Assembly: GCF_000022085.1 (NCBI RefSeq)
Contig: NC_011894.1
Span: forward strand, 7,301,001 to 7,365,000
DNA from: Methylobacterium nodulans ORS 2060
GTDB lineage: Bacteria; Pseudomonadota; Alphaproteobacteria; Rhizobiales; Beijerinckiaceae
DNA: 64,000 nt
Reading direction: 5' to 3'
The translations under genes were made by a program, and so were the position numbers. How positions within the stretch are numbered: the first letter of the stretch is position 1; every line of letters begins with the position of its first letter. Under the pieces are notes generated by a model. The model worked only from the letters and a program-made list of their open reading frames with translations. It was not told the DNA's origin and did no database searches. Below are positions 1-64,000 of this stretch, one piece after another.

Positions 1-61
1 CGGCCCGTGAGCGCGCCCCGGCGCAGGTCCGCTCATGAGGCCGCCCGCATCCGTCTCTCGT

Positions 62-152
62 ACCAACGGTCGTTGAAAATGACCGTTGGTTCCGCTCTCG
101 AATTTTCGCCAAGCCTCTGACGAAGCCTTTGGCTTGGTGTCGAAAATTCGAG
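62..152. repeat. Two adjacent hairpins
   Basis: The first hairpin has perfect 10-base arms, ACCAACGGTC at 62-71 and its complement at 81-90. The second has perfect 12-base arms, CTCGAATTTTCG at 97-108 and its complement at 141-152. Inside the second, the pair AAGCC / GGCTT extends the stem. The second hairpin is AT-rich compared with its surroundings. Neither is followed by a clear T-run, so a terminator role is possible but not shown. Confidence 0.65.
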
Positions 153-307
153 ACAGGTCACCGGCCCGATGCGCGAGCATGCGCGGCAGCACTTGGCTTA
201 CGTCAGCAGCCTGGGCCGTTGGGATCAGTTCGCCACCGGCCCGGGCTGACCCCGACGGATGAAACCGCGGCTGAATGAGCGCTCCCGTTCATGGCAGCCC
301 CACCGGC

Positions 308-473
308 CCTCATGCTGAGGCGCGGGCGATCGCAGATCGCACTGGCGATCGAAGATCGCGCAGGCTGCCTCGAAGCACCCCTGAACGTTCGTCCAAATCA
401 GGGTGGGCAGGAGCACCGGTCCGGGGTGCTTCGAGGCTACGCGATCTTCGATCGCCAGCACCTCAGCATGAGG
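308..473. repeat. Long imperfect inverted repeat of a dispersed family
   Basis: The left arm carries CCTCATGCTGAGG (308-320), GGCGATCGAAGATCGCG (344-360) and GCCTCGAAGCACCCC (367-381). The right arm carries the exact complements in reverse order at 423-437, 440-456 and 461-473. The same modules recur at 27427, 42315, 43816 and 44086, so this is a dispersed palindromic repeat. No coding capacity is apparent. Confidence 0.8.
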
Positions 474-506
474 AGCGGGGCGGGTGCCATGCACGTCAGG
501 TTCGAT

Positions 507-1499
507 TTAGGTGCCCCGCCGCGCCACTGCCTCCTCCATCAGCGAGCGGATCGCCGCGCGCACCGGTTCGGGCGTGTCGTCGCGGGCGAACTTGGCCTCG
601 ATCGCCTCGCGGATCAGCGCACCGTCGTCGCTGCGGGCGAGGTCCGTGGCGGTCTCGGCGCGCAGGAGCGACACGAAGGCGCTCTCGACAGGCGCCTCGG
701 GCCGCGCGGGCGCGACCTGCCGGCCCGTGAGGTCGAACACCTCGGTCTGGTGCGGCAGGGGTTCGGCCACGGGCGCGAGGTCCGCCCCCAGGATCCAGGC
801 CGCCGGCTCATGCGCGATGAGGTCGACCGAGCCCCGGGTGATGGTGCCGGGATTGAACCAGACCGTGCCACCGACCGTGACCGGCGCGTGGCGCCTGTGC
901 ACATGGCCGTTCACCGCCAGCGCGCAGCCGAGAATCGCATGCGGCGGCACCGCCCCCGGATAGCCCGCCCCGAAGGCGAGGTCGTGGTGGGTGAGCCAGA
1001 GGACGCGGTCCGCCTCCGGCATCAGGCCGCGCACATCGGCCGGGATCGCCTGCCCGTAGGGCGTCACTCCGACGCCGAGCCGCCTGCCCCCGAGGGCGAA
1101 CTGCGCCACGGGGCCGGATTCGGGGGCGACGTCGAGGACGTCGCTCACCGCCAGCACCGCGAGGCTGTCCCCGTCCGAGAGGCGCGTGTGGCGGATGTCG
1201 TGGTTGCCGACATTGGCGAGCGGCCGGTGGCGAAACCCTTTCAGGATGCGGATGAGGCGGGCCTTCAGGCTCTCGTCGGGTTCGACCGGATGCTCGAACA
1301 GGTCGCCGAGCAGCACCGGCGCGAGGTCGCGGGCATTCGCCACCGCCACGCAATGGTCGAGCTTGGCGAGCACCGGCCCGGGCCAGTCCGGATCCTTGCG
1401 GCGGCCGGGCCGCCGGGAGGCCAAGTGCGGATCCCCGATGAGGAGGAGGCCCGCGCAGGGCACAGGCGGGGCGTCGAGACGCTCGCGGCCGAGGATCAT
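507..1499 (-). CDS. Mre11/SbcD-like metallophosphoesterase
   Basis: This 330-residue protein belongs to the calcineurin-like phosphoesterase fold, whose members hydrolyse phosphodiesters with two metal ions. The metal-binding motifs appear in order: GDPH (22-25), GDLFEH (65-70), GNHD (98-101), THHD (170-173) and NGHVH (197-201). Mre11 and SbcD nucleases use the same set. Its ATG overlaps the stop of the upstream Rad50-like gene by four bases (ATGA), so the two are translationally coupled, as sbcD and sbcC usually are. It is shorter than a typical SbcD (about 400 residues) and I cannot identify a separate capping domain. A nuclease working with the ATPase is the likely role, and the substrate is unknown. 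A general phosphoesterase is the alternative. Confidence 0.85.
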   Translation of the reverse strand: MILGRERLDAPPVPCAGLLLIGDPHLASRRPGRRKDPDWPGPVLAKLDHCVAVANARDLAPVLLGDLFEHPVEPDESLKARLIRILKGFRHRPLANVGNHDIRHTRLSDGDSLAVLAVSDVLDVAPESGPVAQFALGGRRLGVGVTPYGQAIPADVRGLMPEADRVLWLTHHDLAFGAGYPGAVPPHAILGCALAVNGHVHRRHAPVTVGGTVWFNPGTITRGSVDLIAHEPAAWILGADLAPVAEPLPHQTEVFDLTGRQVAPARPEAPVESAFVSLLRAETATDLARSDDGALIREAIEAKFARDDTPEPVRAAIRSLMEEAVARRGT

Positions 1500-3442
1500 G
1501 CGGCCTCCGGGCGGAGCGGCGCGTGCCGGTGGCCGTCGAGCAGGGTGCCGGGGGCGGCGGGGCCGCCGCAGGCCGGGCAGCGCCCGCCCGTCGCGGCGAG
1601 CAGAGCCGCCGTCTCGGCCTCGATGGCGGCGAGGCCCGCCTCGGCCTCGGCCACCCGCGCCGTCGCGGCGGCGAGCGTGGCGGCCAGGTCCTGCAGGCGG
1701 GCGGCGGCGCTTAAGGACGGCGCGTTCTGCGCCAGGGCGGGGGCGGCCGGCGGCAGCGCGCCGAGCGCCTGCGCGCGGGCTTGGGCTCGGGCGAGATCGC
1801 GGGTCAGGCGCGCGAGCACCGTCGCATGCCGCTCGGCCGCGGCGCTCGCCCGCGGCACCGGCAGGCCGGCGGGCAGCGCAGCCAGGACGGCCGCCTGCGC
1901 GGTCGCGCGGGCGAGCCCGCCGGAGGCGGCAAGCAGGCGCTGGCCTACGCCCTCGCGATGACGCGCCTCGGCGAGCAGGCGGCCGAGATCCGCCACCCCC
2001 TCGGGGGCGGGCAGCGCGATCAGGGCCGCGCTCCGCGCCGCGGCGGCTGCGCGCGCCCGGGAGAGCCGCGCGAGTTCGGCGGCCCGGCCCTCGACCGCGC
2101 GCAGCCGCGCCGCGCCCGCGGCGATGCGGCCCGCCTCCTCGCGCAGATCCGCCACGGCGGCGCTTAAGGTGTCGAGTTCCGCGAAGGGCTCCAGGAGGTC
2201 GCGCAGGGCGGTGATGCGCCGCTCGCCCTCGCGCACGATGCGCTGGTCATCGACGATGCGCTCGCGTTGGAGCGCCTGCATGTCGCGGATGTAGCCGGCC
2301 TCGCGGCCGATCGACAGCACGGCGGAGCGCTTGGGCGCCTTCTCGCCGAGCAGGAAGACCGGGAACTTCTGGTGCGCGACATGCACCTCCAGCTCCTCGA
2401 CCCGGGTGATGCCGAAGAGCCGGTCGACCCAGTCCGGCACGTCCCGCCCGCCGGTCTCGAGATGCGCGCCGTTCTCGACGACGAGGGAGCCGTCCGGCTC
2501 GTGCAGCGACCAGAGATTGACGGGCGTGCGCTTCGGCTGGCGCACGAAGCGTAAGGTGCGCCCGCCCGCGACCCCGATCTCGATGCGGGCCGCGGGCTTG
2601 CCGGCCCGCACTAGTCCGTCGCGGGCCTCGCCGTAGAAGACGGCCCGCAGCGCCCGGATCACCGTGGACTTGCCGCGGTTGTTCGGGCCGACGAGCGCGT
2701 TGACCCCGGGGCCGAGAGGCAGCGTGGCGTCGGCGAAGCCCTGGACGTCGGTGAGGCGGATGAAGCGGAAGCCCGTCGCATCCGGCGCCCATTCGGCGGC
2801 GCAGACCTCGGCCGGCCCGTCGATCAGCACGCCGCTCGCCGGGTGGCCGCCGATGCGGCTCACCCGCGTGGCGGGGCCGAAGCCCGCGGTGTCGTGGTGC
2901 GAGATGGCGAGGCATTGCAGCCCGAGCCGCGCCGCCCCGTCCTCCAGCACTCGGTAGAAGGCCGGCACGCGGTCCGGCGCGATCCAGCAATCGGCCTCGT
3001 CGAGCGCGATGAAGCGCCCGACCCCGGCCTTCACCACCGCGATCAGCCGCAGCGCCATGCCGACCACGTTGGTCATGGCGCCGCCATTGTCCTCCAGGAC
3101 GTCCTCGCGGCCCCCGTCCGGGCGCAGGAGCCCGATATCGAGGGCCGGCAGGCCGCGCTCGGTGGTGAGTTCGAGGGAGACCGGCTTCTCGCCCGGCAGC
3201 ACCTCCTGCACCAGGGCCGAGAGCAGCGTCTCGAAGCTCGCGAGGCTGCGCTGATGCGTCTCCTGCTGCAATTCGCGCAGGCAGAGGTCCACCGCATCGC
3301 GCAGGTCGAGCCGCCCCTTGGCGGCGGCCACCGCCCGGACGCGCTCGTCCCTCTCGTCGATGAGCGCGGCGCGGCGGGCCTCGGCCCGGGCGAGCGCGCG
3401 GCCGAGCCGCTCGACGGCGCGGGCCGCCTCGTCGGGAGCCAT
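1496..3442 (-). CDS. Circularly permuted Rad50/SbcC-like ATPase with C-terminal zinc hook
   Basis: This 648-residue protein has all the parts of a Rad50-type ATPase in an unusual order. Residues 1-75 look coiled-coil. A signature-like segment (EDNGGAMTNVVGMALRL, from 117), a Walker B (FIALDEAD, acidic pair D148-E149) and a His-loop (AISHHD, 179-184) follow. Only then comes the Walker A (GPNNRGKST, 252-260), after FRFIRLTDVQGF, a typical start of a Rad50 N-terminal lobe. An Ala/Arg-rich coiled coil spans about 380-615 and ends at CPAC (622-625), a zinc-hook motif, near the C-terminus. Canonical Rad50 runs Walker A, coil, hook, coil, Walker B, so this protein is permuted at the hook. It is coupled upstream to a 99-residue coiled-coil protein and downstream to an Mre11-like nuclease. 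DNA-end processing or repair is inferred from these families. Confidence 0.85.
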   Translation of the reverse strand: MAPDEAARAVERLGRALARAEARRAALIDERDERVRAVAAAKGRLDLRDAVDLCLRELQQETHQRSLASFETLLSALVQEVLPGEKPVSLELTTERGLPALDIGLLRPDGGREDVLEDNGGAMTNVVGMALRLIAVVKAGVGRFIALDEADCWIAPDRVPAFYRVLEDGAARLGLQCLAISHHDTAGFGPATRVSRIGGHPASGVLIDGPAEVCAAEWAPDATGFRFIRLTDVQGFADATLPLGPGVNALVGPNNRGKSTVIRALRAVFYGEARDGLVRAGKPAARIEIGVAGGRTLRFVRQPKRTPVNLWSLHEPDGSLVVENGAHLETGGRDVPDWVDRLFGITRVEELEVHVAHQKFPVFLLGEKAPKRSAVLSIGREAGYIRDMQALQRERIVDDQRIVREGERRITALRDLLEPFAELDTLSAAVADLREEAGRIAAGAARLRAVEGRAAELARLSRARAAAAARSAALIALPAPEGVADLGRLLAEARHREGVGQRLLAASGGLARATAQAAVLAALPAGLPVPRASAAAERHATVLARLTRDLARAQARAQALGALPPAAPALAQNAPSLSAAARLQDLAATLAAATARVAEAEAGLAAIEAETAALLAATGGRCPACGGPAAPGTLLDGHRHAPLRPEAA

Positions 3443-3443
3443 C

Positions 3444-3743
3444 TCAGCGTCTCTCGGTCAGGCCGTCGAGCCGGTCCTGCACCGCCCGCAGCGCCTCCGC
3501 GAAGGCCTCGACCCGGCGGGCATTCTCGGCGCGCATCTCCTCGATCATCGCCCGGATCGCCGCCTCGTCGTCCGTGCCGAGCTCCTCCCGGGCTTGGGCG
3601 CGGGCGGCCTCCAGCTCGGCGGTCAGGCGCTCGACGTCGCTCTCGGCCCGGATCCGGTCGGCGCGCAGGCGCTCATAGGCGGGACGCAGCGCCTCCAGGC
3701 GCTTGAGCGCCTCGGTCTCCTGGCTCGTCCGGCTCCGCTCCAT
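3444..3743 (-). CDS. Small coiled-coil protein, first gene of the Rad50-Mre11-like operon
   Basis: This 99-residue charged protein is predicted to be almost entirely helical coiled coil, rich in Glu, Arg, Ala and Leu, with no cysteine or recognisable domain. Its stop and the ATG of the ATPase gene form TGAGATG, one base apart and in a different frame, so the genes are translationally coupled and this is not a simple frameshift. The ATPase has a short N-terminal coil (about 75 residues) and a long C-terminal coil (about 235). This protein could supply the missing part of the shorter arm. That is an inference from length and position. I know no named family for it. Confidence 0.75.
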   Translation of the reverse strand: MERSRTSQETEALKRLEALRPAYERLRADRIRAESDVERLTAELEAARAQAREELGTDDEAAIRAMIEEMRAENARRVEAFAEALRAVQDRLDGLTERR

Positions 3744-3949
3744 GCTGCTCCCCGTCTTGTCCGTCCCTGAAGTGGCATCCCGCGCCCCGGCGCGCCAGGG
3801 GCCCGGCCGGCTTCCGGGTTGTTCCAGGAATGTTCGCGCGGGCCCATTGACGCCTGTCTCAAATCAGCCCAGTGTTCCTCATCTGTTCCATAGATCGGGT
3901 GCCGGCGCCAGCGCGGCACGGGCCCGCACCGGAGCCGGGAGTCCTGACG

Positions 3950-4348
3950 ATGGCGGCGACCTGCCTCGACGACGCGGTGCTGTTCGAGAACCGGGATTGG
4001 GTCCTGTCCGAGGAGGGGCTGGAGCATCGCGGCACCGGCTACTTCATCGCCCGCGGCACGGTGGCGGCCAAGCGCCCGGACGGCTACTGGGACTGGCCGC
4101 TGCACCTCTCCGAGAAGGCGTGGTGCGGCGTGCGCAGCTTCCGGGAGGCCTTTCTGGCGGCGCTCGCCGCCTACGGCATCGTGCCGGATTCGAAGCTCAC
4201 CCTGTCCTTCGCGCTGGGCTTCGGCACGCGGCTTCCCGGCCCGGAGACGGACGGCTTCGTGCCGCTCGCCGACCTCGTGCGCCTGACGCCGCCCGCACCG
4301 CGGAAGGTGGCGGTGCGCGCCCCCCGGGCGCTCGCCGTGGGCGCGTGA
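3950..4348 (+). CDS. Hypothetical protein
   Basis: This 132-residue soluble protein starts MAATCLDDAV. I chose ATG 3950 over an in-frame ATG at 3872 because a GGGAG ribosome-binding site lies just upstream and the longer N-terminus is Pro/Arg-rich and looks non-coding. The central part is aromatic (GYWDWPLHLSEKAWCG) and followed by a predicted helix, SFREAFLAALAAYGI. There is no signal peptide or membrane segment. It is divergent from the Rad50-Mre11-like operon and shares its roughly 200-base upstream region. I do not recognise the family. Confidence 0.65.
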   Translation: MAATCLDDAVLFENRDWVLSEEGLEHRGTGYFIARGTVAAKRPDGYWDWPLHLSEKAWCGVRSFREAFLAALAAYGIVPDSKLTLSFALGFGTRLPGPETDGFVPLADLVRLTPPAPRKVAVRAPRALAVGA

Positions 4349-4384
4349 GGCGTCAGGACTTCACCACCGCGGTGACCGCGAACA

Positions 4385-4816
4385 TCAGCGTGCATCCGTT
4401 ACCGCGTCGATGCGGTCCGCAAGCTCCTCACCTTTTAGAGTGATCTGCGAACCGATGGATTGAACGCGATTCTGCAGCTCTTGCTCGGTCACTTTGAGGC
4501 GTTCGAGTTCCGCCTGAGCTGCGGGCTTGCCACTCACCAGGACAGGATCCGGATCGACGGAGATGAGGATTTCTCCTCGCTTCACGCCCTGTCCTTCACG
4601 TACGGCGATGCGCTGTATCCGGCCTGGTCGAGGAGCGTCAATCCTTACAATCTGTGGGTCGGCAGTTAAAAAACTGCTGACTTGTTCACGGCGAGAAAAG
4701 CTGGCTGACAAAGGGAAAATCGCCAAGCCCATGGCGGCGAAAATAAACACCCAACAAACATTGGCCCAGGCCTGACCTGGGCCAATGTCAATCTTATTCT
4801 TGATCGTAAGAGCCAC
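4385..4816 (-). CDS. Truncated HlyD-type membrane fusion protein
   Basis: The 143 residues match the N-terminal third of an HlyD-family periplasmic adaptor, the link between an inner-membrane transporter and an outer-membrane channel in type I secretion. There is a cytoplasmic start, one membrane segment (about 18-38), a biotinyl/lipoyl-like half (about 55-100, with APRPGRIQRIAVREGQGVKRGE) and the start of a coiled-coil hairpin before the stop. Family members are about 400 residues, so the second lipoyl half and barrel domain are missing. No ABC transporter or outer-membrane partner is nearby. Codon choice and base composition are less GC-rich than in the neighbours, suggesting acquired DNA that has decayed. 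It follows the 62-residue membrane protein by 12 bases. Confidence 0.7.
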   Translation of the reverse strand: MALTIKNKIDIGPGQAWANVCWVFIFAAMGLAIFPLSASFSRREQVSSFLTADPQIVRIDAPRPGRIQRIAVREGQGVKRGEILISVDPDPVLVSGKPAAQAELERLKVTEQELQNRVQSIGSQITLKGEELADRIDAVTDAR

Positions 4817-4828
4817 TCAATATGTGCC

Positions 4829-5017
4829 CTATCTATGCCGTAGAGCTCGCTGGATGAAGAAAACGACGCAAAATACCGCGAACATTGGTAGTCCAACAGA
4901 GGTCTGGCTGACCCCGAAGACTTTCTCTCCCAAGCTTCCAATGCCAATTGCGGCTGCTGCGAGCATTAACGCGAAAAGAAGGTCATCGATCACACGAACT
5001 GGAATTGATGGCATCAT
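4829..5017 (-). CDS. Small two-segment membrane protein
   Basis: This 62-residue protein has two hydrophobic stretches, about residues 11-27 and 40-55, and a basic tail (QRALRHR). A strong ribosome-binding site (AAGGGAGAGAA) precedes a double ATG. It lies 12 bases upstream of the truncated HlyD-type gene, so they form a two-gene unit in a lower-GC stretch. A role as a partner of the former secretion adaptor is possible but only inferred. I do not recognise the family. Confidence 0.6.
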   Translation of the reverse strand: MMPSIPVRVIDDLLFALMLAAAAIGIGSLGEKVFGVSQTSVGLPMFAVFCVVFFIQRALRHR

Positions 5018-5026
5018 TTCTCTCCC

Positions 5027-5260
5027 TTAGCCGTGTGCGATTTTATTCTCAATCCAGAGAGATTTCCAATCTTGTTCAGGATCGCCGATGAGCCGCGTGA
5101 GCCGATACTCGGTCTTCTCGCCGGTCTCGACCAGGGTGATCTCGATCATCCAGTCGCCGCTCTCCAGCGGGTAAAGCGCACGGCCGACCTGGTACTTCGG
5201 CCCAAGCGGGCCGAAGCTCTTGATCGCGCCGACTGGAATCGGCGGCTGGCTGCATGTCAC
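5027..5260 (-). CDS. Small conserved protein resembling DUF5397
   Basis: This 77-residue soluble protein starts at a GTG (5260). It has the pattern PVGAIKSFGPLGPKYQVG, then GDWMIEITLVETGEKTEYRL, which I recall from the DUF5397 family of short alphaproteobacterial proteins often found near plasmid or island genes. Function is unknown. A predicted all-beta fold with alternating charged and hydrophobic residues fits a small barrel. It sits at the edge of the lower-GC stretch with the HlyD fragment. The family assignment comes from memory of the motif. Confidence 0.6.
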   Translation of the reverse strand: MTCSQPPIPVGAIKSFGPLGPKYQVGRALYPLESGDWMIEITLVETGEKTEYRLTRLIGDPEQDWKSLWIENKIAHG

Positions 5261-5288
5261 TCACCCGACGGGAGAGCGCCATCCTATC

Positions 5289-6992
5289 CTACTCCGCCGC
5301 CTTCTGCTCCCGGCTCGCCAGGAAGGCCGCATGCTCCTCGACGAGCGCACCCGACAGCGCCCGGGCGATCAGCGCCCGGGTCTCGGCGACGCCGTAGAGG
5401 GCGACGAAGGAGCCGAAGCGGGGGCCGCGGGCCTCGCCGAGCAGCGTGCCGTAGAGCGTGGTGAACCAGGTCTGCGCCACGCCCGGGCGCCCGTCCGGGC
5501 TCTTGGCCTTGCCGGAGAGGTCCGGGTAGTGCCGCCGGCCGACCTCGTAGACGACGGCCTGCAATTCCTCCGGATCGGTCGAGCCCTCGTGTGCGGCGAG
5601 CGTCGCCGACAGGTCGGCGAGGGCCGCGATCGCCGCGGCGTCGGGCGCCCGGTACTGCTTGGCCGGCCGCACGAAGTCCCGGTAGTAGCGCACCGCGTGG
5701 TGCACCAGCCGGTCGAGGCGCGGCTGCGTCTGCGGCGAGACCTCCGGCGCGTAGCGGCGGATGAAGCCCCAGAGCACGGCCGGATCCTCGGTATTCGCCA
5801 CCGCCACCAGGTTGAGCAGCATCGCGAAGCTGATGGCGCTGCCGCCCGCCACCAGCTCCGGCGCCGGCGGCGAGCCCGCATGGATGTGCCAGACCGGGTT
5901 GCCGAGCTTCAGCTTCGGCTCCTGGCCCGGGAATTTTTCCAGGAACGACAGGTAGTCGTCGACGTGGCGCGGGATCACGTCGAAGTGCAGACGCTTGGCC
6001 TCGCGCGGCCTGTTGTACATGAACAGCGCGAGGCTCTCGGGCGTGCCATAGGCCAGCCACTCGTCGATGGTGAGGCCGTTGCCCTTGGACTTCGAGATCT
6101 TCTGGCCCTTCTCGTCAAGGAAGAGCTCGTAGTTGAAGCCCTCGGGCGGCTCGGCGCCGAGCGCGCGGGCGATCTGGCCCGACAGCTTGACCGAGTCGAT
6201 CAGGTCCTTGCCGGCCATCTCGTAATCGACGCCGAGCGCCACCCAGCGCATGGCCCAGTCGGGCTTCCACTGCAGCTTGGTGTGGCCGCCGGTCACCGGG
6301 GTCTCGTAGCGCTCGCCCGTGGCCGGGTCGCGCCAGACGATGGTGCCGGCGCCCACCCTCACCTCGTCGATCGGCACCTGCATGACGTGGCCGGTGACGG
6401 GATGAAGCGGCAGGAAGGGCGAGTAGGAGGCCGAGCGCTCGGCCCGCAGCGAGGGCAGCATCACCGCCATCACGGCGTCGTAGCGCTCCAGCACCCGCAG
6501 CAGCGTCGCGTCGAACAGGCCGGCCCGATAGCAGTCGGTGGCCGAGCGGAACTCGTAGTCGAAGCCGAAGGAATCGAGGAAGCGGCGCAGCTCCGCGTTG
6601 TTGTGCGCGCCGAAGCTGTCATGCGTGCCGAACGGATCGGGCACGGCGGTGAGCGGCTTGTTGAGATTCTCGGCGAGGAGCGCCCGGTTCGGCACGTTGT
6701 CCGGCACCTTGCGTAAGCCGTCCATGTCGTCCGAGAAGGCGATCAGCCGGGTCGGCACGGCGTCGTTGGTGAGCACCCGGAAGGCGTGGCGCACCATCGA
6801 GGTGCGGGCGACCTCCCCGAAGGTGCCGATATGCGGCAGCCCCGAGGGTCCGTAGCCGGTCTCGAACAGCACCTCCGCCTTCGGCGACCGCTCGAGCCGT
6901 GCGACGAGTTTGCGCGCCTCCTCGAAGGGCCATGCCGCGGAGGTCGCAGCGGCGTCGAGGAGGGCGGGGTCGATGCGGAGCGGGGCGGACAT
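5289..6992 (-). CDS. lysK: Lysine--tRNA ligase, class I
   Basis: This 567-residue enzyme charges tRNA-Lys with lysine using ATP. It is the class I form, found in most archaea and in alphaproteobacteria, and is unrelated to the class II LysS of E. coli. The class I ATP-binding signatures are visible: a HIGH-type motif in [12 protein letters not shown] (HIGT at 54-57) and a KMSKS-type motif in KISKSKGNG near residue 297. Length matches the family (about 520-570). The ATG at 6992 has no in-frame competitor close by. It appears monocistronic, and the next gene upstream on this strand ends 95 bases away. As no other LysRS is seen in the window, this is probably the housekeeping enzyme. Confidence 0.97.
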
Positions 6993-7086
6993 GGTTTCTC
7001 GATGACCCGGATGCGGGCGCTAGGCTTGAAAGAGGTTCAGGCCGCGCACCCTATGGAGTGCGTCCCCCCGGGTCAACGAAGCTCGG

Positions 7087-8094
7087 TCAGGCGAGTGTCG
7101 GCTCGGGCGCCCGCGCCCCCTGGAGCCCGGCCAGGATCTCGTAGGAGCGCAGCCGGGCCCGGTGGTCGTAGATCGCCGCCGCCACCATGATCTCGTCGGC
7201 CTGCGTGCGGGCGACGAACGCCTCCAGGCCCTGGCGCACGGTCTCCCTGGCGCCGACGAACGAGCAGGCGAGCATGCGCGAGGCCTGCACCTTCTCCTCG
7301 GGCGACCAATAGGCGTCGATGTCGTCGATCGGCGGCAGGAGCTGGCCGCGGGTGCCGCGGAACAGGTTGGTGAAGGATTGCTGGGGTGAGGTGAACAGGT
7401 GGCGCGCCTCTGCGTCGGTCTCCGCCGCGATCACGTTGACGCCGACCATGGCGTAGGGGCGGTCGAGCTGGGCGGAGGGCTCGAAGCGGGAGCGGTAGAC
7501 GTCGAGGGCCTGCATCAGGGCGTCGGGCGCGAAATGGGACGCGAAGGCGAAGGGCAGGCCCAGCATCGCGGCGAGCTGCGCCCCGAACAGGCTGGAGCCG
7601 AGGATCCAGAGGGGCACCTGCGTGCCGGCTCCGGGCACCGCCTGGACCACCTGCCCGGGCTGCACGGGCCCAAGCAGCGCCTGGAGTTCGAGCACGTCCT
7701 GCGGGAAGGTGTCGGCGGCGGAGGGGTCGCGCCGCAGCGCCCGGAGCGTGCGCCCGTCGGTGCCGGGGGCGCGGCCGAGCCCGAGATCGATGCGGCCCGG
7801 ATGCAGGGAGGCGAGCGTGCCGAACTGCTCGGCGATCACCAGGGGCGCATGGTTCGGCAGCATGATGCCCCCGGCCCCAACCCGGATGCGCTGCGTCCCC
7901 GCCGCCACATGGGCGATCACCACGGCGGTCGCGGCGCTGGCGATGCCGACCATGTTGTGGTGCTCGGCGAGCCAGTAGCGGGTGTAGCCGAGCGCCTCCG
8001 CGCGGCGCGCGAGGTCGAGGGTGTTGGCCAGCGCGTCGGCGGGCGTGGCGCCGAGCGGGATCGGCGCGAGGTCGAGGACGGAGAAGGGCGGCAT
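7087..8094 (-). CDS. LLM-class flavin-dependent oxidoreductase
   Basis: This 335-residue protein is a luciferase-like monooxygenase of the YhbW/MsnO8 type, a TIM-barrel enzyme that uses reduced flavin. Characteristic segments are the N-terminal [28 protein letters not shown] with its conserved His pair, [20 protein letters not shown] and the [10 protein letters not shown] loop. I chose ATG 8094 ([11 protein letters not shown]) because it gives the normal family start. The longer upstream frame only adds Pro/Arg-rich residues. The substrate cannot be told from sequence. It lies between lysK and rsr, about 150 bases from the rsr stop, with no clear functional link. Confidence 0.88.
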
Positions 8095-8240
8095 CCCGGG
8101 CTCCCGTGGTTGGCATGACCCCCGGGGGAGAGTTCTGGCTCGGATCGACGCGATGCAAGCCCGCCCGGGGCGGGCGTGGCATGCACGGGTCGCGCAGGAC
8201 GGATGGGCGGGCGGCTCCCGAGGAAGCCGCCCGCCCTGTC

Positions 8241-9833
8241 TCAGCGGAGGAAGTCCGCGATCAGCGCCGGGGCCGCGGTGTCGAACCCGACGACGTCGAG
8301 CATGCCGGCGTCGTTCGGGTCGGCGATGCTGAAGCCGTTGGAGACGAGCCCCACGACCACGAGCTTCGCGGCGATCCCGGTGCGCTCCCGGTAGGTCCGC
8401 AGGGCCTGGACCGGATGCACCTCTCCCGCCCACGTCTCCGAGTCCGTGTAGACCACGAAGGCGTCGGCCGGGATGCCGCGCTCCAGCGCCCACAGCATCG
8501 GCAGGGCGCAGTCGGTGCCGCCGAAGGGCAGGCCTTCGGTAGCCGCCACCGCCGCGTCGAGCCGCATCGACGGCCCGAACGGCAGGGGCGTCAGCGCCGT
8601 GCCGCGTCCGCGGGCGCCGGCCGTGAAGCCGACCACCTGCCAGCTCTCCTCGGTCGCCGCGGTGACGAGCGCCATGGCGGCGGCCGCCTCCCGGGGCGTG
8701 AGGCTCGACCCGGCGACCGAGCCCGAACCCATCGAGCCCGACACGTCGAGCGCGAGGACGAGCCGGCGGCCCGTGGGCTCCACCGCCCGGAACGCCGTGT
8801 AGAAGGCGGCGTTCAGCGCCTCCACGATCGCCCCGACCGGCTCCCAGGCGAGGCGGCCCCGCTCGCCGCGCCCCGACGCATAGGTCTTGAGCGCGACGAG
8901 GAGCGCCATCGGGTGCAGGCGCGCCTTGAGCAGGCGCTCCCGGTCCGACAGCGCGGCGACGACCCGCGCGGTCCCGGCGGAGAACGGCGCCAGCACCCCG
9001 GCCGCCGTCAGGCGCCCGAGCTGGCGCACCATCGCGCCGACCGGCATGCCGTCGAGCAGCGCCTCGTTCACCGCCCGGCTCGCGAGGAGCTCGGTCGGCA
9101 GCGCCTCCCAGGGCAGGCCGTGCGAGCGGACGAGCGCCGCTGCCGTCGCCCCGTTCACGCCCTCCCGCTGCACCGCCGCGAAGGCGTGCACGAGGGGCGG
9201 CAGGGCCTCGCCGAGCGTGCCGCGGCAGATCCAGTCGAACAGCGCCGCCCGCTCCGCCTCCCCGGTCTCCGGGTGGGCGAGCCGCAGGAGGTCGCGGTGC
9301 GTCCAGCCATACCGCGCGCGGTACTTCACCGCCTGGTAGGCGAGCGCCTCGACGGAGCGCTCGCCGTACCAGCGCCCGACCGCCCGGCGCAGGCCCCGGC
9401 CCCAGCCGCGCGTGGCGTCAACAGCCCCGGCGAACCGAAACAGGTGCGTGCCGGTGCGGCAGACCCGCGGCAGGGCAGCCAGCGCCGCGCGGCGCACCGC
9501 CAGATCCGCCGCGCCCGCGGCGAGCGCGAGGGCGAAGATCGCCGGGTCCTGCTTGGGCGCGCGGCCGCCCTCGCTCACCGCGACGATGGCCTCGACCGCC
9601 CGCACCCCATCCGCCGCGAGGCAGCGCAGCACGGCGCCCGCATTCTCGCGGGTGAGCGCCCGCTCGCCCGCGTAGTAGGAGCCGCCCTCGGACCCGAGCA
9701 CGAGGAAGCGATCGAGCTGCGTCCAGTCGTCGACCGGGAAGGCGTGGCCCCCAGCCGTGTTCGGCACGGTTCCGGGGATGGACTCCGACTGCGGGGTGCG
9801 CCGGAGCGAGAACAGCTTCGCGTAGTCGACCAT
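8241..9833 (-). CDS. rsr: Ro60-family TROVE/VWA RNA-binding protein (Rsr)
   Basis: This 530-residue protein is a bacterial Ro60 orthologue, a ring-shaped RNA-binding protein that holds Y RNAs and misfolded RNA. In Deinococcus and Salmonella it works with exonucleases such as PNPase in RNA decay or rRNA maturation. The N-terminal TROVE domain is marked by TPQSESIPG and [16 protein letters not shown], then HEAT-like helical repeats. The C-terminal von Willebrand A domain has an intact MIDAS motif, [12 protein letters not shown], and ends near [13 protein letters not shown]. Length matches the family (about 520-540). A ribosome-binding site AGGAG precedes the ATG. Directly upstream on the same strand lies an array of Y-RNA-like genes, the expected ligands, and no gene intervenes. 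Co-transcription is plausible. No rtcB or rtcA ligase gene, which flanks rsr in some bacteria, is present nearby. Confidence 0.96.
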
Positions 9834-9936
9834 CGCTCGGTCCTCTCCTGGCTCGGTCCTCTTTTGGCGAGGCCTCGGGAGCCTGCTCCGTCGGCCTGGC
9901 TTCGGTGGGTGGCGGCGCTGGTGCGCCGCGGGGGAC

Positions 9937-9963
9937 GGCCGCGCGCGCTCTGCCCGCGCGGCC
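9937..9963 (-). other. Hairpin between the Y-RNA array and rsr
   Basis: Perfect 9-base arms (GGCCGCGCG and its complement) enclose a 9-base loop. Read on the minus strand, its first 12 bases are identical to the 5' strand of the fourth Y-RNA unit at 10250-10261. It may be a degenerate Y stem or a processing or terminator-like hairpin in the rsr leader. Confidence 0.5.
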
Positions 9964-9997
9964 GATCGTGTTGCGTCTCGCTCCGCCGGCCTTGAAG

Positions 9998-10126
9998 CCG
10001 CACGGTCATGAATGTCGGTGAAGGATCTTCTGGTGCTCTATTTGAGCTACGGACCTTTCGGCTCGGCGGGACTCGCACCCGCACCCCCCAGATCCTGCGA
10101 TAACCTTCTCCGTCCGGCCCGTGCGG
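9998..10126 (-). ncRNA. Y-RNA-like gene 5 (YrlA type, tRNA-mimic)
   Basis: This 129-base unit is closed by CCGCACGG (10119-10126) pairing with its complement at 9998-10005. The interior mimics a tRNA in permuted order: a T-arm of 5 base pairs with a 7-base TGCGAGT loop (10066-10082), an acceptor-like stem capped by a GAAA tetraloop (10050-10065, one mismatch), then a short D-arm GCTC-AAATA-GAGC (10035-10047). The Y stem takes the place of the anticodon arm. This layout is that of the YrlA bacterial Y RNAs. It is the unit nearest rsr, and its 5' end abuts unit 4. Confidence 0.85.
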
Positions 10127-10261
10127 GCCGCGCGGTCGTGGTGTGAGGAACGGTGTCGTGGTGCTCTACCGGCTGAGCTACGGAACTTTCGGCCCGGCGG
10201 GGTTCGAACCCGCGACCTCCCCATTCGCAGTGGTAACCGTCCCTCCTCGGCCCGCGCGGCC
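10126..10261 (-). ncRNA. Y-RNA-like gene 4 (YrlA type, best-formed tRNA-mimic)
   Basis: This 136-base unit has a perfect 10-base outer stem (10252-10261 with 10126-10135) and a perfect 8-base inner stem with one G-U pair (10236-10243 with 10147-10154), separated by an internal loop. The tRNA-like part has a T-arm with loop TTCGAAC (10197-10213), an acceptor-like stem with a GAAA cap (10181-10196) and a complete D-arm GCTC-AGCCGGTA-GAGC (10163-10178). The order is T-arm, capped acceptor, D-arm, so it is not a tRNA gene. There is no anticodon arm and no free acceptor end. Its 5' strand carries the motif CGGGCCG...ACGGTTAC shared with the other units. Confidence 0.9.
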
Positions 10262-10290
10262 GACGAGACGCAGATCCGGCCGTGCGTGGG

Positions 10291-10426
10291 CCGTGCAGGC
10301 GTGGGGATCGGGGACGGTGCGATTGAGCTACGGATCTCGCGACCCGGCGGGCTTCGAACCCGCACCCTCCGCAGGGCGGACCCTGCGGCGCTCTACCAGA
10401 TAACCGTCTCCGTTCGGCCCGCACGG
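10291..10426 (-). ncRNA. Y-RNA-like gene 3, with tRNA-mimic opened at the D-loop
   Basis: The outer stem is 10 base pairs (10417-10426 with 10291-10300). The inner stem is GGAGACGGT with ACCGTCCCC (one mismatch, 10403-10411 with 10310-10318). Between them lies a nearly whole tRNA shape: the second half of a D-arm (TGGTAGAGC), a hairpin where the anticodon arm would be (8 base pairs, TCCG loop, 10369-10388), a T-arm with loop TTCGAAG (10347-10363), a perfect 6-pair acceptor stem capped by GCGA (10331-10346), and the first half of the D-arm (TAGCTCAATC). The D stem would close between 10390-10393 and 10325-10328. The Y stem therefore leaves through the D-loop, unlike in units 4 and 5. Confidence 0.85.
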
Positions 10427-10613
10427 GCAACGATCGGACAGGATGGATGATGTGAGGAATGTTGCGCCGCAGCCGGCGCCGGGTCAGGCTCCGAGCGAGG
10501 CTCGGCCTTGAATCCTGCCGCCGTGACCGCTGGTTTCGCCCCGTGGACAGGCGAAGGCGGCGATCAGATCGCACTCTTTCATGCCGTTCTCCGTCCGCGA
10601 GGGACCCCAGGGT
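10427..10613. other. Spacer within the Y-RNA array
   Basis: No complete Y unit is evident in these 187 bases. Read on the minus strand there is a copy of the GGACGGAGAA element seen in unit 5, followed by an ATG that opens a 32-codon frame, and a TTCCTCACA segment similar to the 3' side of unit 4. These may be remnants of a decayed unit. The short frame has no family features and I do not call it a gene. Confidence 0.4.
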
Positions 10614-10683
10614 GGCGCGGGCATGCACTGACGCTCGGTGGTTTCGCGTGGAAGGCGGTAACCGAGCGTCTCCGGCCCGCGCC
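10614..10683 (-). ncRNA. Y-RNA-like gene 2, minimal hairpin without tRNA module
   Basis: This 70-base unit is a very strong hairpin: a perfect 9-base outer stem (10675-10683 with 10614-10622), a small internal loop, a perfect 10-base inner stem GACGCTCGGT (10661-10670 with 10630-10639) and a 21-base loop. The stem, internal loop and stem layout and the 5' sequence GCGGGCCGGAGACG match the Y stems of the neighbouring units. The terminal loop has no T- or D-arm, so it would resemble a classical short Y RNA. An attenuator hairpin is the alternative. Confidence 0.65.
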
Positions 10684-10691
10684 GGCGACGG

Positions 10692-10800
10692 GGCCTGCCG
10701 GACATGTCTGACCAAGGTGGACTGGGCGTTCCGCCCCCGCGGCTCGCGACCGCGGACGTCCGGATGGTGCGATGAACCTCGATCACCGGCCCGGCAGGCC
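10692..10800 (-). ncRNA. Y-RNA-like gene 1 (first unit of the array)
   Basis: This 109-base unit is closed by a perfect 10-base stem (10791-10800 with 10692-10701). It has a T-arm of 6 base pairs with a 7-base TCGCGAG loop (10737-10755), directly stacked on an acceptor-like stem GGGCG-GAA-CGCCC (10724-10736). The 3' part can fold as a weak D-arm (10706-10722) or pair with CGAGGT near the 5' side, so the D-arm is uncertain. Its 5' strand aligns well with that of unit 5 (CGGGCCGG, then AGGTT and ATCGC). The 5' end falls a few bases after the predicted start of the candidate promoter. Confidence 0.75.
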
Positions 10801-10810
10801 GATGGCGGGG

Positions 10811-10839
10811 TGAGTAGCGGGGGCGGTCGGGGGTGTCAA
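10811..10839 (-). promoter_or_regulatory. Candidate promoter of the Y-RNA array and rsr
   Basis: Read on the minus strand, a consensus -35 TTGACA (10834-10839) is followed after exactly 17 bases by TACTCA (10811-10816), a moderate -10. The first Y unit begins about ten bases further on. No comparable promoter was found before units 2-5 or before rsr, so the array and rsr may form one transcript from this site. Confidence 0.6.
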
Positions 10840-10882
10840 CGGGAAACTTGAAGAATCTTTCAGTTCGCCCCATCTCCCCGAC

Positions 10883-11131
10883 ATGGATTCCGTCCCGATC
10901 AATCCGGCGCAGATCCGCGCCGGACGTGGCCTTCTGAAATGGACGCAGGCGGTGCTCGCCGCCCGCGCGGCCGTCTCGGTGGTGACCCTCAACATGATCG
11001 AGAGCGAGCAGGTCACGCCTCGCGCCCGCACGCTGTCGGCGATCCGCTCCGCGCTGGAGCGCGAGGGCGTCCGCTTCGTCGGCGACGAGTCGGAGGGATT
11101 CGGGGTTCTGTTGCGCCGGCCCGCGGCCTGA
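10883..11131 (+). CDS. Small XRE-type helix-turn-helix protein
   Basis: This 82-residue protein has the compact helix-turn-helix pattern of XRE/Cro regulators: IRAGRGLLKWTQAVLAARAA, then SVVTLNMIESEQ and a final TLSAIRSALEREGVRF, with a short GFGVLLRRP tail. This tail layout is common in small alphaproteobacterial XRE proteins. It is transcribed away from the Y-RNA array, and its start lies 44 bases from the array's -35 element. It is therefore positioned to regulate both itself and the array, though no operator was recognised. The ATG at 10883 is the only sensible start. Confidence 0.8.
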   Translation: MDSVPINPAQIRAGRGLLKWTQAVLAARAAVSVVTLNMIESEQVTPRARTLSAIRSALEREGVRFVGDESEGFGVLLRRPAA

Positions 11132-11276
11132 CCGGGAGCGATACTGCCGCCCCGGCCGCCGACGAGCTCCGGGCGGAGGGGGCGGCCGCGCCCTTGCCGT
11201 GCCGGTCCAAACGCCAAGATCTCCTTAGTCTCTCCGGACCGGAGAGCCATCCCCTCAGCCGTCCCGGAGACCCGCG

Positions 11277-11615
11277 ATGCCGCTGCCCCACGCCCCTCTC
11301 GCGCTGGCCTGTCTCGCCGGCCTCGCGCTCCTCGCCGGCACTGCCGCCCAGGCGGGCGATGCCGCGGCGGGCCGGAAGAAGGCCGTGGCGTGCCAGGCCT
11401 GCCACGGCCTCGACGGCATCTCGAAGCTTCCCGACGCGCCGAACCTCGCCGGCCAGGTCGAGCCCTACCTGATCAAGGCGCTGGGCGAGTTCCGCAGCGG
11501 AACCCGCAGGAACGAGGTCATGTCGGTGGCCGCCAAAGACCTCACGGACGCCGACATCGCGGATCTCGCGGCCTATTACAGCGCGATTGAGGTCGAGGTC
11601 GTGCCCCCGTCCTGA
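11277..11615 (+). CDS. Periplasmic c-type cytochrome
   Basis: This 112-residue protein has a signal peptide (PLALACLAGLALLAGTAAQA, cleavage near residue 26) and a single haem-binding motif CQACH at about 39-43, with a methionine in RRNEVMSVA as the probable second haem ligand. Size and pattern fit class I cytochrome c of the cytochrome c553 type. Family members carry electrons in the periplasm. Partner enzymes are not apparent here. The gene is separate from its neighbours and starts after a GGAGA ribosome-binding site. Confidence 0.88.
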   Translation: MPLPHAPLALACLAGLALLAGTAAQAGDAAAGRKKAVACQACHGLDGISKLPDAPNLAGQVEPYLIKALGEFRSGTRRNEVMSVAAKDLTDADIADLAAYYSAIEVEVVPPS

Positions 11616-11789
11616 ATGCGGCGGTGCAACAGTCCGGGCCGTAATCCTCCGGGGCGGGTAGCCGCGCGGGGTGCGGATGCGGTAGGACAGTGACGCTCCG
11701 TTCCGGGAGGTCCGTCGCAGGATGCCGTTGTTTCCGAGCCGCTCCCGGTCGCCGGTTCCGCTGTGCGCCGTCGGCATCCGGGCATCCTG

Positions 11790-12986
11790 ATGGCGCAGCC
11801 CGGATCCGTTCCCGGCGGCGCCCCGCAGCGGGTGCTGATCTATTCGCACGACACGTTCGGTCTCGGGCACCTGCGTCGGGCGCGCGCCATCGCGCATGCC
11901 CTCGTGGCGGAGGCGCCGGAGCGCCGGGTGCTGATCCTGTCCGGCTCGCCGGTGAGCCATGCCTTCCGGTTCGCGCCGGGGGTCGCCTGCCGCCGCCTGC
12001 CGGGCGTGGTGAAGCTCGGCAGCGGCGCCTATCGCAGCCATGGGGCGGCGCACGACCTCGAGGCCGTGGTGGCGACCCGCGCGGCGCTGATCCGCCACGT
12101 CGCCCGGCGCTTCGACCCGGATCTCTTCCTCGTCGACAAGGAGCCGACCGGCTTCCACGGCGAGGTGCTGCCGGTGCTGGCTCCCCTCAAGGCCCGGGGC
12201 TGCCGCCTCGTGCTGGGCCTGCGCGACGTGCTCGACGATCCCGCGCTGCTCGTGCCCGAATGGGAGCGCAAGGGCGCGCTCGGCGTGCTGCCCCTCTACG
12301 ACGCGATCTGGATCTACGGCCTTAAGGAGATCTATGCGCCGCTCGCCGGCCTGGCGCTGCCGGCGGGCGTCGCCGAGCGCCTGACCTATACGGGCTATCT
12401 CCGCCGCGAGGCGCCGGAGGCCGGGGCCGCGCAGGCCGAGGAGGAGCCCTTCCTCCTCGTCACGCCTGGCGGCGGTGGGGATGGCGTCGAGCTCGTGGAG
12501 GCGGTGGTGCGGGCCTACGAGGCGCGAGGCCTGCCCCATCGGGCGCTCGTCGTGTTCGGGCCCTTCTTCCCGCCCCGGGCGCGCGACGCCCTCCAGGCGC
12601 GGATCGACGCCCATCCGCGCCTCTCTGCCCTCGATTTCGATGCGCGGCTGGAGCGGCTGATGCGCCGCGCCGCGGGCGTCGTGGCCATGGGCGGCTACAA
12701 CACCTTCTGCGAGATCCTGTCCTTCGACCGGCCGGCGCTGATTCTGCCGCGGATGCGCCCGCGCCGGGAGCAGCTGATCCGCGCCGAGGCCGCCGCCCGG
12801 CTCGGCCTCGTCGAGACGCTGACGCCGGACCGGGCGGAGCCGGAGCGCATGGCGGCGGCGCTCGCCGCGCTGCCCGATCGCCCGCGTCCCTCCGCCCGGC
12901 CGATCCCCGGCCTTCTCGGCGGCCTGCCGGCGATCTGCCGGCTCGTCCAGGGGCCGGCCGGCGCGCCTCGCGTGGCCGCGGAGTAG
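11790..12986 (+). CDS. MurG-like glycosyltransferase (COG4671 type)
   Basis: This 398-residue protein has a GT-B fold like MurG and the family 28 transferases. The N-terminus VLIYSHDTFGLGHLRRARAIAHAL contains the glycine-rich HDTFGLGH loop typical of the predicted transferases of COG4671. A second half carries LVTPGGGGDG and VVAMGGYNTFCEILSF, which resembles the nucleotide-sugar pocket. I prefer ATG 11790 over 11763, which adds only nine residues. It is the first gene of a cluster with two GT4-like genes and a transferase-deacetylase fusion, so the products likely act on one glycan or glycolipid. Donor and acceptor are unknown. Confidence 0.82.
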   Translation: MAQPGSVPGGAPQRVLIYSHDTFGLGHLRRARAIAHALVAEAPERRVLILSGSPVSHAFRFAPGVACRRLPGVVKLGSGAYRSHGAAHDLEAVVATRAALIRHVARRFDPDLFLVDKEPTGFHGEVLPVLAPLKARGCRLVLGLRDVLDDPALLVPEWERKGALGVLPLYDAIWIYGLKEIYAPLAGLALPAGVAERLTYTGYLRREAPEAGAAQAEEEPFLLVTPGGGGDGVELVEAVVRAYEARGLPHRALVVFGPFFPPRARDALQARIDAHPRLSALDFDARLERLMRRAAGVVAMGGYNTFCEILSFDRPALILPRMRPRREQLIRAEAAARLGLVETLTPDRAEPERMAAALAALPDRPRPSARPIPGLLGGLPAICRLVQGPAGAPRVAAE

Positions 12987-12999
12987 TGCTTTTAGTCCC

Positions 13000-14241
13000 A
13001 TGCCCGCTCGCATCGCCGTCCTGGTCAAGGGCTATCCGCGCCTGTCCGAGACCTTCATCGCCCAGGAGCTGCTGGGCCTGGAGGCGCGGGGGATCCCGCT
13101 CGCGATCTGGTCCCTGCGCCGGCCCCATGACGGGGCCGTGCATCCCATGCACCGGCAGATCGACGCGCCCGTTTCCTACCTGCCCGAATACCTGTACGAG
13201 GCGCCCTGGCGGGTCCTGCGCGGGCTCGTCGCCGCCCTCCGGCGCCCGGGCCTGCGGCCGCTCCTCGCCCTGGTCTGGCGCGACCTGCGGCGCGACCTCA
13301 CGCCCAACCGCCTGCGGCGCCTTGGCCAGGCGCTGGTGCTCGCCCGCGAGCTCCCGGCGGAGATCGCCCATATCCACGTCCATTACCTGCACACGCCCGC
13401 CTCGGTCGGCCGCTACGCCGCTCTCCTCACGGGCCGCTCCTGGAGCGTCTCGGCCCATGCCAAGGACATCTGGACGACGCCGGACTGGGAACTCGCCGAG
13501 AAGCTCGACGATAAGCGCCTGACCTTCGCGGTGACCTGCACGGCGGCGGGAGCGGCCCGGCTCCGGGCGCTCGCCGCCCGCCCGGAGCATGTCTCCCTCG
13601 TCTACCACGGCCTCGATCTCGGGCGCTTCCCGGAGCCGCCGGCCGCCCGGCCGCCCCGCGACGGCAGCGATCCGGCCGATCCGCTGCGCATCGTCACGGT
13701 GGGGCGGGCGGTCGCCAAGAAGGGCTTCGGCGATCTCCTCGATGCGCTGGCCGCGCTGCCGCCGGGCCTGCACTGGCGCCTCGCCCATGTGGGGAGCGGC
13801 GAGGCGCTGCCGGCCCTGAAGGCCAAGGCCGCCTCGCTCGGGCTCGGCCCGCGCGTGGCGTTCCTCGGCGCGCGGCCGCAGCCCGACGTGGTGGCGCTCC
13901 TGCGCGAGGCCGACCTGTTCGCGCTGCCGGCCAAGCGCGCCCCCTCGGGCGACCGGGACGGCCTGCCGAACGTGCTGCTGGAGGCGGCCTCGCAGCGGCT
14001 CGCCATCGTCGCCACCGACTTCGCGGGCATTCCGGAATTCCTGCGCGACGGGATCGAGGGCCGGCTGGTGCCGCCCGGCGACTGGGCGGCCTTGTCGAAC
14101 GCCATCAACCTCCTGGGGCGCGATCCGGGCGAGCGCGCGCGGCTCGGCGCGGCGGCGCTGTCGCGGCTGCGGGCGGAGTTCGGGGCGCAGGCCGGGATCG
14201 ACCGGATCGCGGAACTCCTTCATGGGGACCGGGGTCGGTGA
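13000..14241 (+). CDS. GT4-family glycosyltransferase
   Basis: This 413-residue protein is a retaining GT-B glycosyltransferase. It begins RIAVLVKGYPRLSETFIAQE, the usual start of GT4 enzymes of exopolysaccharide clusters, and includes SAHAKDIW and the C-terminal donor site VGRAVAKKGFGDLLDAL, then GDRDGLPNVLLEAASQ with the catalytic-type glutamate. It starts 13 bases after the upstream transferase gene. Its last codons and stop lie in a palindromic element (14229-14341), so the natural C-terminus may have been altered by the insertion. The sugar cannot be predicted. Confidence 0.88.
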   Translation: MPARIAVLVKGYPRLSETFIAQELLGLEARGIPLAIWSLRRPHDGAVHPMHRQIDAPVSYLPEYLYEAPWRVLRGLVAALRRPGLRPLLALVWRDLRRDLTPNRLRRLGQALVLARELPAEIAHIHVHYLHTPASVGRYAALLTGRSWSVSAHAKDIWTTPDWELAEKLDDKRLTFAVTCTAAGAARLRALAARPEHVSLVYHGLDLGRFPEPPAARPPRDGSDPADPLRIVTVGRAVAKKGFGDLLDALAALPPGLHWRLAHVGSGEALPALKAKAASLGLGPRVAFLGARPQPDVVALLREADLFALPAKRAPSGDRDGLPNVLLEAASQRLAIVATDFAGIPEFLRDGIEGRLVPPGDWAALSNAINLLGRDPGERARLGAAALSRLRAEFGAQAGIDRIAELLHGDRGR

Positions 14242-14341
14242 CCCCGGCGGATCCAAGGCGGAACCTTGGTGGGCTCGGGCGAAGCCCGATGCAGGGGCAT
14301 CCTGCCCCTGCACCCCGGCCAGAGGGCCGAGGGCCCTCTGG
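14229..14341. repeat. Palindromic element of five hairpins across a gene junction
   Basis: Five consecutive short hairpins fill this stretch: CCGGGGTC/GACCCCGG, CCAAGG/CCTTGG, TCGGGC/GCCCGA, CAGGGGCA/TGCCCCTG and CCAGAGGGCC/GGGCCCTCTGG. The first contains the stop of the upstream glycosyltransferase. The rest are in frame with the downstream glycosyltransferase and supply its first residues. It resembles in-frame palindromic elements such as those known in Rickettsia, in behaviour and not in sequence. Confidence 0.75.
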
Positions 14342-15440
14342 ACACCCCGCAATCGCCTTCTACGCGCCGATGAAGCCGCCCGACCACCCGGTTCCCTCGG
14401 GTGAGCGCACCATGGCGCGGCTCCTCCTCAGGGCCCTGGCGGCGGCCGGCTTCGAACCCGTGACGGCGAGCGGGCTGCGCACCCACGATGCCACCGGGGA
14501 GCGGCATCCCACCTTACGCGAGGCGGCCGCGGCCGAGGCGGCCCGGCTCGTCGAAGCGTGGCGCGCGGCGCCGCCCCGCCTCTGGTTCACCTACCACGTC
14601 TACTACAAGGCGCCGGACTGGATCGGTCCCGCGGTGGCCGCCGCCCTCGGCATCCCCTACGTGATCGCGGAGGGCTCGCGGGCGCCCAAACGTGCAGCCG
14701 GCCCGCACGCCGTCGGGCATGCGGGCGCGGAGGCCGCCCTCGATGCCGCCGACCTGATCCTGGTGATGAACCGCCGCGACCGGCCGGCCGTTGAGGCGGC
14801 CCGCCCGGCCCGGCAGATCATCGCCGAGCTGCCGCCCTTCCTCGATCCGCAGGACTGGCCGCTGCCGCCGGCAGCCCCGCGGGCCGGAGGGCCCCTGCGG
14901 CTCCTCACCGTCGCGATGATGCGGGAGGGGGACAAGCTCGCCTCCTACCGCCTCCTCGCCGACACCCTGACGCGCTGCGGCGACATCGCCTGGACCCTCG
15001 ACGTTGTTGGTGACGGGCCCGCGGCGGCGAAGGTCTCCGCCCTCCTCGCCCCGTTCGGCGACCGGGTGCGCCGCCACGGCAGGCTTAGCGCCTCCGCCCT
15101 CTCGCTCCTCTACGCGGGGGCCGATCTCCTGGTCTGGCCGGCGGTCAACGAGGCCTACGGCATGGTGCTGCTGGAGGCGCAGGCCCATGGCTGCCCGGTC
15201 GCGGCGGGCGGCTTCGGCGGCGTGCCGGACGTGGTGCGCGACGGCGTCACCGGCCTCGTGACGGCGCCGGGCGATGCCGCGGCGCTCTCCGGCGCGATCC
15301 GGCGGCTCGCCGCCGATCCGGCGGCGCGGGCCGCCCTCGGCCGGGCAGCGCTCGCCTTCGCGCGCGAGGAGCGGGGCCTCGCCGCCGCGGCGGGGCGCCT
15401 GCGGGCAGCCCTCGCCTCCCTGCCGGGACGCGCCGCATGA
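14238..15440 (+). CDS. Glycosyltransferase with repeat-derived N-terminus
   Basis: The 400-residue frame starts at a GTG overlapping the previous stop. Its first 35 or so residues (Pro/Gly/Arg-rich) come from the palindromic element. The recognisable GT-B N-terminus, AIAFYAPMKPPDHPVPSGERTMARLL, begins near residue 38, where family members normally start with Met. Further landmarks are LWFTYHVYYKAPDW, VIAEGSRAPKR and the GT4-like donor region VWPAVNEAYGMVLLEAQAHG. A shorter start at ATG 14370 would cut the first beta strand. The enzyme is probably active with an extra tail, or uses an unannotated start. It belongs to the same glycan cluster and overlaps the next gene. Confidence 0.82.
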   Translation: MTPADPRRNLGGLGRSPMQGHPAPAPRPEGRGPSGHPAIAFYAPMKPPDHPVPSGERTMARLLLRALAAAGFEPVTASGLRTHDATGERHPTLREAAAAEAARLVEAWRAAPPRLWFTYHVYYKAPDWIGPAVAAALGIPYVIAEGSRAPKRAAGPHAVGHAGAEAALDAADLILVMNRRDRPAVEAARPARQIIAELPPFLDPQDWPLPPAAPRAGGPLRLLTVAMMREGDKLASYRLLADTLTRCGDIAWTLDVVGDGPAAAKVSALLAPFGDRVRRHGRLSASALSLLYAGADLLVWPAVNEAYGMVLLEAQAHGCPVAAGGFGGVPDVVRDGVTGLVTAPGDAAALSGAIRRLAADPAARAALGRAALAFAREERGLAAAAGRLRAALASLPGRAA

Positions 15441-17452
15441 GCCGCATCCTGATCGCGGTCACGCATCTCCTCGGGGCCGGGCACCTGACCCGGGCGGCGG
15501 CGCTCGCCCGCGCCTTCGCGGGGGCCGGTCATGCGGTCACGCTGGTCTCCGGGGGCATGCCGGCCGCCCTGCCCCGCCTCGACGGAATCCGGTTGCGGCA
15601 ACTGCCGCCGGTGCGGATCGCCGGCACGGCCTTCACGGCGCTGCTCGATCCGGACGGGGCGCCGGTCGGGCCGGACCATCTCGCGGCCCGGCGGGCGGCT
15701 TTGCTCGCGGCCCTGGCGGAGGCCGAGGCCGACGCGGTGATCACCGAGCTCTTCCCCTTCGGCCGCCGGGTGCTCGCCGAAGAGTTCGAGGCGCTGGTGG
15801 CGGCGGCCCGCGCCGCGGCGCCACGCCCGCTCCTCCTCGCCTCCGTGCGCGACGTCCTGGCGCGGCCGAGCCGCCCGGACCGCATCGCCGCGACGCATGC
15901 GCGCCTGTCGGCCTATGACGCGGTGCTGGTCCATGCCGACCCGGCGCTGCTGCCGCTCGACGCCTCCTGGCCGGTCGACGGGGCGATCCGGCCGCTGCTG
16001 CGCTATACGGGTTATGTCGACGAGGCGCCGGCCGCGGTGCTGCCGGTGCCGGAGATCCGGGCCGGCATCGTGGTCTCGGGCGGGTCGAGCGCGGCCGGCC
16101 TGCCGCTGCAGCAGGCGGCGCTCGGCGCCGCGCGGCTCGTGCCGGAGGTCTCCTGGCGGGTGCTGGTCGGCCGGGCGGTTCCGGAGGCCGATCTCGCCGC
16201 GCTGCGGGAGACGGCGCCCGGCAACGTCACGGTGGAGCGGGCGCGGCCCGATTTCCGGGCGCTGCTCGCCGGGGCGGCGCTCTCGGTGAGCCAGGCGGGC
16301 TACAACACCGTCCTGGATCTCCTGCGCAGCGGCTGCCCGGCGCTGCTCGTGCCCTTCGAGGCCGGGCACGAGACCGAGCAGCGGCTGCGGGCCGAGACGC
16401 TGGCGGCCCGCGGTCTCGCCCGGGTGCTGCCGGAGGCGGAGCTGACGGCGGAGCGGCTGGCCGAGGCCGTGGCGGCGCTGCTCGCCGCGCCCGCGGGAGC
16501 GCCCGGCCTCGATCGCCCGCCCGTTGCCCTCGACGGCGCCGCCCGCTCCGTGGCGATCGTGGAGGCCATGCTGGCGGAGCGGACGGCCGCCCTTCCCTCC
16601 ATCCTCCCCGCCCTCGACTGGTCCCCGCTCGATGAGGCCCTCGCGCGCCTCGCCGGTGCGGGCCGCACCCTCACCCTGTGGTGGCGCGACGACGATGCTT
16701 GCGCCCATACGCCCGCCCTCGACCGGCTTCTGGCCCTGAGCCGGCGGACTGGTGTCCCGGTGGCGCTCGCGGCGATCCCGGGCCGCGCCGCGCCGTCCCT
16801 CGCCGCGCGGCTCGCGGCGGAGGACGAGATCGACTGCCTCGTCCACGGGCTGATCCACGAAAACCACGCGCCCGCGGGCAAGAAGGCGGAACTCGGGCCC
16901 CACCGGCCGCCCGCGCTCCTCGAAGACGAGGCGCGCCGGGCGCTCGCGCTGGCGCGGGCGCGGTTCGGGCGCCCGCCCCTGCCCGTGCTGGTGCCGCCCT
17001 GGAACCGGATCGCTCCCGAGCTTCCGCCGGCCCTGCCGGGGCTCGGCTACCGGGGATTCTCCGCCTTCGGCCTGCGCGGGCCGGCTTTGCCCGGCCTGAT
17101 CCAGGTCAACACCCATATCGATCCGGTCGCATGGCACGCGCCCGGGCGGGGCCTCGTCGATCCGGCCGTCCTGCTCCCCCGGGCGGCGGAGACGATTGGG
17201 CAAGCGGCGGAGCGGGACGAGCCGGTCGGCCTCCTCACGCATCATCTCGTGCAGGACGCCGCAACCTGGGCCTTCTGCGCAGCCTTGCTCGAGCGTCTGA
17301 CCCGACATCCGATCGTCGGCATCGCGCGGGCCGCGGCTCTGTTTGCGCCGAAGGCATCGCCCGTGTCACAAACTCACGTTAGGGTCGCCGGGACGCCGCG
17401 GGACCCGCCCTCGGCCGAGGACGACCCGAAGGGACGAAAAGCACCAGGATGA
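15437..17452 (+). CDS. Glycosyltransferase fused to polysaccharide-deacetylase-like domain
   Basis: The 671 residues combine two enzymes. Residues 1 to about 390 form a MurG-like transferase with the loop THLLGAGHLTRA and the C-terminal SQAGYNTVLDLLRSGCPALLVPF, close to the first gene of the cluster. Residues about 410-640 resemble the NodB-type deacetylase fold: WWRDDDACAHTPALDRLL (acidic metal and base motif), VHGLIHENH (metal His pair), VPPWNRIAP and LTHHLV. It overlaps the gene before it by four bases and the ABC ATPase gene after it by four (ATGA). Transfer and deacetylation of one sugar unit is the simplest reading. The last 30 residues are low complexity. Confidence 0.82.
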   Translation: MSRILIAVTHLLGAGHLTRAAALARAFAGAGHAVTLVSGGMPAALPRLDGIRLRQLPPVRIAGTAFTALLDPDGAPVGPDHLAARRAALLAALAEAEADAVITELFPFGRRVLAEEFEALVAAARAAAPRPLLLASVRDVLARPSRPDRIAATHARLSAYDAVLVHADPALLPLDASWPVDGAIRPLLRYTGYVDEAPAAVLPVPEIRAGIVVSGGSSAAGLPLQQAALGAARLVPEVSWRVLVGRAVPEADLAALRETAPGNVTVERARPDFRALLAGAALSVSQAGYNTVLDLLRSGCPALLVPFEAGHETEQRLRAETLAARGLARVLPEAELTAERLAEAVAALLAAPAGAPGLDRPPVALDGAARSVAIVEAMLAERTAALPSILPALDWSPLDEALARLAGAGRTLTLWWRDDDACAHTPALDRLLALSRRTGVPVALAAIPGRAAPSLAARLAAEDEIDCLVHGLIHENHAPAGKKAELGPHRPPALLEDEARRALALARARFGRPPLPVLVPPWNRIAPELPPALPGLGYRGFSAFGLRGPALPGLIQVNTHIDPVAWHAPGRGLVDPAVLLPRAAETIGQAAERDEPVGLLTHHLVQDAATWAFCAALLERLTRHPIVGIARAAALFAPKASPVSQTHVRVAGTPRDPPSAEDDPKGRKAPG

Positions 17453-19323
17453 CGGCACCACTCCTGTCGATCCGCGATCTCACGGTCGACTTCTCGGCCG
17501 ATACCGGAGCCTTCCGGGCGGTCGACGGGCTGTCTCTCGACGTGCCGGCCGGCCGCACCGTCGCCCTCGTGGGCGAATCCGGCTCGGGCAAGTCGGTGAC
17601 CGCGCAGGCCATCCTGCGCATCCTGCCGAAGGCCGCCCGCATCACCGGCGGCGCCATCCGGTTCGACGATCTCGCATCCCCGAAGCCCGTCGAAATCGCC
17701 CGGCTCGGGACCGATTCGGCGGAGATGCGCAGCCTGCGCGGCGGGCGCATCGCGATGATCTTCCAGGAGCCGATGACCTCGCTGTCGCCCCTCCACACGG
17801 TGGGCGACCAGGTCACGGAGGCGCTGCGGCTCCACGCCGACGTCTCGGGCGAGGAGGCGCGCCAGCGCGCCATGCAGGTCTTCGAGCGTGTCGGCTTCCC
17901 CGATCCGAAGCGGGCGCTCGTCACCTATCCGTTCGAGCTCTCGGGCGGCCTGCGCCAGCGCGCCATGATCGCCATGGCGCTCATCACCAGGCCCGCCCTG
18001 CTCATCGCGGACGAGCCGACCACGGCCCTCGACGTCACCACCCAGGCCCAGATCCTCGACCTCCTGCGGGAACTGCAGGCCGAGACCGGCATGGCGATGC
18101 TCCTCATCACCCACGACCTCGGGGTCGTCGCCAATATGGCGGACGAGGTGGTGGTGCTCTACCGGGGCCGCGTGATGGAGGCGGGCTCGCGCGAGGACAT
18201 CTTCCGCCGGCCAGGCCATCCCTACCTCCAGGCGCTGATGCGGGCGGTGCCGCGCTTCCACATGGCGGAGGGCGAGCGGCTGACCCCGATCCGCGAGGTG
18301 AAGAGCGCGGTGCTTGCCCGCAAGGCCGGCGAGCCGCACCGACCCGATCCGGACGGGCCGCTCCTCTCGATCGCCGATATCCGCAAGTCCTACACCCTGC
18401 GGTCGGGCTGGTTCAGCGGCAAGGTCCGGCGCATCGACGCGGTCCGGGGCGTGAGCCTCGACCTGTGGCCGTGCCGGACGCTGGGCCTCGTCGGCGAGTC
18501 GGGCTGCGGCAAGACCACCCTGTCGAAGATCGTCATGCGGGCGATCAGTCCCGATGCCGGCACGGTGCGCTTCGACGACGGCTCCGGGCGCGGCCCGCGG
18601 GACGTCTTCGCCCTCAAGGACAAGGAGCTGAAGGATTTCCGCCGCGCGGTGCAGTTCGTCTTCCAGGATCCGTTCTCCTCGCTCAACCCGCGGATGACGG
18701 TCTACGAGATCCTGACCGAGCCCCTGCGCATCCACGGCGTCGGCACGCCGGACGAGCGCTACGAGCGGGCGAAGGAACTGCTCGACATGGTCGGGCTCGA
18801 CCCGCGCTCCCTGCGCCGCTACCCGCACGCCTTCTCGGGCGGGCAGCGCCAGCGCCTCGGCATCGCGCGGGCGCTCGCGCTCAAGCCCCGGGTGCTGCTC
18901 TGCGACGAGCCGGTCTCGGCCCTCGACGTGTCGGTCCAGGCGCAGGTGCTCAACCTGCTCAAGGACCTGCAGGCGAGCCTCGGCATCGCCTACATGTTCG
19001 TCTCCCACAACCTCGCGGTGGTCGACTACATCGCCGACACCATCGCGGTGATGTGCCGGGGCTTCATCGTGGAGGAGGCCCCCAAGGCGGCCCTGTTCCG
19101 CAACCCGGTCCATCCCTACACGCGGGCGCTCCTCGCCGCCGTGCCGGAGCCCGACCTCGACCATCCCCTCGACCTCAAGCTCCTGATGAGCGATCGCTTC
19201 TCCGACCCGGCCCTCTGGCCCGAGCCCTTCCGGCTCGCCGGGCCCGAGACCGGCATCATGCAGGAAGTGTCGCCCGGCCATTGCGTGCGCGTCGCCGGGC
19301 CGGCCCTGCGGCGGGCCGCCTGA
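17449..19323 (+). CDS. Oligopeptide ABC transporter, double ATP-binding protein
   Basis: This 624-residue protein fuses two Opp/Dpp-type ATPases. The first half has Walker A GESGSGKS, signature LSGGLRQRA and Walker [13 protein letters not shown]. The second half has [17 protein letters not shown] and [11 protein letters not shown], followed by the C-terminal peptide-transporter tail ([20 protein letters not shown]). The first signature has LSGGL in place of LSGGQ, a mild deviation. It powers import of peptides with the binding protein and two permeases downstream (20333-24386). A methyltransferase gene lies between. It is translationally coupled to the gene before it, tying the transporter operon to the glycan cluster. 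Confidence 0.93.
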
Positions 19324-20216
19324 TGCCCCCCGCCTCGGCCCTCCGCCCGCATCCTCTGCTGGAGCGCCTGCGGCGCCGGCTGCTCGGCCCCCTGTTCGAC
19401 CGGCTCGGCTACGACCTGGTCCCGGCGGTGCCGGACTGGACGCACCGGCCCCTGTCCCGGCGCGAGACCGAGGCGCTGATCGGTTCCGCCGCGGTGCGGC
19501 TCGACGCGGATCTGGCGGCCTGCGGCCTCGCCCTGCCGGGCGGGGCGTGGCCGGAAGTGGCAGCCTTCTGGGACCTGATCGGGACCGCGCCCGTGGCGCA
19601 GCGCCGGGGCGGCAACGGCTTCAACGGCGCGCTCCAGCTCTACGTCCTGATGCGGGCGCTGCGGCCCCGCATCGTGATCGAATCGGGCGTGTTCCGCGGC
19701 CTCACCACCTGGATCGCCCGGCAGGCCTGCCCGGAGGCCGAGATCCTCTGCTTCGACCCGGACCTCTCGGGCCTGCGCTACCGCGATCCCGGAGCGCGCT
19801 ACCACGCCCGCGACTGGTCGGCCTGCGACCTCGCGGGGCTCGACCTCGCGCAGGCGGTCGGCTTCTTCGACGACCACATCAGCCAGGCGCGCCGGGTGGT
19901 GGAGGCGCGGGCGCGGGGCATCACCCGGCTGATCTTCGACGACGACGCGGCCGCCCACCGCCTGCATGCCCATGGCGGCCCCGCCTTCCCGACCATCGCG
20001 ATGCTGATGGACGCGGCGGCCGGGCCGGAGCCGGTGCGCTGGCGGCGCAACGGGCGGGAATTCGTCTATCGGCCCGACGATCCGGAGGCCCGCGCGGCCC
20101 GCGCGGTGATCGCCGCTTCCCATGCCTTCGACGACCTGCACGCCGCCACCGGCTACTCCCCGGCGCGGATCACCTACGTGGCGCTGGCGCCACCCGGTTC
20201 GGGAGACTCGACATGA
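19323..20216 (+). CDS. Class I SAM-dependent methyltransferase-like protein
   Basis: This 297-residue protein has a Rossmann-type motif, RIVIESGVFRGLTTWIARQA, with an acidic strand end at ILCFDPD and a later IFDDDAAAHR. This is the pattern of methyltransferases near the cephalosporin-hydroxylase or TylF group that often accompany glycan genes. ATG 19323 shares its A with the preceding TGA stop. The larger frame extending upstream overlaps the ATPase gene in another frame and is not real. It overlaps the next frame by four bases. Its place inside a transporter operon is unusual. An activity on the glycan made by the upstream cluster is possible. Confidence 0.75.
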   Translation: MPPASALRPHPLLERLRRRLLGPLFDRLGYDLVPAVPDWTHRPLSRRETEALIGSAAVRLDADLAACGLALPGGAWPEVAAFWDLIGTAPVAQRRGGNGFNGALQLYVLMRALRPRIVIESGVFRGLTTWIARQACPEAEILCFDPDLSGLRYRDPGARYHARDWSACDLAGLDLAQAVGFFDDHISQARRVVEARARGITRLIFDDDAAAHRLHAHGGPAFPTIAMLMDAAAGPEPVRWRRNGREFVYRPDDPEARAARAVIAASHAFDDLHAATGYSPARITYVALAPPGSGDST

Positions 20217-20332
20217 GGCTGTGGCGCAGGAGCCCGTTTCTCCTGCCGCGGGATCGAGCGCGGGACGGGCCGGCTCATCCGGACACCGGCAGGCTCGACC
20301 CACCTCGGCACGAGAAGCACGGAGGCTTCCGG

Positions 20333-22207
20333 GTGCGGAGCTGCATTCCGATCGTGGCCGCCGCGCTCCTCGCCCTCCTCCCCGCCCTCGCCCGTGCCGC
20401 CGACGAGCCTCCTGCCGCCGAGCGTCTTCCCTCGGAGCCCCTCGTCGTCGATCTCGCGGCCGAAGGCCGGCAGGTGGGCAAGCCCGGGGGCGAGATCGTC
20501 ACCCTGGTCGCCAAGCCGCGGGACATCCGCTACATCTCGGCCTACGCCTATACGCGCCTCGTCGGCTACGACGCCAAGCTCACGCTGCGGCCCGATCTGC
20601 TGGCGCGGTTCGAGGCCCAGGACGATAAGGTCTTCACCTTCACGCTGCGGGCCGGCCATCGCTGGTCGGACGGGCAGCCCTTCACGGCGGAAGACTTCCG
20701 CTACTGGTGGGAGGACGTGGCCCTCAACAAGGATCTGAGCCCGTCCGGCCCGCCGGAATTCATGCTCGTCGACGGGCAGCCGCCCCGCTTCGAGGTGCTC
20801 GATCCGCTGCATGTCCGCTACACCTGGGAGAAGCCCAACCCGCGCTTCCTGCCCGAACTCGCCTCGCCGCGGGATCCCTTCATCTACCGGCCGGCGCATT
20901 ACCTGAAGCAGTTCCACGCCCGCTACGCCCCCAAGAAGGACCTTGATGCCGCGGTCAAGCAGCAGAAGGTCAAGGGCTGGGCCGCCCTGCACAACCGGCT
21001 CGACGGGATGTTCGAGCAGACGAACCCGGACCTGCCCACGCTCCAGCCCTGGCGCGTCACCAACACGGCGCCCGCCGCCAGGTTCGTGTTCGTGCGCAAC
21101 CCCTACTACCACCGGGTCGACAGCCAGGGGCAGCAGCTTCCCTATCTCGACCGGGTGCTGATGGACGTCGCGGCGGGCGGCCTCTTCGCCGCCAAGGCCA
21201 ATGCGGGCGAGGCCGACCTGCTGTTCCGCGGCCTCACCATGGAGGACATCCCGATCCTGCGGGAGGGCGAGCAGGCCAAGGGCTACCGCACCCACCTGTG
21301 GCCCACCGCCCGCGGCTCCGAGATCGCCCTCTACCCCAACCTCACCACCGCCGACCCGGTCTGGCGCAAGCTCAACCGCGACGTGCGCTTCCGCCGCGCC
21401 CTGTCGCTCGCCATCGACCGGCGCACCCTCAACAACGCGCTCCTGTTCGGTCTCGGCACCGAGGGCAACGACACCGTCGTGGAGGGCAGCCCCCTCTACA
21501 AGCCGGAATACCGGACCCTCTATGCCGGCTACGACCCCGACGAGGCCTCCCGCCTCCTCGATGCGGTCGGCCTCACGCAGCGCAACGGCGCCGGCATCCG
21601 GCTGCTGCCGGACGGGCGGGAGCTCGAGATCGTCGTCGAGACCGACGGCGAGAGCCTGCTCCTCACCGATGGGCTGACCCTGATCGCCGAGTTCTGGCGC
21701 GAGGTCGGGGTCAAGCTCTTCGTCAAGCCGCAGGACCGCACGGTGCTGCGCAACCGCGCCTATGCGGGGCTGACCACGATGGCGGCGGCCCAGGGGCTCG
21801 ACCTCGCGATCCCCACCGCCGAGATGCCGCCGGACGAACTCGCCCCCGTCCACCAGGACTCCTATGCGTGGCCCAAATGGGGGCAGTTCGCGGAGACGAA
21901 GGGGCGCGAGGGCGAACCCTGCGACCTGCCCGAGGCGAAGGCCCTCATCGATCTCAACGCCCAGTGGATGGAGACGGGCGATGCCGCCCTGCAGGCCCGG
22001 ATCTGGGGCGAGATGCTGCAAAACCGGGCCGAGAACCAATGGGTGATCGGCACCGTCTCGGGGGCGCTGCAGCCCGTCGTCGCCAAGACCCGCCTCCTCA
22101 ACCTGCCCGACAAGGCGACCTACAGCTGGAAGCCGACCGCGATGATCGGGGTCTACCGCATGGACGAGTTCTTCTGGGGGCCGGACCGCAAGGAGGCTGC
22201 GCGGTGA
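20333..22207 (+). CDS. Periplasmic peptide-binding protein of ABC transporter
   Basis: This is a solute-binding protein of the SBP_bac_5 family (DppA/OppA type), 624 residues from GTG 20333. That start is preceded by GGAGG and opens directly with a signal peptide (SCIPIVAAALLALLPALARA). An in-frame ATG at 20213 overlaps the upstream stop but would add 40 non-signal residues. Family landmarks are TLRPDLLARFEAQDDKVFTF, RWSDGQPFTAEDFRYWW and FRRALSLAIDRRTLN. It delivers peptides or similar solutes to the two permeases that follow. The ligand cannot be deduced. The permease start overlaps its stop. Confidence 0.9.
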   Translation: MRSCIPIVAAALLALLPALARAADEPPAAERLPSEPLVVDLAAEGRQVGKPGGEIVTLVAKPRDIRYISAYAYTRLVGYDAKLTLRPDLLARFEAQDDKVFTFTLRAGHRWSDGQPFTAEDFRYWWEDVALNKDLSPSGPPEFMLVDGQPPRFEVLDPLHVRYTWEKPNPRFLPELASPRDPFIYRPAHYLKQFHARYAPKKDLDAAVKQQKVKGWAALHNRLDGMFEQTNPDLPTLQPWRVTNTAPAARFVFVRNPYYHRVDSQGQQLPYLDRVLMDVAAGGLFAAKANAGEADLLFRGLTMEDIPILREGEQAKGYRTHLWPTARGSEIALYPNLTTADPVWRKLNRDVRFRRALSLAIDRRTLNNALLFGLGTEGNDTVVEGSPLYKPEYRTLYAGYDPDEASRLLDAVGLTQRNGAGIRLLPDGRELEIVVETDGESLLLTDGLTLIAEFWREVGVKLFVKPQDRTVLRNRAYAGLTTMAAAQGLDLAIPTAEMPPDELAPVHQDSYAWPKWGQFAETKGREGEPCDLPEAKALIDLNAQWMETGDAALQARIWGEMLQNRAENQWVIGTVSGALQPVVAKTRLLNLPDKATYSWKPTAMIGVYRMDEFFWGPDRKEAAR

Positions 22208-23229
22208 TCCGTTACCTGCTGCGGCGCATCCTCACCATGGCGCTGACGCTGCTCGTCATCTCGGCCCTGGTCTTCTTCATCATCAAGCTGCCGCCGGGCG
22301 ACTTCCTGACGAACCAGATCGCCGAGCTGCGCTCGCAGGGCGAGGCCGCCTCGGTCGCCAAGGCGCAGTTCCTGATGCAGCAATACGGGCTCGACCGGCC
22401 GGTCTGGGAACAGTACCTGCGCTGGATCGGGGTCTGGCCGAACCCGGACGGCGCCTTCAACGGCCTCATCCAGGGCAATTGGGGCTGGTCCTTCGAGTAT
22501 GACCGGCCGGTGCGCGAGGTGGTGGGGGACGCCCTCTGGCTGACCCTGGTGGTCAACCTCGCGGTGGTGATCTTCGTCCACCTCGTCTCGATCCCGATCG
22601 CGATCTACTCGGCGACCCGGCAATATTCGCTCGGCGACTACATCGCGACCTTCATCGGCTATCTCGGGCTGGCGACGCCCTCCTTCCTGCTCGCCCTGAT
22701 CATGCTGTTCTACGCCAATCGCTGGCTCGGGATCTCGATCGGCGGGCTCTACGACAGCACCTATGCGGGCCAGCCCTGGACCTGGGAGAAGGTGCAGTCG
22801 CTCCTCGCCCATCTGGTCGTGCCGACGCTGGTGATCGGTCTCGGGGGCACCGCCGCCATGATCCGGCGCATGCGGGCCAACCTCCTCGACGAACTCGCCA
22901 AGCAGTACGTCATCACCGCCAAGGCCAAGGGCCTGCCCCCGACCCGGGCGCTGCTCAAGTACCCGTTCCGGATGTCCCTCAACCCCTTCATCGCCGATAT
23001 CGGCAACCTGCTGCCGCACCTCGTCTCGGGCTCGGTGCTGGTCTCGCTGGTCCTGAGCCTGCCGACGGTCGGGCCGATCCTGCTCGCGGCGCTCAAGAGC
23101 CAGGACCAGTTCCTGGCGGGCTTCATCCTGATGTTCGTGGCCGTTCTCACCGTGATCGGGATGCTGATCTCCGATCTGCTGCTCGCCTGGCTCGATCCAC
23201 GCATCCGCCTCGGAGGCTCGGGCCGATGA
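22204..23229 (+). CDS. Peptide ABC transporter permease (first)
   Basis: This 341-residue integral membrane protein of the DppB/OppB type starts at a GTG overlapping the binding-protein stop (GTGA). The N-terminal segment YLLRRILTMALTLLVISALVFF is typical. The EAA-like coupling region appears as ITAKAKGLPPTRALLKYPFR, which contacts the ATPase. Six membrane segments can be traced. A long periplasmic stretch after the first segment (about 35-100) is somewhat larger than in E. coli DppB. It pairs with the next permease to form the channel. Confidence 0.92.
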   Translation: MIRYLLRRILTMALTLLVISALVFFIIKLPPGDFLTNQIAELRSQGEAASVAKAQFLMQQYGLDRPVWEQYLRWIGVWPNPDGAFNGLIQGNWGWSFEYDRPVREVVGDALWLTLVVNLAVVIFVHLVSIPIAIYSATRQYSLGDYIATFIGYLGLATPSFLLALIMLFYANRWLGISIGGLYDSTYAGQPWTWEKVQSLLAHLVVPTLVIGLGGTAAMIRRMRANLLDELAKQYVITAKAKGLPPTRALLKYPFRMSLNPFIADIGNLLPHLVSGSVLVSLVLSLPTVGPILLAALKSQDQFLAGFILMFVAVLTVIGMLISDLLLAWLDPRIRLGGSGR

Positions 23230-24386
23230 ACCTGGAAGTCCGCCCGCGCCACTTCGTCGATCCGGCGCCCTTCGATCCGGGCCGCACCGAGCCGCTGGGG
23301 GCGGAGAGCGAGGTCTTCGACCGCGCCTCCTCCTGGCGGCTCACCTGGTGGAAGTTCCGCAAGCACAAGGTGGCGGTGGCGGCCGGCCTCGTGCTGCTCC
23401 TGTTCTACGGGCTCATCCCCTTCGTGGAGGTGCTGGCCCCCTACAACCCGGCCAAGCGCCACGGCGACTTCCTCTATGCGCCGCCGCAGAAAGTGTATCT
23501 GTTCCACGAGGGCCGCTTCGTCGGCCCCTATACCCATCCCTACACGTTCACCTTCAACCTTGAGAGCTTCCACCGGGAGTACACTATCGACCGCACGGTG
23601 GTGCAGAAGCTGCGCTTTCTCTGCCGGGGCGAAGCTTACGAGTTCTGGGGGCTGTGGAAGACGGATTGGCATGTGGTCTGCCCGCCCGAGGGCGGCACGC
23701 TGTTCCTCGCCGGCACCGACCGGCTCGGGCGCGATCTGTTCTCGCGCATCGTGTCGGGCGCGCGCATCTCGCTCACCGTCGGCATCGTGGGCATCGCGGT
23801 GTCCTTCGCGCTCGGGCTCTTCTTCGGGGGACTCGCGGGCTATCTCGGCGGCTGGGTCGACAACCTCGTGCAGCGGCTGATCGAGATCCTGCGCTCGCTG
23901 CCGGAGCTGCCCCTCTGGCTCGCCCTCTCGGCGGCCCTGCCGCCGAACTGGAGCCCGATCCTGGTCTTCTTCGGCATCACGCTGATCCTCGGCCTCCTCG
24001 ACTGGCCGGGGCTCGCCCGCGCCGTGCGCTCGAAGCTCCTGGCCCTGCGCGAGGAGGATTACGTGCGGGCCGCCGAGCTGATGGGCGCCTCGAAGGCGCG
24101 GATCATCGGCCGGCACCTGATCCCGAACTTCATGAGCCACCTGATCGCTTCGGCGACCCTGTCCATCCCCTCGATGATCTTAGGGGAGACCGCCCTGTCC
24201 TTCCTGGGGCTCGGCCTGCGGCCCCCGGTGACGAGCTGGGGCGTGCTGCTCAACGAGGCGCAGAACCTCGCGGCGGTGCAGCTCCATCCCTGGCTGCTGC
24301 TGCCGATCCTGCCGGTGGTGTTGGTGGTGCTCGCCTTCAACTTCCTGGGCGACGGCCTGCGCGACGCCGCAGATCCCTACCACTGA
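23226..24386 (+). CDS. Peptide ABC transporter permease (second)
   Basis: This 386-residue membrane protein is of the DppC/OppC type. The usual short linker after the first membrane segment is replaced by a long periplasmic insertion (about residues 75-155, with aromatic and charged residues and two cysteines) before GTDRLGRDLFSRIVSGAR, the conserved start of the core domain. The coupling helix is RAAELMGASKARIIGRHLIP. It ends the operon. The insertion could help dock a dedicated binding protein. Start and stop overlap the previous gene by four bases. Confidence 0.92.
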   Translation: MNLEVRPRHFVDPAPFDPGRTEPLGAESEVFDRASSWRLTWWKFRKHKVAVAAGLVLLLFYGLIPFVEVLAPYNPAKRHGDFLYAPPQKVYLFHEGRFVGPYTHPYTFTFNLESFHREYTIDRTVVQKLRFLCRGEAYEFWGLWKTDWHVVCPPEGGTLFLAGTDRLGRDLFSRIVSGARISLTVGIVGIAVSFALGLFFGGLAGYLGGWVDNLVQRLIEILRSLPELPLWLALSAALPPNWSPILVFFGITLILGLLDWPGLARAVRSKLLALREEDYVRAAELMGASKARIIGRHLIPNFMSHLIASATLSIPSMILGETALSFLGLGLRPPVTSWGVLLNEAQNLAAVQLHPWLLLPILPVVLVVLAFNFLGDGLRDAADPYH

Positions 24387-24439
24387 GCCCCTTTCGGCCC
24401 CGCGAACCTCATCCCCCGCGGGGCCGGGGTGACTGCGCC

Positions 24440-24634
24440 TTAGTTCTGGGCCTGCGCGGCGTCGAGGGACGCCAGTTCGCTGCGCGCCTGGGCGATCAGG
24501 CGGGCGTGCTGGAGCTGCAGGGCGCGGCTGTTGGCGCCCTGGCCGGCGGAGCTGCGGATCTCGGCGAGCGCCCGTTCGTAGTCCTGAAGCTGAGCTTCGA
24601 TGCGACGGCGACGTTCCGCGATGCTGTACGGCAT
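24440..24634 (-). CDS. Small hypothetical helical protein
   Basis: This 64-residue protein starts at ATG 24634 (MPYSIAERRRR) after a GGGGAAA-type ribosome-binding site. A longer frame to 24691 adds a low-complexity stretch. It is rich in Arg, Gln, Ala and Leu and predicted as one or two amphipathic helices. There is no signal peptide and no motif I recognise. It is convergent with the peptide transporter operon. Confidence 0.6.
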   Translation of the reverse strand: MPYSIAERRRRIEAQLQDYERALAEIRSSAGQGANSRALQLQHARLIAQARSELASLDAAQAQN

Positions 24635-24797
24635 TCCGGTTTCCCCTTGATTGGTCGAGGCGCGGCCGCCGGAACGGCCGAGCTCGTCCAACCATGGCCA
24701 TCAGTGGGGCGGGAATGCGGCAGGCCGCTCCGGCGCAGCCACGAATGGGGCGAAGGCCACCGGGAAGGGCCGGCGCGGCGCCGGCCCCGGGAACGGC

Positions 24798-25073
24798 TCA
24801 GTAGCGGTAGAAGCCGCGGCGGTGGGGATGGCCGTAGAAGCCGTGATGATGGCGGCGGTACCCGTAGGCGCGGCCGTAGGGCGGCCCGAAGCGGCGATAG
24901 CCGTAGGGGCGGCCCCAATGGTGGTGGTGCCGGCGATAGTAGCCGTACTGCGCCCAGGCGGTGGGACCCGGCGCGGCTGCGGGAGCGGAGAGGGGCGCGG
25001 CGGTCGCGGCTTGCGGCGCGAGAGCGGCACCGCCCAGCACCAGGCCGGCGGCCAGGATCACGGTCTTCAGCAC
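24798..25073 (-). CDS. Small secreted Gly/Tyr/His-rich protein
   Basis: This 91-residue product starts at a GTG (25073) after a GGAG site and opens with a signal peptide (KTVILAAGLVLGGAALA, cleavage near ATAAP). The mature part is made of short Gly-Tyr-Arg-His repeats such as YRRHHHHWGRPYGYRR. Such small secreted proteins are common in Methylobacterium and relatives. Metal binding by the His clusters is plausible but unproved. An ATG at 25154 would add 27 residues without signal features. Confidence 0.7.
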   Translation of the reverse strand: MLKTVILAAGLVLGGAALAPQAATAAPLSAPAAAPGPTAWAQYGYYRRHHHHWGRPYGYRRFGPPYGRAYGYRRHHHGFYGHPHRRGFYRY

Positions 25074-25160
25074 GTGGGAGAACTCCTGCGTGAGGGGTGA
25101 CGCGCTCCAGGGGAGCGCGAGTGCCCACAACGCGCGAGGCGGGCTTCGGTTCACTGCGCC

Positions 25161-25346
25161 TCAGGCGATCTTCAACGTCATGTCGATGACGGGTGCCTGT
25201 GCCGCCCCCTTCACGAGGGCGATGCCGTGCTCGCAATCCTCGCGGCGGATGTAGCCCTCCGCCGAATCGGCGATCACCTCGCCGTTCGTGGCCCGCAGCC
25301 GCCAGCGCCAGTGCCCGCCCGCGTCCCGGAACAGTTCGAAGCGCAT
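25161..25346 (-). CDS. YegP-family (DUF1508) small protein
   Basis: This 61-residue protein has the YegP pattern: MRFELFRDAGGHWRWRLRA, NGEVIADSAEGYIRREDC and a C-terminal hydrophobic strand. Family members have one or two such repeats of about 48 residues with a beta-beta-beta-alpha fold. This one has one repeat. Function is not established. ATG 25346 has an excellent AGGAGGG ribosome-binding site. The upstream in-frame part (to 25505) is translated from tandem repeats and is rejected. Confidence 0.88.
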   Translation of the reverse strand: MRFELFRDAGGHWRWRLRATNGEVIADSAEGYIRREDCEHGIALVKGAAQAPVIDMTLKIA

Positions 25347-25440
25347 CGTGCCCTCCTGTGATGGATGATCCGCCCGGAGAGATGGGGGCTTCCGAAAGCG
25401 CGGCAATGCGGGTCGCGCCAGGAACCGGCGCCGCCGCAAG

Positions 25441-25485
25441 ACTTGTTTCGATAAGACTTGCCTCGATAAGACTTGCCTCGACCCC
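25441..25485. repeat. Tandem 15-base repeat, three copies
   Basis: The unit ACTTGCCTCGATAAG occurs three times in a row with small changes (first copy ACTTGTTTCGATAAG, last copy ending in CCCC). It lies between the yegP-like gene and the rhlE terminator, and is AT-richer than its surroundings. Confidence 0.75.
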
Positions 25486-25492
25486 AAAACGG

Positions 25493-25530
25493 GAGCGGCC
25501 CGCACTCAGCCTGTGAGGCGCGGGCCGCTC
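25493..25530 (-). terminator. Terminator of the rhlE-like gene
   Basis: A perfect 11-base stem (GAGCGGCCCGC with its complement) encloses a 16-base loop. On the minus strand it is followed by CCGTTTTGG. It lies 42 bases after the helicase stop. The T-run is short, as is usual in high-GC genomes. Confidence 0.6.
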
Positions 25531-25571
25531 GTTGCAATGCCGGGGGTGATGGCCCGGACCGGTGCTGCGCC

Positions 25572-27092
25572 TTAGCGCGGCGCGCGGTCGAGCCAGCCGA
25601 TGGCGCGGCCGTCCTGGCCGCCTTGGGCGGGGGCCCGGCCGCGGTCGCGGTGCGGCTGCCCCTGCGGCCGGCCATGGCCCTTCGGGCCCTCGGCCCGGTG
25701 CGCCGCCGGGCGCCCATCCTGCGCCGGACGGCCGGGACGCGCCTCCTGGGCCGGGCGGCCGCCGTCGCGGGGCCGTCCCTCGCCGGGGCGTCCGCCCTGG
25801 CCATGCTGGCGCCCGCCCTGCGGGCGACCGCCGGGCCCGCCCTGCGGACGCGCGCCGTGCGACCGGCCGGGGCGCTGGCCCCGCGGCCCGGGCTGGCGCC
25901 GGTCGCGCTCGGCCTCCGCTACCGCCTCGGCGGCCTCCTGGCGGCTCGGGGGCACGAAGCCCACGGGGATCGCCATCTCGGGCACCTTCTGGCGGGTCAG
26001 GCGCTCGATGTCGCGGAGATACGCGCGCTCCTCCTCGTTGCAGAACGAGATGGCGAGCCCGTCCGCGCCTGCGCGGGCCGTGCGGCCGATGCGGTGGACA
26101 TAGGCCTCCGGCACGTTCGGCAGGTCGAAATTCACCACATGGGTGACGCCCTCGACGTCGATGCCGCGGGCGGCGATGTCGGTGGCGACGAGCACCCGGC
26201 AGGTCCCGGCCCGGAAGGCGGCGAGCGCCCGCTCGCGCTGGGGCTGGGACTTGTTGCCGTGGATCGCCGCCGAGCCGATGCCGACCTTCTCCAGACCTCG
26301 CACGACGCGGTCGGCGCCGTGCTTGGTGCGGGTGAAGACCAGCACCCGGTCGATCGATTCGTCGCGCAGGATCGTGCCGAGCAGCGCCTGCTTGGCGCCG
26401 GTCGAGACGTGGATGACCCGCTGCTCGACGCGCTCGGCCGTGGTGGCGACGGGCGTCACCGCCACCTGGACCGGGTCGCGCAGGTACTGCGCCGCGAGGG
26501 TCGCGATGTTCTTCGGCATGGTGGCCGAGAAGAACAGGCTCTGGCGCGCCTTCGGCAGCAGGGTGACGATGCGCTTGAGCGCGTGGATGAAGCCGAGGTC
26601 GAGCATCTGGTCGGCCTCGTCGAGGACGAGGTACTCGACGGAGTCGAGGCTCAGCGACCGGCGGTCGACGAGGTCGAGGAGCCGGCCCGGGGTCGCGACC
26701 AGGACGTCGATGCCGTTCGCCAGCGCCCGCTCCTGGCGGCCGATGGTGACGCCGCCGAACACCACGGTGGTGCTGAAGGGCAGGAACTTGCCGTAATCGC
26801 GAAAACTGTCGGCGATCTGGCTGGCGAGCTCGCGGGTCGGCGAGAGGACGAGGACCCGGCAGCCGCGGCGCGGGGCGCGCTTGGCCGGGGTCTCGCTGGC
26901 GAGGCGGTGCAGGATCGGCAGCGCGAAGGCGGCGGTCTTGCCGGTGCCGGTCTGGGCGATGCCGCAGAGATCGCGGCCGGTCATGGCGGGCGGCACCGCC
27001 TGCGCCTGGATCGGGGTCGGCGTGACGTAGCCGGTCTCGGCGAGCGCCTTCATGATCGGCGCCGCGAGGCCGAAATCAACGAACTGGGTCAA
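25572..27092 (-). CDS. rhlE: DEAD-box RNA helicase, RhlE-like
   Basis: This ATP-dependent RNA helicase of about 506 residues would unwind RNA in ribosome assembly or decay. Core motifs appear in order: Q-motif region TPTPIQAQAVP, AQTGTGKT near 47, PTRELA, TPGRLLD, DEAD near 155, SAT, and HRIGRTARAG near 337. The C-terminal tail (about 130 residues) is basic and Gly/Gln/Arg-rich, as in RhlE, and probably binds RNA. I chose TTG 27092 (LTQFVDFGL), which gives the family start. ATG 27266 would add a Pro/Arg-rich leader with no similarity. Cold or RNA stress roles are known for the family and not shown here. Confidence 0.93.
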   Translation of the reverse strand: MTQFVDFGLAAPIMKALAETGYVTPTPIQAQAVPPAMTGRDLCGIAQTGTGKTAAFALPILHRLASETPAKRAPRRGCRVLVLSPTRELASQIADSFRDYGKFLPFSTTVVFGGVTIGRQERALANGIDVLVATPGRLLDLVDRRSLSLDSVEYLVLDEADQMLDLGFIHALKRIVTLLPKARQSLFFSATMPKNIATLAAQYLRDPVQVAVTPVATTAERVEQRVIHVSTGAKQALLGTILRDESIDRVLVFTRTKHGADRVVRGLEKVGIGSAAIHGNKSQPQRERALAAFRAGTCRVLVATDIAARGIDVEGVTHVVNFDLPNVPEAYVHRIGRTARAGADGLAISFCNEEERAYLRDIERLTRQKVPEMAIPVGFVPPSRQEAAEAVAEAERDRRQPGPRGQRPGRSHGARPQGGPGGRPQGGRQHGQGGRPGEGRPRDGGRPAQEARPGRPAQDGRPAAHRAEGPKGHGRPQGQPHRDRGRAPAQGGQDGRAIGWLDRAPR

Positions 27093-27592
27093 GGTGAATC
27101 TGTCTCTCGGGAAGCAGCGGGATCGCCCGGACGGGTGCGCGCAGCACCGCGATCGCGATCCGTCGTTCTGGGGAGGGCCGCCCGCGTGATGGGGCTGCCC
27201 GGAGGGGTCAAGCGATCGAAGAGAGGGGCCGGGCCTGCCGCGCGGGAAAGCGGGCCAATCCGTCACGCAGCCCCCTCACGCGGGCCGGAGAGGCCGCTGA
27301 CGCTGCAGGTGCGATATGGCGGTGTGCGGGTGCGAAGTCAATGCGGGAGGGCCGGCGGTCGGACCTCCCCGGATGGCGGCGGTGTCGGGCGGCTGCCCTG
27401 GGGCCGGCTCTGGCGCCCACCTCGCACCTCAGCATGAGGAGCGGTGGGCCTGCCAGGTTGCTCCGAGCCACGTCATCCCCTGCCGTACGGCTCTCCCGAG
27501 GGCCTTCGTCCCCGAGGGCCTTCGTCGGCGAGCCTGCCCGACCTGTAAGTTCCCGCTTGCGGTCGCGCTGCGGCGGGAGTTCAAATCCCCCC
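27093..27592. other. Intergenic region with one copy of the dispersed repeat
   Basis: There is no supported gene in these 500 bases. One copy of the palindromic module CCTCAGCATGAGG lies at 27427-27439, preceded by GGCGCCCACCTCG and followed by AGCGGTGGGCC. The region must hold divergent promoters for the helicase and the nitronate monooxygenase, but I recognise no clear hexamers. Confidence 0.55.
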
Positions 27593-28672
27593 ATGTCCGA
27601 CCTGCACCCTGCCCTCGCCCGCGCCGAGGCTTTCTGCACGCGCTACGGCCTGCGCCTCCCGATCCTGCTCGCGCCGATGGCCGGCGCCTGCCCGCCCTCC
27701 CTGTCGATCGCGGTGGCCGAGGCCGGCGGGCTCGGGGCCTGCGGCGCGCTGCTCATGCCTCCGCCCGCGATCCTCGCCTGGGCCGCCGAGATGCGGGCGG
27801 GGAGCGCCGGGCCGTTCCAGCTCAACCTCTGGATCCCCGATCCGGCGCCCGTGCGCGACCCGGACCACGAGGCGCGCCTCAGGACCTTCCTCGGGACTTT
27901 CGGTCCGGCGGTGCCGCCGGAGGCCGGCGACGCGACGCCGCCGGACTTCTCGGCCCAGTGCGAGGCCCTCCTCGAAGCGGCGCCGCCGATCGTCTCCTCG
28001 GTCATGGGGCTCTACCCGCCCGCCTTCGTCGAGCGGCTGAAGGCGCGCGGCATCGCCTGGTGGGCGAATGTCTCGACGGTGGCAGAAGCCCTCGCCGCCG
28101 AGGCGGCCGGCGCGGATGCGGTCGTGGCCCAGGGCGCGGAGGCCGGCGGCCATCGCGGCTGTTTCGATGCGGGACGAGCCGAGGCCGAGATGGTCGGCAC
28201 CCTGGCGCTGGTGCCGGCGGTGGTGGATGCGGTGCGGATTCCGGTCGTCGCGACGGGCGGCATCGCGGAGGCGCGGGGCGCGGCCGCCGCCCTTCTCCTC
28301 GGCGCGAGCGCGGTCCAGATCGGCACCGGGTTCCTGCGCTGCCCGGAGGCGAAGCTCGCCCCCGCCTGGGCGGCGGCGCTCGGCCGGGCGCGGCCCGAGG
28401 ATACGCGGGTCGCCCGGGTGTTCAGCGGCCGGGCGGGGCGCAGCCTCGCAACCGCCTATGTGGCGGCGGCGACGGCGCCCGAGGCGCCTCCCCCAGCACC
28501 CTACCCCGTCCAGCGCGGCCTGACGCAGGCGATGCGCGACGCCGCGACCCGCGCAGGCGATGTGGAGCGGATGCAGGCCTGGGCCGGTCAGGCCGCCGGT
28601 TTCGCCCGGGCCGAGCCCGCGGGCGAGGTCGTGGCCGACCTGTGGGAGGGCATGCGGGCGCTGCTGCGCTGA
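27593..28672 (+). CDS. Nitronate monooxygenase family protein
   Basis: This 359-residue FMN-binding TIM barrel is of the nitronate monooxygenase (formerly 2-nitropropane dioxygenase) family, which oxidises propionate-3-nitronate and other nitronates. Landmarks are LPILLAPMAGA, the VVAQGAEAGGHRG loop with the catalytic-type His, VVATGGIAEARGAAAALLLGASAVQIGTGF (phosphate-binding site) and the closing residues. Start ATG 27593 gives the canonical N-terminus. The longer upstream frame crosses a dispersed repeat. Length is typical. It stands alone. Confidence 0.9.
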   Translation: MSDLHPALARAEAFCTRYGLRLPILLAPMAGACPPSLSIAVAEAGGLGACGALLMPPPAILAWAAEMRAGSAGPFQLNLWIPDPAPVRDPDHEARLRTFLGTFGPAVPPEAGDATPPDFSAQCEALLEAAPPIVSSVMGLYPPAFVERLKARGIAWWANVSTVAEALAAEAAGADAVVAQGAEAGGHRGCFDAGRAEAEMVGTLALVPAVVDAVRIPVVATGGIAEARGAAAALLLGASAVQIGTGFLRCPEAKLAPAWAAALGRARPEDTRVARVFSGRAGRSLATAYVAAATAPEAPPPAPYPVQRGLTQAMRDAATRAGDVERMQAWAGQAAGFARAEPAGEVVADLWEGMRALLR

Positions 28673-28685
28673 TCGCCCCGCCGGA

Positions 28686-30146
28686 TCACTCCGCCGCGGC
28701 GAGCGGCGTGGCGACCTCCTCCAGCGCGCGCCGCTCGGCCGCGACGCCCCAGATTCCCGCCACGATCCCGGCCGCGATCATCAAGCCGGAGGCGACCAGA
28801 TAGCCGCCGAGGATCGCCTCGCGGGACTGCCCCTCGATCAGGAGCCCGAACAGGGCCGGCCCCGCCGCCCCGATCCCCGTGCCGATCGCGTAGAACACCG
28901 CGATCGCGAGCGCCCGGATCTCCAGCGGGAAGACTTCGCTCACCGTCAGGTAGGCCGAGCTCGCCGCCGCGGAGGCGAAGAAGAATACCGTCATCCAGCT
29001 CAGCGTGAGCGTCGTGGCGGTCAGCACTTGCTGCTGGAACAGCAGCCCGCTCAGGGCCAAGAGCAGCCCCGAGATCCCGTAGGTCAGCGCGATCATCGGC
29101 TTGCGGCCGAGCGTGTCGAACAGGCGCCCGAGCACCACCGGGCCGAAGAAGTTGCCGGCCGCGAAGGGCAGGATGTACCAGCCGATCGCCCCCGCCGGCA
29201 CCTTGTAGAAATCGATCAGGATCAGCCCGTAGGTGAAGAAGATCGCGTTGTAGAAGAAGGCCTGGGCCGCCATCAGGGAGAGCCCGACGAGGGCGCGCTG
29301 CCGGTAGCGGGCGAGCGTCGAAAACACCTCGGCGAGCGGGGTGTGGCGGCGCTGGCGCAGGCGCGCCATCCGGAACGGGCCTCGGGAGAGGATGTGCCCC
29401 TCGCGCCGGAACCGCTCCTCGATCCCTGCCACCACGGCTTCGGCCTCCCCGGCGCGGCCGTGGGTCATCAGCCAGCGCGGGCTCTCGGGGATCCAGGTGC
29501 GCAGGAGGAGGATGACGAGGCCGAGGAACGCGCCGAGCAGGAAGGCCGCGCGCCAGCCGTGGTCGGGGCCGAACAGGGCAGGATCGAGCACGATGAGCGA
29601 GGCACCCGCGCCCAGCACCGCGCCGAGCCAGAACGAGCCGTTGATGACGAGGTCGGTCCAGCCGCGGGCGCGGGCCGGGATCAGCTCCTGGATCGTCGAG
29701 TTGATCGCCGTGTACTCGCCGCCGATTCCGGCCCCGGTGAGGAACCGGAACAGGCAGAAGCTCCACAGATTCCAGGAGAAGCCGGTGGCGGCGGTGGCCG
29801 CGAGGTAGACGGCGAGCGTGACGAAGAACAGCTTCTTGCGCCCGAGCCGGTCGGTGAGCCAGCCGAACCAGATCGCCCCCAGCACCGCCCCGGCGAGATA
29901 GCTCGAAGTGGCGAGCCCGATCTCCGCATTGGTGAAGCGCAGGGTCGGGCTCTCGCGGAGCGCCCCCGCGAGCGCCCCCGCCAGCGTGACTTCCAGCCCG
30001 TCGAGGATCCAGGTGATGCCGAGCGCCAGCACCACCAGGGTGTGGAACCGCCCCCAGGGCAGCCGGTCGAGGCGGGCCGAGACATCGGTCTCGATGATGC
30101 CCTCATCGGGGCGGGTCGGGGCGGGGGCGAGCGACGACATCGGCAC
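28686..30146 (-). CDS. MFS transporter, sugar-porter/metabolite type
   Basis: This 486-residue protein has 12 predicted membrane segments. The N-terminal WILDGLEVTLAGAL, the GWLTDRLGRKKLFF loop and the second-half RLFDTLGRKP are signatures of the MFS group with E. coli YaaU-type and sugar-porter carriers. The family moves small organic solutes with protons. The substrate is not predictable. An ATG two codons later is an equal start candidate. It is convergent with the nitronate monooxygenase gene 13 bases away. Confidence 0.88.
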   Translation of the reverse strand: MPMSSLAPAPTRPDEGIIETDVSARLDRLPWGRFHTLVVLALGITWILDGLEVTLAGALAGALRESPTLRFTNAEIGLATSSYLAGAVLGAIWFGWLTDRLGRKKLFFVTLAVYLAATAATGFSWNLWSFCLFRFLTGAGIGGEYTAINSTIQELIPARARGWTDLVINGSFWLGAVLGAGASLIVLDPALFGPDHGWRAAFLLGAFLGLVILLLRTWIPESPRWLMTHGRAGEAEAVVAGIEERFRREGHILSRGPFRMARLRQRRHTPLAEVFSTLARYRQRALVGLSLMAAQAFFYNAIFFTYGLILIDFYKVPAGAIGWYILPFAAGNFFGPVVLGRLFDTLGRKPMIALTYGISGLLLALSGLLFQQQVLTATTLTLSWMTVFFFASAAASSAYLTVSEVFPLEIRALAIAVFYAIGTGIGAAGPALFGLLIEGQSREAILGGYLVASGLMIAAGIVAGIWGVAAERRALEEVATPLAAAE

Positions 30147-30295
30147 CTGGCGGCTGGGAGCGGGTCACGGGGAAGATAGGGCGGCGGGTGCATCCCGCCC
30201 CCTGCATCCGGCTTACGGCCGCCATGCATCGATCCGCGATGCGCTCAAGCCCGAAGCCGTGCCACAAGCAGAGCCGGACAGGGAGGCGGCCCGGC

Positions 30296-30844
30296 ATGGC
30301 GGCGATTCCGGATGGGGCGATGATCGTGCGGCCCTGCGGACCGGAGGACATTCCGGCCGTGCAGGCGATCTACGCCCAGGCGGTCCTGACCGGCCGCGCC
30401 TCGTTCGAGCTCGATCCGCCGGACATCCCCGAGATGCTGCGCCGCCACGCGGGCCTCGTCGGCGCGGGCTTCCCCTTCCTCGCGGCCATGCGGGGCGAGA
30501 CCCTGCTCGGCTATGCCTATGCGGGGCCCTACCGGGCGCGGCCGGCCTACCGGAGCACGGTCGAGAACTCGGTCTATGTCGATCCGGCCCGGCACGGGCA
30601 GGGCATCGGCCGGCGCCTGCTCGGCGATCTGATCGCGGCCGCAACCGAGCGGGGCTTCCGCCAGATGGTCGCGGTGATCGGGGATTCGGCGAACACCGCC
30701 TCGATCCGCCTGCATGCGGCTCTGGGCTTCGCCCAGGTGGGCGTGCTGCGCGCGGTCGGATGGAAGCACGGACAATGGCTCGACACGGTGCTGATGCAGC
30801 GGGCGCTGGGGCAAGGCGACGCGGTGCCGCCGGATCCGCGGTGA
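30296..30844 (+). CDS. GNAT acetyltransferase, phosphinothricin N-acetyltransferase type
   Basis: This 182-residue GNAT enzyme would transfer acetyl from acetyl-CoA to an amino group. IVRPCGPEDIPAVQAIYAQAV, RASFELDPPD and SVYVDPARHGQGIGRRLL (acetyl-CoA loop Q/RxxGxG/A) are the PAT/Bar family pattern. Length fits (about 180). Start ATG 30296 has GGAGG upstream, and the larger frame to 30188 lacks support. Chromosomal homologues often acetylate methionine sulfone or sulfoximine. Its stop overlaps the start of an MFS gene, which might export the product. Confidence 0.88.
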   Translation: MAAIPDGAMIVRPCGPEDIPAVQAIYAQAVLTGRASFELDPPDIPEMLRRHAGLVGAGFPFLAAMRGETLLGYAYAGPYRARPAYRSTVENSVYVDPARHGQGIGRRLLGDLIAAATERGFRQMVAVIGDSANTASIRLHAALGFAQVGVLRAVGWKHGQWLDTVLMQRALGQGDAVPPDPR

Positions 30845-32043
30845 TCCGCGCCGGCCTCGTGCTGCGGCTCGGCCTCTCGCAGCTCGTGCTCTGGGGCATC
30901 AGCTACTACCTCGTCGGCGTGTTCGGCCCTGAGATCGGGGCCGATCTCGGGATCTCCCCGAGCCTGACCTATGGCGGGTTCTCGGTCGGCCTCCTCGCCA
31001 TGGGCTTCGCCTCTCCGGCGGTCGGGCGCGCCATCGACGCGCGGGGCGGCCGGGCGGTGATGAGCCTCGGCTCCCTCGTGGTGGCGGCCGGGCTCGTCGG
31101 GCTCGCGTCCTGCCGCGGCCTCGCGGGCTACGGCCTGTCCTGGCTGGTGCTCGGGCTCGGCATGCGCATGACGCTCTACGAGGCGGCCTTCGCCGCGCTG
31201 GCGCGCATCGGCGGCCCGGAGGCCCGCGGGCCGATCGCCCAGGTGACGCTGTTCGGCGGGCTGGCCTCGAGCGTGCTCTGGCCGGTCGGCCATGCGCTCG
31301 CCGAGGCGTATGGCTGGCGCATGGCGCTCCTCGCCTATGCGGGGCTGGCGGTCGCGACCCTGCCGCTCCACCTCGCCATCCCGGACCGGCGCCACGCGGC
31401 GGAGACCTCCGGCGAACGGGTGTGCGCCAGGCCGCCGCTCGCGCGCACGCCGGCCGAGGCGCGTCTCGCCGGACGGCTCTACGCCCTCACCGCGGCCCTC
31501 GCGAGCGTCCTCAACGCAGCCATGTCCGCCCACATGATCCCGATCCTGATCGGGCTCGGGATCGGCCCCGCCGCGGCGGTCTGGATCGGCACCGTGCGGG
31601 GCATCGGCCAGACCGGCTCGCGCCTCGGCGAGGTGCTGTTCGGGCGGCACCTCAGCCCGCTTGCCCTCGGGCTCGCCGCGGCGCTGCTCCTGCCCGCGGG
31701 CTTCGCGGCGGGTTTCGCGAGCGGGGCCGCCACCGCCGCGGCGCTGGCCTTCGCGCTCCTCTACGGGGCCGGGAACGGGCTGCTCACCATCGTCCGCGGG
31801 ACGGTGCCGCTCGTCCTGTTCGCGCCGCAGGCCTACGGGACTCTGGTCGGGCGCCTGCTCGCCCCGAGCTTCGTCGTCTCGGCCCTCGCCCCGCTCGCCT
31901 TCGCGGCGGTGATCGAGCGCTTCGGCGAGACGGCGGCGCTCGCTCTCTCCCTGGCGCTCTCGGGAGTCGTGGTCGGCGCCTCGGCGTGGCTGTGGTGGCG
32001 CTTCGGCCGCGGCGCGCCGGATCTCGCGGAGCTCGGCGGCTGA
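30841..32043 (+). CDS. MFS transporter
   Basis: This carrier of about 400 residues has 12 predicted membrane segments. It begins at a GTG overlapping the acetyltransferase stop (GTGA), so the two are translationally coupled. Motifs include ASPAVGRAIDARGGRAVM (the loop between segments 2 and 3) and LLYGAGNGLLTIVRGTVPL, found in a group of poorly characterised alphaproteobacterial MFS proteins. A role in handling the acetylated compound is an inference from the coupling. Confidence 0.85.
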   Translation: MIRAGLVLRLGLSQLVLWGISYYLVGVFGPEIGADLGISPSLTYGGFSVGLLAMGFASPAVGRAIDARGGRAVMSLGSLVVAAGLVGLASCRGLAGYGLSWLVLGLGMRMTLYEAAFAALARIGGPEARGPIAQVTLFGGLASSVLWPVGHALAEAYGWRMALLAYAGLAVATLPLHLAIPDRRHAAETSGERVCARPPLARTPAEARLAGRLYALTAALASVLNAAMSAHMIPILIGLGIGPAAAVWIGTVRGIGQTGSRLGEVLFGRHLSPLALGLAAALLLPAGFAAGFASGAATAAALAFALLYGAGNGLLTIVRGTVPLVLFAPQAYGTLVGRLLAPSFVVSALAPLAFAAVIERFGETAALALSLALSGVVVGASAWLWWRFGRGAPDLAELGG

Positions 32044-32134
32044 TCCTGCCGAAGCGTCAGTTACGTGCCCTTAACCATGCCGATTGTAGCGCTCTTAACC
32101 ATGATGGTCCGGTGCCCTGCTGGCGGCAGGTCCG

Positions 32135-33739
32135 GTGCAGGCGGAGCGGCCGGTGGTGGCAGAGCGGCCGAGGGTCAGGTTGCGGCGGGGCGCGGCGCGG
32201 CGCCGGGGCGCCTCCGGGCTCGCGCTCGCGGCGCTCGCCCTGCTTTCGGGGGCCGCTTCCGCCCAGACCCTGCCGAGCCTCGGATCCGATCCCGGGCTGG
32301 GGACTTCCCTCGACCGTGACGGGTCCACCGGCGGCCGGCCCGCGCCGCCGGGCGCTGCAGGCCTGCGGGGCTCCTCGGATCCGACCCTGCGGGCAGCGGG
32401 CATCCGCGGGGCCGGCGCGGGTGAGCGGTCCCGCACCCCGCCGCGCCGACGCTCCCGGCCGCCGACGGCAGCGAGCATCCGGCAGGCGACCCAGTTGCCG
32501 GTCCCCGATGCGCGCCTGCGCCCGGCCGTGCAGGAGCCCGTGACCGTCCTGCCCGACCCGGTCCTCGCCGGGCCGCTGCTGCGTCGGCGCCCGATCGACC
32601 CGACCGATCCCTACGCGCCCCTCGGCCTGAGGGTCGGCGGCCTCACGCTCTTCCCTGCCCTTCAGCAGAGCATCGGCTACGACACCAATCCGGACCGCAC
32701 CGCGCGGGGCAAGGGATCGCTCGCCCTGCGCACCGACGGCGAACTCGGATTCCAGAGCGACTGGTCGGCCCATTCGCTCACCGGCGCGCTGCGCGGCGGC
32801 TACAGCGACTATCCGGACAACCGGGCCGCCAGCCGTCCCGACGGCGACGGGGCCTTCCTTTTGCGCCTCGACGCGTCCCGCGACACCCGGTTCGAGGTCG
32901 AGGGCCGCTACGCGATCACGACCCAGCGCGCGGGCAGCCCGGACCTGAACGCGCAGCTGCGCGAGCGCCCGATCGTGGCCGCCTATGGCGGCTCGGTCGG
33001 CGTGGTGCAGGACTTCAACCGCCTGCAGGTGGCGCTGCGCGGCGTCGTCGCCCGCGAGACCTACGACGACGCGCAACTCGCCAATGGCGGCGTCCAGCGC
33101 CAGGCCGACCGCAACGCCAATACCTACGGCCTGCGCCTGCGCACGGGCTACGAGATCCGGCCCGGCTTCACGCCCTTCGTGGACGTGCTCGTCGATACCC
33201 GCATCCACGACTATGCGGTGGACTTCTCCGGCTACCGCCGCAACTCGGACGGGCTGACGCTCCGGGCCGGCAGCACCTTCGAGCTGAGCCGGATCCTCAC
33301 CGGCGAGGTGTCGGGCGGGTATCTGCGCCGCAGCTACGCGGACAGCCGGCTGCGCGACGTCACGGGTCCGGTCTTCGACGGCGCGCTCGCCTGGGCGGCG
33401 ACGCCACTCACTACCCTGCGCCTCACCGCCAGCACCGGCGTGATCGAGACCGTGGTGCCGAATGCGAGCGGCGTGCTGACGCAAGCCATCGGTGCCGAGC
33501 TCATCCACGACCTGCGGCGCAACCTGCGCCTGACGCTGATCGGCACGCTCTACAGCAACGACTATCAGGGCGTGGGCATCCGCGAGGACGGCTACCTCGC
33601 CGGCCTCAAGATCGATTACCGGCTCAACCGCTGGCTCGGCATCCGGGTGAGCTACGCGCACGAGAACCTGCACAGCACCTCGGCCGGGTCGAGCTACGCC
33701 GCCGACACCGTCCTGGTGGGCCTGCGCGTCAACCCGTGA
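32135..33739 (+). CDS. Outer-membrane beta-barrel protein (BBP2-like)
   Basis: This 534-residue exported protein has a basic N-terminus and a signal peptide (GLALAALALLSGAASAQ, cleavage near residue 44). A Pro-rich stretch (to about 170) is followed by a large domain of alternating beta strands with aromatic girdles (SIGYDTNPDR, SLTGALRGGYSDYP, GIRVSYAHENLHS) ending VGLRVNP. This is the pattern of the putative porin BBP2_2 family (PF10082), found near polysaccharide export genes in alphaproteobacteria. The GTG start at 32135 is the best choice. Transport of glycans is a family association, not shown here. Confidence 0.8.
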   Translation: MQAERPVVAERPRVRLRRGAARRRGASGLALAALALLSGAASAQTLPSLGSDPGLGTSLDRDGSTGGRPAPPGAAGLRGSSDPTLRAAGIRGAGAGERSRTPPRRRSRPPTAASIRQATQLPVPDARLRPAVQEPVTVLPDPVLAGPLLRRRPIDPTDPYAPLGLRVGGLTLFPALQQSIGYDTNPDRTARGKGSLALRTDGELGFQSDWSAHSLTGALRGGYSDYPDNRAASRPDGDGAFLLRLDASRDTRFEVEGRYAITTQRAGSPDLNAQLRERPIVAAYGGSVGVVQDFNRLQVALRGVVARETYDDAQLANGGVQRQADRNANTYGLRLRTGYEIRPGFTPFVDVLVDTRIHDYAVDFSGYRRNSDGLTLRAGSTFELSRILTGEVSGGYLRRSYADSRLRDVTGPVFDGALAWAATPLTTLRLTASTGVIETVVPNASGVLTQAIGAELIHDLRRNLRLTLIGTLYSNDYQGVGIREDGYLAGLKIDYRLNRWLGIRVSYAHENLHSTSAGSSYAADTVLVGLRVNP

Positions 33740-33781
33740 GCCGTGCAGCGCGGGTCGGCCCTTGAGCCGCGGACGCGCGGA

Positions 33782-34861
33782 TCAGCCCGTCAGGCCGCGG
33801 GCCGCGACCGGGATCTCGCCGATGATGCGCCCGCCCCGGGTGGTCACCAGCCGGTCGACCATGTTGACGACGACGCAGACATGGTTGGGCACCACGCGCA
33901 CTACCGCGCCGACGGGCAGCGCGTCCGGGCAGGCCGCGAGGTCGAGGAAGCCGTGCTCCTCGGCGAGCTTGTGGATGCGGGCCTGCGGCACCTCGCGGAT
34001 CAGCCCGTAGCCGTCGAGGCCGCCGCCTGGATCCGCCGTGAGCGTCTTCGAGCCCGCATCGAGGACGCCCCGCTCCGGCGTCGCCCGGCTCACCACCGTC
34101 GCCACCACATCGAGGGCGCAATCCGCCAGGGTCGCGGCGCCGCAGGCCATCATCATGCGATCGTTGAAGATGAAGGTGCCGGCCCGGTGCTCGGTGGCGC
34201 CCCGGATCGCCCCGAGATGCTTCAGGTTCGGGGTGCCGCCCGTCGAGACGATGCGGGCCTGAAGTCCCTCCCCGGCAAGCCCCGCCTGGACGGCGTCGAG
34301 GAAGCCCTGCGTCGCCTGAACGCCGTCCTCCGGCGGATAGAGGAGGAGCCCGGCGAAGCGCAGGGCGGGCGTGCCGGCGATCATCCGGGCGAGCGCCACC
34401 GCCTCTGCGGGCGTCGCGACGCCGGCGCGGGCCCGGCCCGTGTCGCATTCCACCACCACGTCGAGGGGCCGCTCCGCCGCCGCCGCGGCCTCGCCGAGGC
34501 CCTCCACCACCGCCGGATGGTCCGCGCTCACGGTGAGCGGCATGCGCCGCAGCAGCCGGGCGAGGCGTTCGAGCTTCTCCGGGCCGACGAGGTTGTAGCT
34601 GATCAGGATGTCCGAGAGGCCGGCCTCGGCCATCACCTCGGCCTCGCCGAGGGTCTGGCAGGTCAGGCCGCGCGCGCCTGCCTCCTGCTGCAGCCGTGCG
34701 AGCACCGGGCTCTTGTGGGTCTTGATGTGCGGGCGGTTGGCGAGCCCGGCGGCGTCGCAGGCCGCCTGGAGCCGGGCGATGTTCCGCTCGACTTGGTCGA
34801 GGTCGATCATCACGGCGGGCGAGCCGAACGTGCGGGCGACCTCTTCGGCGAGGGTGGTCAT
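33782..34861 (-). CDS. DSD1-family PLP enzyme (D-threonine aldolase / D-serine dehydratase-like)
   Basis: This enzyme of about 359 residues belongs to the fold III PLP group. The N-terminus SPAVMIDLDQVERNIARLQ and the PLP-lysine motif RPHIKTHKS are visible. The C-terminal half has the metal-binding type region PNHVCVVVNMVD, as in D-threonine aldolase and eukaryotic-type D-serine dehydratase. D-amino-acid breakdown is the family role. The exact substrate is unknown. ATG 34861 has GGAGG before it. The longer frame adds a non-homologous leader. Confidence 0.88.
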   Translation of the reverse strand: MTTLAEEVARTFGSPAVMIDLDQVERNIARLQAACDAAGLANRPHIKTHKSPVLARLQQEAGARGLTCQTLGEAEVMAEAGLSDILISYNLVGPEKLERLARLLRRMPLTVSADHPAVVEGLGEAAAAAERPLDVVVECDTGRARAGVATPAEAVALARMIAGTPALRFAGLLLYPPEDGVQATQGFLDAVQAGLAGEGLQARIVSTGGTPNLKHLGAIRGATEHRAGTFIFNDRMMMACGAATLADCALDVVATVVSRATPERGVLDAGSKTLTADPGGGLDGYGLIREVPQARIHKLAEEHGFLDLAACPDALPVGAVVRVVPNHVCVVVNMVDRLVTTRGGRIIGEIPVAARGLTG

Positions 34862-34979
34862 GGGGCCTCCAGGGGGAGTGCGACGAGGCGGTCGGGCGCA
34901 GCGGTCCCGCAATTCTGCGTGTCGGGATGTCGGCACCGCATGCCACGTCTCGTGGGGCGAGTCCAAGCCCCGCGCGGCC

Positions 34980-35585
34980 TCACCGCACCAGCGAGAGCGG
35001 CGCGCCGGATTTCGACAGGGCGCCGTCCATGGCCCCGCCCGCCGGGCGCAGGCGCGCCGCGACGGTGCCGCCCGGCTGGTACAGATAGACTTCGCCGTCC
35101 CGGTAGTCCCAGGCCGTGACCCGGGCGAGATCCTTGTTGGCGCAGCCGCTCGACGTCGCCTTGTAGAGGTCGAGGGCCGGGGTGCTGGCGAGGGTCAGGC
35201 GGCAGCTCGCCCCGGTCGCATCCTTGGCGGTCCACCCCCCGACCACCGCCGAGCGCCCGCCGCTCGAGACCGGCGGCGGGGGCGGCGCCACGGCGGCCTG
35301 CTGCTGCACCGGCGGCGGGCTCGGCTCGGCGATGATCGGGCCGCCCGGATTGGCGGCGACCTCGCCCGGCGCGGCGCTCGCGCCCGGGGGCGGCGCGAGC
35401 GGGGCCGAGGTGACGGGGCCCGCCGCGAGGCCCGGCGCACCGAGATCGGGCTCGATGTCCGGCGCGGCCGGGCGCGCCGCCTGCCGTGCGGCGACGCGCG
35501 GCTGGTCGAAGCGCGACGAGGCGCAGGCCCCGAGGCTTGCGGCGAGTGCCAGAACGGCGACGGAGCGGAGATACGGACGCGGCAT
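34980..35585 (-). CDS. Lipoprotein with AprI/Inh-like protease-inhibitor domain
   Basis: This 201-residue protein has a lipoprotein signal peptide (SVAVLALAASLGAC, lipobox near residue 21), a Pro/Ala-rich linker (to about 110) and a C-terminal domain of about 90 residues, VVGGWTAKDATGASCRLTL ending LSLVR. That matches the AprI/Inh metalloprotease-inhibitor fold, with two cysteines able to form its disulfide. Inhibitors of this family protect periplasmic proteins from serralysin proteases. No protease gene is seen here. It follows sdhB on the same strand but is separated from it by a terminator-like hairpin. Confidence 0.82.
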   Translation of the reverse strand: MPRPYLRSVAVLALAASLGACASSRFDQPRVAARQAARPAAPDIEPDLGAPGLAAGPVTSAPLAPPPGASAAPGEVAANPGGPIIAEPSPPPVQQQAAVAPPPPPVSSGGRSAVVGGWTAKDATGASCRLTLASTPALDLYKATSSGCANKDLARVTAWDYRDGEVYLYQPGGTVAARLRPAGGAMDGALSKSGAPLSLVR

Positions 35586-35663
35586 CACGGGGTCCCGGGC
35601 AGGAGAGCGGCTCGCCGCGAGATACGCGCCCGCGAAGGCGCGGGCAGGGCCGGCGGAAACGAC

Positions 35664-35686
35664 AAAGGCGCCCGGAGGCGCCTTTT
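35664..35686 (-). terminator. Bidirectional-type terminator after the sdh operon
   Basis: AAAGGCGCC (35664-35672) pairs with GGCGCCTTT (35677-35685) around a CGGA tetraloop. The arm ends give T-runs on both strands. It lies between sdhB and the lipoprotein gene. Two further copies of CCCCCGAGGGGG lie at about 35721-35755. Confidence 0.7.
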
Positions 35687-35752
35687 CGAGCGGGTGTGAC
35701 CCGCAGGCATCAGGGGGCGCCCCCGAGGGGGGCGCATACCCCCGAGGGGGGA

Positions 35753-36535
35753 TCACACCTCCCGCGCCACCATCATCTTCTTGATCTCGGCGATGGCCTT
35801 GGCCGGGTTGAGGCCCTTCGGGCAGGTATTGGCGCAGTTCATGATGGTGTGGCAGCGGTAGAGCCGGAACGGGTCGTGCAGGATGTCGAGCCGCTCGCCC
35901 GTATGCTCGTCGCGGCTGTCGATCAGCCAGCGATAGGCCTGGAGCAGCGCCGCCGGGCCGAGGAAGCGGTCGCCGTTCCACCAGTAGCTCGGGCAGGAGG
36001 TGGTGCAGCAGGCGCACAGGATGCACTCGTAGAGGCCGTCGAGCCGGGCGCGGTCCTCCGGCGTCTGGCGCCATTCCTTCTCGGGGGCCGGGGTCTCGGT
36101 CTGCAGCCAGGGCTCGATCGCCGCATGCTGGGCGAAGAAGCTCGACAGGTCCGGCACCAGATCCTTCAGCACCGGCATGTGCGGCAGCGGATAGATCTTG
36201 ATCTGGCTCGACTTGCAATCGTCGATGCCGAGCGTGCAGGCCAGCGTGTTCTGCCCCATGATGTTCATGGCGCAGGAGCCGCAGATGCCCTCGCGGCAGG
36301 AGCGCCGGAAGGTCAGGGTCGGGTCGACCTTGTTCTTGATCCACAGGAGCGCGTCGAGGACCATCGGGCCGCAATCGTCGCGGTCGACGTAGTAGGTGTC
36401 GATCCGCGGATTGGCGCCGTCATCCTGGTTCCAGCGGTAGATCCGGAACTCCTGCAGGTTCTTGGCGCCGGCCGGCTTCGGCCAGGTCTTGCCCTCGGTG
36501 TATTGCGAGTTCTTGGGAAGGGTGAACTGGGCCAT
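35753..36535 (-). CDS. sdhB: Succinate dehydrogenase iron-sulfur subunit
   Basis: The 260-residue SdhB relays electrons from the flavoprotein to quinone in complex II. The [2Fe-2S] site is in [13 protein letters not shown]. The [4Fe-4S] and [3Fe-4S] sites are in [16 protein letters not shown] and [17 protein letters not shown]. Length is normal for alphaproteobacteria. A methyltransferase gene separates it from sdhA (24 bases to that gene's stop), an unusual arrangement. Co-transcription with the rest is likely from the close spacing. Confidence 0.98.
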
Positions 36536-36559
36536 GACGAAAAGAGGCTCCCGAAAGAT

Positions 36560-37372
36560 TCAATCGAGCATGCGGTGACCGACGGGAATTGCCCGGGCGG
36601 GTCCCTTCGGGCGCCGCTCGAACACGACGAGGCTGTCGTAGAAGGCGATGGAATCGGTGACGTCGGCGAAGCCCGGATCGCGCGGCTCCGGGTCGGGGTC
36701 GAGCACGTAGCGGGCATGCAGCCGGTCGAGCAGGTCCTTGGCGTATTCCATGAAGGCGCCGGGCGCCCGCAATCCGCCGCCGACCGCCGGCCAGTAGGAG
36801 CAGTGGACGTCCTCGACCGCGTAGACGCCGTCCGGCGCCATCAGGGGGTAGAGGGTCTCGAAGGTGGCGATCTGATGGGCGCTCACATGGCTCCCGTCGT
36901 CGATCACCACGTCGATCCCGCCCATCGCCTCCACGATGCGCCGCAGCAGGGCCCGGTCGGTCTGGCTGCCGATATGGATGGTCGTGCCCGGATCGCCCAC
37001 GCCGGCGCAGCGCGGATCGATGTCGAGGCCGTGGATCACCGCCTGCGGCCCGAGATAGCGCCGCCAGACCTGGAGCGAGCCGCCGTGATTGACGCCGATC
37101 TCCAGAAGACGGACGGGCTTGCCCCGGTAGCGCGACAGATGACGGTCATAGGCGTCGAGATAGTGGGTCCACTTCGAGGCGAGGCGGTCACCTTGCGCGA
37201 AATAGGCGTCGCGCATCGGGTTATCCATCCGCGCGTGCTCCGCGGCCGGATCGAACCCGGTCGAGCCCGCGCGCACGACCTCCTCCCAGGAGGCGGGCGG
37301 GGCGGGCGGCGCCCCGATCCGGAGGAAGTCGGGCGAGACCGCAGGCTTCGCCCGGCGCATCCGCTTCAGCAT
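36560..37372 (-). CDS. SAM-dependent methyltransferase inserted in the sdh operon
   Basis: This 270-residue class I methyltransferase has VRLLEIGVNHGGSLQVWRRY (SAM site), IHGLDIDPRCAG, IDVVIDDGSHVSAHQIATFE and DGVYAVEDVHCSYWP. This is the pattern of TylF/macrocin O-methyltransferase-like proteins that act on sugars or polyketides. Start ATG 37372 fits. The longer frame overlaps sdhA and is not supported. It lies 46 bases after sdhA and 24 before sdhB, in the same direction. A link to succinate oxidation is not obvious, so this may be a passenger. Confidence 0.85.
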   Translation of the reverse strand: MLKRMRRAKPAVSPDFLRIGAPPAPPASWEEVVRAGSTGFDPAAEHARMDNPMRDAYFAQGDRLASKWTHYLDAYDRHLSRYRGKPVRLLEIGVNHGGSLQVWRRYLGPQAVIHGLDIDPRCAGVGDPGTTIHIGSQTDRALLRRIVEAMGGIDVVIDDGSHVSAHQIATFETLYPLMAPDGVYAVEDVHCSYWPAVGGGLRAPGAFMEYAKDLLDRLHARYVLDPDPEPRDPGFADVTDSIAFYDSLVVFERRPKGPARAIPVGHRMLD

Positions 37373-37418
37373 GGCGCCCTCCCGCGCGTTCCAGCGCCAG
37401 CCTGGTCCGGCACGGCGC

Positions 37419-39245
37419 TCAGTAGACCCGCGCCTTCGGCTCGATATACGCGATGTCGTTCGACATCGTGTAGGTGTGGACCGGCCGGTAATCGATCGTG
37501 ACCTTGCGGCCCTCACTGTCGAGCCAGGCGAGCGTGTGCTTCATCCAGTCCTTGTCGTTGCGGTCCGGGAAGTCCTCGCGGGCATGCGCGCCGCGGGATT
37601 CCGTGCGGTTGACCGCCGATTCCATGGTCACCACCGCCTGGCCGATCAGGTTGTCGAATTCCAGCGTCTCCAGGAGGTCGGTGTTCCACACCATCGAGCG
37701 GTCGGTGACGCGGATGTCGTCGATGCCCGACCAGACCTGGTGGATGAGGTGCTTGCCCTCCTCCAGCACCTCGCCGGTGCGGAAGACCGCGCAGTTGTTC
37801 TGCATGGTCTTCTGCATGTCGAGGCGGAGTTCCGCGGTGGGCTTGCTGCCGTTGGCGTAGCGGAAGCGGTCGAGGCGGGCGAGCGCCTTGTCGGCGGAAT
37901 CCCGCGGCAGGTCGGGCTGGCGGCCATTCGCCTCGATGACCTCGGCGCAGCGCAGGCCCGCGGCGCGGCCGAACACCACGAGATCGATGAGCGAGTTCGA
38001 GCCCAGCCGGTTGGCGCCGTGCACCGACACGCAGGCCGCCTCGCCGATCGCCATCAGGCCCGGCACCACGTAATCCGGGTTGCCGTCCTTCAGGGTCAGC
38101 ACCTCGCCGTGATAGTTCGTCGGGATGCCGCCCATGTTGTAATGCACGGTCGGCAGCACCGGGATCGGCTCCCTGGTCACGTCGACGCCCGCGAAGATCT
38201 TGGCGGATTCCGAGATGCCGGGCAGGCGCTCGTGCAGGATCTTGGGGTCGAGGTGGTCGAGGTGCAGGAAGATGTGGTCCTTGTTCTTGCCGACGCCGCG
38301 GCCGGCGCGGATCTCCATGGTCATGGAGCGGGAGACCACGTCGCGCGAGGCGAGGTCCTTGGCCGAGGGCGCGTAGCGCTCCATGAAGCGCTCGCCCTCG
38401 GAATTGGTCAGGTAGCCGCCCTCGCCGCGCGCGCCCTCGGTGATCAGGCAGCCCGCCCCGTAGATGCCGGTCGGGTGGAACTGCACGAATTCCATGTCCT
38501 CGAGCGCAAGGCCGGCGCGCAGCACCATGGCGTTGCCGTCGCCCGTGCAGGTATGGGCGGAGGTCGCCGAGAAATAGGCGCGCCCGTAGCCGCCCGTCGC
38601 CAGGATGGTCATGGCGGCGCGGAAGCGGTGGATCTCGCCCGTGGACTGGTCGAGGGCGATCACGCCGCGGCAGCGCCCCTCCTCGTCCATGATCAGGTCG
38701 AGGGCGAAATACTCGATGAAGAAGTTGGTCTTGTTCTTGGCCGCCTGCCCGTAGAGGGTGTGCAGCATGGCGTGGCCGGTGCGGTCGGCGGCCGCGCAAG
38801 TGCGCTGGGCCGTGCCCTTGCCGTATTCGGTGGTCATGCCGCCGAAGGGCCGCTGGTAGATCTTGCCCTCGGCGGTGCGCGAGAAGGGCACGCCCCAATG
38901 TTCGAGCTCGTAGACCGCGGCCGGCGCGTTGCGCACCAGGTATTCGATCGCGTCCTGGTCGCCGAGCCAGTCCGACCCCTTCACGGTGTCGTACATGTGC
39001 CAGCGCCAGTCGTCCGGCCCCATATTGCCGAGGGAGGCCGAGATGCCGCCCTGCGCCGCCACGGTGTGCGAGCGGGTCGGGAACACCTTGGTGATGCAGG
39101 CGGTGCGAAGCCCGGCCTGGCTGCAGCCGACCGTGGCGCGAAGGCCCGCGCCGCCCGCGCCGACGACGACGACGTCGAAGGTGTGATCGACGATGGGGTA
39201 CGCCTTGCCGGTCTGGGCCGGCGCGGCTTTTCCGTTGGTGGCCAT
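37419..39245 (-). CDS. sdhA: Succinate dehydrogenase flavoprotein subunit
   Basis: The 608-residue SdhA oxidises succinate to fumarate with covalent FAD. The FAD-binding [12 protein letters not shown], the FAD-linking motif [10 protein letters not shown] and the substrate-site [22 protein letters not shown] are present, with a C-terminal [17 protein letters not shown]. The start at 39245 ([11 protein letters not shown]) is 26 bases after sdhD. The longer frame into sdhD is rejected. Length is typical. Confidence 0.98.
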
Positions 39246-39271
39246 GGGCGTGATCCCTGGATGAGAAGACG

Positions 39272-39685
39272 TCAGACGAAGGCGCGCAGGCTGATCCGCA
39301 CGATGGCGTAGAGGCAGGCGACCGCCACGACGACGCTGTAGAAGGTGTTGGCGATCACCGCCGCGATCTTCAGCCCCTTGTCGTGCACGTAATCCTCGAT
39401 GACGATCTGCAGGCCCATCCGCATGTGATTCGTCACCGAGAGGACGCCGAGGATGAGCAGGATCGCGACGAGCGGGTGCGACACGAGACGCACCGCGTCC
39501 TCGTAGGAGCGGCCGGCGCAGAGCGCCACGATCACCACGAAGGAGACGATGAGCGGGATGTTGGAGACCGCGGTGACGCGGTGCAGCCACCATTCGCTCG
39601 TGCCGTGATGGGCCGGGCCGAGCCCCTGGACGCGGGCATAGGCGGTGCGGATGGTGCGGGTGGCCTCGGGACGGTTGTCGACCAT
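39272..39685 (-). CDS. sdhD: Succinate dehydrogenase membrane anchor subunit
   Basis: This 137-residue membrane protein has three predicted segments and a conserved R-x-q-G-like N-terminus ([19 protein letters not shown]). Haem and quinone residues lie near [23 protein letters not shown]. It anchors SdhAB with SdhC and forms the ubiquinone site. It lies 13 bases downstream of sdhC. Confidence 0.93.
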
Positions 39686-39698
39686 GACGCCTCTCCTG

Positions 39699-40100
39699 TC
39701 AGCGCGCCAGAAGGGCCACGGCCCAGATCACGAGCGTGAGCACGACCGAGCCGACGAGCGTGTACTTCGCCATGGCGATGCGGGTGCCGGGCTCCATGCC
39801 GTAGCCGAAGTCCCACACGAGGTGCCGGATGCCGCCCAGCATGTGGTGCATCAGGATCCAGGTATAGACGAAGATCACGAGGCGCCCGAGGATCGAGCCG
39901 TAGAGCCACGCCACGGGATCGTAGGCCGCCTTGCCGGAGGCGAGCGCGACCAGCCAGATCGCCACGAGCGCGGTGCCGCCATAGAGCGCGATGCCGGTGA
40001 GTCGGTGGGCCACCGACATCGCCATGGTCCAGGTCCAGCGGTAGATCTGGAGGTGGGGCGACAGCGGTCGGGCCACGGCGGGCCTGACGATTTCGGCCAT
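39699..40100 (-). CDS. sdhC: Succinate dehydrogenase cytochrome b556 subunit
   Basis: The 133-residue SdhC has three membrane segments. RPLSPHLQIYRWTWTMAMSVAHRLTG is the SdhC signature with the quinone-site Ser and the haem-region His. LMHHMLGGIRHLVWDFG is the second signature. It is the first gene of the operon. Its promoter must lie in 40101-40401. Confidence 0.95.
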   Translation of the reverse strand: MAEIVRPAVARPLSPHLQIYRWTWTMAMSVAHRLTGIALYGGTALVAIWLVALASGKAAYDPVAWLYGSILGRLVIFVYTWILMHHMLGGIRHLVWDFGYGMEPGTRIAMAKYTLVGSVVLTLVIWAVALLAR

Positions 40101-40401
40101 GATGCGATCCTTCCTCCGTAGAAGCCCGAGGCTGGTCCGGCTCTCGACTCAGGTGCTTATCGGCTCCGTCACGGGCCGGCAACGCGCCTGAGATTGAGCC
40201 CGGCACCCGGCGCACGCCACCCGCTATTGCCCTCTTTCTTTGGAAATGGTCCGGTTCGCAATGCGAATCTCATTGACTGAGGCTTCGCGTGCCGCGAAGG
40301 CTGAAGCGGCGCCGCTCCTCTGGTATACCAGGGATCGCGGGCGTCGCCCTTCGTGGCCGGCGCAGGATCGGCCTGGTTCCCGCCCAATCAGGTCGCGCAC
40401 C
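40101..40401. other. Divergent intergenic region between sdhC and a LysR gene
   Basis: These 301 bases separate the sdh operon and the LysR regulator. A 13-base palindrome TTCGCAATGCGAA lies at 40255-40267 (see separate entry). No other clear promoter element was identified. Confidence 0.6.
40255..40267. promoter_or_regulatory. Candidate LysR-type operator
   Basis: TTCGCA-A-TGCGAA is a perfect palindrome with the T-N11-A form typical of LysR-type binding sites. It sits 135 bases upstream of the LysR gene start and about 155 bases upstream of sdhC. It could serve autoregulation and perhaps control of sdh. Confidence 0.4.
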
Positions 40402-41292
40402 ATGCATTTCGACCTCGTCGACCTCAGCCTGTTCCGTCACGTGGTCGAGGCGGGCTCGATCACCCATGGGGCGAACCGGGCGAATCTCGCGCTCGCCGCC
40501 GCGAGCCATCGCATCCGGGCGATGGAGGCTTCCCTCGGCGCGGCGCTGCTCACCCGCGCCCGGCACGGGGTCACGCCGACCCCGGCCGGGCGGACCCTGC
40601 TGTCCCATGCCCGCGCGATCCTCGGCGGGGTGGAGCGCCTGCAGGCCGACCTCGCCGCCTTCGCGGGCGGCGCCGCGGGGCAGATCCGCGTCCTCTCGAA
40701 CACCAATGCGCTGACGGAATTCCTGCCCGAGGTGCTCTCCGCCTATCTGACGCAGCATCCGGGGGTGAGCGTCGAGATCGAGGAGCGGCTCTCCGACGAG
40801 ATCGTCGGGCTGGTGGCCGAGGGCGCGGCCGATCTCGGCCTCGTGGCGGCAACCGTCGAGACCGGCGCGCTCCAGACCTATCCGTTCCGGCGCGACCGCT
40901 TCGTGCTGGTGGTGGCGGCCGACCATCCGCTGGCCTCCCGCGCCTCCGTCGGCTTCGCGGAGGTGCTCGGCCACGAGGTGGTCGGGCTCGACCGGGCCAG
41001 CGCCCTCACCCGCTTCCTCCTCACCAAGGCGGCGCGGATCGGCCAGCCGCTGCGCCTGCGGGTGCAGCTGCGGGGCTTCGACGCGGTCTGCCGGCTGGTG
41101 GAGTGCCGGGTCGGCCTCGGCATCGTGCCGGAGACCACCGCCCGGCGGGCGGCCCGCACCATGGCGATCGCGATCGTCGGGCTCGACGACCCTTGGGCGG
41201 CGCGCGATCTGACGATCTGTGTGCGCGACCTCGAGGCGCTCCCTCCCTTCGCGCAGGATTTCGTGGCGCATCTGCGCGCCCATCGGGAGTGA
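40402..41292 (+). CDS. LysR-family transcriptional regulator
   Basis: This 296-residue regulator has an N-terminal helix-turn-helix (LVDLSLFRHVVEAGSITHGA, then AASHRIRAMEASLGAALLTR) and a LysR substrate-binding domain (about 95-296). ATG 40402 gives the family start. The longer frame is not homologous. It is divergent from sdhCDAB. Related proteins sense small acids, but the effector is unknown. Confidence 0.9.
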   Translation: MHFDLVDLSLFRHVVEAGSITHGANRANLALAAASHRIRAMEASLGAALLTRARHGVTPTPAGRTLLSHARAILGGVERLQADLAAFAGGAAGQIRVLSNTNALTEFLPEVLSAYLTQHPGVSVEIEERLSDEIVGLVAEGAADLGLVAATVETGALQTYPFRRDRFVLVVAADHPLASRASVGFAEVLGHEVVGLDRASALTRFLLTKAARIGQPLRLRVQLRGFDAVCRLVECRVGLGIVPETTARRAARTMAIAIVGLDDPWAARDLTICVRDLEALPPFAQDFVAHLRAHRE

Positions 41293-41466
41293 GCCGCCCT
41301 CGGGGCGCGTCGTCCGTCCGGCCGTGTCGGAATGTGCCCGCCTCAGGTCGTCCGTCCGGCGGGCCCGGACAAGGAGCCGGTGCGCGGCGGTCGGGTCCCC
41401 TCCGCGTCGCTCCCGCGCGGGGCCGGCCTGTCCCGTCCGGTGTCCGCGGTGGGGTCGGATTGCGTC

Positions 41467-41721
41467 TCAGGCGCGGCGAAATCGGGCCGCATCGGGCGCC
41501 GCCGCGAGCTGCCAGCGCGCCGCCGCGACGGCGCCCGGGACACCCGGGAGCGGCGCATCCGCGCTCAGCGCATCCGCGATGGCATCCGCCTCGTCCATGT
41601 CGAGGCCGACCTGCAGCACGCCGTCGATCACGGCGGTCTGACCGGTGCGGACGTCGTAGACCGTCCAGCCGAAGCGGTCGCGGCGGATGTCGTACCGGAT
41701 CAGGTCTGCCTTCGTGTCCAT
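41467..41721 (-). CDS. Small hypothetical protein
   Basis: This 84-residue acidic protein has the segment DLIRYDIRRDRFGWTVYDVRTGQTAVIDG, a pattern of short beta strands, then an Ala-rich helical tail. There is no signal peptide. ATG 41721 is preferred over 41781, whose extension is basic and low quality. I do not recognise the family. The strand-rich N-terminal half resembles the small alphaproteobacterial proteins of about 80 residues with a YDVRTG motif. Confidence 0.6.
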   Translation of the reverse strand: MDTKADLIRYDIRRDRFGWTVYDVRTGQTAVIDGVLQVGLDMDEADAIADALSADAPLPGVPGAVAAARWQLAAAPDAARFRRA

Positions 41722-41805
41722 GGTTCCGCTCCGTCCCGATCTCTGCCTGATCTCTGACAGTCGGCGAAATAGCCCCGCCATCCGCCCGCCAAGGTGCTCG
41801 CCCGC

Positions 41806-41850
41806 ACATGGCGAGGCGGGACATGGCGAGGCGGGACACGGCGAAGCCGG
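41806..41850. repeat. Tandem 15-base repeat, three copies
   Basis: ACATGGCGAGGCGGG occurs twice exactly (41806-41820, 41821-41835) and a third time with three changes. It lies just past the stop of the 70-residue gene on the minus strand. Confidence 0.8.
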
Positions 41851-41862
41851 TCGCCCGGCGGC

Positions 41863-42075
41863 TCATGCCCGTGGCCGGGCACCCCGGACGTAGCCGCGGG
41901 AGATCAGCCGCTCCTGCGCCGTCCGCTGCCGCTCCGCCTCGTCGAGGGCCGCGAGGGCATCCGCCACCGCCTGCCGGAGCGCGGCGGCCGGATCGCCGCC
42001 CGCCTCCCGCAGGTAGGTTGCGGTGACCGCGTCGAGGGCCGGATGCAATTCGACCTGCCTCGCGCCATCCGCCAT
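41863..42075 (-). CDS. Small hypothetical protein
   Basis: This 70-residue protein starts MADGARQVELHPALDAVTATYLREAGGDP, followed by two Ala/Leu-rich helices and a basic tail. The size and helix-rich pattern are reminiscent of short ribbon-helix-helix-like antitoxins, but no toxin-like partner is evident. The extension to 42117 has a Cys-rich start and is unlikely. Confidence 0.55.
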   Translation of the reverse strand: MADGARQVELHPALDAVTATYLREAGGDPAAALRQAVADALAALDEAERQRTAQERLISRGYVRGARPRA

Positions 42076-42117
42076 CGCCGTCCGACTCACTGTGAGAACA
42101 TAACAAGAACACAACAC

Positions 42118-42438
42118 GCGAAGGGCGAGCGGTCAAGGTTGCGGGCGGGGTGGTGTGGATTGCGGGGACGCAGGACGGCGTGCGGTCCCGGTGGCGACCC
42201 AGAGGGCGATTATAAATTTAATTGCAGATTGTCTTTCCGATGGTCCGTTAATTGGTCAATTCTCAGAGGTTTAAAGCAATGAAGGCACAGTCGTTCGATG
42301 GGATGCACTCCGCCCCTCATGCTGAGGCGCTGGCGATCAAAGATCGCACAGGCCGCCTCGAAGCACCTCATACGGCTTCCGGCTGATCTGTTCCGAGACA
42401 GGGCGCGGGCAGCGCGGGGAACCCCTCTCCCGTGCGGG
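42118..42438. repeat. Gene-free region with dispersed repeat modules and left half of a palindromic repeat
   Basis: No gene is supported. From 42315 the dispersed module CCTCATGCTGAGG occurs, then GATC-rich sequence and GCCTCGAAGCACCTC. At 42369 begins CATACGGCTTCCGG, the left arm of a second repeat whose right arm lies at 44068-44088. CCCCTCTCCCG at about 42424 is one arm of the hairpin the IS was inserted in. The AT-rich stretch 42205-42250 differs in base composition from its surroundings. Confidence 0.65.
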
Positions 42439-43703
42439 TGTACGGACCGGAGACAAGGGTTACAGGTGTTCGGAGACATGGGTGACAGGTTGCACCCTGA
42501 GTGTTGGCTGTGTCAGGTCGATCTGCCCCACCCTGTGGGTGATGAACACAAGGTCGACCCGACCATCGGTCTGAGTGGGCCGCAGGGCCAGCGGCTGGCC
42601 GACGAACGCCTTGGGCACTCGCACGAGCTGGCCGCGCACGCTGATCCAGCCGTCCCGCTGCACGCGCCGCACCTGATCGGTCGGATCGTACTCGATCGCC
42701 GGCAGCTCGGCCGGATAAGCGCGCCGGCTGATCTGGTAGCGGCTGGCCGGCACCGCCAAGCCTAAGGCCTCGTGCGGGCGCTCGCTGTTGTAGATCAGCC
42801 GGAAGCGATCGAACGCCCGCTGGCAGGCCGCCAGGCTGGCGTAGAACGCGCCATGCAGCACGTCGCGCTTGAGGGTGCGATGGAAGCGCTCGTCCTTGCC
42901 GTTGGTCTGCGGATGGTAGGGCCGGCTGTGGCTGATGTGGATGCCCAGCCGCAGCAGCCACACGGTGAGAGGCGTGTAGCGCTGGCCCGGTCCGTTGCCC
43001 CAGGGGCTGCCGTTGTCCAGGTTGATCCGCTCGGGCAGGCCGTAGCGCCGGAACGTGGCACTCAGCTGCCCCTGCACGGTCGCGGTGACCTCGTCGGCAC
43101 AGGCCGCCAGGCAGAGTGCGTAGCGGCTGTGGTCGTCCAGCACGGTGAGAGGGTGGCAGCGGCCGCCGGCATGGGCGAAGTGGCCCTTGAAGTCCATCTG
43201 CCAGAGAGCGTTGGGCCGGGGGTGCTCGAAGCGGGTGAACGGGATGCTGGGGGCATCGGGTTGGCCCAGCCGGGCGTGGCGCGCCAGCACGGCGGTGATC
43301 GTCGAGGCGGCCGGGACCACCTCCTGGCCCTGATCCTGCAGCCGTCGGCGCAGCTTGCGCCCACCCCAACTCGGATGAGCCGTGCGCAGTTCCAGCACCG
43401 CCTCCTCCATCTCGGGGGACGTGCGGGCCGGGCTGGCGTGCGGGCGCCGCGAGCGGTCGTCCAAGCCCGCGCCACTCCGCGCCCGGCCCAGCCACTTGTA
43501 GCCAGTCTTGCGGCTGATCCCGAAGCGGCGGCACAGCGCCGCCACGTTCGCCGCCTCCTGCTGGGCCAGACCCACGAACTCGGCGCGGTTGTCTATGACT
43601 GACACCTCTTGCCAAGGCACGACACGCTCCCGCATCGATTGCTCTTGGCCATTGTGTCACCCATGTCTCCGAACACCTGTAACCCTTGTCTCCGGTCTAT
43701 ACA
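42439..43703 (-). mobile_element. IS481-family insertion sequence, intact
   Basis: The element runs from TGTA at 42439 to TACA at 43703 (1265 bases). The terminal inverted repeats share a perfect 42-base core (42446-42487 with 43655-43696), and the flanking GCGGG at 42434-42438 and 43704-43708 is a 5-base target duplication. One transposase gene fills it. Removing the element restores the hairpin CCCCTCTCCCG-TG-CGGGAGAGGGG, so it landed in a hairpin loop. Confidence 0.9.
42460..43635 (-). CDS. IS481-family transposase
   Basis: This 391-residue DDE transposase has an N-terminal helix-turn-helix (FVGLAQQEAANVAALCRRFG) and a catalytic core of the rve type. The three acidic positions are visible in MDFKGHFAHAGG, NLDNGSPWG and QTNGKDERFHR, and a C-terminal YNSERPHEALG follows. 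Length is within the IS481 range. The frame is intact and its ends lie within the inverted repeats, so the element may be active. Base composition is slightly lower in GC than its neighbours. Confidence 0.95.
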   Translation of the reverse strand: MRERVVPWQEVSVIDNRAEFVGLAQQEAANVAALCRRFGISRKTGYKWLGRARSGAGLDDRSRRPHASPARTSPEMEEAVLELRTAHPSWGGRKLRRRLQDQGQEVVPAASTITAVLARHARLGQPDAPSIPFTRFEHPRPNALWQMDFKGHFAHAGGRCHPLTVLDDHSRYALCLAACADEVTATVQGQLSATFRRYGLPERINLDNGSPWGNGPGQRYTPLTVWLLRLGIHISHSRPYHPQTNGKDERFHRTLKRDVLHGAFYASLAACQRAFDRFRLIYNSERPHEALGLAVPASRYQISRRAYPAELPAIEYDPTDQVRRVQRDGWISVRGQLVRVPKAFVGQPLALRPTQTDGRVDLVFITHRVGQIDLTQPTLRVQPVTHVSEHL

Positions 43704-43834
43704 GCGGGAGAGGGGCAGGGGTGAGGGCCCAGGTGGTTCAGCAAGAGGGACTGAGCAGTCCCGCTGCCAGCACAACGCTTAGTGATTCATGGCGGCTCCG
43801 TCCGGGACCCTCACGCGCGATCTTCGATCGCCTG

Positions 43835-44041
43835 CCCCTCTCCCGGCTGGGCTAGCGGATTCACACATCTCGAAAAATAAAAGAGTGACAATGGTTTAGG
43901 AGGTCGGCTGTCTACGCGGTGCTTCGAACTTGGTTGCTTCGAAAACCGCATTGAAATCAACGGCCGGTCCCCCACTGTCACCCTCGGATCCCGGGTCTCC
44001 GGATGAGATGTGTGAATGCTGTAGCCCGCCCGGGAGAGGGG
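43835..44041. mobile_element. MITE-like element with imperfect terminal inverted repeats
   Basis: The left end (43835-43871) starts CCCCTCTCCCGG and finishes ATTCACACATCTC. The right end (44005-44041) is its inverted copy, identical at about 31 of 37 positions. A second nested pair, GTGACAATGG and CCACTGTCAC, lies inside. It has no open frame of note and its interior is AT-richer than the flanks. A short non-autonomous element is the simplest reading. Confidence 0.6.
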
Positions 44042-44067
44042 TTCCCCGCGTGAACTCGTCTCGAAAA

Positions 44068-44096
44068 GATCAACCGGAAGCCGTATCAGCATGAGG
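44068..44096. repeat. Right arm of the CATACGG palindromic repeat
   Basis: GATCAACCGGAAGCCGTATCA (44068-44088) complements CATACGGCTTCCGG at 42369, and continues into the module CAGCATGAGG. The same arm pair frames the repeat at 63563-63690. Confidence 0.7.
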
Positions 44097-44194
44097 AGTG
44101 GGGGCAGTTTCCCGGACCGCCAGCCTCACCGAAAGCGGTTTCGATCGCGGCAGGGTACCGGTTCCAAGCCAGGACAACTCGGTGCCCGCCCCCC

Positions 44195-45718
44195 TCACCC
44201 GCCGTAGAGATCCCGATTGGCCTCGCGCAGCACGTTCTTCTGCACCTTGCCCATGGTGTTGCGCGGTAATTCCTCCGCGAACAGGACGCGCTTGGGCAGC
44301 TTGAACTTGGCGAGCCGGCTCTCCAGCGCGCCGAGGATCTCCGCCTCGCTCACCTGCGCGCCCGGCCGCCGCACCACGACGGCCGTGACGCCTTCGCCGA
44401 AATCCTTGTGCGGCAGGCCGATCACGGCGGATTCGAGCACGCCCGGGAGCGCGTCGATCTCGGTCTCGACCTCCTTCGGATAGACGTTGTAGCCGCCCGT
44501 GATGATGAGGTCCTTGCCGCGCCCGACGATGTGGACGTAGCCGCGCTCGTCGATCTTGCCGAGATCGCCCGTGATGAAGAAGCCGTCGGGGCGGAACTCG
44601 GCCGCCGTCTTCTCCGGCATGCGCCAGTAGCCCTTGAACACGTTGGGGCCGCGCACCTCGATCATGCCGACCGCGTCGGTCGGGAGCGGCGCCCCGCTCT
44701 CGGGATCGACGACGCGCAGGCTCACCCCCGGCAGCGGGAACCCGACCGTGCCGGCCACCCGGTCCCCCTCGTAGGGGTTCGAGGTGCTCATGTTCGTCTC
44801 GGTCATGCCGTAGCGTTCGAGGATGGCATGGCCGGTGCGCTCGCGCCACTCGCGATGGGTCTCGGCGAGAAGCGGCGCCGAGCCGGAGACGAAGAGGCGC
44901 ATGCCCCTGGCGGCCTCTTGCGTCAGGCCCGGCTCCTTGAGGAGGCGGGTATAGAAGGTCGGAACCCCCATCAGCACGCTCGCCCGGCCCATCAGGTCGA
45001 GGATGCGGGGCGGATCGAGGCGGGGCAGGAAGATCATCGCGGCGCCGGACATCAGCACCGTGTTGGTCGCCACGAACAGGCCGTGGGTGTGGAAGACCGG
45101 GAGCGCGTGGATCAGCACGTCGTCGGGCGTGAAGCGCCACGCCTCGACGAGGGTCAGCGCGTTCGAGGCGAGATTGTCGTGGCTCAGCATGGCGCCCTTG
45201 GAGCGCCCGGTGGTGCCCGAGGTGTAGAGGATCGCCGCGAGATCGTCGGGGCCGCGGGCCACGTCCGCAAAAGTGCCGGTCTGGCCGGCGGCCTCCGCCG
45301 CCATGGTGCCCTCGCCCCGCGCATCGAGGGTGCCGACCTGCGGCACGCCGGCCGCCTCGGCCACGGGCTTCAGCGCATCGAGCCTGCCCGGATCGCACAC
45401 GAACAGGGCCGGCTCGGCATCGCCCAGGAAATAGGCGATCTCGGCCGCCGTATAGGCGGTGTTGAGGGGCAGGAACACCGCGCCCGCCCGCACGCAGCCG
45501 AGATAGAGCGCGAGCACGGCCGGGCTCTTCTCGACCTGCACGGCCACCCGGTCGCCGGGATTCACGCCGAGGCCGATGAGGGCGGCGGCATAGCGAGCGG
45601 AGGCCGCGACGAGGTCGGCGTAGCTCCAGCGCAGGCCGTCGAGCGTCTCCAGGAAGGGGCGCGCGGCGGGGTCGCCCGGCAGGCGGGCGCGGACGAGGTC
45701 GAAGAAGTGATTGGCCAT
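44195..45718 (-). CDS. matB: Malonyl-CoA synthetase
   Basis: The 507-residue MatB makes malonyl-CoA from malonate, CoA and ATP. It is an adenylate-forming enzyme with the P-loop YTSGTTGRSKGA, the RYGMTETNMSTSNPY motif that is characteristic of malonyl-CoA synthetases, GYWRMPEKT and GGYNVYPKEVE. The C-terminal catalytic lysine is in PRNTMGKVQK. Length is right (about 505). It forms an operon with malonyl-CoA decarboxylase (35 bases upstream) and a TRAP transporter. Confidence 0.95.
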   Translation of the reverse strand: MANHFFDLVRARLPGDPAARPFLETLDGLRWSYADLVAASARYAAALIGLGVNPGDRVAVQVEKSPAVLALYLGCVRAGAVFLPLNTAYTAAEIAYFLGDAEPALFVCDPGRLDALKPVAEAAGVPQVGTLDARGEGTMAAEAAGQTGTFADVARGPDDLAAILYTSGTTGRSKGAMLSHDNLASNALTLVEAWRFTPDDVLIHALPVFHTHGLFVATNTVLMSGAAMIFLPRLDPPRILDLMGRASVLMGVPTFYTRLLKEPGLTQEAARGMRLFVSGSAPLLAETHREWRERTGHAILERYGMTETNMSTSNPYEGDRVAGTVGFPLPGVSLRVVDPESGAPLPTDAVGMIEVRGPNVFKGYWRMPEKTAAEFRPDGFFITGDLGKIDERGYVHIVGRGKDLIITGGYNVYPKEVETEIDALPGVLESAVIGLPHKDFGEGVTAVVVRRPGAQVSEAEILGALESRLAKFKLPKRVLFAEELPRNTMGKVQKNVLREANRDLYGG

Positions 45719-45753
45719 GGTGGGGATCCGGCAGTGTGGCGGCGACGGCCGCC

Positions 45754-47163
45754 TCAGGCCTCCGCCAGCGCGACCGCGCGGGCGGAGGGCAGGTTTTGGC
45801 GCAATTCGCGGTTGACCGCGATCGAGGCCGAGACCGTGCCGAGATTGGCGTAGGTCTCGTGGTTCTTCTCGATCGCTGCGAGGTCGTAGAGGTAGTTCAC
45901 CATCAGCCCGTAGGACTGCGCCAGGCCCTTGGGCGAGACGTCACCGAGGAAGTTCAGCCGCTCCAGCCGCGCGCCGTTGCCGAGATGGAAGCGCGCGACC
46001 GGGTCGACCGGCTTGCCGCGCGGGGTCTTGGCGCGCAGGAAGTAGTAGGCGGCGGCCGGCAGCAGCGCCTTGCGCACCGTCTCGGCGGTCGCCTTGTCGG
46101 TGTGCCAGTCGGGCTTGTCGAGGAGCCGCAGCACCTCCACGTCCTCGCGGGTGAGGCCCTGGGGCGCGTCGGCCCGCCGCTCGCGGTCGAGCCAGGTCCG
46201 GAAGCCCGGCACCGGCGAGAGCGTCACGAAGGTCTTGAGCGCCGGCATCTCCCGGCAGAGATCCTCCACCACCTGCTTGATCAGGAAGTTGCCGAAGGTG
46301 ACGCCAGCGAGCCCCCGCTGGCAGTTCGAGATCGAGTAGAAGATGGCGGTGGTGGCCTCCCGCGAGGCCATGGGCTGGCGCTCATTCGCCAGGATCGGTC
46401 CGATCGCCGAGGCGATGCCCGTCGTCAGCGCCACCTCGACGAAGATCAGCGGCTCGTCGACGAGGGCCGGGTGGAAGAAGGCGAAGCAGCGCCGGTCCGC
46501 AGGCTCGATCCGCCGCCGCAGGTCGTCCCAGCCGGAGATCTCGTGCACCGCCTCGTAGCGGATGATCTTTTCCAGGATATGGGCCGGCGTGGTCCAGTCG
46601 ATCCGGTGCAGCACCAGGAAGCCGCGGTTGAACCACGAGGCGAACAGGTGCTCGAAATCCGCGTCGAGGCTCTCGACCGCATCGATCAGGGTGATATCGC
46701 GCTCCTCGGCGGCGCGCAGGGTGTCGCGCAGCGAGAACAGGTCCTCGCGCATCCGCACCAGCGCGAACGTGCCGTTGCGGGCGAGGTTGAGGCGGCGGAT
46801 CAGCTCCTGCGAGCGGGGCTCGGCCGCCTCGTGCAGCCGCCCCAGCGTGGTCCGCGAGGGGGCCGCCTGATAGGCCGCGATGGCGCCCTCGACGGCTGTC
46901 CCGTCCGCCCCGAAATCGAGGGCGATGCGGCGCAGGAAGTCGTGGCGCTCCGCCACCGTGAAGGTGGCGTAGCGGTCGAGGATGATGCGGGCGAGCGCGA
47001 CGCCCGAGGCCTCGCCGCGCCGCGAGATCAGGTCCTCGCAGAGCTTGACGAGGTCGGGCACGCTCGCCCGGGAGAGCGCCTCGCTCTTGCCGAAGGGAAT
47101 GAGCCCGCGGCCCCGCTCCGTGATGCTCTGGAGAAGGTCGCCGAGGAAGGAGATCGCCACCAT
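45754..47163 (-). CDS. matA: Malonyl-CoA decarboxylase
   Basis: This enzyme of about 469 residues converts malonyl-CoA to acetyl-CoA and CO2. It has the helical N-terminal domain (to about 170) and the GNAT-like catalytic domain, with FFHPALVDEPLIFVEVALT, TAIFYSISNCQRGLAGVTFGNFLIKQ and the C-terminal ARFHLGNGARLERLNFLGD, the last including the catalytic His region of the family. Start ATG 47163 (MVAISFLGD) gives family length. The longer frame is not homologous. With matB it forms the mat pathway for malonate use. The gene lies 149 bases after the transporter gene dctM. Confidence 0.95.
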   Translation of the reverse strand: MVAISFLGDLLQSITERGRGLIPFGKSEALSRASVPDLVKLCEDLISRRGEASGVALARIILDRYATFTVAERHDFLRRIALDFGADGTAVEGAIAAYQAAPSRTTLGRLHEAAEPRSQELIRRLNLARNGTFALVRMREDLFSLRDTLRAAEERDITLIDAVESLDADFEHLFASWFNRGFLVLHRIDWTTPAHILEKIIRYEAVHEISGWDDLRRRIEPADRRCFAFFHPALVDEPLIFVEVALTTGIASAIGPILANERQPMASREATTAIFYSISNCQRGLAGVTFGNFLIKQVVEDLCREMPALKTFVTLSPVPGFRTWLDRERRADAPQGLTREDVEVLRLLDKPDWHTDKATAETVRKALLPAAAYYFLRAKTPRGKPVDPVARFHLGNGARLERLNFLGDVSPKGLAQSYGLMVNYLYDLAAIEKNHETYANLGTVSASIAVNRELRQNLPSARAVALAEA

Positions 47164-47312
47164 GTCGCCCTGCTGCGCTCCGTGCCGCCTGTCCGCCTTC
47201 GGCAAGTCTCCTGCCGCGGCGTCGCCCTTGGGTGCAAGATAGGGTTCCGCCCGGGCGGCGGAGGGGGGACGATGCCGGTTTCCCCAGCGTTTCGGTGTCG
47301 CGCCCCCCATCG

Positions 47313-48668
47313 CTACTTCCCGCTCGCCAGGAACTGGTCCGGGAGCCAGAGGGCGATGCCGGGCACGAGGCAGAGGATCAGGATCGCCAGCGCCATCAGG
47401 ATCACGAAGGGCAGCGTGCCCCAGATGATCTCCGAGAGCGGGATGTCCGGCGCGATGTTCTTGATCACGAAGATGTTCAGGCCGACCGGCGGATGGATCA
47501 GGCCCATCTCCATGGTGATGGTCATCACCACGCCGAACCAGACGAGGTCGAAGCCCGCGGCCTTGAGCGGCGGCAGGATGATCGGCGCCGTCATCAGGAT
47601 GATCGAGACCGGCGGGAGGAAGAAGCCGAGCCCGACGACGAGGAGCAGGATCGTGCCGAGGAGCAGCCAGGGCGAGAGCTGCATCGCCACGATCGCCGCC
47701 GCGGCGGCCTGCGAGATGTGCAGGTAGCTCATCACGTAGGCGTAGAGGAGCGACATGCCGATGATGAGCATCAGCATGGTCGATTCCCGCAGCGTCGCGG
47801 TGAGGATCGGGTCGACGTCCCGCGGCTTCCACACGCCGTAGATGAGCGCGATCAGCAGGAGGGCCAGGATGCCGCCCAGGCCCGCCGTCTCGGACGGGGT
47901 GGCATAGCCGCCGTAGAGGGCCACCATGACGCCGGTCAGCAGCACCACGAAAGGCAGCACCCGCGGCAGGGTCGAGAAGCGCTCCGCCATGGAGTAGCGG
48001 TCCTCGGCCAGGATCGGGTGGCTCGCATCGTTCCCCGCCGCCACGGCCGCCTTGGCGGCGGTGACTTCCCGCCGGAAGCGCCAGATCGCATAGGCGGCGA
48101 AGAGGCAGACGAGGAGGAACCCCGGGCCGATGCCGGCGAGGAAGAGCCGGCCCAGCGACTGCTCGGCCGCCACCGCGTAGAGGATCATGGTGATCGAGGG
48201 CGGCAGCAGGATGCCGAGGGTGCCGCCCGCCGCGATGATGCCGGCGGCGAAGCCCCCCGAATAGCCGCGCTTGCGCATCTCCGGGATGCCCGCCGAGCCG
48301 ATCGCCGAGCAGGTCGCCGGGCTCGATCCCGCCATGGCGGCGAAGAGCGCGCAGGCGAAGACGTTGGCGATGCCGAGCCCGCCGGGGATGCGGTGCATCC
48401 AGGCATGCATCGCCGAGTAGAGGTCCTGGCCCGCCTTCGAGCGCCCGATCGCCGCCCCCTTCAGGATGAAGAGCGGGATCGACAGCAGCGTGATCGAGGC
48501 CATCTCCTCGTAGACGTTCTGCGCCACCGTATCGAGGGAGGCCCCCGGCATGAAGGCCAGCATGAAGACGAGGGCGACGGCGCCGAGCGCGAAGGCGATC
48601 GGGATCCCTGAGAGCATCGCCCCCAGCGTCGCCCCGGCATAGAGGAATCCGACCACGGCGGTGCTCAT
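47313..48668 (-). CDS. dctM: TRAP transporter large permease (DctM)
   Basis: This 451-residue membrane protein has about 12 segments. Signature stretches are SGIPIAFALGAVAL, GSSPATCSAIGSAGIPEMRKRGYSGGFAAGIIAAGGTLGILLPPSITMILY and LIHPPVGLNIFVIK, as in DctM. It imports dicarboxylates with sodium. The neighbourhood suggests malonate. ATG 48668 overlaps the dctQ stop by four bases. Length is normal. Confidence 0.94.
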   Translation of the reverse strand: MSTAVVGFLYAGATLGAMLSGIPIAFALGAVALVFMLAFMPGASLDTVAQNVYEEMASITLLSIPLFILKGAAIGRSKAGQDLYSAMHAWMHRIPGGLGIANVFACALFAAMAGSSPATCSAIGSAGIPEMRKRGYSGGFAAGIIAAGGTLGILLPPSITMILYAVAAEQSLGRLFLAGIGPGFLLVCLFAAYAIWRFRREVTAAKAAVAAGNDASHPILAEDRYSMAERFSTLPRVLPFVVLLTGVMVALYGGYATPSETAGLGGILALLLIALIYGVWKPRDVDPILTATLRESTMLMLIIGMSLLYAYVMSYLHISQAAAAAIVAMQLSPWLLLGTILLLVVGLGFFLPPVSIILMTAPIILPPLKAAGFDLVWFGVVMTITMEMGLIHPPVGLNIFVIKNIAPDIPLSEIIWGTLPFVILMALAILILCLVPGIALWLPDQFLASGK

Positions 48669-49294
48669 CGGGCGGCTCCCTTGGTGAGGTCGGCGCCGAG
48701 CCCGATCTTCGGGTCGATCCGGCCCGCGGCGAGCGGCCCGCGGGCCAGGGCCTCGGCGAGCTGCAGCAGGAGCTGGAGGCCGAGCAGGCTCATGCCGAGC
48801 GCCATCAGCGAGTAGGGAATCCACAGGGGCGGGCCCCAGGTGGATTGCGAGATCTGCCCGTCGACCCAGGCCTCGTGCAGCAGCGTCCAGCTCTTCCAGG
48901 CGAAGAAGGCCACGAAGAGCAGGCTGACGAGGTCGGCGAGGAAGAGCCGCACGGTGTTCGCCCGCGGCGGCAGCAGGCCGGTCAGCGCCTCGATGGCGAC
49001 GTGGCCCCTTCGGGCCTGCACGGCCGCGGCCGACAGGAAGGTCGCGCCGACGATGAGGAACACCGCCGTCTCGTCCTGCCACTCCGTCGGGATCTTCAGG
49101 AAGTAGCGGACGACGACGCTGTAGGAGAGGACGAGGCAGGCCGCCACGAGGGCGAGCCCGCCGAGCATCAGGATCAGGCGGTTGAGGGCGCCCATCGCGC
49201 GCTCGATGGCTCCGAGCGCGCCGGGGGCGCGGGCGGCGCCCGCGCTTTCCGCGCCCGCGGCGGCGGCCGAGGCCGCGTCGAAGGCGTGGCTCAC
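48665..49294 (-). CDS. dctQ: TRAP transporter small permease (DctQ)
   Basis: This 209-residue protein has four membrane segments and the DctQ pattern (YFLKIPTEWQDETAVFLIVGATFLSAAAVQARRGHVAIE). It has an Ala-rich N-terminal extension of about 30 residues and a basic C-terminal tail. It overlaps both neighbouring genes by four bases, so the dctPQM group is translated as one unit. Confidence 0.92.
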   Translation of the reverse strand: MSHAFDAASAAAAGAESAGAARAPGALGAIERAMGALNRLILMLGGLALVAACLVLSYSVVVRYFLKIPTEWQDETAVFLIVGATFLSAAAVQARRGHVAIEALTGLLPPRANTVRLFLADLVSLLFVAFFAWKSWTLLHEAWVDGQISQSTWGPPLWIPYSLMALGMSLLGLQLLLQLAEALARGPLAAGRIDPKIGLGADLTKGAAR

Positions 49295-50307
49295 GCAACC
49301 GCCTCCGCGAGCTTGAGCATCTCGGCGCAGCTCGCCGACTTGGCCGCGTAGTCCTTCCAGGCGGTGTCGCGGGCGATGGCCCGCCAGCGGCCCAGGGTGG
49401 CCTCGTCGAGGGTGGCGATCTTGGCGCCGGCCTTCCGGAAGACCTCCTCGACGCGGGCGTCGTCGGCCTTGGCGCCCTCCTGCCCGAAGGCCTCCAGCTC
49501 CGCGCCCACCTGCATGATCAGGTCCTGCTGGTCCTTCGGCAGCCGGTCGAAGACGATCTTCGACATCATGATCGGCTCCAGCATGAACCAGTAGGAGCGG
49601 CCCTTGCCGGAGGTCAGCGACTTGGCGAGCTCCTCCAGGCGGAAGGAGATCAGGCTGGTGGAGGAGGTGATGACCGCGTCGCAGGCGCCGGTCTGCATCG
49701 CCGCGTAGGATTCGTTCGAGGGCAGGCTGAGGGTCGCGGCGCCGGCGGCCTTCAGCATCAGGTCCATCTCGCGCGAGCCGCCGCGGACCTTCAGGCCCTT
49801 GGCGTCCTCGGGCGTCACCAGCGGGCGGTCGCGGCTCGCGACGCCGCCCGCCTGCCAGACCCAGGACACCATCACGATGCCCTTCGCCTGCAGGATCTCG
49901 GTGAGCTTGCGGCCGACCGGGGCGGTCTTCCAGGCCGTCGCCTGCTCGTAGGAGGTCACGAGCGCCGGCATCAGCCCGATATTGGTCTCGGGCACCTCGC
50001 CGCCCGCATAAGGGAGCGGATAGAGGCTAAAGTCGAGGGCCCCTTTGCGCATGGCGCTGAACTGGGCGTTCGTCTTCATCAGCGACGAGCCCGGATAGAC
50101 CTGAAGCTCGAGGGCGCCCTTCGAGCGTTCCTTCAGGGCCAGCGCGAACTTGCGGCACATGCGGTCGCGGAAGTCGCCCTCGTCGATCGAGCCGCCCGGG
50201 AACTGGTGCGAGAGCTTGAGGGTCGTGGCCGCCTGGGCGCCGCGGGCGGAGAGCAGGGCGGGTGCGGCGAGACCGGCGGCCATGAGGGAGCGTCGCGTGA
50301 GGGGCAT
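49291..50307 (-). CDS. dctP: TRAP transporter substrate-binding protein (DctP)
   Basis: This 338-residue periplasmic binding protein starts at ATG 50307 after GGAGG. The signal peptide has a twin-arginine start (TRRSLMAAGLAAPALLSARGAQA). The DctP domain shows TTLKLSHQFPGGSIDEGDF, VYPGSSL and GLKVRGGSREMDLMLKAAGA, which includes the conserved Arg for a substrate carboxylate. The longer ORF from 50370 is not needed. The likely ligand, malonate, is inferred from neighbouring matAB. Confidence 0.92.
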   Translation of the reverse strand: MPLTRRSLMAAGLAAPALLSARGAQAATTLKLSHQFPGGSIDEGDFRDRMCRKFALALKERSKGALELQVYPGSSLMKTNAQFSAMRKGALDFSLYPLPYAGGEVPETNIGLMPALVTSYEQATAWKTAPVGRKLTEILQAKGIVMVSWVWQAGGVASRDRPLVTPEDAKGLKVRGGSREMDLMLKAAGAATLSLPSNESYAAMQTGACDAVITSSTSLISFRLEELAKSLTSGKGRSYWFMLEPIMMSKIVFDRLPKDQQDLIMQVGAELEAFGQEGAKADDARVEEVFRKAGAKIATLDEATLGRWRAIARDTAWKDYAAKSASCAEMLKLAEAVA

Positions 50308-50405
50308 GGCGATTTCCTCCGTCCGGGGCGCCCGCCCCGGTTCTGTGTGCGGCCGCTTGTTATTCTTCATGCGGCCTCTGGCATATTGAACTCAAAGAAG
50401 CCCGC

Positions 50406-50424
50406 TCTTGCATATTTTGTCAAC
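50406..50424. promoter_or_regulatory. Candidate operator/promoter region of the malonate locus
   Basis: In the short divergent region, TCTTGCATATTTTGTCAAC is AT-rich and partly palindromic. On the minus strand it holds TTGACA, a candidate -35 for dctPQM-matAB, but the matching -10 is weak. TGCATA occurs twice (50409 and 50429). A GntR-type binding site is plausible. Confidence 0.35.
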
Positions 50425-50464
50425 CTCTCTGCATAATCGCCGGGTGAGCGGGGCGGGACGCGCC

Positions 50465-51121
50465 ATGAACCATGCACAGCGGCTGAGGCAGACGATCGAG
50501 GACGAGATCGTCGACGGCGTGCTGCCGCCGGGGACCCGCCTCGACGAGGTGCAGCTCGCCGAGCGATTCGGCGTCTCGCGCACGCCGATCCGCGAGGCGC
50601 TGCTGCAGCTCGCCATGACGGGCCTGATCGAGATGAAGCCGCGCCGGGGCGCGGTGGTGAGCACCCCCGACCCGACGCAGCTCCTCGAGATGTTCGAGAC
50701 GATGGCGGAGCTGGAGGCGGCCTGCGCGCGGCTCGCGGCGCGGCGGCTGACGCCCCAGCATCAGGCGGAGCTCGTCGCCGCCCTCGAAGCCTGCCGGGCC
50801 GCCGCCGAGACCGGCGACGCGAGCGCCTACTATGCCGAGAACACGGTGTTCCACGCGGTGATCTACCGGGCCTCGCGCAACGGCTTCCTGTGCGAGCAGG
50901 CGACCCAGCTCAGCCGGCGGCTCGCGCCGTTCCGGCGTGTTCAGCTGCGCGTGCGCAACCGCCTCGCCCAGTCCTTTGCCGAGCACGAGGCTGCCGTCGA
51001 GGCGATCCTGGCGGGGGACGGCGCGCTCGCGGCCGAGCGGATGCGCGCCCACGTCATCGTGCAGGGCGACCGCTTCTCGGACCTGATCCTGAGCCTGCGC
51101 CGCGACAATGCGGCTGCGTAA
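50465..51121 (+). CDS. GntR-family regulator of the malonate locus (MatR-like)
   Basis: This 218-residue FadR-subgroup regulator has a winged helix (LRQTIEDEIVDGVLPPGTRLDEVQLAERFGVSRTPIREALLQLA) and a helical effector domain with the metal-site pattern ENTVFHAVIYRAS and SFAEHEAAVEAI. It is divergent from dctPQM-matAB, the place where matR sits in known loci. ATG 50465 is preferred, though 50408 is in frame. It probably represses the operon until malonate is present. Confidence 0.88.
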   Translation: MNHAQRLRQTIEDEIVDGVLPPGTRLDEVQLAERFGVSRTPIREALLQLAMTGLIEMKPRRGAVVSTPDPTQLLEMFETMAELEAACARLAARRLTPQHQAELVAALEACRAAAETGDASAYYAENTVFHAVIYRASRNGFLCEQATQLSRRLAPFRRVQLRVRNRLAQSFAEHEAAVEAILAGDGALAAERMRAHVIVQGDRFSDLILSLRRDNAAA

Positions 51122-51124
51122 ACC

Positions 51125-51328
51125 TCACGCCTCGCGGTCGGGCAGCGGGGTGAGTTCCATCCGGTCGGCGCGCTCGCGCCAATCCTCGACCCCGTGAGAG
51201 CGGGCGAACCGCAGGGCGGCAGCCCGTTCGGCGCGCTCGGCATTGCGGGCGCGGCTGATCTCGACCGTGCCGACCGCGAACGGCACCCCCATGATCTCCT
51301 TGGCGAACAGAACACGGTATTGCGCCAT
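51125..51328 (-). CDS. Small hypothetical protein
   Basis: This 67-residue protein starts MAQYRVLFAKEIMGVPFAVGTVEISRARN and is Arg/Ala-rich after that. It has no signal peptide or membrane segment. Size and pattern resemble other short Methylobacterium-type hypothetical proteins. It is convergent with the GntR gene, three bases from its stop. Function is unknown. Confidence 0.65.
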   Translation of the reverse strand: MAQYRVLFAKEIMGVPFAVGTVEISRARNAERAERAAALRFARSHGVEDWRERADRMELTPLPDREA

Positions 51329-51791
51329 CGTCCGATCCCTCACGGGTCCAGATCGCGCCGACGCGGGCGTCGGCCGTTCGGAGCTGCCTGACCAAGGGTT
51401 TCCCCAGTCCCGCCGGGCTGTGCGGTGAGACCAGTGCGGCCGGTTCGGATCCGCGAAGATCAGCCTTGCCGCCCGACAGGCCGCCACACTGCGAATATCC
51501 GTGGTTCTTGCGCTGAGGCCAAGCGGAATTTCCGGTGTGGGGCCCGTTCGGCACATGGGGACGGCATCGGCGGTGCGGAAGGGCACATGTGTCGGCGCGC
51601 GGTGCCGCGATCGTCGCAACCGGGCCAGGGGCGCGGCCCGCCGGCGCGCCATGAGCGCAGCGCGGGGCGGCTGCGCGGCGGCACCCCGTGCGCGCGCGGT
51701 TTCGCACCCTACCCTTCTGGACCCTGCCGGGTCTGAACCCTGCCCGGGCGCGAAGCCGCGCGCCCTGCCCTCCCGGATGATCTGCCGCCGG
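51329..51791. other. Intergenic region, no recognised gene or repeat
   Basis: These 463 bases separate a small gene and an MFS gene. The overlapping frames have low-complexity, Arg- and Pro-rich translations without homology features. I see no repeat family member. Confidence 0.5.
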
Positions 51792-53021
51792 ATGCCGATG
51801 TCCTCCCTGTCCTCACCGATGCCGAACGCCGCCGCCGCGCCGGCGCTGACCGCCGCGACGCGCCTCAGCCTCAGCCTGATCGCGGGCGGGTCGGTCGCGA
51901 ACATCTACTACAACCAGCCGCTGCTCGGTGTTCTGGCCCAGGAATTCGGTCCGTCGGCATCGAGCCTCGTGCCCACCGCGACCCTGGCCGGCTACGGGTT
52001 CGGCATCCTCGCCCTCGTCCCCATGGGCGACCGTCACCCGCGCCGCGGGCTGATCGTGGGCCAGCTTCTGCTGCTCGCAGGCGCTCTCCTGCTGGCGGCG
52101 CTCGCCCCCGGGCTTCCCACCCTGGCGGCGGCGAGCTTCCTGATCGGGGTCCTCTCGACGGCGGCCCAGCAGGCGGTGCCCTTCGCGGCCGAGCTGGCGC
52201 CTGACGCCGCCCGCGGGCGGATGGTCGGGCAGGTGATGACCGGGCTGCTTCTCGGCATCCTGCTCGCGCGGACGCTGAGCGGTTTCGTGGGAGCGTGGTT
52301 CGGCTGGCGGGCGATGTTCGGGGCCGCCGCCCTGCTCTCGGTGGCGCTCGCCGCGCTCGCCCGCCTGACGCTGCCGACGACGAAGGCCGCAACGCTGCTG
52401 CCCTATGGCCGGCTGATGGAATCCGTGCTCGATCTCGCGCTGACCCAGCCGACCGTACGCCGCGCGGCCCTCGCCCAGGCCCTGCTGTTCGCCGCCTTCA
52501 ACGCCTTCTGGACCAGCCTCGCGCTCTTCGTGCAGGGGCCGCCCTTCGGCCTCGATCCCGCGGGTGCCGGGCTGTTCGGCCTGATCGGCGCGGCGGGCGC
52601 CCTCTGCGCGCCGATGGCGGGGCGATTCGCCGACACGCGCAGCCCCCGCCCGGTGGTGATCGGCGGCGGGCTCCTGACGCTCGCCGCCTTCGGGGTGTTC
52701 GACCTCCTCGGCGAACGCTCGCTCCTGGCGATGGGGCTCGGCGTGCTCCTGATCGATATCGGCATCAACACCGCGCTCATCGCCAATCAGACCCGGGTTT
52801 ACGCCCTCGCGGCGGGCGCGCGGGGGCGCATCAACACGGTGTTCTTCACGGCGGTGTTCGTCGGCGGAGCGCTCGGCGCCTCGGCGGGCACCCGCGCCTT
52901 CGCGGCGGGAGGCTGGCCGCTCCTCTGCCTCGTCGGCGGCGCCTTCGCGGCGGCGGGCGTGCTGGTGCCCCTGCTCGAACCCCGGCTCACGGGCTCCAGC
53001 CATACTCCGCCGCATCCGTGA
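51792..53021 (+). CDS. MFS transporter, drug-efflux type
   Basis: This 409-residue protein has 12 membrane segments. [19 protein letters not shown] is the signature of the YgaY/EmrD-like MFS group, followed by [14 protein letters not shown] (segment 2-3 loop) and the second-half [15 protein letters not shown] 51792 and ATG 51798 are both possible. The C-terminal 35 bases overlap the thrB gene tail-to-tail. Its export substrate is not predictable. Confidence 0.87.
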
Positions 53022-53952
53022 CCCGGCGGTGGAAGGCGAGCTTGCGGTCGTATTCGAGCGGGTCCTTGGGCTTCACCAGCGCGCCCGGCGGCACGTTGAG
53101 CCAGTCGACGAGCCGCGTCAGCATGAAGCGCAGGGCCGCCCCCTGGCAGAGGAGCGGCAGGGAAGCGACCTCGCGCGGCTCGAGCGGCCGGGCGGACTGA
53201 TAGGCGGCGATCATCGCCTGCCCCTTGGTGCGGTTGAACGACCCGTCGGGCTCGAAGCACCACGCGTTGAGGCAGATGGCGAGGTCGTACGCGAAGGCAT
53301 CCGTGCAGGCGAAGTAGAAGTCGATCAGCCCCGACACCTCGTCGCCGATGAAGAACACGTTGTCGGTGAACAGGTCGGCATGGATGACGCCCCCCGGCAG
53401 GTCGCTGGGCCAGGCCTCCTCCAGGCGGGCGAGATCGGCCCGGGTGCGCTCCGCGAGATTGGGGGCGACCCGGTCGGCCTGCGCCTCGGCCTGGGCGAAG
53501 AGCGGGCGCCACGCCTCCACCGAGAGGGCGTTCGGGCGCCGCATCGGGAAATCGGCGCCCGCCGCGTGCAGGCCCGCGAGCGCGCGCCCGAGCGCGCGGC
53601 AGTGGCGCGTGCCGGGCCGGCGCACCGAGACCCCTTCGAGGAACGAGACGATGACCGCGGGCCGGCCGCAGAGCCGCCCGAGCGCCGTGCCGGCGCGGGT
53701 GCGGATCGGCTGCGGGCAGGCGAGGCCGCGCGCCGCCAGATGCTCCATCAGCCCGAGGAAGAACGGCAGGTCCTGCTCGGCCACCCGCTTCTCGTAGAGC
53801 GTCAGGATGTAGGAGCCGGCCGTGGTGTGCAGGAAGAAGTTGGTGTTCTCGACCCCCTCGGCGATGCCCTTGTAGGAGAGCAGGCCGCCGATGTTGTAGT
53901 CGGAGAGGAAGGCGCCGAGCGCCTCGTCGGGAACCTCGGTATAGACCGCCAC
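52987..53952 (-). CDS. thrB: Homoserine kinase, APH-fold type
   Basis: This 321-residue kinase phosphorylates homoserine in threonine synthesis. It is the APH-like ThrB of alphaproteobacteria and pseudomonads: [21 protein letters not shown] at the start, [16 protein letters not shown], and the kinase motifs [13 protein letters not shown] and [13 protein letters not shown] 53952 gives the exact family start. ispH lies just upstream, as is common, but is separated from thrB by a terminator-like hairpin. Confidence 0.95.
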
Positions 53953-54014
53953 GCTCCGGTGTCCGTCTCGATGCTTGGGAATGCGGGGCAGCCGGACGGC
54001 GTCGCCCCGGCGCG

Positions 54015-54047
54015 AAAAAGGCGCCGCCCCGGTGATGGAGCGGCGCC
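54015..54047 (-). terminator. Terminator after ispH
   Basis: On the minus strand GGCGCCGC (54040-54047) pairs with GCGGCGCC (54020-54027) and is followed by five T residues (54015-54019). It lies between ispH and thrB. Confidence 0.75.
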
Positions 54048-54072
54048 CCGCGCTTGTCAAAGAGGCCTAAGC

Positions 54073-55074
54073 CTATTCGGCGGCCTCGCTGCGCAGCTCC
54101 CGCGGCAACGGGAAGACCATGTCCTCGGTGGTGGTCGAGACCGTGTCCACGGTCACCGTGTAGCGGGTCGCGAAGGCGTCGATGATCTCCTCCACCAGCA
54201 CCTCGGGGGCCGAGGCGCCGGCGGTGAGGCCGAGCCGGCGGATGTTGGTGAAGGCGTCCCAGTCGATCTCCTCGGCGCGCAGGACGAGGCGGGTGATCGG
54301 GCAGCCGGCCCGCTCGGCCACCTCGCGCAGGCGCTGCGAGTTCGAGGAGTTCGACGAGCCGACGACGATGAGCGCATCGACGAGTGGCGCCACCTGCTTG
54401 ACCGCCTCCTGGCGGTTGGTGGTGGCGTAGCAGATGTCGTCCTTGTGCGGGCCGACGATCGCCGGGAACTTCTTCTTCAGCGCCTCGACGATGTGGTGGG
54501 TGTCGTCCACCGAGAGGGTGGTCTGGGTCACCCAGGCGAGGTTGTCGCGGTTCGCGGGCTCCAGGGCCTGGATCTGCTCCAGGTCCTCCACCAGGGTGAT
54601 GGAGCCCGCCGGCAGCTGGCCCATCGTGCCGACCACCTCCGGATGGCCCGAATGCCCGACGAGGAGCACGTGGCGGCCGCGCTTGTGGTGGATCTCCGCC
54701 TCGCGGTGGACCTTGGTGACGAGCGGGCAGGTCGCGTCGATGGTGGTCAGCCCGCGGCTCTCCGCGGTCTGCGGGACCGTCTTGGCGACCCCGTGGGCCG
54801 AGAAGATCACCGGGGCGTCGCCGTCCGGCACCTCGTCGAGTTCGGCGACGAAGACCGCCCCTTTGCGCTTCAGGCTCTCGACCACGTACTTGTTATGGAC
54901 GATTTCGTGGCGGACGTAGACCGGCGGTCCGTAGATCGCGAGCGCCCGCTCGACCACGTCGATGGCCCGCACCACGCCCGCGCAGAAGCCGCGGGGGGCG
55001 CAGAGCATGATCTCGAGCGGGGGCTTGGCAGGCGCGACTGCGCCGGTGTCGGTCTGATTCACGGGAGCGCTCAT
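54073..55074 (-). CDS. ispH: 4-hydroxy-3-methylbut-2-enyl diphosphate reductase
   Basis: The 333-residue IspH (LytB) makes IPP and DMAPP in the last step of the non-mevalonate pathway with a [4Fe-4S] cluster. The three cluster cysteines are in [20 protein letters not shown] and [11 protein letters not shown], and HSGHPEV and [10 protein letters not shown] line the active site. ATG 55074 is the family start. The longer frame adds a non-homologous stretch. Confidence 0.97.
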
Positions 55075-55231
55075 GATGGCCGGGATGTGGCGAGGCGGGG
55101 CTGTGCCTGTCAACCTATCTTCGCATCGAAATGCGGCGATCAACAGTCCGGGGCGCGTGAGGGGGCCGGCGCGCGGCGTGACGCCGCGCACCCATGCGCG
55201 CTGGCGGCGCGGTCGGCCCGCGCGGGCCCGG

Positions 55232-56137
55232 TCAGGCCACGAAGGCGTAGCCGTCGCGCAGGCGCTCGACCCTGCCCCGCCCCGTCAGGTGCATGCCCGT
55301 CACGGGCAGGCGCTCGGCCGCGGCGCGGTCGAAGATGCGCCGGCGCGTCGCTTCGGCCTCGGCCTTGTCCGCGTCCCAGATCACCGTCCAGCCGGGGTGC
55401 CGGAACTGCAGGATCCGGGAATGCACCACGTCGCCCCAGATCAGCAGCCGGTCGGGCCCGTCCTCCAGGACCACGCCGGCATGGCCCGGCGTGTGCCCCG
55501 GCAGCGGCAGGAAGGCCGCGCCGGGCGCCAGCACGGCCTCGCCGCTCACGCGGCGCAGACGGTCGCCATAGGCCGTCAGGACGGTCTGCGCGGTGTCGAA
55601 GAACGGCGCCATCTCGGCGGGGGCCCGGGACCGCGAGGCGGGATCGCCCCAGAAGGCGGCCTCCGCCTCCTGCAGCACGAGCTCCGCCTGCGGGAAGCGG
55701 GCGCGGCCCTCCGGCGTCAGCAGCCCGCCGGCATGGTCGGCATGGAGATGCGTGAGCCACACCGCCTCGATCCGCGCGGGATCGAGGCCCTGCGCGGCGA
55801 GCGCTCCCGCGACCCGGTCGAAGCCCGGCCCGAACACCGTGCCGCAGCCCGCATCGAGCAGCCAGGCACGGTCCCGGCGGCGAATCAGGAAGGCGTTGAC
55901 CGGCTCGGGCGACGGCCCGGAGGGCGGCAGGCCCGCCTGCGCGAGCAGGGCCCGCCCCTCCTCGCTCTCGGCGCCGGGGATCATCCGCGGCTCCAGGGGG
56001 AAGAGCCCGTCCAGCAGCGGCGTCACCATGAAGGCCCCCACACGGGTGGAGGCGGCGTCCCCGGCCCGCGCGCGGGGCGCGAGAGCGAGGGCGGCGGAGG
56101 CGGCGAGCAGGGAGCGGCGTGAGAGAAGGCAGGTCAT
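55232..56137 (-). CDS. Exported metallo-beta-lactamase-fold hydrolase
   Basis: This 301-residue protein has a Tat-type signal ([20 protein letters not shown]) and the MBL metal motif HLHADH (in [13 protein letters not shown]), with later [10 protein letters not shown] and GDVVHS as further ligands. It resembles the quorum-quenching or AttM-like branch of exported MBL hydrolases that act on lactones. The substrate is not identified. ATG 56137 opens the signal peptide. It is divergent from the two-component genes. Confidence 0.88.
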
Positions 56138-56446
56138 GGGGCTTCCTGGGAGGTGGAGGGCGCGATCATCCAGGGTTGCGGCGGGCGGCGCCAGGGAGCA
56201 GCTCCCGTCCGGAGGCGGGCATTCTTCCCGATCCCCTGCGCACCGGCTTGCGGAACCGCCCGCGCGCGAGGCCAAGATGCGGCTTCCGGGATCCGGTGCG
56301 GCGCTGCCGGAAACCCTCTCCACGAATCTTGCCCGCCGCTCGAGCAGGATCCGGTCCACAGTGAACGTATCCTGCTCTAGCTCTTTGTTTTTGCCGCATT
56401 TTCTGCGACGAACCGGCATCCACTTCGTCTGCTCTAGGCTTCCTCC
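56138..56446. other. Divergent intergenic region
   Basis: These 309 bases separate the MBL-fold gene and the sensor kinase gene. The right part (56350-56430) is AT-richer and probably holds the kinase promoter. A small hairpin GGAGC/GCTCC lies near 56190. No clear repeat was recognised. Confidence 0.5.
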
Positions 56447-57808
56447 ATGAGCCTTCTCGCCCGCCTCGCCCTTCACGTCCTCCTGGCGGCGGCTCTCTGC
56501 CTCGCGGGCGGGATCGCCTTCATCGTGGTCGAGGTCCGCCAGGGCCTGCAGGCCGAGGCCGAGACCTCCGCCCGCCGCATCGCCGAGCAGTATGCGCGTC
56601 AGCCCGGGCTCGGCAGCGCGGGCGCTGGTCCGGCCGCGGCGGCCGAGGCACACCCCGAAGGGCACGCGGCCCCTCCCGTCCTTGCCGTCCTGCCGGGCAT
56701 CTGCGCCGAGGTCGCCCTCGCCGCCGAGGCGCCCCGGCGGCTCTGCGGCGGCTGGGAGGGATGGGGCGAGGCACCGGGCTGGTTCCGCGCCGCCGTCCCG
56801 GCGGGCTCCGGTCCGCCGGCAATGCGCAGCATCGTCTACCGGGGCCGCGTCATCGGGGTGGCGACGGCCTGGCCCGAGGCGGCGGCCTCCGCGGGCCGGG
56901 CGTGGCGGCAGGTCCGGGATCTCGCCGGCATCGCGGCCGGGATGGTCGGCGCGACGATGCTCCTCATCGGGCTCGCGGCGGGCCGGCTCCTCGCCCCGGC
57001 GGGGCGGATCGTGGACGGGCTGCGGGCGCTGGAGGCCGGCCATGCGGGCGCCCGCCTGCCGGCCTTCACCGTGCGGGAGTTCGACCGGATCGCCGCAGCC
57101 TTCAACACCATGGCCGAGCGCCTCGCCCGCACCGAGGCGGAGCGGCGGAGCCTCACGCTGCGCCTGTTCCAGGTTCAGGAGGAGGAGCGCCGGGCCCTCG
57201 CCCGGGACCTGCACGACGAGTTCGGGCAATGCCTCACCGCCACGGGCGCCCTCGCCGAGACGATCGCCGCCGAGGCGGCCGACGGGCGCCCGGATCTGCG
57301 CGCCGACGCGCTCGCCATCGGCCGCAACGCCGCGCGCATGATGGAAACGCTGCGCGGGGCGCTCGCGCGGCTCGAACCGCCGGAGATCGAGGAACTCGGT
57401 CTGGAGGGGAGCCTGCGCGCCCTCGTGGCCGGCTGGGGGGCCGGGGGCCGCCCCGGGACCGAGTTCCACATCGACGTGGTCGGCGACCTCGCCGACGTGC
57501 CGCCCCCGACCGCCCTGAGCCTCTACCGCATCGCCCAGGAATTCCTGACGAACGCGGTCCGGCACGGGCGCCCGGGCCGAGTCTTCCTGCGGGTGCTGCG
57601 GGCGCCGGGGGATGGGCGCAGCGTGACGCTCGTCGTCGACGATGACGGCGGCGGCGATGCCGGACGCCTCCGCACGGCGCCCGGTCGCGGCCTCCTCGGC
57701 GTGCGCGAGCGCATCGCCGCGCTCGGCGGCCGGGTGAGCATCACCGGCACCGGGACCGGCATCCGCGCCTGCGCCGTCGTGCCGATGCTGGCGAGGGGGG
57801 CGCCGTGA
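56447..57808 (+). CDS. Membrane sensor histidine kinase, NarX/UhpB type
   Basis: This 453-residue kinase has two membrane segments (about 10-30 and 160-185) enclosing a periplasmic sensor domain of about 130 residues, a HAMP-like linker (RIVDGLRALEAGHAGARLP), and a HisKA_3 phosphoacceptor domain with His in ARDLHDEFGQCLTATGALAE. The ATPase domain has EFLTNAVRHGRPG and GRGLLGVRERIAALGG. It phosphorylates the regulator encoded next. The stimulus is unknown. Its stop overlaps the next start. Confidence 0.93.
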   Translation: MSLLARLALHVLLAAALCLAGGIAFIVVEVRQGLQAEAETSARRIAEQYARQPGLGSAGAGPAAAAEAHPEGHAAPPVLAVLPGICAEVALAAEAPRRLCGGWEGWGEAPGWFRAAVPAGSGPPAMRSIVYRGRVIGVATAWPEAAASAGRAWRQVRDLAGIAAGMVGATMLLIGLAAGRLLAPAGRIVDGLRALEAGHAGARLPAFTVREFDRIAAAFNTMAERLARTEAERRSLTLRLFQVQEEERRALARDLHDEFGQCLTATGALAETIAAEAADGRPDLRADALAIGRNAARMMETLRGALARLEPPEIEELGLEGSLRALVAGWGAGGRPGTEFHIDVVGDLADVPPPTALSLYRIAQEFLTNAVRHGRPGRVFLRVLRAPGDGRSVTLVVDDDGGGDAGRLRTAPGRGLLGVRERIAALGGRVSITGTGTGIRACAVVPMLARGAP

Positions 57809-58464
57809 CCACCACGATCCTGCTCGTCGACGACCATCCGGTGGTGCGCGAGGGCTACCGCCGCCTGTTGGAGCGCCAGCCGGGCCTCAGCGTCATCGCG
57901 GAGGCCGACACGGCCGCGGAGGCCTATCGCCTCTACAAGGCGCATGCGCCCGCCCTGGTGATCCTGGACCTGTCCCTGCCGGGCCCGAGCGGCATCGAGG
58001 CGATCCGTCACATCCGCCAGTGGGACCGGCAGGCGCGCATCCTCGTCTTCACCATGCGGCAGGGCGCGGCGCTCGCCGCGAAGGCCTTCGAGGCCGGGGC
58101 TGCGGGCTACGTCACCAAGGCGAGCCCGCCGCGCGAGCTGGTCGAGGCCGTCGGCACGGTGATGCGGGGCGCGCGGGCAATGAGCGCCGACATCGCGCGG
58201 GCGCTCGCGGAGGCGGAGGTCGCCCGGGGGCGCTCGGCGCTGGACGGGCTCTCCCCGCGCGAGGTGGAGATCCTGGCCCTCGCGGCCGCCGGGGCGACCT
58301 CGAAGGCCATCGCCGAGGCCCTCTGCCTGAGCCTGAAGACGGTGCACAACAATCTCTCGCTGATCAAGGCGAAGCTCGGCGCGCGCACCGACGCCCATCT
58401 GGTCTGGATCGCTGCCGGGGCCGGGCTGGTCGCTCTCCCGGGGGTCGGGCAGCCGCCCCCATAG
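57805..58464 (+). CDS. Response regulator, NarL/FixJ type
   Basis: This 219-residue regulator has a receiver domain with acidic pocket (LLVDDHPVVREGY), phosphoacceptor Asp in LVILDLSLPGPSG and the conserved Lys near YVTKASPP. A LuxR-type helix-turn-helix follows (LSPREVEILALAAAGATSKAIAEALCLSLKTVHNNLS). The start ATG overlaps the kinase stop by four bases, so they form a matched pair. Targets are not visible. Confidence 0.94.
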   Translation: MTTTILLVDDHPVVREGYRRLLERQPGLSVIAEADTAAEAYRLYKAHAPALVILDLSLPGPSGIEAIRHIRQWDRQARILVFTMRQGAALAAKAFEAGAAGYVTKASPPRELVEAVGTVMRGARAMSADIARALAEAEVARGRSALDGLSPREVEILALAAAGATSKAIAEALCLSLKTVHNNLSLIKAKLGARTDAHLVWIAAGAGLVALPGVGQPPP

Positions 58465-58612
58465 GCCGAGCAGCCGGCCCTGGGGGCGGAGCGCCCGGCG
58501 GACGCATCCCCGCCCCGCCGGGCGTGAGGCCTAAGCGGGGCGTCTCGCCTTGCGGGGCGGCCCCGGGTTAAGGGTAGAGGTCCCTCGTTTTACGCCCGGG
58601 AGCCCGTCCGCG

Positions 58613-60505
58613 ATGGCGAGTACCGCCGACCACGCCAGCTTCCTGCCGCCGGTCCTGACCTTCCTCTCGGCCGCGGTGATCGGGGTGCCGATCGTCCGCA
58701 TGCTCGGCCAGAGCGCCGTTCTGGGCTATCTCGCGGCAGGTGTGGTGATCGGGCCGTCCGGGCTCTCGCTCATCCCCGAGGCCGAGACGGCGCGCAGCGT
58801 CTCCGAACTCGGGGTGGTCCTGCTCCTGTTCATCATCGGGCTCGAACTCGAGATCTCGCGGCTGATCTCGCTGCGGCGCGACATCCTGGGCCTCGGCACC
58901 CTGCAGCTCGTCACCTGCGCGGCGGCCCTCGGGGGGCTCGCCATGCTGGGGGGACTGGCGCCGGCCGCTTCCGTGGTGGTCGGCATCGCGCTCGCCCTCT
59001 CGGCCACCGCCGTCGCCCTGCAATTGCTGCAGGAGCGCCGCGACCTCGGCGCGCCCTACGGCCAGCGCGCCTTCGCGATCCTGCTGTTCCAGGACCTGTC
59101 GATCGTCGCGATCCTGGCGCTGCTGCCGCTGCTCGCCTCCACCGGCACCAGTGCTGGCGAGAACTGGCTCAGCGAGGCCCTGTCCTCGACCGGCTCGGCG
59201 GTGGCGGCGGTGGTCGCCGCGGTGGTGGTCGGGCGCTACGGCCTCAACCCGTTCTTCCGGCTTCTGGCGGCGAGCGGCGCCCGCGAGGTGATGACGGCCG
59301 CCGCCCTTCTCGTCGTGCTCGGCACGGCGCTCCTGATGGAGCATGTCGGCCTCTCGATGGCGATGGGCGCCTTCCTGGCCGGCCTGCTTCTCGCCGAATC
59401 GAACTTCCGCCACCAGCTCGAGGCCGATATCGAGCCGTTCCGCGGCATGCTGCTCGGCCTCTTCTTCATGAGCGTCGGCATGTCGATCGACGTGGCGCTG
59501 GTGCGCGCGCACTGGCTCGGCCTCTCGGCCGCCATGGTCTCGGCGATCCTCCTGAAGACCACCATCGTGGCAGGGCTCTTCCGCCTGTTCGGCTCGCCCT
59601 GGCTCGATGCCCTGCGCGGCGCGGCGGTGCTCGCGCCCGCGGGCGAGTTCGCCTTCGTGCTGCTGCCGGTGGCGGGCGAGCTCGGCATCGTGGACGGCGC
59701 GGCCGGGCGGCTCGCCATCGCGCTCGCGGCGCTCACCATGCTGGTCGGCCCGCTTGCCGCCAAGGGCCTCGACGGGTTCCTCGCCCGCCGCCGCACCGGT
59801 GCCCTCGAACCGGCCTACGACGTGATCGAGAACGCGGAGGCCCGCGTCCTCGTGGTCGGTTTCGGCCGCTTCGGCCAGATCCTCAACCAGGTGCTGCTGG
59901 CGCAGGGCATCAGCGTCACGGTGATCGACAAGGACGTGGAGCAGATCCGCAGCGCCGCCCGCTTCGGCTTCCGGGTCTATTACGGCGACGGCACCCGTCT
60001 CGACGTGCTGCGCGCGGCGGGGGCGGGGCGCGCCGAGCTGATCTGCATCTGCATCGACGATCCCGAGGAGACGCTCAAGATCATCGACCTCGTCCATGCC
60101 GAGTTCCCCTCGGCCCGCACCTACGTGCGGGCCTTCGACCGGGTGCAGGCGATCGAGGCGATGAACCGGGACGTGGACTTCGTCATCCGCGAGACGGTGG
60201 AATCGGCCCTCGCCTTCGGCCGCGCCACCCTGGAGGCGCTCGGCGTCGCGGCCGCCGAGGCCGCCGGCATCGCCGACGACGTGCGCAAGCGCGACGTCGC
60301 CCGCCTCGTCCTGCAGCAGGCAGGCGAGCCCCTCGACCGCAGTGACCCGATGCGCAGCCTGGTCCGCATCAAGCCCGAGCCGCTGACGACCCCCAAGCGC
60401 TCGTCGCGGGCGCTGACGGCCGAGACGCAGGACATCATCGCCAAGGAGCGTCCCGCCCCGCCGGAGCCGGAGCCTGCGCCGGAGCCGGTCGCCGACGATG
60501 CCTGA
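58613..60505 (+). CDS. KefB/CPA2-type potassium-proton antiporter with TrkA-N domain
   Basis: This protein of about 630 residues has an Na/H-exchanger domain of 12 or so segments (ASFLPPVLTFLSAAVIGVPIVRMLGQSAVLGYLAAG), a cytoplasmic TrkA-N Rossmann domain (VLVVGFGRFGQILNQVLL) and an acidic/Pro-rich tail of about 60 residues. This is the KefB/KefC-like family, which can release K+ on electrophile stress. An accessory KefF/KefG flavoprotein gene is absent here. ATG 58613 is chosen over 58550. It overlaps the next gene by eight bases. Confidence 0.9.
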   Translation: MASTADHASFLPPVLTFLSAAVIGVPIVRMLGQSAVLGYLAAGVVIGPSGLSLIPEAETARSVSELGVVLLLFIIGLELEISRLISLRRDILGLGTLQLVTCAAALGGLAMLGGLAPAASVVVGIALALSATAVALQLLQERRDLGAPYGQRAFAILLFQDLSIVAILALLPLLASTGTSAGENWLSEALSSTGSAVAAVVAAVVVGRYGLNPFFRLLAASGAREVMTAAALLVVLGTALLMEHVGLSMAMGAFLAGLLLAESNFRHQLEADIEPFRGMLLGLFFMSVGMSIDVALVRAHWLGLSAAMVSAILLKTTIVAGLFRLFGSPWLDALRGAAVLAPAGEFAFVLLPVAGELGIVDGAAGRLAIALAALTMLVGPLAAKGLDGFLARRRTGALEPAYDVIENAEARVLVVGFGRFGQILNQVLLAQGISVTVIDKDVEQIRSAARFGFRVYYGDGTRLDVLRAAGAGRAELICICIDDPEETLKIIDLVHAEFPSARTYVRAFDRVQAIEAMNRDVDFVIRETVESALAFGRATLEALGVAAAEAAGIADDVRKRDVARLVLQQAGEPLDRSDPMRSLVRIKPEPLTTPKRSSRALTAETQDIIAKERPAPPEPEPAPEPVADDA

Positions 60506-61973
60506 GGCGTCGCGGGCCCTCGCGGCGGGCGAGGCCGCCTTCGTCACCGGCTCGACCCTGCGCCATGTGGTGGTGATGGGCGCGACCGGATCGGTCGGCC
60601 TGATGGCGGTCTTCGCCGTCGACCTGCTGTCGCTCCTCTACGTGTCCTGGCTCGGGGATCCCCTCCTCACCGCGGCGGTGGGCTTCGCGACGATCCTCCA
60701 GGTCTTCGCGGTCGCCATCAATATCGGCATGATGATCGCGGTGGGCGCCCTGGTCTCGCGGGCCCTCGGCGCCGGCGACCGGGCGGCGGCGCGCCGCATC
60801 GCGGCCTCCGCCCTGGTGCTGACGCTCGCCGCCAGCCTCATCGTCCTCGCCGTCCTGCTGCCGCTCCTCGACCCGCTCCTGCGGCTGATCGGGGCCGGGC
60901 CGGACAGCGTGCCGATCGCGCGGCGCTTCCTCCTGATCTCCCTCCCCTCGGTGCCGCTCATGGCACTCGGCATGGGGTTGTCGGGCGTGCTGCGGGCGGT
61001 CGCCGATGCGCGCCGGGCCATGGCGGTGACGATCGGGGGCGCCGCCGTCACGGCGCTGCTCGATCCACTGCTGATCTTCGGCCTCGGGCTCGGCCTCGAT
61101 GGGGCCGCGCTCAGCGTGGTGGCGGCCCGCCTCGCCTTCGCGGGGGTGGGCTGGCACGGGGCGGTGAGCGTGCACCGGATGGTGGCCCGCCCCCGCGGCC
61201 GCGCCGTGCTCGCGGATGCGCCCGAAGTGCTGCGCATCGCGCTGCCCGCCGTGCTGACGAACCTGGCGCCGCCGGTGGCGAGCGCCTTCCAGGCCCAGGT
61301 CATGGCCGGATTCGGCACTGAGGCCGTCGCCGCCAACACGGTGATCGAGCGGCTGATCCCGGTCGCCTTCGGGGGATTGTTCGCGCTCTCGGGCGCGGTC
61401 GGGCCGATCCTCGGCCAGAACTGGGGTGCGCAGCGCTTCGACCGGATGCGCCGGATCCTGCGGGACTGCGTCCTGGTGACGGCCGTCTACATCCTCGCCG
61501 TCTGGCTCGCCCTGGTGCTCGGGCGGGAGGCGATCGCGCGCAGCTTCGCCCTCGACGGGGAGGCCGCCCGTATCGTCGGGGTCTTTTGCCTCGTGGGCGG
61601 CGGGATCTGGCTCTTCAACGGGCTTCTGTTCGTCGCCAACGCGGCGTTCAACAATCTCGGCTTTCCGCTGCTCTCGACCGCCTTCAACTGGGGGCGGGCG
61701 ACGCTCGGTACGATGCCCTTCGCGGTGCTGGGCGCCCATCTCGGCGGGCCGGAGGGCGTGATCGTCGGCGTCGGCGCCGGATCCCTGATCTTCGGCGCTG
61801 CCGCGCTGATCGGCGCCGTCCGGGTCGTCGGCGTCCTGGAGCGCCGGCCGGTCCCGGCGGGGACCGGCGCGGCGCGGGTCGCCGGGGCCGGCGCGGCACC
61901 CCTGCCCGTCTCAGACGGCGAGGTTGGGCCCGACGCGGCGCCCGTCGCTGGCTACGATCTTCATGCGCACTGA
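60498..61973 (+). CDS. MATE-family efflux transporter
   Basis: This 491-residue protein has 12 membrane segments in two homologous halves (VTSxQ-type repeats degenerate, with GFATILQVFAVAINIGMMIAVGALVSRALGAGD and AVGPILGQNWGAQRFDRM). MATE proteins exchange cationic drugs or metabolites for Na+ or H+. The C-terminal 50 or so residues are Gly/Ala-rich. The ATG overlaps the KefB stop, so both may respond to one stress. It overlaps the DUF1127 gene on the other strand by 63 bases. Confidence 0.9.
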   Translation: MPEASRALAAGEAAFVTGSTLRHVVVMGATGSVGLMAVFAVDLLSLLYVSWLGDPLLTAAVGFATILQVFAVAINIGMMIAVGALVSRALGAGDRAAARRIAASALVLTLAASLIVLAVLLPLLDPLLRLIGAGPDSVPIARRFLLISLPSVPLMALGMGLSGVLRAVADARRAMAVTIGGAAVTALLDPLLIFGLGLGLDGAALSVVAARLAFAGVGWHGAVSVHRMVARPRGRAVLADAPEVLRIALPAVLTNLAPPVASAFQAQVMAGFGTEAVAANTVIERLIPVAFGGLFALSGAVGPILGQNWGAQRFDRMRRILRDCVLVTAVYILAVWLALVLGREAIARSFALDGEAARIVGVFCLVGGGIWLFNGLLFVANAAFNNLGFPLLSTAFNWGRATLGTMPFAVLGAHLGGPEGVIVGVGAGSLIFGAAALIGAVRVVGVLERRPVPAGTGAARVAGAGAAPLPVSDGEVGPDAAPVAGYDLHAH

Positions 61974-62231
61974 TGCACCCGGGACCCGAGCCTGTCGTCG
62001 ATCCGCCAGGTGCATGGTCGGGTCGTCCCGCCACGGGAGCGTGAGGGCGCCCACCACCTCGCAGCGCGTCAGCCCGAGGTCTTTGAGCATGCGGTCGTCG
62101 AGCTCGGCGAGGCGGCGGGCGGCGCGCCGGTGGCTGAGAAGGCGGGCGGCCTGCGCAATGCCCTGACCGGTCACGCGACCGGCCCGGAGGACCAGCGAGA
62201 GAACACCGAGGGGAGCGAAACCGAACGTCAT
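61911..62231 (-). CDS. DUF1127-domain protein
   Basis: This 106-residue protein has a hydrophobic start and a DUF1127 motif (RRAARRLAELDDRMLKDLGLTRCEV), an Arg-rich helical segment involved in RNA-linked regulation in Agrobacterium and Rhodobacter (CcaF1-like proteins). The C-terminal 30 residues overlap the MATE gene on the other strand. It is divergent from a LysR gene, a pairing seen in related genomes. A direct role is not shown. Confidence 0.82.
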   Translation of the reverse strand: MTFGFAPLGVLSLVLRAGRVTGQGIAQAARLLSHRRAARRLAELDDRMLKDLGLTRCEVVGALTLPWRDDPTMHLADRRQARVPGASVRMKIVASDGRRVGPNLAV

Positions 62232-62356
62232 CCTGACCTCCAGCGGCAGCCGTTCCGAGGCTCAGCCGCGCTGCCCTCATACCCCGGTTCGACCGATGCG
62301 TTGAGCGAATGCTTGAGATGTGTCAGATCACGGATGCTGATGAGAAGGCCGCCTCC

Positions 62357-63229
62357 GTGCACCCCCTCGACATCGACCAGCTCCGCACCCTCGTGGCGAT
62401 CGCCGACAGCGGCTCCTTCACCCAGGCCGCCGACCTCGTGCACAAGACGCAATCGGCCGTCTCGATGCAGATGAAGCGGCTGGAGGAGCGGGTCGGCCGT
62501 GCGATCTTCTCGCGCGCCGGGCGCGGCGTCCGGCTCACCGATGACGGCGAGCGGCTCCTCGACTACGCGCGCCGGATCGTGCAGCTGCAGACCGAGTGCC
62601 TCGCCACCTTCGGCGAGGCCGACCTTGCGGGCCGCGTGCGCCTCGGGCTCCCGGACGACTACGCCGACCGCTACCTGCCGGAGATCCTGGCCCGCTTCGC
62701 CCGCGCCCATCCGCGGGCCGAGGTGACGGTGATCTGCGAGCCCACCGACATGCTGCTCGGGCGGATCGCGAGCGGCGACCTCGACCTCGCCATCGTCACG
62801 GAGGCGCGCCAGCGCGGCGGCATCGAGACGATCCGCACCGAGGCCCTGCTCTGGGTCACGTCGAGCCGCCACCGCGTGCATGCGGAGACGCCCCTGCCGC
62901 TCGCCCTCGGGCGCCCGACCTGCGTCTGGCGCGCCGCCGCTCTCGCGGCCCTGGAGCGGGCCGGCCGCCAGAGCCGCATCCTGTTCGTGAGCTGGAGTTC
63001 GACCGCGGTCGGCGCGGCGGTGCAGGCTGGCCTCGCCGTCTCGGTCCTGCCGGAGAGCGCCCTGCGCCCGGGCATGCGCATCCTCAGCCCGTCGGAGGGC
63101 TTTCCCGCCCTGCCCGCCTGCCGGATCGGTCTGATGCGCCACCGGCTGCCCGAGCCGATGCCGCTCGCCGATGCGCTCGCCGCGCAGATCCGCCAGTGCC
63201 TGGACAATCTCGGCCTGGCGGCCGAGTAG
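62357..63229 (+). CDS. LysR-family transcriptional regulator (LrhA-like)
   Basis: This regulator of about 290 residues starts at GTG 62357 (VHPLDIDQLRTLVAIADSGSFTQAADLVHKTQSAVSMQMKRLEERVG), a clear LysR helix-turn-helix with the LrhA/HexA-like QSAVSMQMKRLEE motif. A periplasmic-binding-like effector domain follows. ATG 62309 would add 16 residues. It is divergent from the DUF1127 gene. The 77-base space between 62232 and 62308 probably holds both promoters. Confidence 0.9.
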   Translation: MHPLDIDQLRTLVAIADSGSFTQAADLVHKTQSAVSMQMKRLEERVGRAIFSRAGRGVRLTDDGERLLDYARRIVQLQTECLATFGEADLAGRVRLGLPDDYADRYLPEILARFARAHPRAEVTVICEPTDMLLGRIASGDLDLAIVTEARQRGGIETIRTEALLWVTSSRHRVHAETPLPLALGRPTCVWRAAALAALERAGRQSRILFVSWSSTAVGAAVQAGLAVSVLPESALRPGMRILSPSEGFPALPACRIGLMRHRLPEPMPLADALAAQIRQCLDNLGLAAE

Positions 63230-63256
63230 CGGCCGGGCCTCGTCGCGGCGCCGGGC

Positions 63257-63457
63257 TCACGGCCGGGAGAGAACCTCCACCACCTTGTTGCCGAGGCTGG
63301 TGTAGAGGCTCCCGGTCGAGGCGCCGTAGAGGTTGAGGGACACTGCCACCGCCAGGAAGATCAATCCGGCGATCATCGCATATTCGATGGCGGTCGAGCC
63401 CGCCCCGTCGTTCAGGAATCGTCGGACGGATCTGGCGCGCAGCCAATTCCCGAACAC
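63257..63457 (-). CDS. Flp/Fap-type pilin subunit
   Basis: This 66-residue prepilin has the type IVb Flp signature NDGAGSTAIEYAMIAGLI. Cleavage is at G before A-I-E-Y, with Glu at +5, and the hydrophobic helix and a C-terminal KVVEVLSRP follow. Flp pili serve adhesion. The assembly genes (cpaA-F, tadA-C) are not in this window, so this is a solitary copy. Size fits the family. Confidence 0.93.
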   Translation of the reverse strand: MFGNWLRARSVRRFLNDGAGSTAIEYAMIAGLIFLAVAVSLNLYGASTGSLYTSLGNKVVEVLSRP

Positions 63458-63687
63458 GACACCCTCCCTCCGCCGGACCGACCCATGCTACGAGGCGACC
63501 TCCTCAACATCCGTTAAGACGACCCGAGAAAAGCCGCCTTGCGGGCACGGTGCCGCTGCCGTCATACGGTTTCCGGTTGATCCGTTCGGAGACAAGAGGG
63601 CGCGGGGACCGCGGGATCCCCTCTCCCGCCCGGGAGAGGGGTTCTTCCTGCGCATACTCATCTCGAAAAGATCAACCGGATGCCGTA
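63458..63687. other. Gene-free region mostly occupied by a dispersed palindromic repeat
   Basis: No gene is supported. 63563-63690 is the full-length CATACGG repeat. The remainder carries the upstream region of the Flp pilin gene. Confidence 0.6.
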
Positions 63688-63690
63688 TCA
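63563..63690. repeat. Full-length CATACGG palindromic repeat
   Basis: Left arm CATACGGTTTCCGGTTGATC (63563-63582) faces right arm GATCAACCGGATGCCGTATCA (63670-63690). The centre holds the strong hairpin CCCCTCTCCCG-CC-CGGGAGAGGGG (63618-63641). The same arms and centre occur split by an IS and a MITE-like element at 42369-44088. The right arm supplies the stop codon of the DUF3072 gene. Confidence 0.85.
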
Positions 63691-63945
63691 GGCCTTTCCT
63701 GTTGCCTTACGCAACGCATCGATGCGCTCCGAGGCCTCCGCCTTGTCGAGATCGGGGTCGAAGGCGTCCTGGTCCCCGGCTTGTTCGGACAGGGTCTTGA
63801 GGTAGGAGGCCTGGGCGCCGGTCATCGGCTCGTCGCCGGTCGTCCAATCCTTCGGATCCTTGATCCGGTTCGACGCGTCCCCGGCCGCGTCGGGAGGAGC
63901 CGCCTTCGGGTTGCGGTTGCGCTGGTCTTTTGTCCTGGCCGACAT
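63688..63945 (-). CDS. DUF3072-domain protein
   Basis: This protein of about 85 residues has the DUF3072 pattern: IKDPKDWTTGDEPMTGAQASYLKTL, then AFDPDLDKAEASERIDALRK. Function is not known. The family is found across actinobacteria and alphaproteobacteria. ATG 63945 (MSARTKD) is preferred over 63963. Its last codons and TGA stop come from the end of the CATACGG repeat, so the C-terminus may have been set by the insertion. Confidence 0.85.
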   Translation of the reverse strand: MSARTKDQRNRNPKAAPPDAAGDASNRIKDPKDWTTGDEPMTGAQASYLKTLSEQAGDQDAFDPDLDKAEASERIDALRKATGKA

Positions 63946-64000
63946 GGTGTCTCCTTTGTTCACGTATTGTTCTCATACGGGCAACGCGGGAGGCACGCGT

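Follow-up and report, generated by a model that had tools for sequence, protein, structure and literature searches.

Results

The rsr locus and its array

The window, a stretch of 64,000 nucleotides from Methylobacterium nodulans ORS 2060, contains the sole TROVE gene detected in this 8.84-Mb genome, the Ro60 ortholog rsr. TROVE is uncommon in the phylum, with matches in 9 of 398 genomes, five of which match just a short part of the profile. Between a promoter-like sequence and rsr, sequence inspection and folding reveal five stem-closed units (U1–U5), all on the minus strand and encoded next to rsr in the same sense. The initial annotation had described five Y-RNA-like units in one orientation with rsr downstream on the same strand; the position of rsr is confirmed, and the units are borne out by sequence, folding, conservation and covariation. 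The features are as follows.

8241..9833, minus strand: rsr (Ro60 ortholog), 530 aa, with TROVE (PF05731) and vWA_Ro60 (PF25045) domains
9998..10126, minus strand: U5 (class F), built as U4; T-loop TGCGAGT, with G replacing U55
10126..10261, minus strand: U4 (class E), T arm, GNRA-closed acceptor and D arm, in the known YrlA order, on a Y frame
10291..10426, minus strand: U3 (class D), Y frame whose four-arm tRNA-like module is circularly permuted, with the opening in the D-loop
10484..10582, minus strand: short conserved reading frame of 32 codons, GGAG before ATG, beginning MKECDLIAAFACPRG
10614..10683, minus strand: U2 (class B), a bare Y stem of 70 nt lacking a tRNA-like module
10692..10800, minus strand: U1 (class A), closing stem, Y frame and two stacked hairpins, with no D arm
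10834..10839, minus strand: -35-like TTGACA, followed after 17 nt by TACTCA at 10811-10816
10844..10865, minus strand: imperfect palindrome AACTGAAAGATTCTTCAAGTTT, 4 nt before TTGACA
10883..11131, plus strand: divergent HTH_3 gene, 82 aa

The units share one layout, i.e., a closing stem, CGGGCCG-N9-GGTTAYC, a variable interior, CAYGNCY and the opposite strand of the closing stem, which sharpens the 5′ motif (CGGGCCG, GGTT, ATC) noted earlier. The C after GGGC is bulged and the next G pairs with Y in the lower stem of the Y frame; N9 and GG pair with the 3′ side to form the upper stem, and TTAYC starts the loop. Most units have N = 9 and some have 8, 10 or 11, and U1 departs from GGTTAYC by two mismatches (GTTCATC). 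The lower stem with its bulged C is formed by pairing of the 5′ and 3′ ends, and closing stems bound each unit individually.

For comparison we used 25 rsr loci from relatives (26 loci with the window), which are partly dependent, L023 and L029 deriving from one MAG. The nearest named relatives of rsr are from Methylobacterium and Methylorubrum (18 loci, L005-L022; 78-83% identity over the best segment). A unit-finding script returned 3-7 units in 24 of the 25 relatives and zero in L028, giving 126 units together with the window's five, a total that includes doubtful weak or over-long calls (e.g., L022 -1227, L027 -1190 and L011 -474). The script also ran too far at the 3′ ends of window U2, L020 -283 and L021 -274, and the end of U2 given here is from separate folding. 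Arrays of 3-7 units are the usual state in relatives and multi-unit arrays occur in several phages as well, so the earlier statement that Y RNAs usually lie near rsr in one or two copies fails for this group.

Recurrence of the signature upstream of rsr

A uniform rule allowing one mismatch to the signature found 122 sense and 6 antisense occurrences in the 26 rsr loci, with 1 to 7 sense occurrences per locus. Within 1.3 kb upstream of rsr in these loci, GGGCCG was followed by GTTAYC at +9 to +12 in 92 of 175 occurrences, 82 of the 92 sharing one identical distance. Elsewhere in 25 of those loci and on the other strand, GTTAYC lies within about 30 nt of GGGCCG in 3 of 639 cases, and two of these three, which have the same distance, are probably further units of L024. 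When phages and plasmids were included (45 loci, 54 kb per strand), GGTTAYC upstream of rsr numbered 135 sense and 0 antisense copies, compared with 12 in 206 kb covering rsr and the sequence downstream of it; six of the 45 loci (L015, L176, L179, L182, L185 and L186) lack it in the 1.2 kb preceding rsr. Here too the loci are partly dependent, the units of L169 and L172 being identical. The recurrence of the shared signature upstream of rsr is not due to chance.

The same or a close signature is present in Acetobacteraceae, Actinobacteria, a cyanobacterial plasmid and actinobacteriophages, the last beside their own rsr. Frames adjacent to rsr were found in the actinobacteriophages Cashline, FuzzBuster (with GGGTCG), Sparky (with GAGCCG) and HyRo (with AGGCCG), on a Picosynechococcus plasmid (N10), in Nonomuraea (GGGTCG) and on a Rhizobium plasmid (GAGCTC replacing GGGCCG), and the viral contig L168 has six GGTTATC sites beside rsr. 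At least 120 viral stretches were drawn by CGGGCCG-N9-GGTTATC alone, and among the 120 matches listed, 26 have an Rsr match by tblastn, 22 of them over >300 residues and four shorter, of 57-160 residues, where the stretch ends; the listed stretches lacking an Rsr match may be chance matches or units located away from rsr.

Architecture and covariation of U1, U2, U4 and U5

Four units had been credited with a hairpin of 7-base loop beside a capped stem. This holds for U1, U3, U4 and U5 as a description of shape, and T-loop sequences are present in U3 and U4 and also in U5, where G takes the place of U55. In U1, which has a hairpin of 6 bp with a 7-nt loop and a second hairpin GGGCG-GAA-CGCCC, the loop TCGCGAG is unfit for a T-loop, and assignment of this hairpin as a T arm was rejected. 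The earlier YrlA-like fold applies to U4 and U5, which follow the YrlA order; U3 is no standard YrlA, and U1 and U2 do not have the YrlA order.

Covariation was counted on MAFFT alignments with the named structure, window included, against shuffles, and kinship among sequences can lift such counts above shuffles even if there is no structure. In the stems of classes A, B, D and E the number of cells with compensatory changes lies above the shuffle means, and slid controls fall to 25-51% paired in all four classes; the comparison with related genomes that had been proposed as a check favors the stems. For class A (U1; 10 sequences), 91.7% of cells are paired, with double changes in 3 pairs and 4 cells (shuffles 1.2 and 1.2). 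Class B (U2; 19 loci including the window, 18 distinct rows) has 90.5% of cells paired and double changes in 4 pairs and 13 cells (shuffles 3.1 and 7.4); its counts of pairs and of pair types with change are not above shuffles, being reached by 132 and 97 of 500, respectively. Class E (U4; 18 sequences) reaches 95.3% paired cells, with double changes in 9 pairs and 28 cells (shuffles 4.7 and 9.0).

These values bear on the view that only U4, U5 and perhaps U3 are working Y RNAs, that U1 and U2 are decayed, and that tandem duplication produced the array as a side effect. Such decay would account for the missing tRNA-like module in U1 and U2, for class F units that lack the module in L005 and L011, and for the loss of class D from L011. 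However, the lower stem of the U2 counterparts is 98.9% paired in 19 loci, every stem of the U1 counterparts is at least 82% paired in 10 loci, and preservation at the same position is hardly expected from decay. We consider this explanation unlikely.

The T-loop of U5 has TGC replacing TTC, as do its counterparts in L016, L017, L018, L020, L021, L022 and L024, and the usual pseudouridine site would therefore be missing in this type; YrlA has been reported as a substrate of TruB and DusA (PMC8394870). ARAGORN calls a tRNA-Arg at 10188-10263 on the minus strand, overlapping U4, which we read as a miscall that contains the T arm of U4, not its D arm. The program also calls a tRNA-??? at 9890-9967 on the plus strand.

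A predicted tRNA-like module opened in the D-loop

In U3 the GGTTAYC-type motif is followed, after 0-3 nt, by GGTAGAGC and a hairpin, then by an AGGTC-like spacer and a T arm, and finally by a capped stem and TAGCTCA. Its parts are the following.

10390..10397, minus strand: 3′ half of the D arm, GGTAGAGC, with G18G19 and GAGC
10369..10388, minus strand: anticodon-arm-like hairpin, CCGCAGGG-TCCG-CCCTGCGG, with no conserved anticodon
10347..10363, minus strand: T arm, GCGGG-TTCGAAG-CCCGC
10331..10346, minus strand: acceptor-like stem closed by a GNRA loop, CGGGTC-GCGA-GATCCG
10324..10330, minus strand: 5′ half of the D arm, TAGCTCA

These elements correspond in turn to the 3′ half of the D arm, an anticodon-like arm, the variable loop, the T arm, the acceptor and the 5′ half of the D arm, so that, as far as the letters and their predicted pairing tell, the order is that of a tRNA read from the D-loop with the two ends of the acceptor joined. 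The module has the four arms and the landmark bases (G18G19, A14 and the T-loop) of a permuted tRNA. The Rfam YrlA model, in contrast, runs from T arm to acceptor to D arm and is opened at the anticodon side, whereas U3 is opened at the D-loop.

The arrangement is found in the window and in 17 of the 18 Methylobacteriaceae relatives, L011 being the only exception, and also in L159 (genome G008). Class D landmarks comprise G18G19 in 16, A14 in 16 and U8 in 13 of 18 sequences; the T-loop is present in 18/18, having served to locate the place, and the spacer before the T arm is tRNA-like in 18/18, the allowed forms having been set after the alignment was inspected. A GNRA cap closes the acceptor-like stem in 8 of 16 class D rows, U3 included. 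Across the 18 sequences, 91.6% of cells are paired and double changes occur in 8 pairs and 14 cells (shuffles 3.0 and 3.3). The D stem is 98.6% paired, with three of its four pairs invariant and the fourth departing once; this near-invariance makes it a case of conservation, not of covariation. Folded as a single sequence, U3 forms the D, anticodon-like, T and acceptor stems with pair probabilities of 0.88-1.0 (D stem 0.99-1.0). Over the class, the D-stem probability is at least 0.48 in 13 of 18 members and <0.3 in the other five (L013, L014, L015, L021 and L022), and several members also have a weakly predicted T stem (<0.1 in L006 and L017). When class D sequences are re-ordered to tRNA order, ARAGORN reports a tRNA in 12 of 18, compared with 2 of 18 in natural order; its relaxed threshold is non-discriminating, calling 18/18 in both orders, and was set aside as proof of a permuted tRNA.

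The class D loops vary and are mostly not 7 nt long, i.e., there is no 7-nt anticodon loop with a fixed anticodon. Since the anticodons are unconserved, the U3 module would be a mimic and not a decoding tRNA.

One could regard U3 as an ordinary Y RNA with a T arm and acceptor only, in which GGTAGAGC, ahead of the anticodon-like hairpin, is a remnant left by chance, as might be argued from D-stem pairs that barely vary and from the weak prediction of this stem in five of the 18 members. Yet all 18 class D sequences have GCTC following the acceptor and, 0-3 nt past the GGTTAYC-type motif, GGTAGAGC (at most two changes); the tRNA-like spacer and the frequency of G18G19 point in the same direction, and U3 folds with its D stem unaided. 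A chance remnant is decidedly unlikely in our estimation.

A covariance model of class D (R1) scores its own 18 members at 107-139 bits and everything else in 71 sources at 76 bits or less. At E <=0.1, R1 yields 145 matches, unsorted as to true and false, many of which are other Y units of the 71 sources; window U1, U2 and U5 are not listed at this threshold. The pattern GGTTAYC-N0-6-GGTAGAGC matches 27 of 398 genomes of the phylum and at least 120 viral stretches. Application of a full-architecture rule to 336 loci, which misses the known class D members L010, L018 and L022, leaves 20 distinct sequences: 16 from Methylobacteriaceae, one from the phage contig L040, L071 and L181, which look like ordinary tRNAs by eye, and the doubtful L077. 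The U3-like unit of L040 scores 64.7 bits and reads CGGGCCG-N9-GGTTATC-GGAAGAGC ... TGTAGCCCA; its D stem has three of four pairs and is not formed in the fold (probability near 0), and the contig encodes a TROVE protein about 22 kb away.

Control region and short reading frame

The TTGACA-17-TACTCA sequence previously proposed as a promoter is present at the start of the array, and TTGAC-N16-18-TA is kept at the equivalent place in 18/18 Methylobacteriaceae relatives. A generic promoter scan found 0 promoters and did not report this sequence. A palindrome of the form AACTGAAAGAATTTTCAAGTTT (at most two changes) lies 4 nt before TTGAC-N16-18-TA in 19/19 Methylobacteriaceae loci and in 0/7 others, and the window form is a single site in 8.84 Mb when up to three mismatches are allowed. 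It lies at the -35 box and is a likely operator. By eye, L023, L024 and L029 show different AT-rich inverted repeats at this place.

The HTH_3 gene is divergent upstream of rsr in 21 of 25 bacterial relatives (18 Methylobacteriaceae and 3 Acetobacteraceae loci) and was found in 0/19 phage, plasmid and viral-contig loci; its product is a likely regulator of the array. The short reading frame that lies between U2 and the unit after it is present in 19/19 Methylobacteriaceae loci, its ATG 28-37 nt past U2 and preceded by GGAG in 17 of 19 (GGTG in L005 and L013). It is 24-37 codons long and often has a core like VAAFARPG in relatives. Among single-difference codons of the eight-codon core, 280 are synonymous and 178 not in this frame, compared with 132:334 and 119:219 in the other frames, counts that are dependent because the sequences are related. 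The frame may encode a leader peptide or small protein. Together with the HTH gene and the palindrome, it forms part of the array locus.

A single promoter-like sequence, a minus strand on which the scan reported no terminator-like site and a conserved reading frame inside the region are also what one would expect if the region were the leader of the rsr mRNA, with regulatory hairpins and a leader peptide, instead of separate RNAs. We hold this to be highly improbable, however, since loci of different phyla and of phages repeatedly carry the Rsr-type stem signature upstream of rsr, and each unit is separately enclosed by closing stems.

Comparison with known Y RNAs

Bacterial YrlA (RF02553; Salmonella rsr-yrlBA-rtcBA; PDB 6CU1) resembles the present units in having rsr as a neighbor and a closing stem of 5′ and 3′ ends. 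The YrlA order of T arm, closed acceptor and D arm is shared by U4 and U5 and not by U1, U2 and U3, the last differing by its permutation in the D-loop and an extra anticodon-like arm; circular permutation of YrlA relative to tRNA is already known (PMC11472068). Salmonella has two Y RNAs, compared with five units here, and its locus includes rtcBA, whereas the array is accompanied by an HTH_3 gene and neither rtcBA nor RtcR was found among the five neighboring frames scanned for domains. The covariance-model search proposed earlier was carried out: no window unit reaches the RF02553 cut-off of 69 bits, and a relaxed search gives best scores of 39.2 (U5), 36.5 (U4) and 22.5 bits. No control genome (0/14) lies above the cut-off and 7/14 are matched by the relaxed search; on these grounds, filing the units under RF02553 was rejected. 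Despite these scores, the signature, synteny and compensatory changes mark the units as putative Rsr-linked Y RNAs.

Tethering of PNPase to Rsr by Y RNA, and tRNA-type modification of YrlA, have been reported (PMC8394870, PMC7790460). The Deinococcus radiodurans RYPER has Rsr and a Y RNA in common with the present locus, and a tether or gate function is likely by analogy with its accounts (PMC4726728, PMC8394870); it differs in that several Y RNA types are present here and that the link to PNPase is by analogy only.

In a relaxed Rfam scan, the nematode stem-bulge RNA consensus CGGUCCG-N9-GGUUAUC (RF01656) aligns end to end with U5, a weak match (20.8 bits, E 0.26, cut-off 38) that we treat as resemblance only. 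Y RNAs of nematodes and vertebrates are described as having a bulged C and a loop that opens with UUA(U/C)C, and those of nematodes also a nine-pair upper stem (PMC4450293). As far as that description goes, the units here share with metazoan Y RNAs the bulged C, the nine-nucleotide upper-stem strand and, directly after it, a loop whose 5′ side starts with UUA(U/C)C, but the loops are otherwise different. The bulged C is reported as kept in bacterial Y RNAs (PMC4030889), which one source calls not homologous with the vertebrate clades (PMC4726728). We found no report of UUAYC in bacterial Y RNAs in the literature searched, which was in part available as excerpts, nor, in that literature, of a D-loop-permuted Y RNA, including in alphaproteobacteria; both may be known already.

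Discussion

We propose that the five-unit array, with one promoter-like sequence and one Y signature, is co-transcribed and loads Rsr with at least four Y RNA architectures, a reading to which we assign a probability of roughly two in three. From the anatomy of the array, its conservation and its covariation we infer how the units would be transcribed, processed, bound, partnered and regulated. All five would be co-transcribed from the one promoter-like sequence and each would be excised by a nuclease as a separate RNA, of which the lower stem with the bulged C would bind to the outside of the Rsr ring. The distal end would then decide what Rsr tethers or gates: U2 would tether nothing bulky and U1 a two-hairpin module, U4 and U5 would present a tRNA-like module attached by its anticodon end, as in YrlA, and U3 a four-arm tRNA-like module attached by its D-loop. 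Rsr would thereby form a family of particles, some presenting one and the same tRNA-like effector in either of two orientations and others presenting none, e.g., towards PNPase, for action on structured or damaged RNA; the divergent HTH protein on the -35-box palindrome would set expression of the array. The initial suggestion that differing Y RNAs serve different Rsr complexes is strengthened to the extent that the units have distinct, conserved predicted architectures, and this difference with conservation is, at the level of sequence, what is new here.

The tRNA-like modules might instead be decoys for tRNA-cutting or tRNA-modifying enzymes, with Rsr just stabilizing them and the phage arrays acting likewise. 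YrlA has been suggested as a possible competitive inhibitor of an anticodon nuclease (PMC7790460), phages do carry arrays beside rsr, and U3 makes four arms available; on the other hand, U1 and U2 have no tRNA module, and the anticodon-like loop of U3 is unconserved and mostly not 7 nt. The same source observed no YrlA fragments, from which it follows that YrlA itself is uncut, and this is neutral with respect to decoys (PMC7790460). Overall, a decoy role seems to us quite unlikely.

Returning to an array that supplies Rsr with several Y RNAs, a broader proposal is that one operon places the same tRNA-like ring on a Y stem in two permutations, next to tRNA-free stems, and that the bulged-C/UUAYC frame is ancestral to bacteria, phages and animals; we regard this proposal as evenly poised. 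In it, U4 and U5 would be opened at the anticodon arm, and U3 would be opened at the D-loop with a blank anticodon arm added. Attachment of the tRNA-like end in two topologies within one operon appears to be new.

As tRNA mimics, bacterial Y RNAs are known in a single topology, and work on the UUAYC motif in animals has concerned its role in DNA replication. A second permuted topology in the same operon would be a natural experiment on the purpose of the tRNA-like end, since permutation in the D-loop would place the stem that binds Rsr at the elbow instead of the anticodon end. If the broader proposal is true, the shared UUAYC motif would predate animals and be tied to the Y frame itself.

Reading frame and probable regulator at the Y RNA array

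The array of Y-RNA-like units upstream of rsr, the Ro60 ortholog, holds a short conserved reading frame, which has a counterpart in the Y RNA array of every Methylobacteriaceae locus compared (19 of 19, the window included) and is preceded in most of them by a GGAG site. Ahead of the array lie a divergently oriented HTH_3 gene and a palindrome that abuts the -35 box of the array.

10484-10582 (-), short conserved reading frame inside the Y RNA array
10844-11131, palindrome and divergent HTH_3 gene

Inspection by eye of two actinobacterial rsr loci, L026 and L027, revealed arrays preceded by another palindrome, of the TGTAACGCGTTACA type. At the Roseomonas acroporae locus, L024, the following gene is flanked on either side by additional Y RNA units.

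L024:2457-3146, methyladenine glycosylase gene (PF03352) within the Y RNA array

Distribution and variation of the motif and units

Five viral contigs (L168, L061, L039, L071 and L049) carry rsr together with 4-6 motif sites per contig. On the Rhizobium plasmid L178, GAGCTC replaces GGGCCG ahead of four GGTTATC sites; the stem that binds Rsr may exist here in a variant form. Another genome of the window's family, G038, has three CGGGCCG-N9-GGTTATC sites on a single strand within less than 1.2 kb (C422:3472-4621).

In U5, the unit at 9998-10126 (-), and its counterparts, U55 of the T-loop is replaced by G at seven Methylobacteriaceae loci; units of this type are predicted to lack the pseudouridine that the other units would receive.
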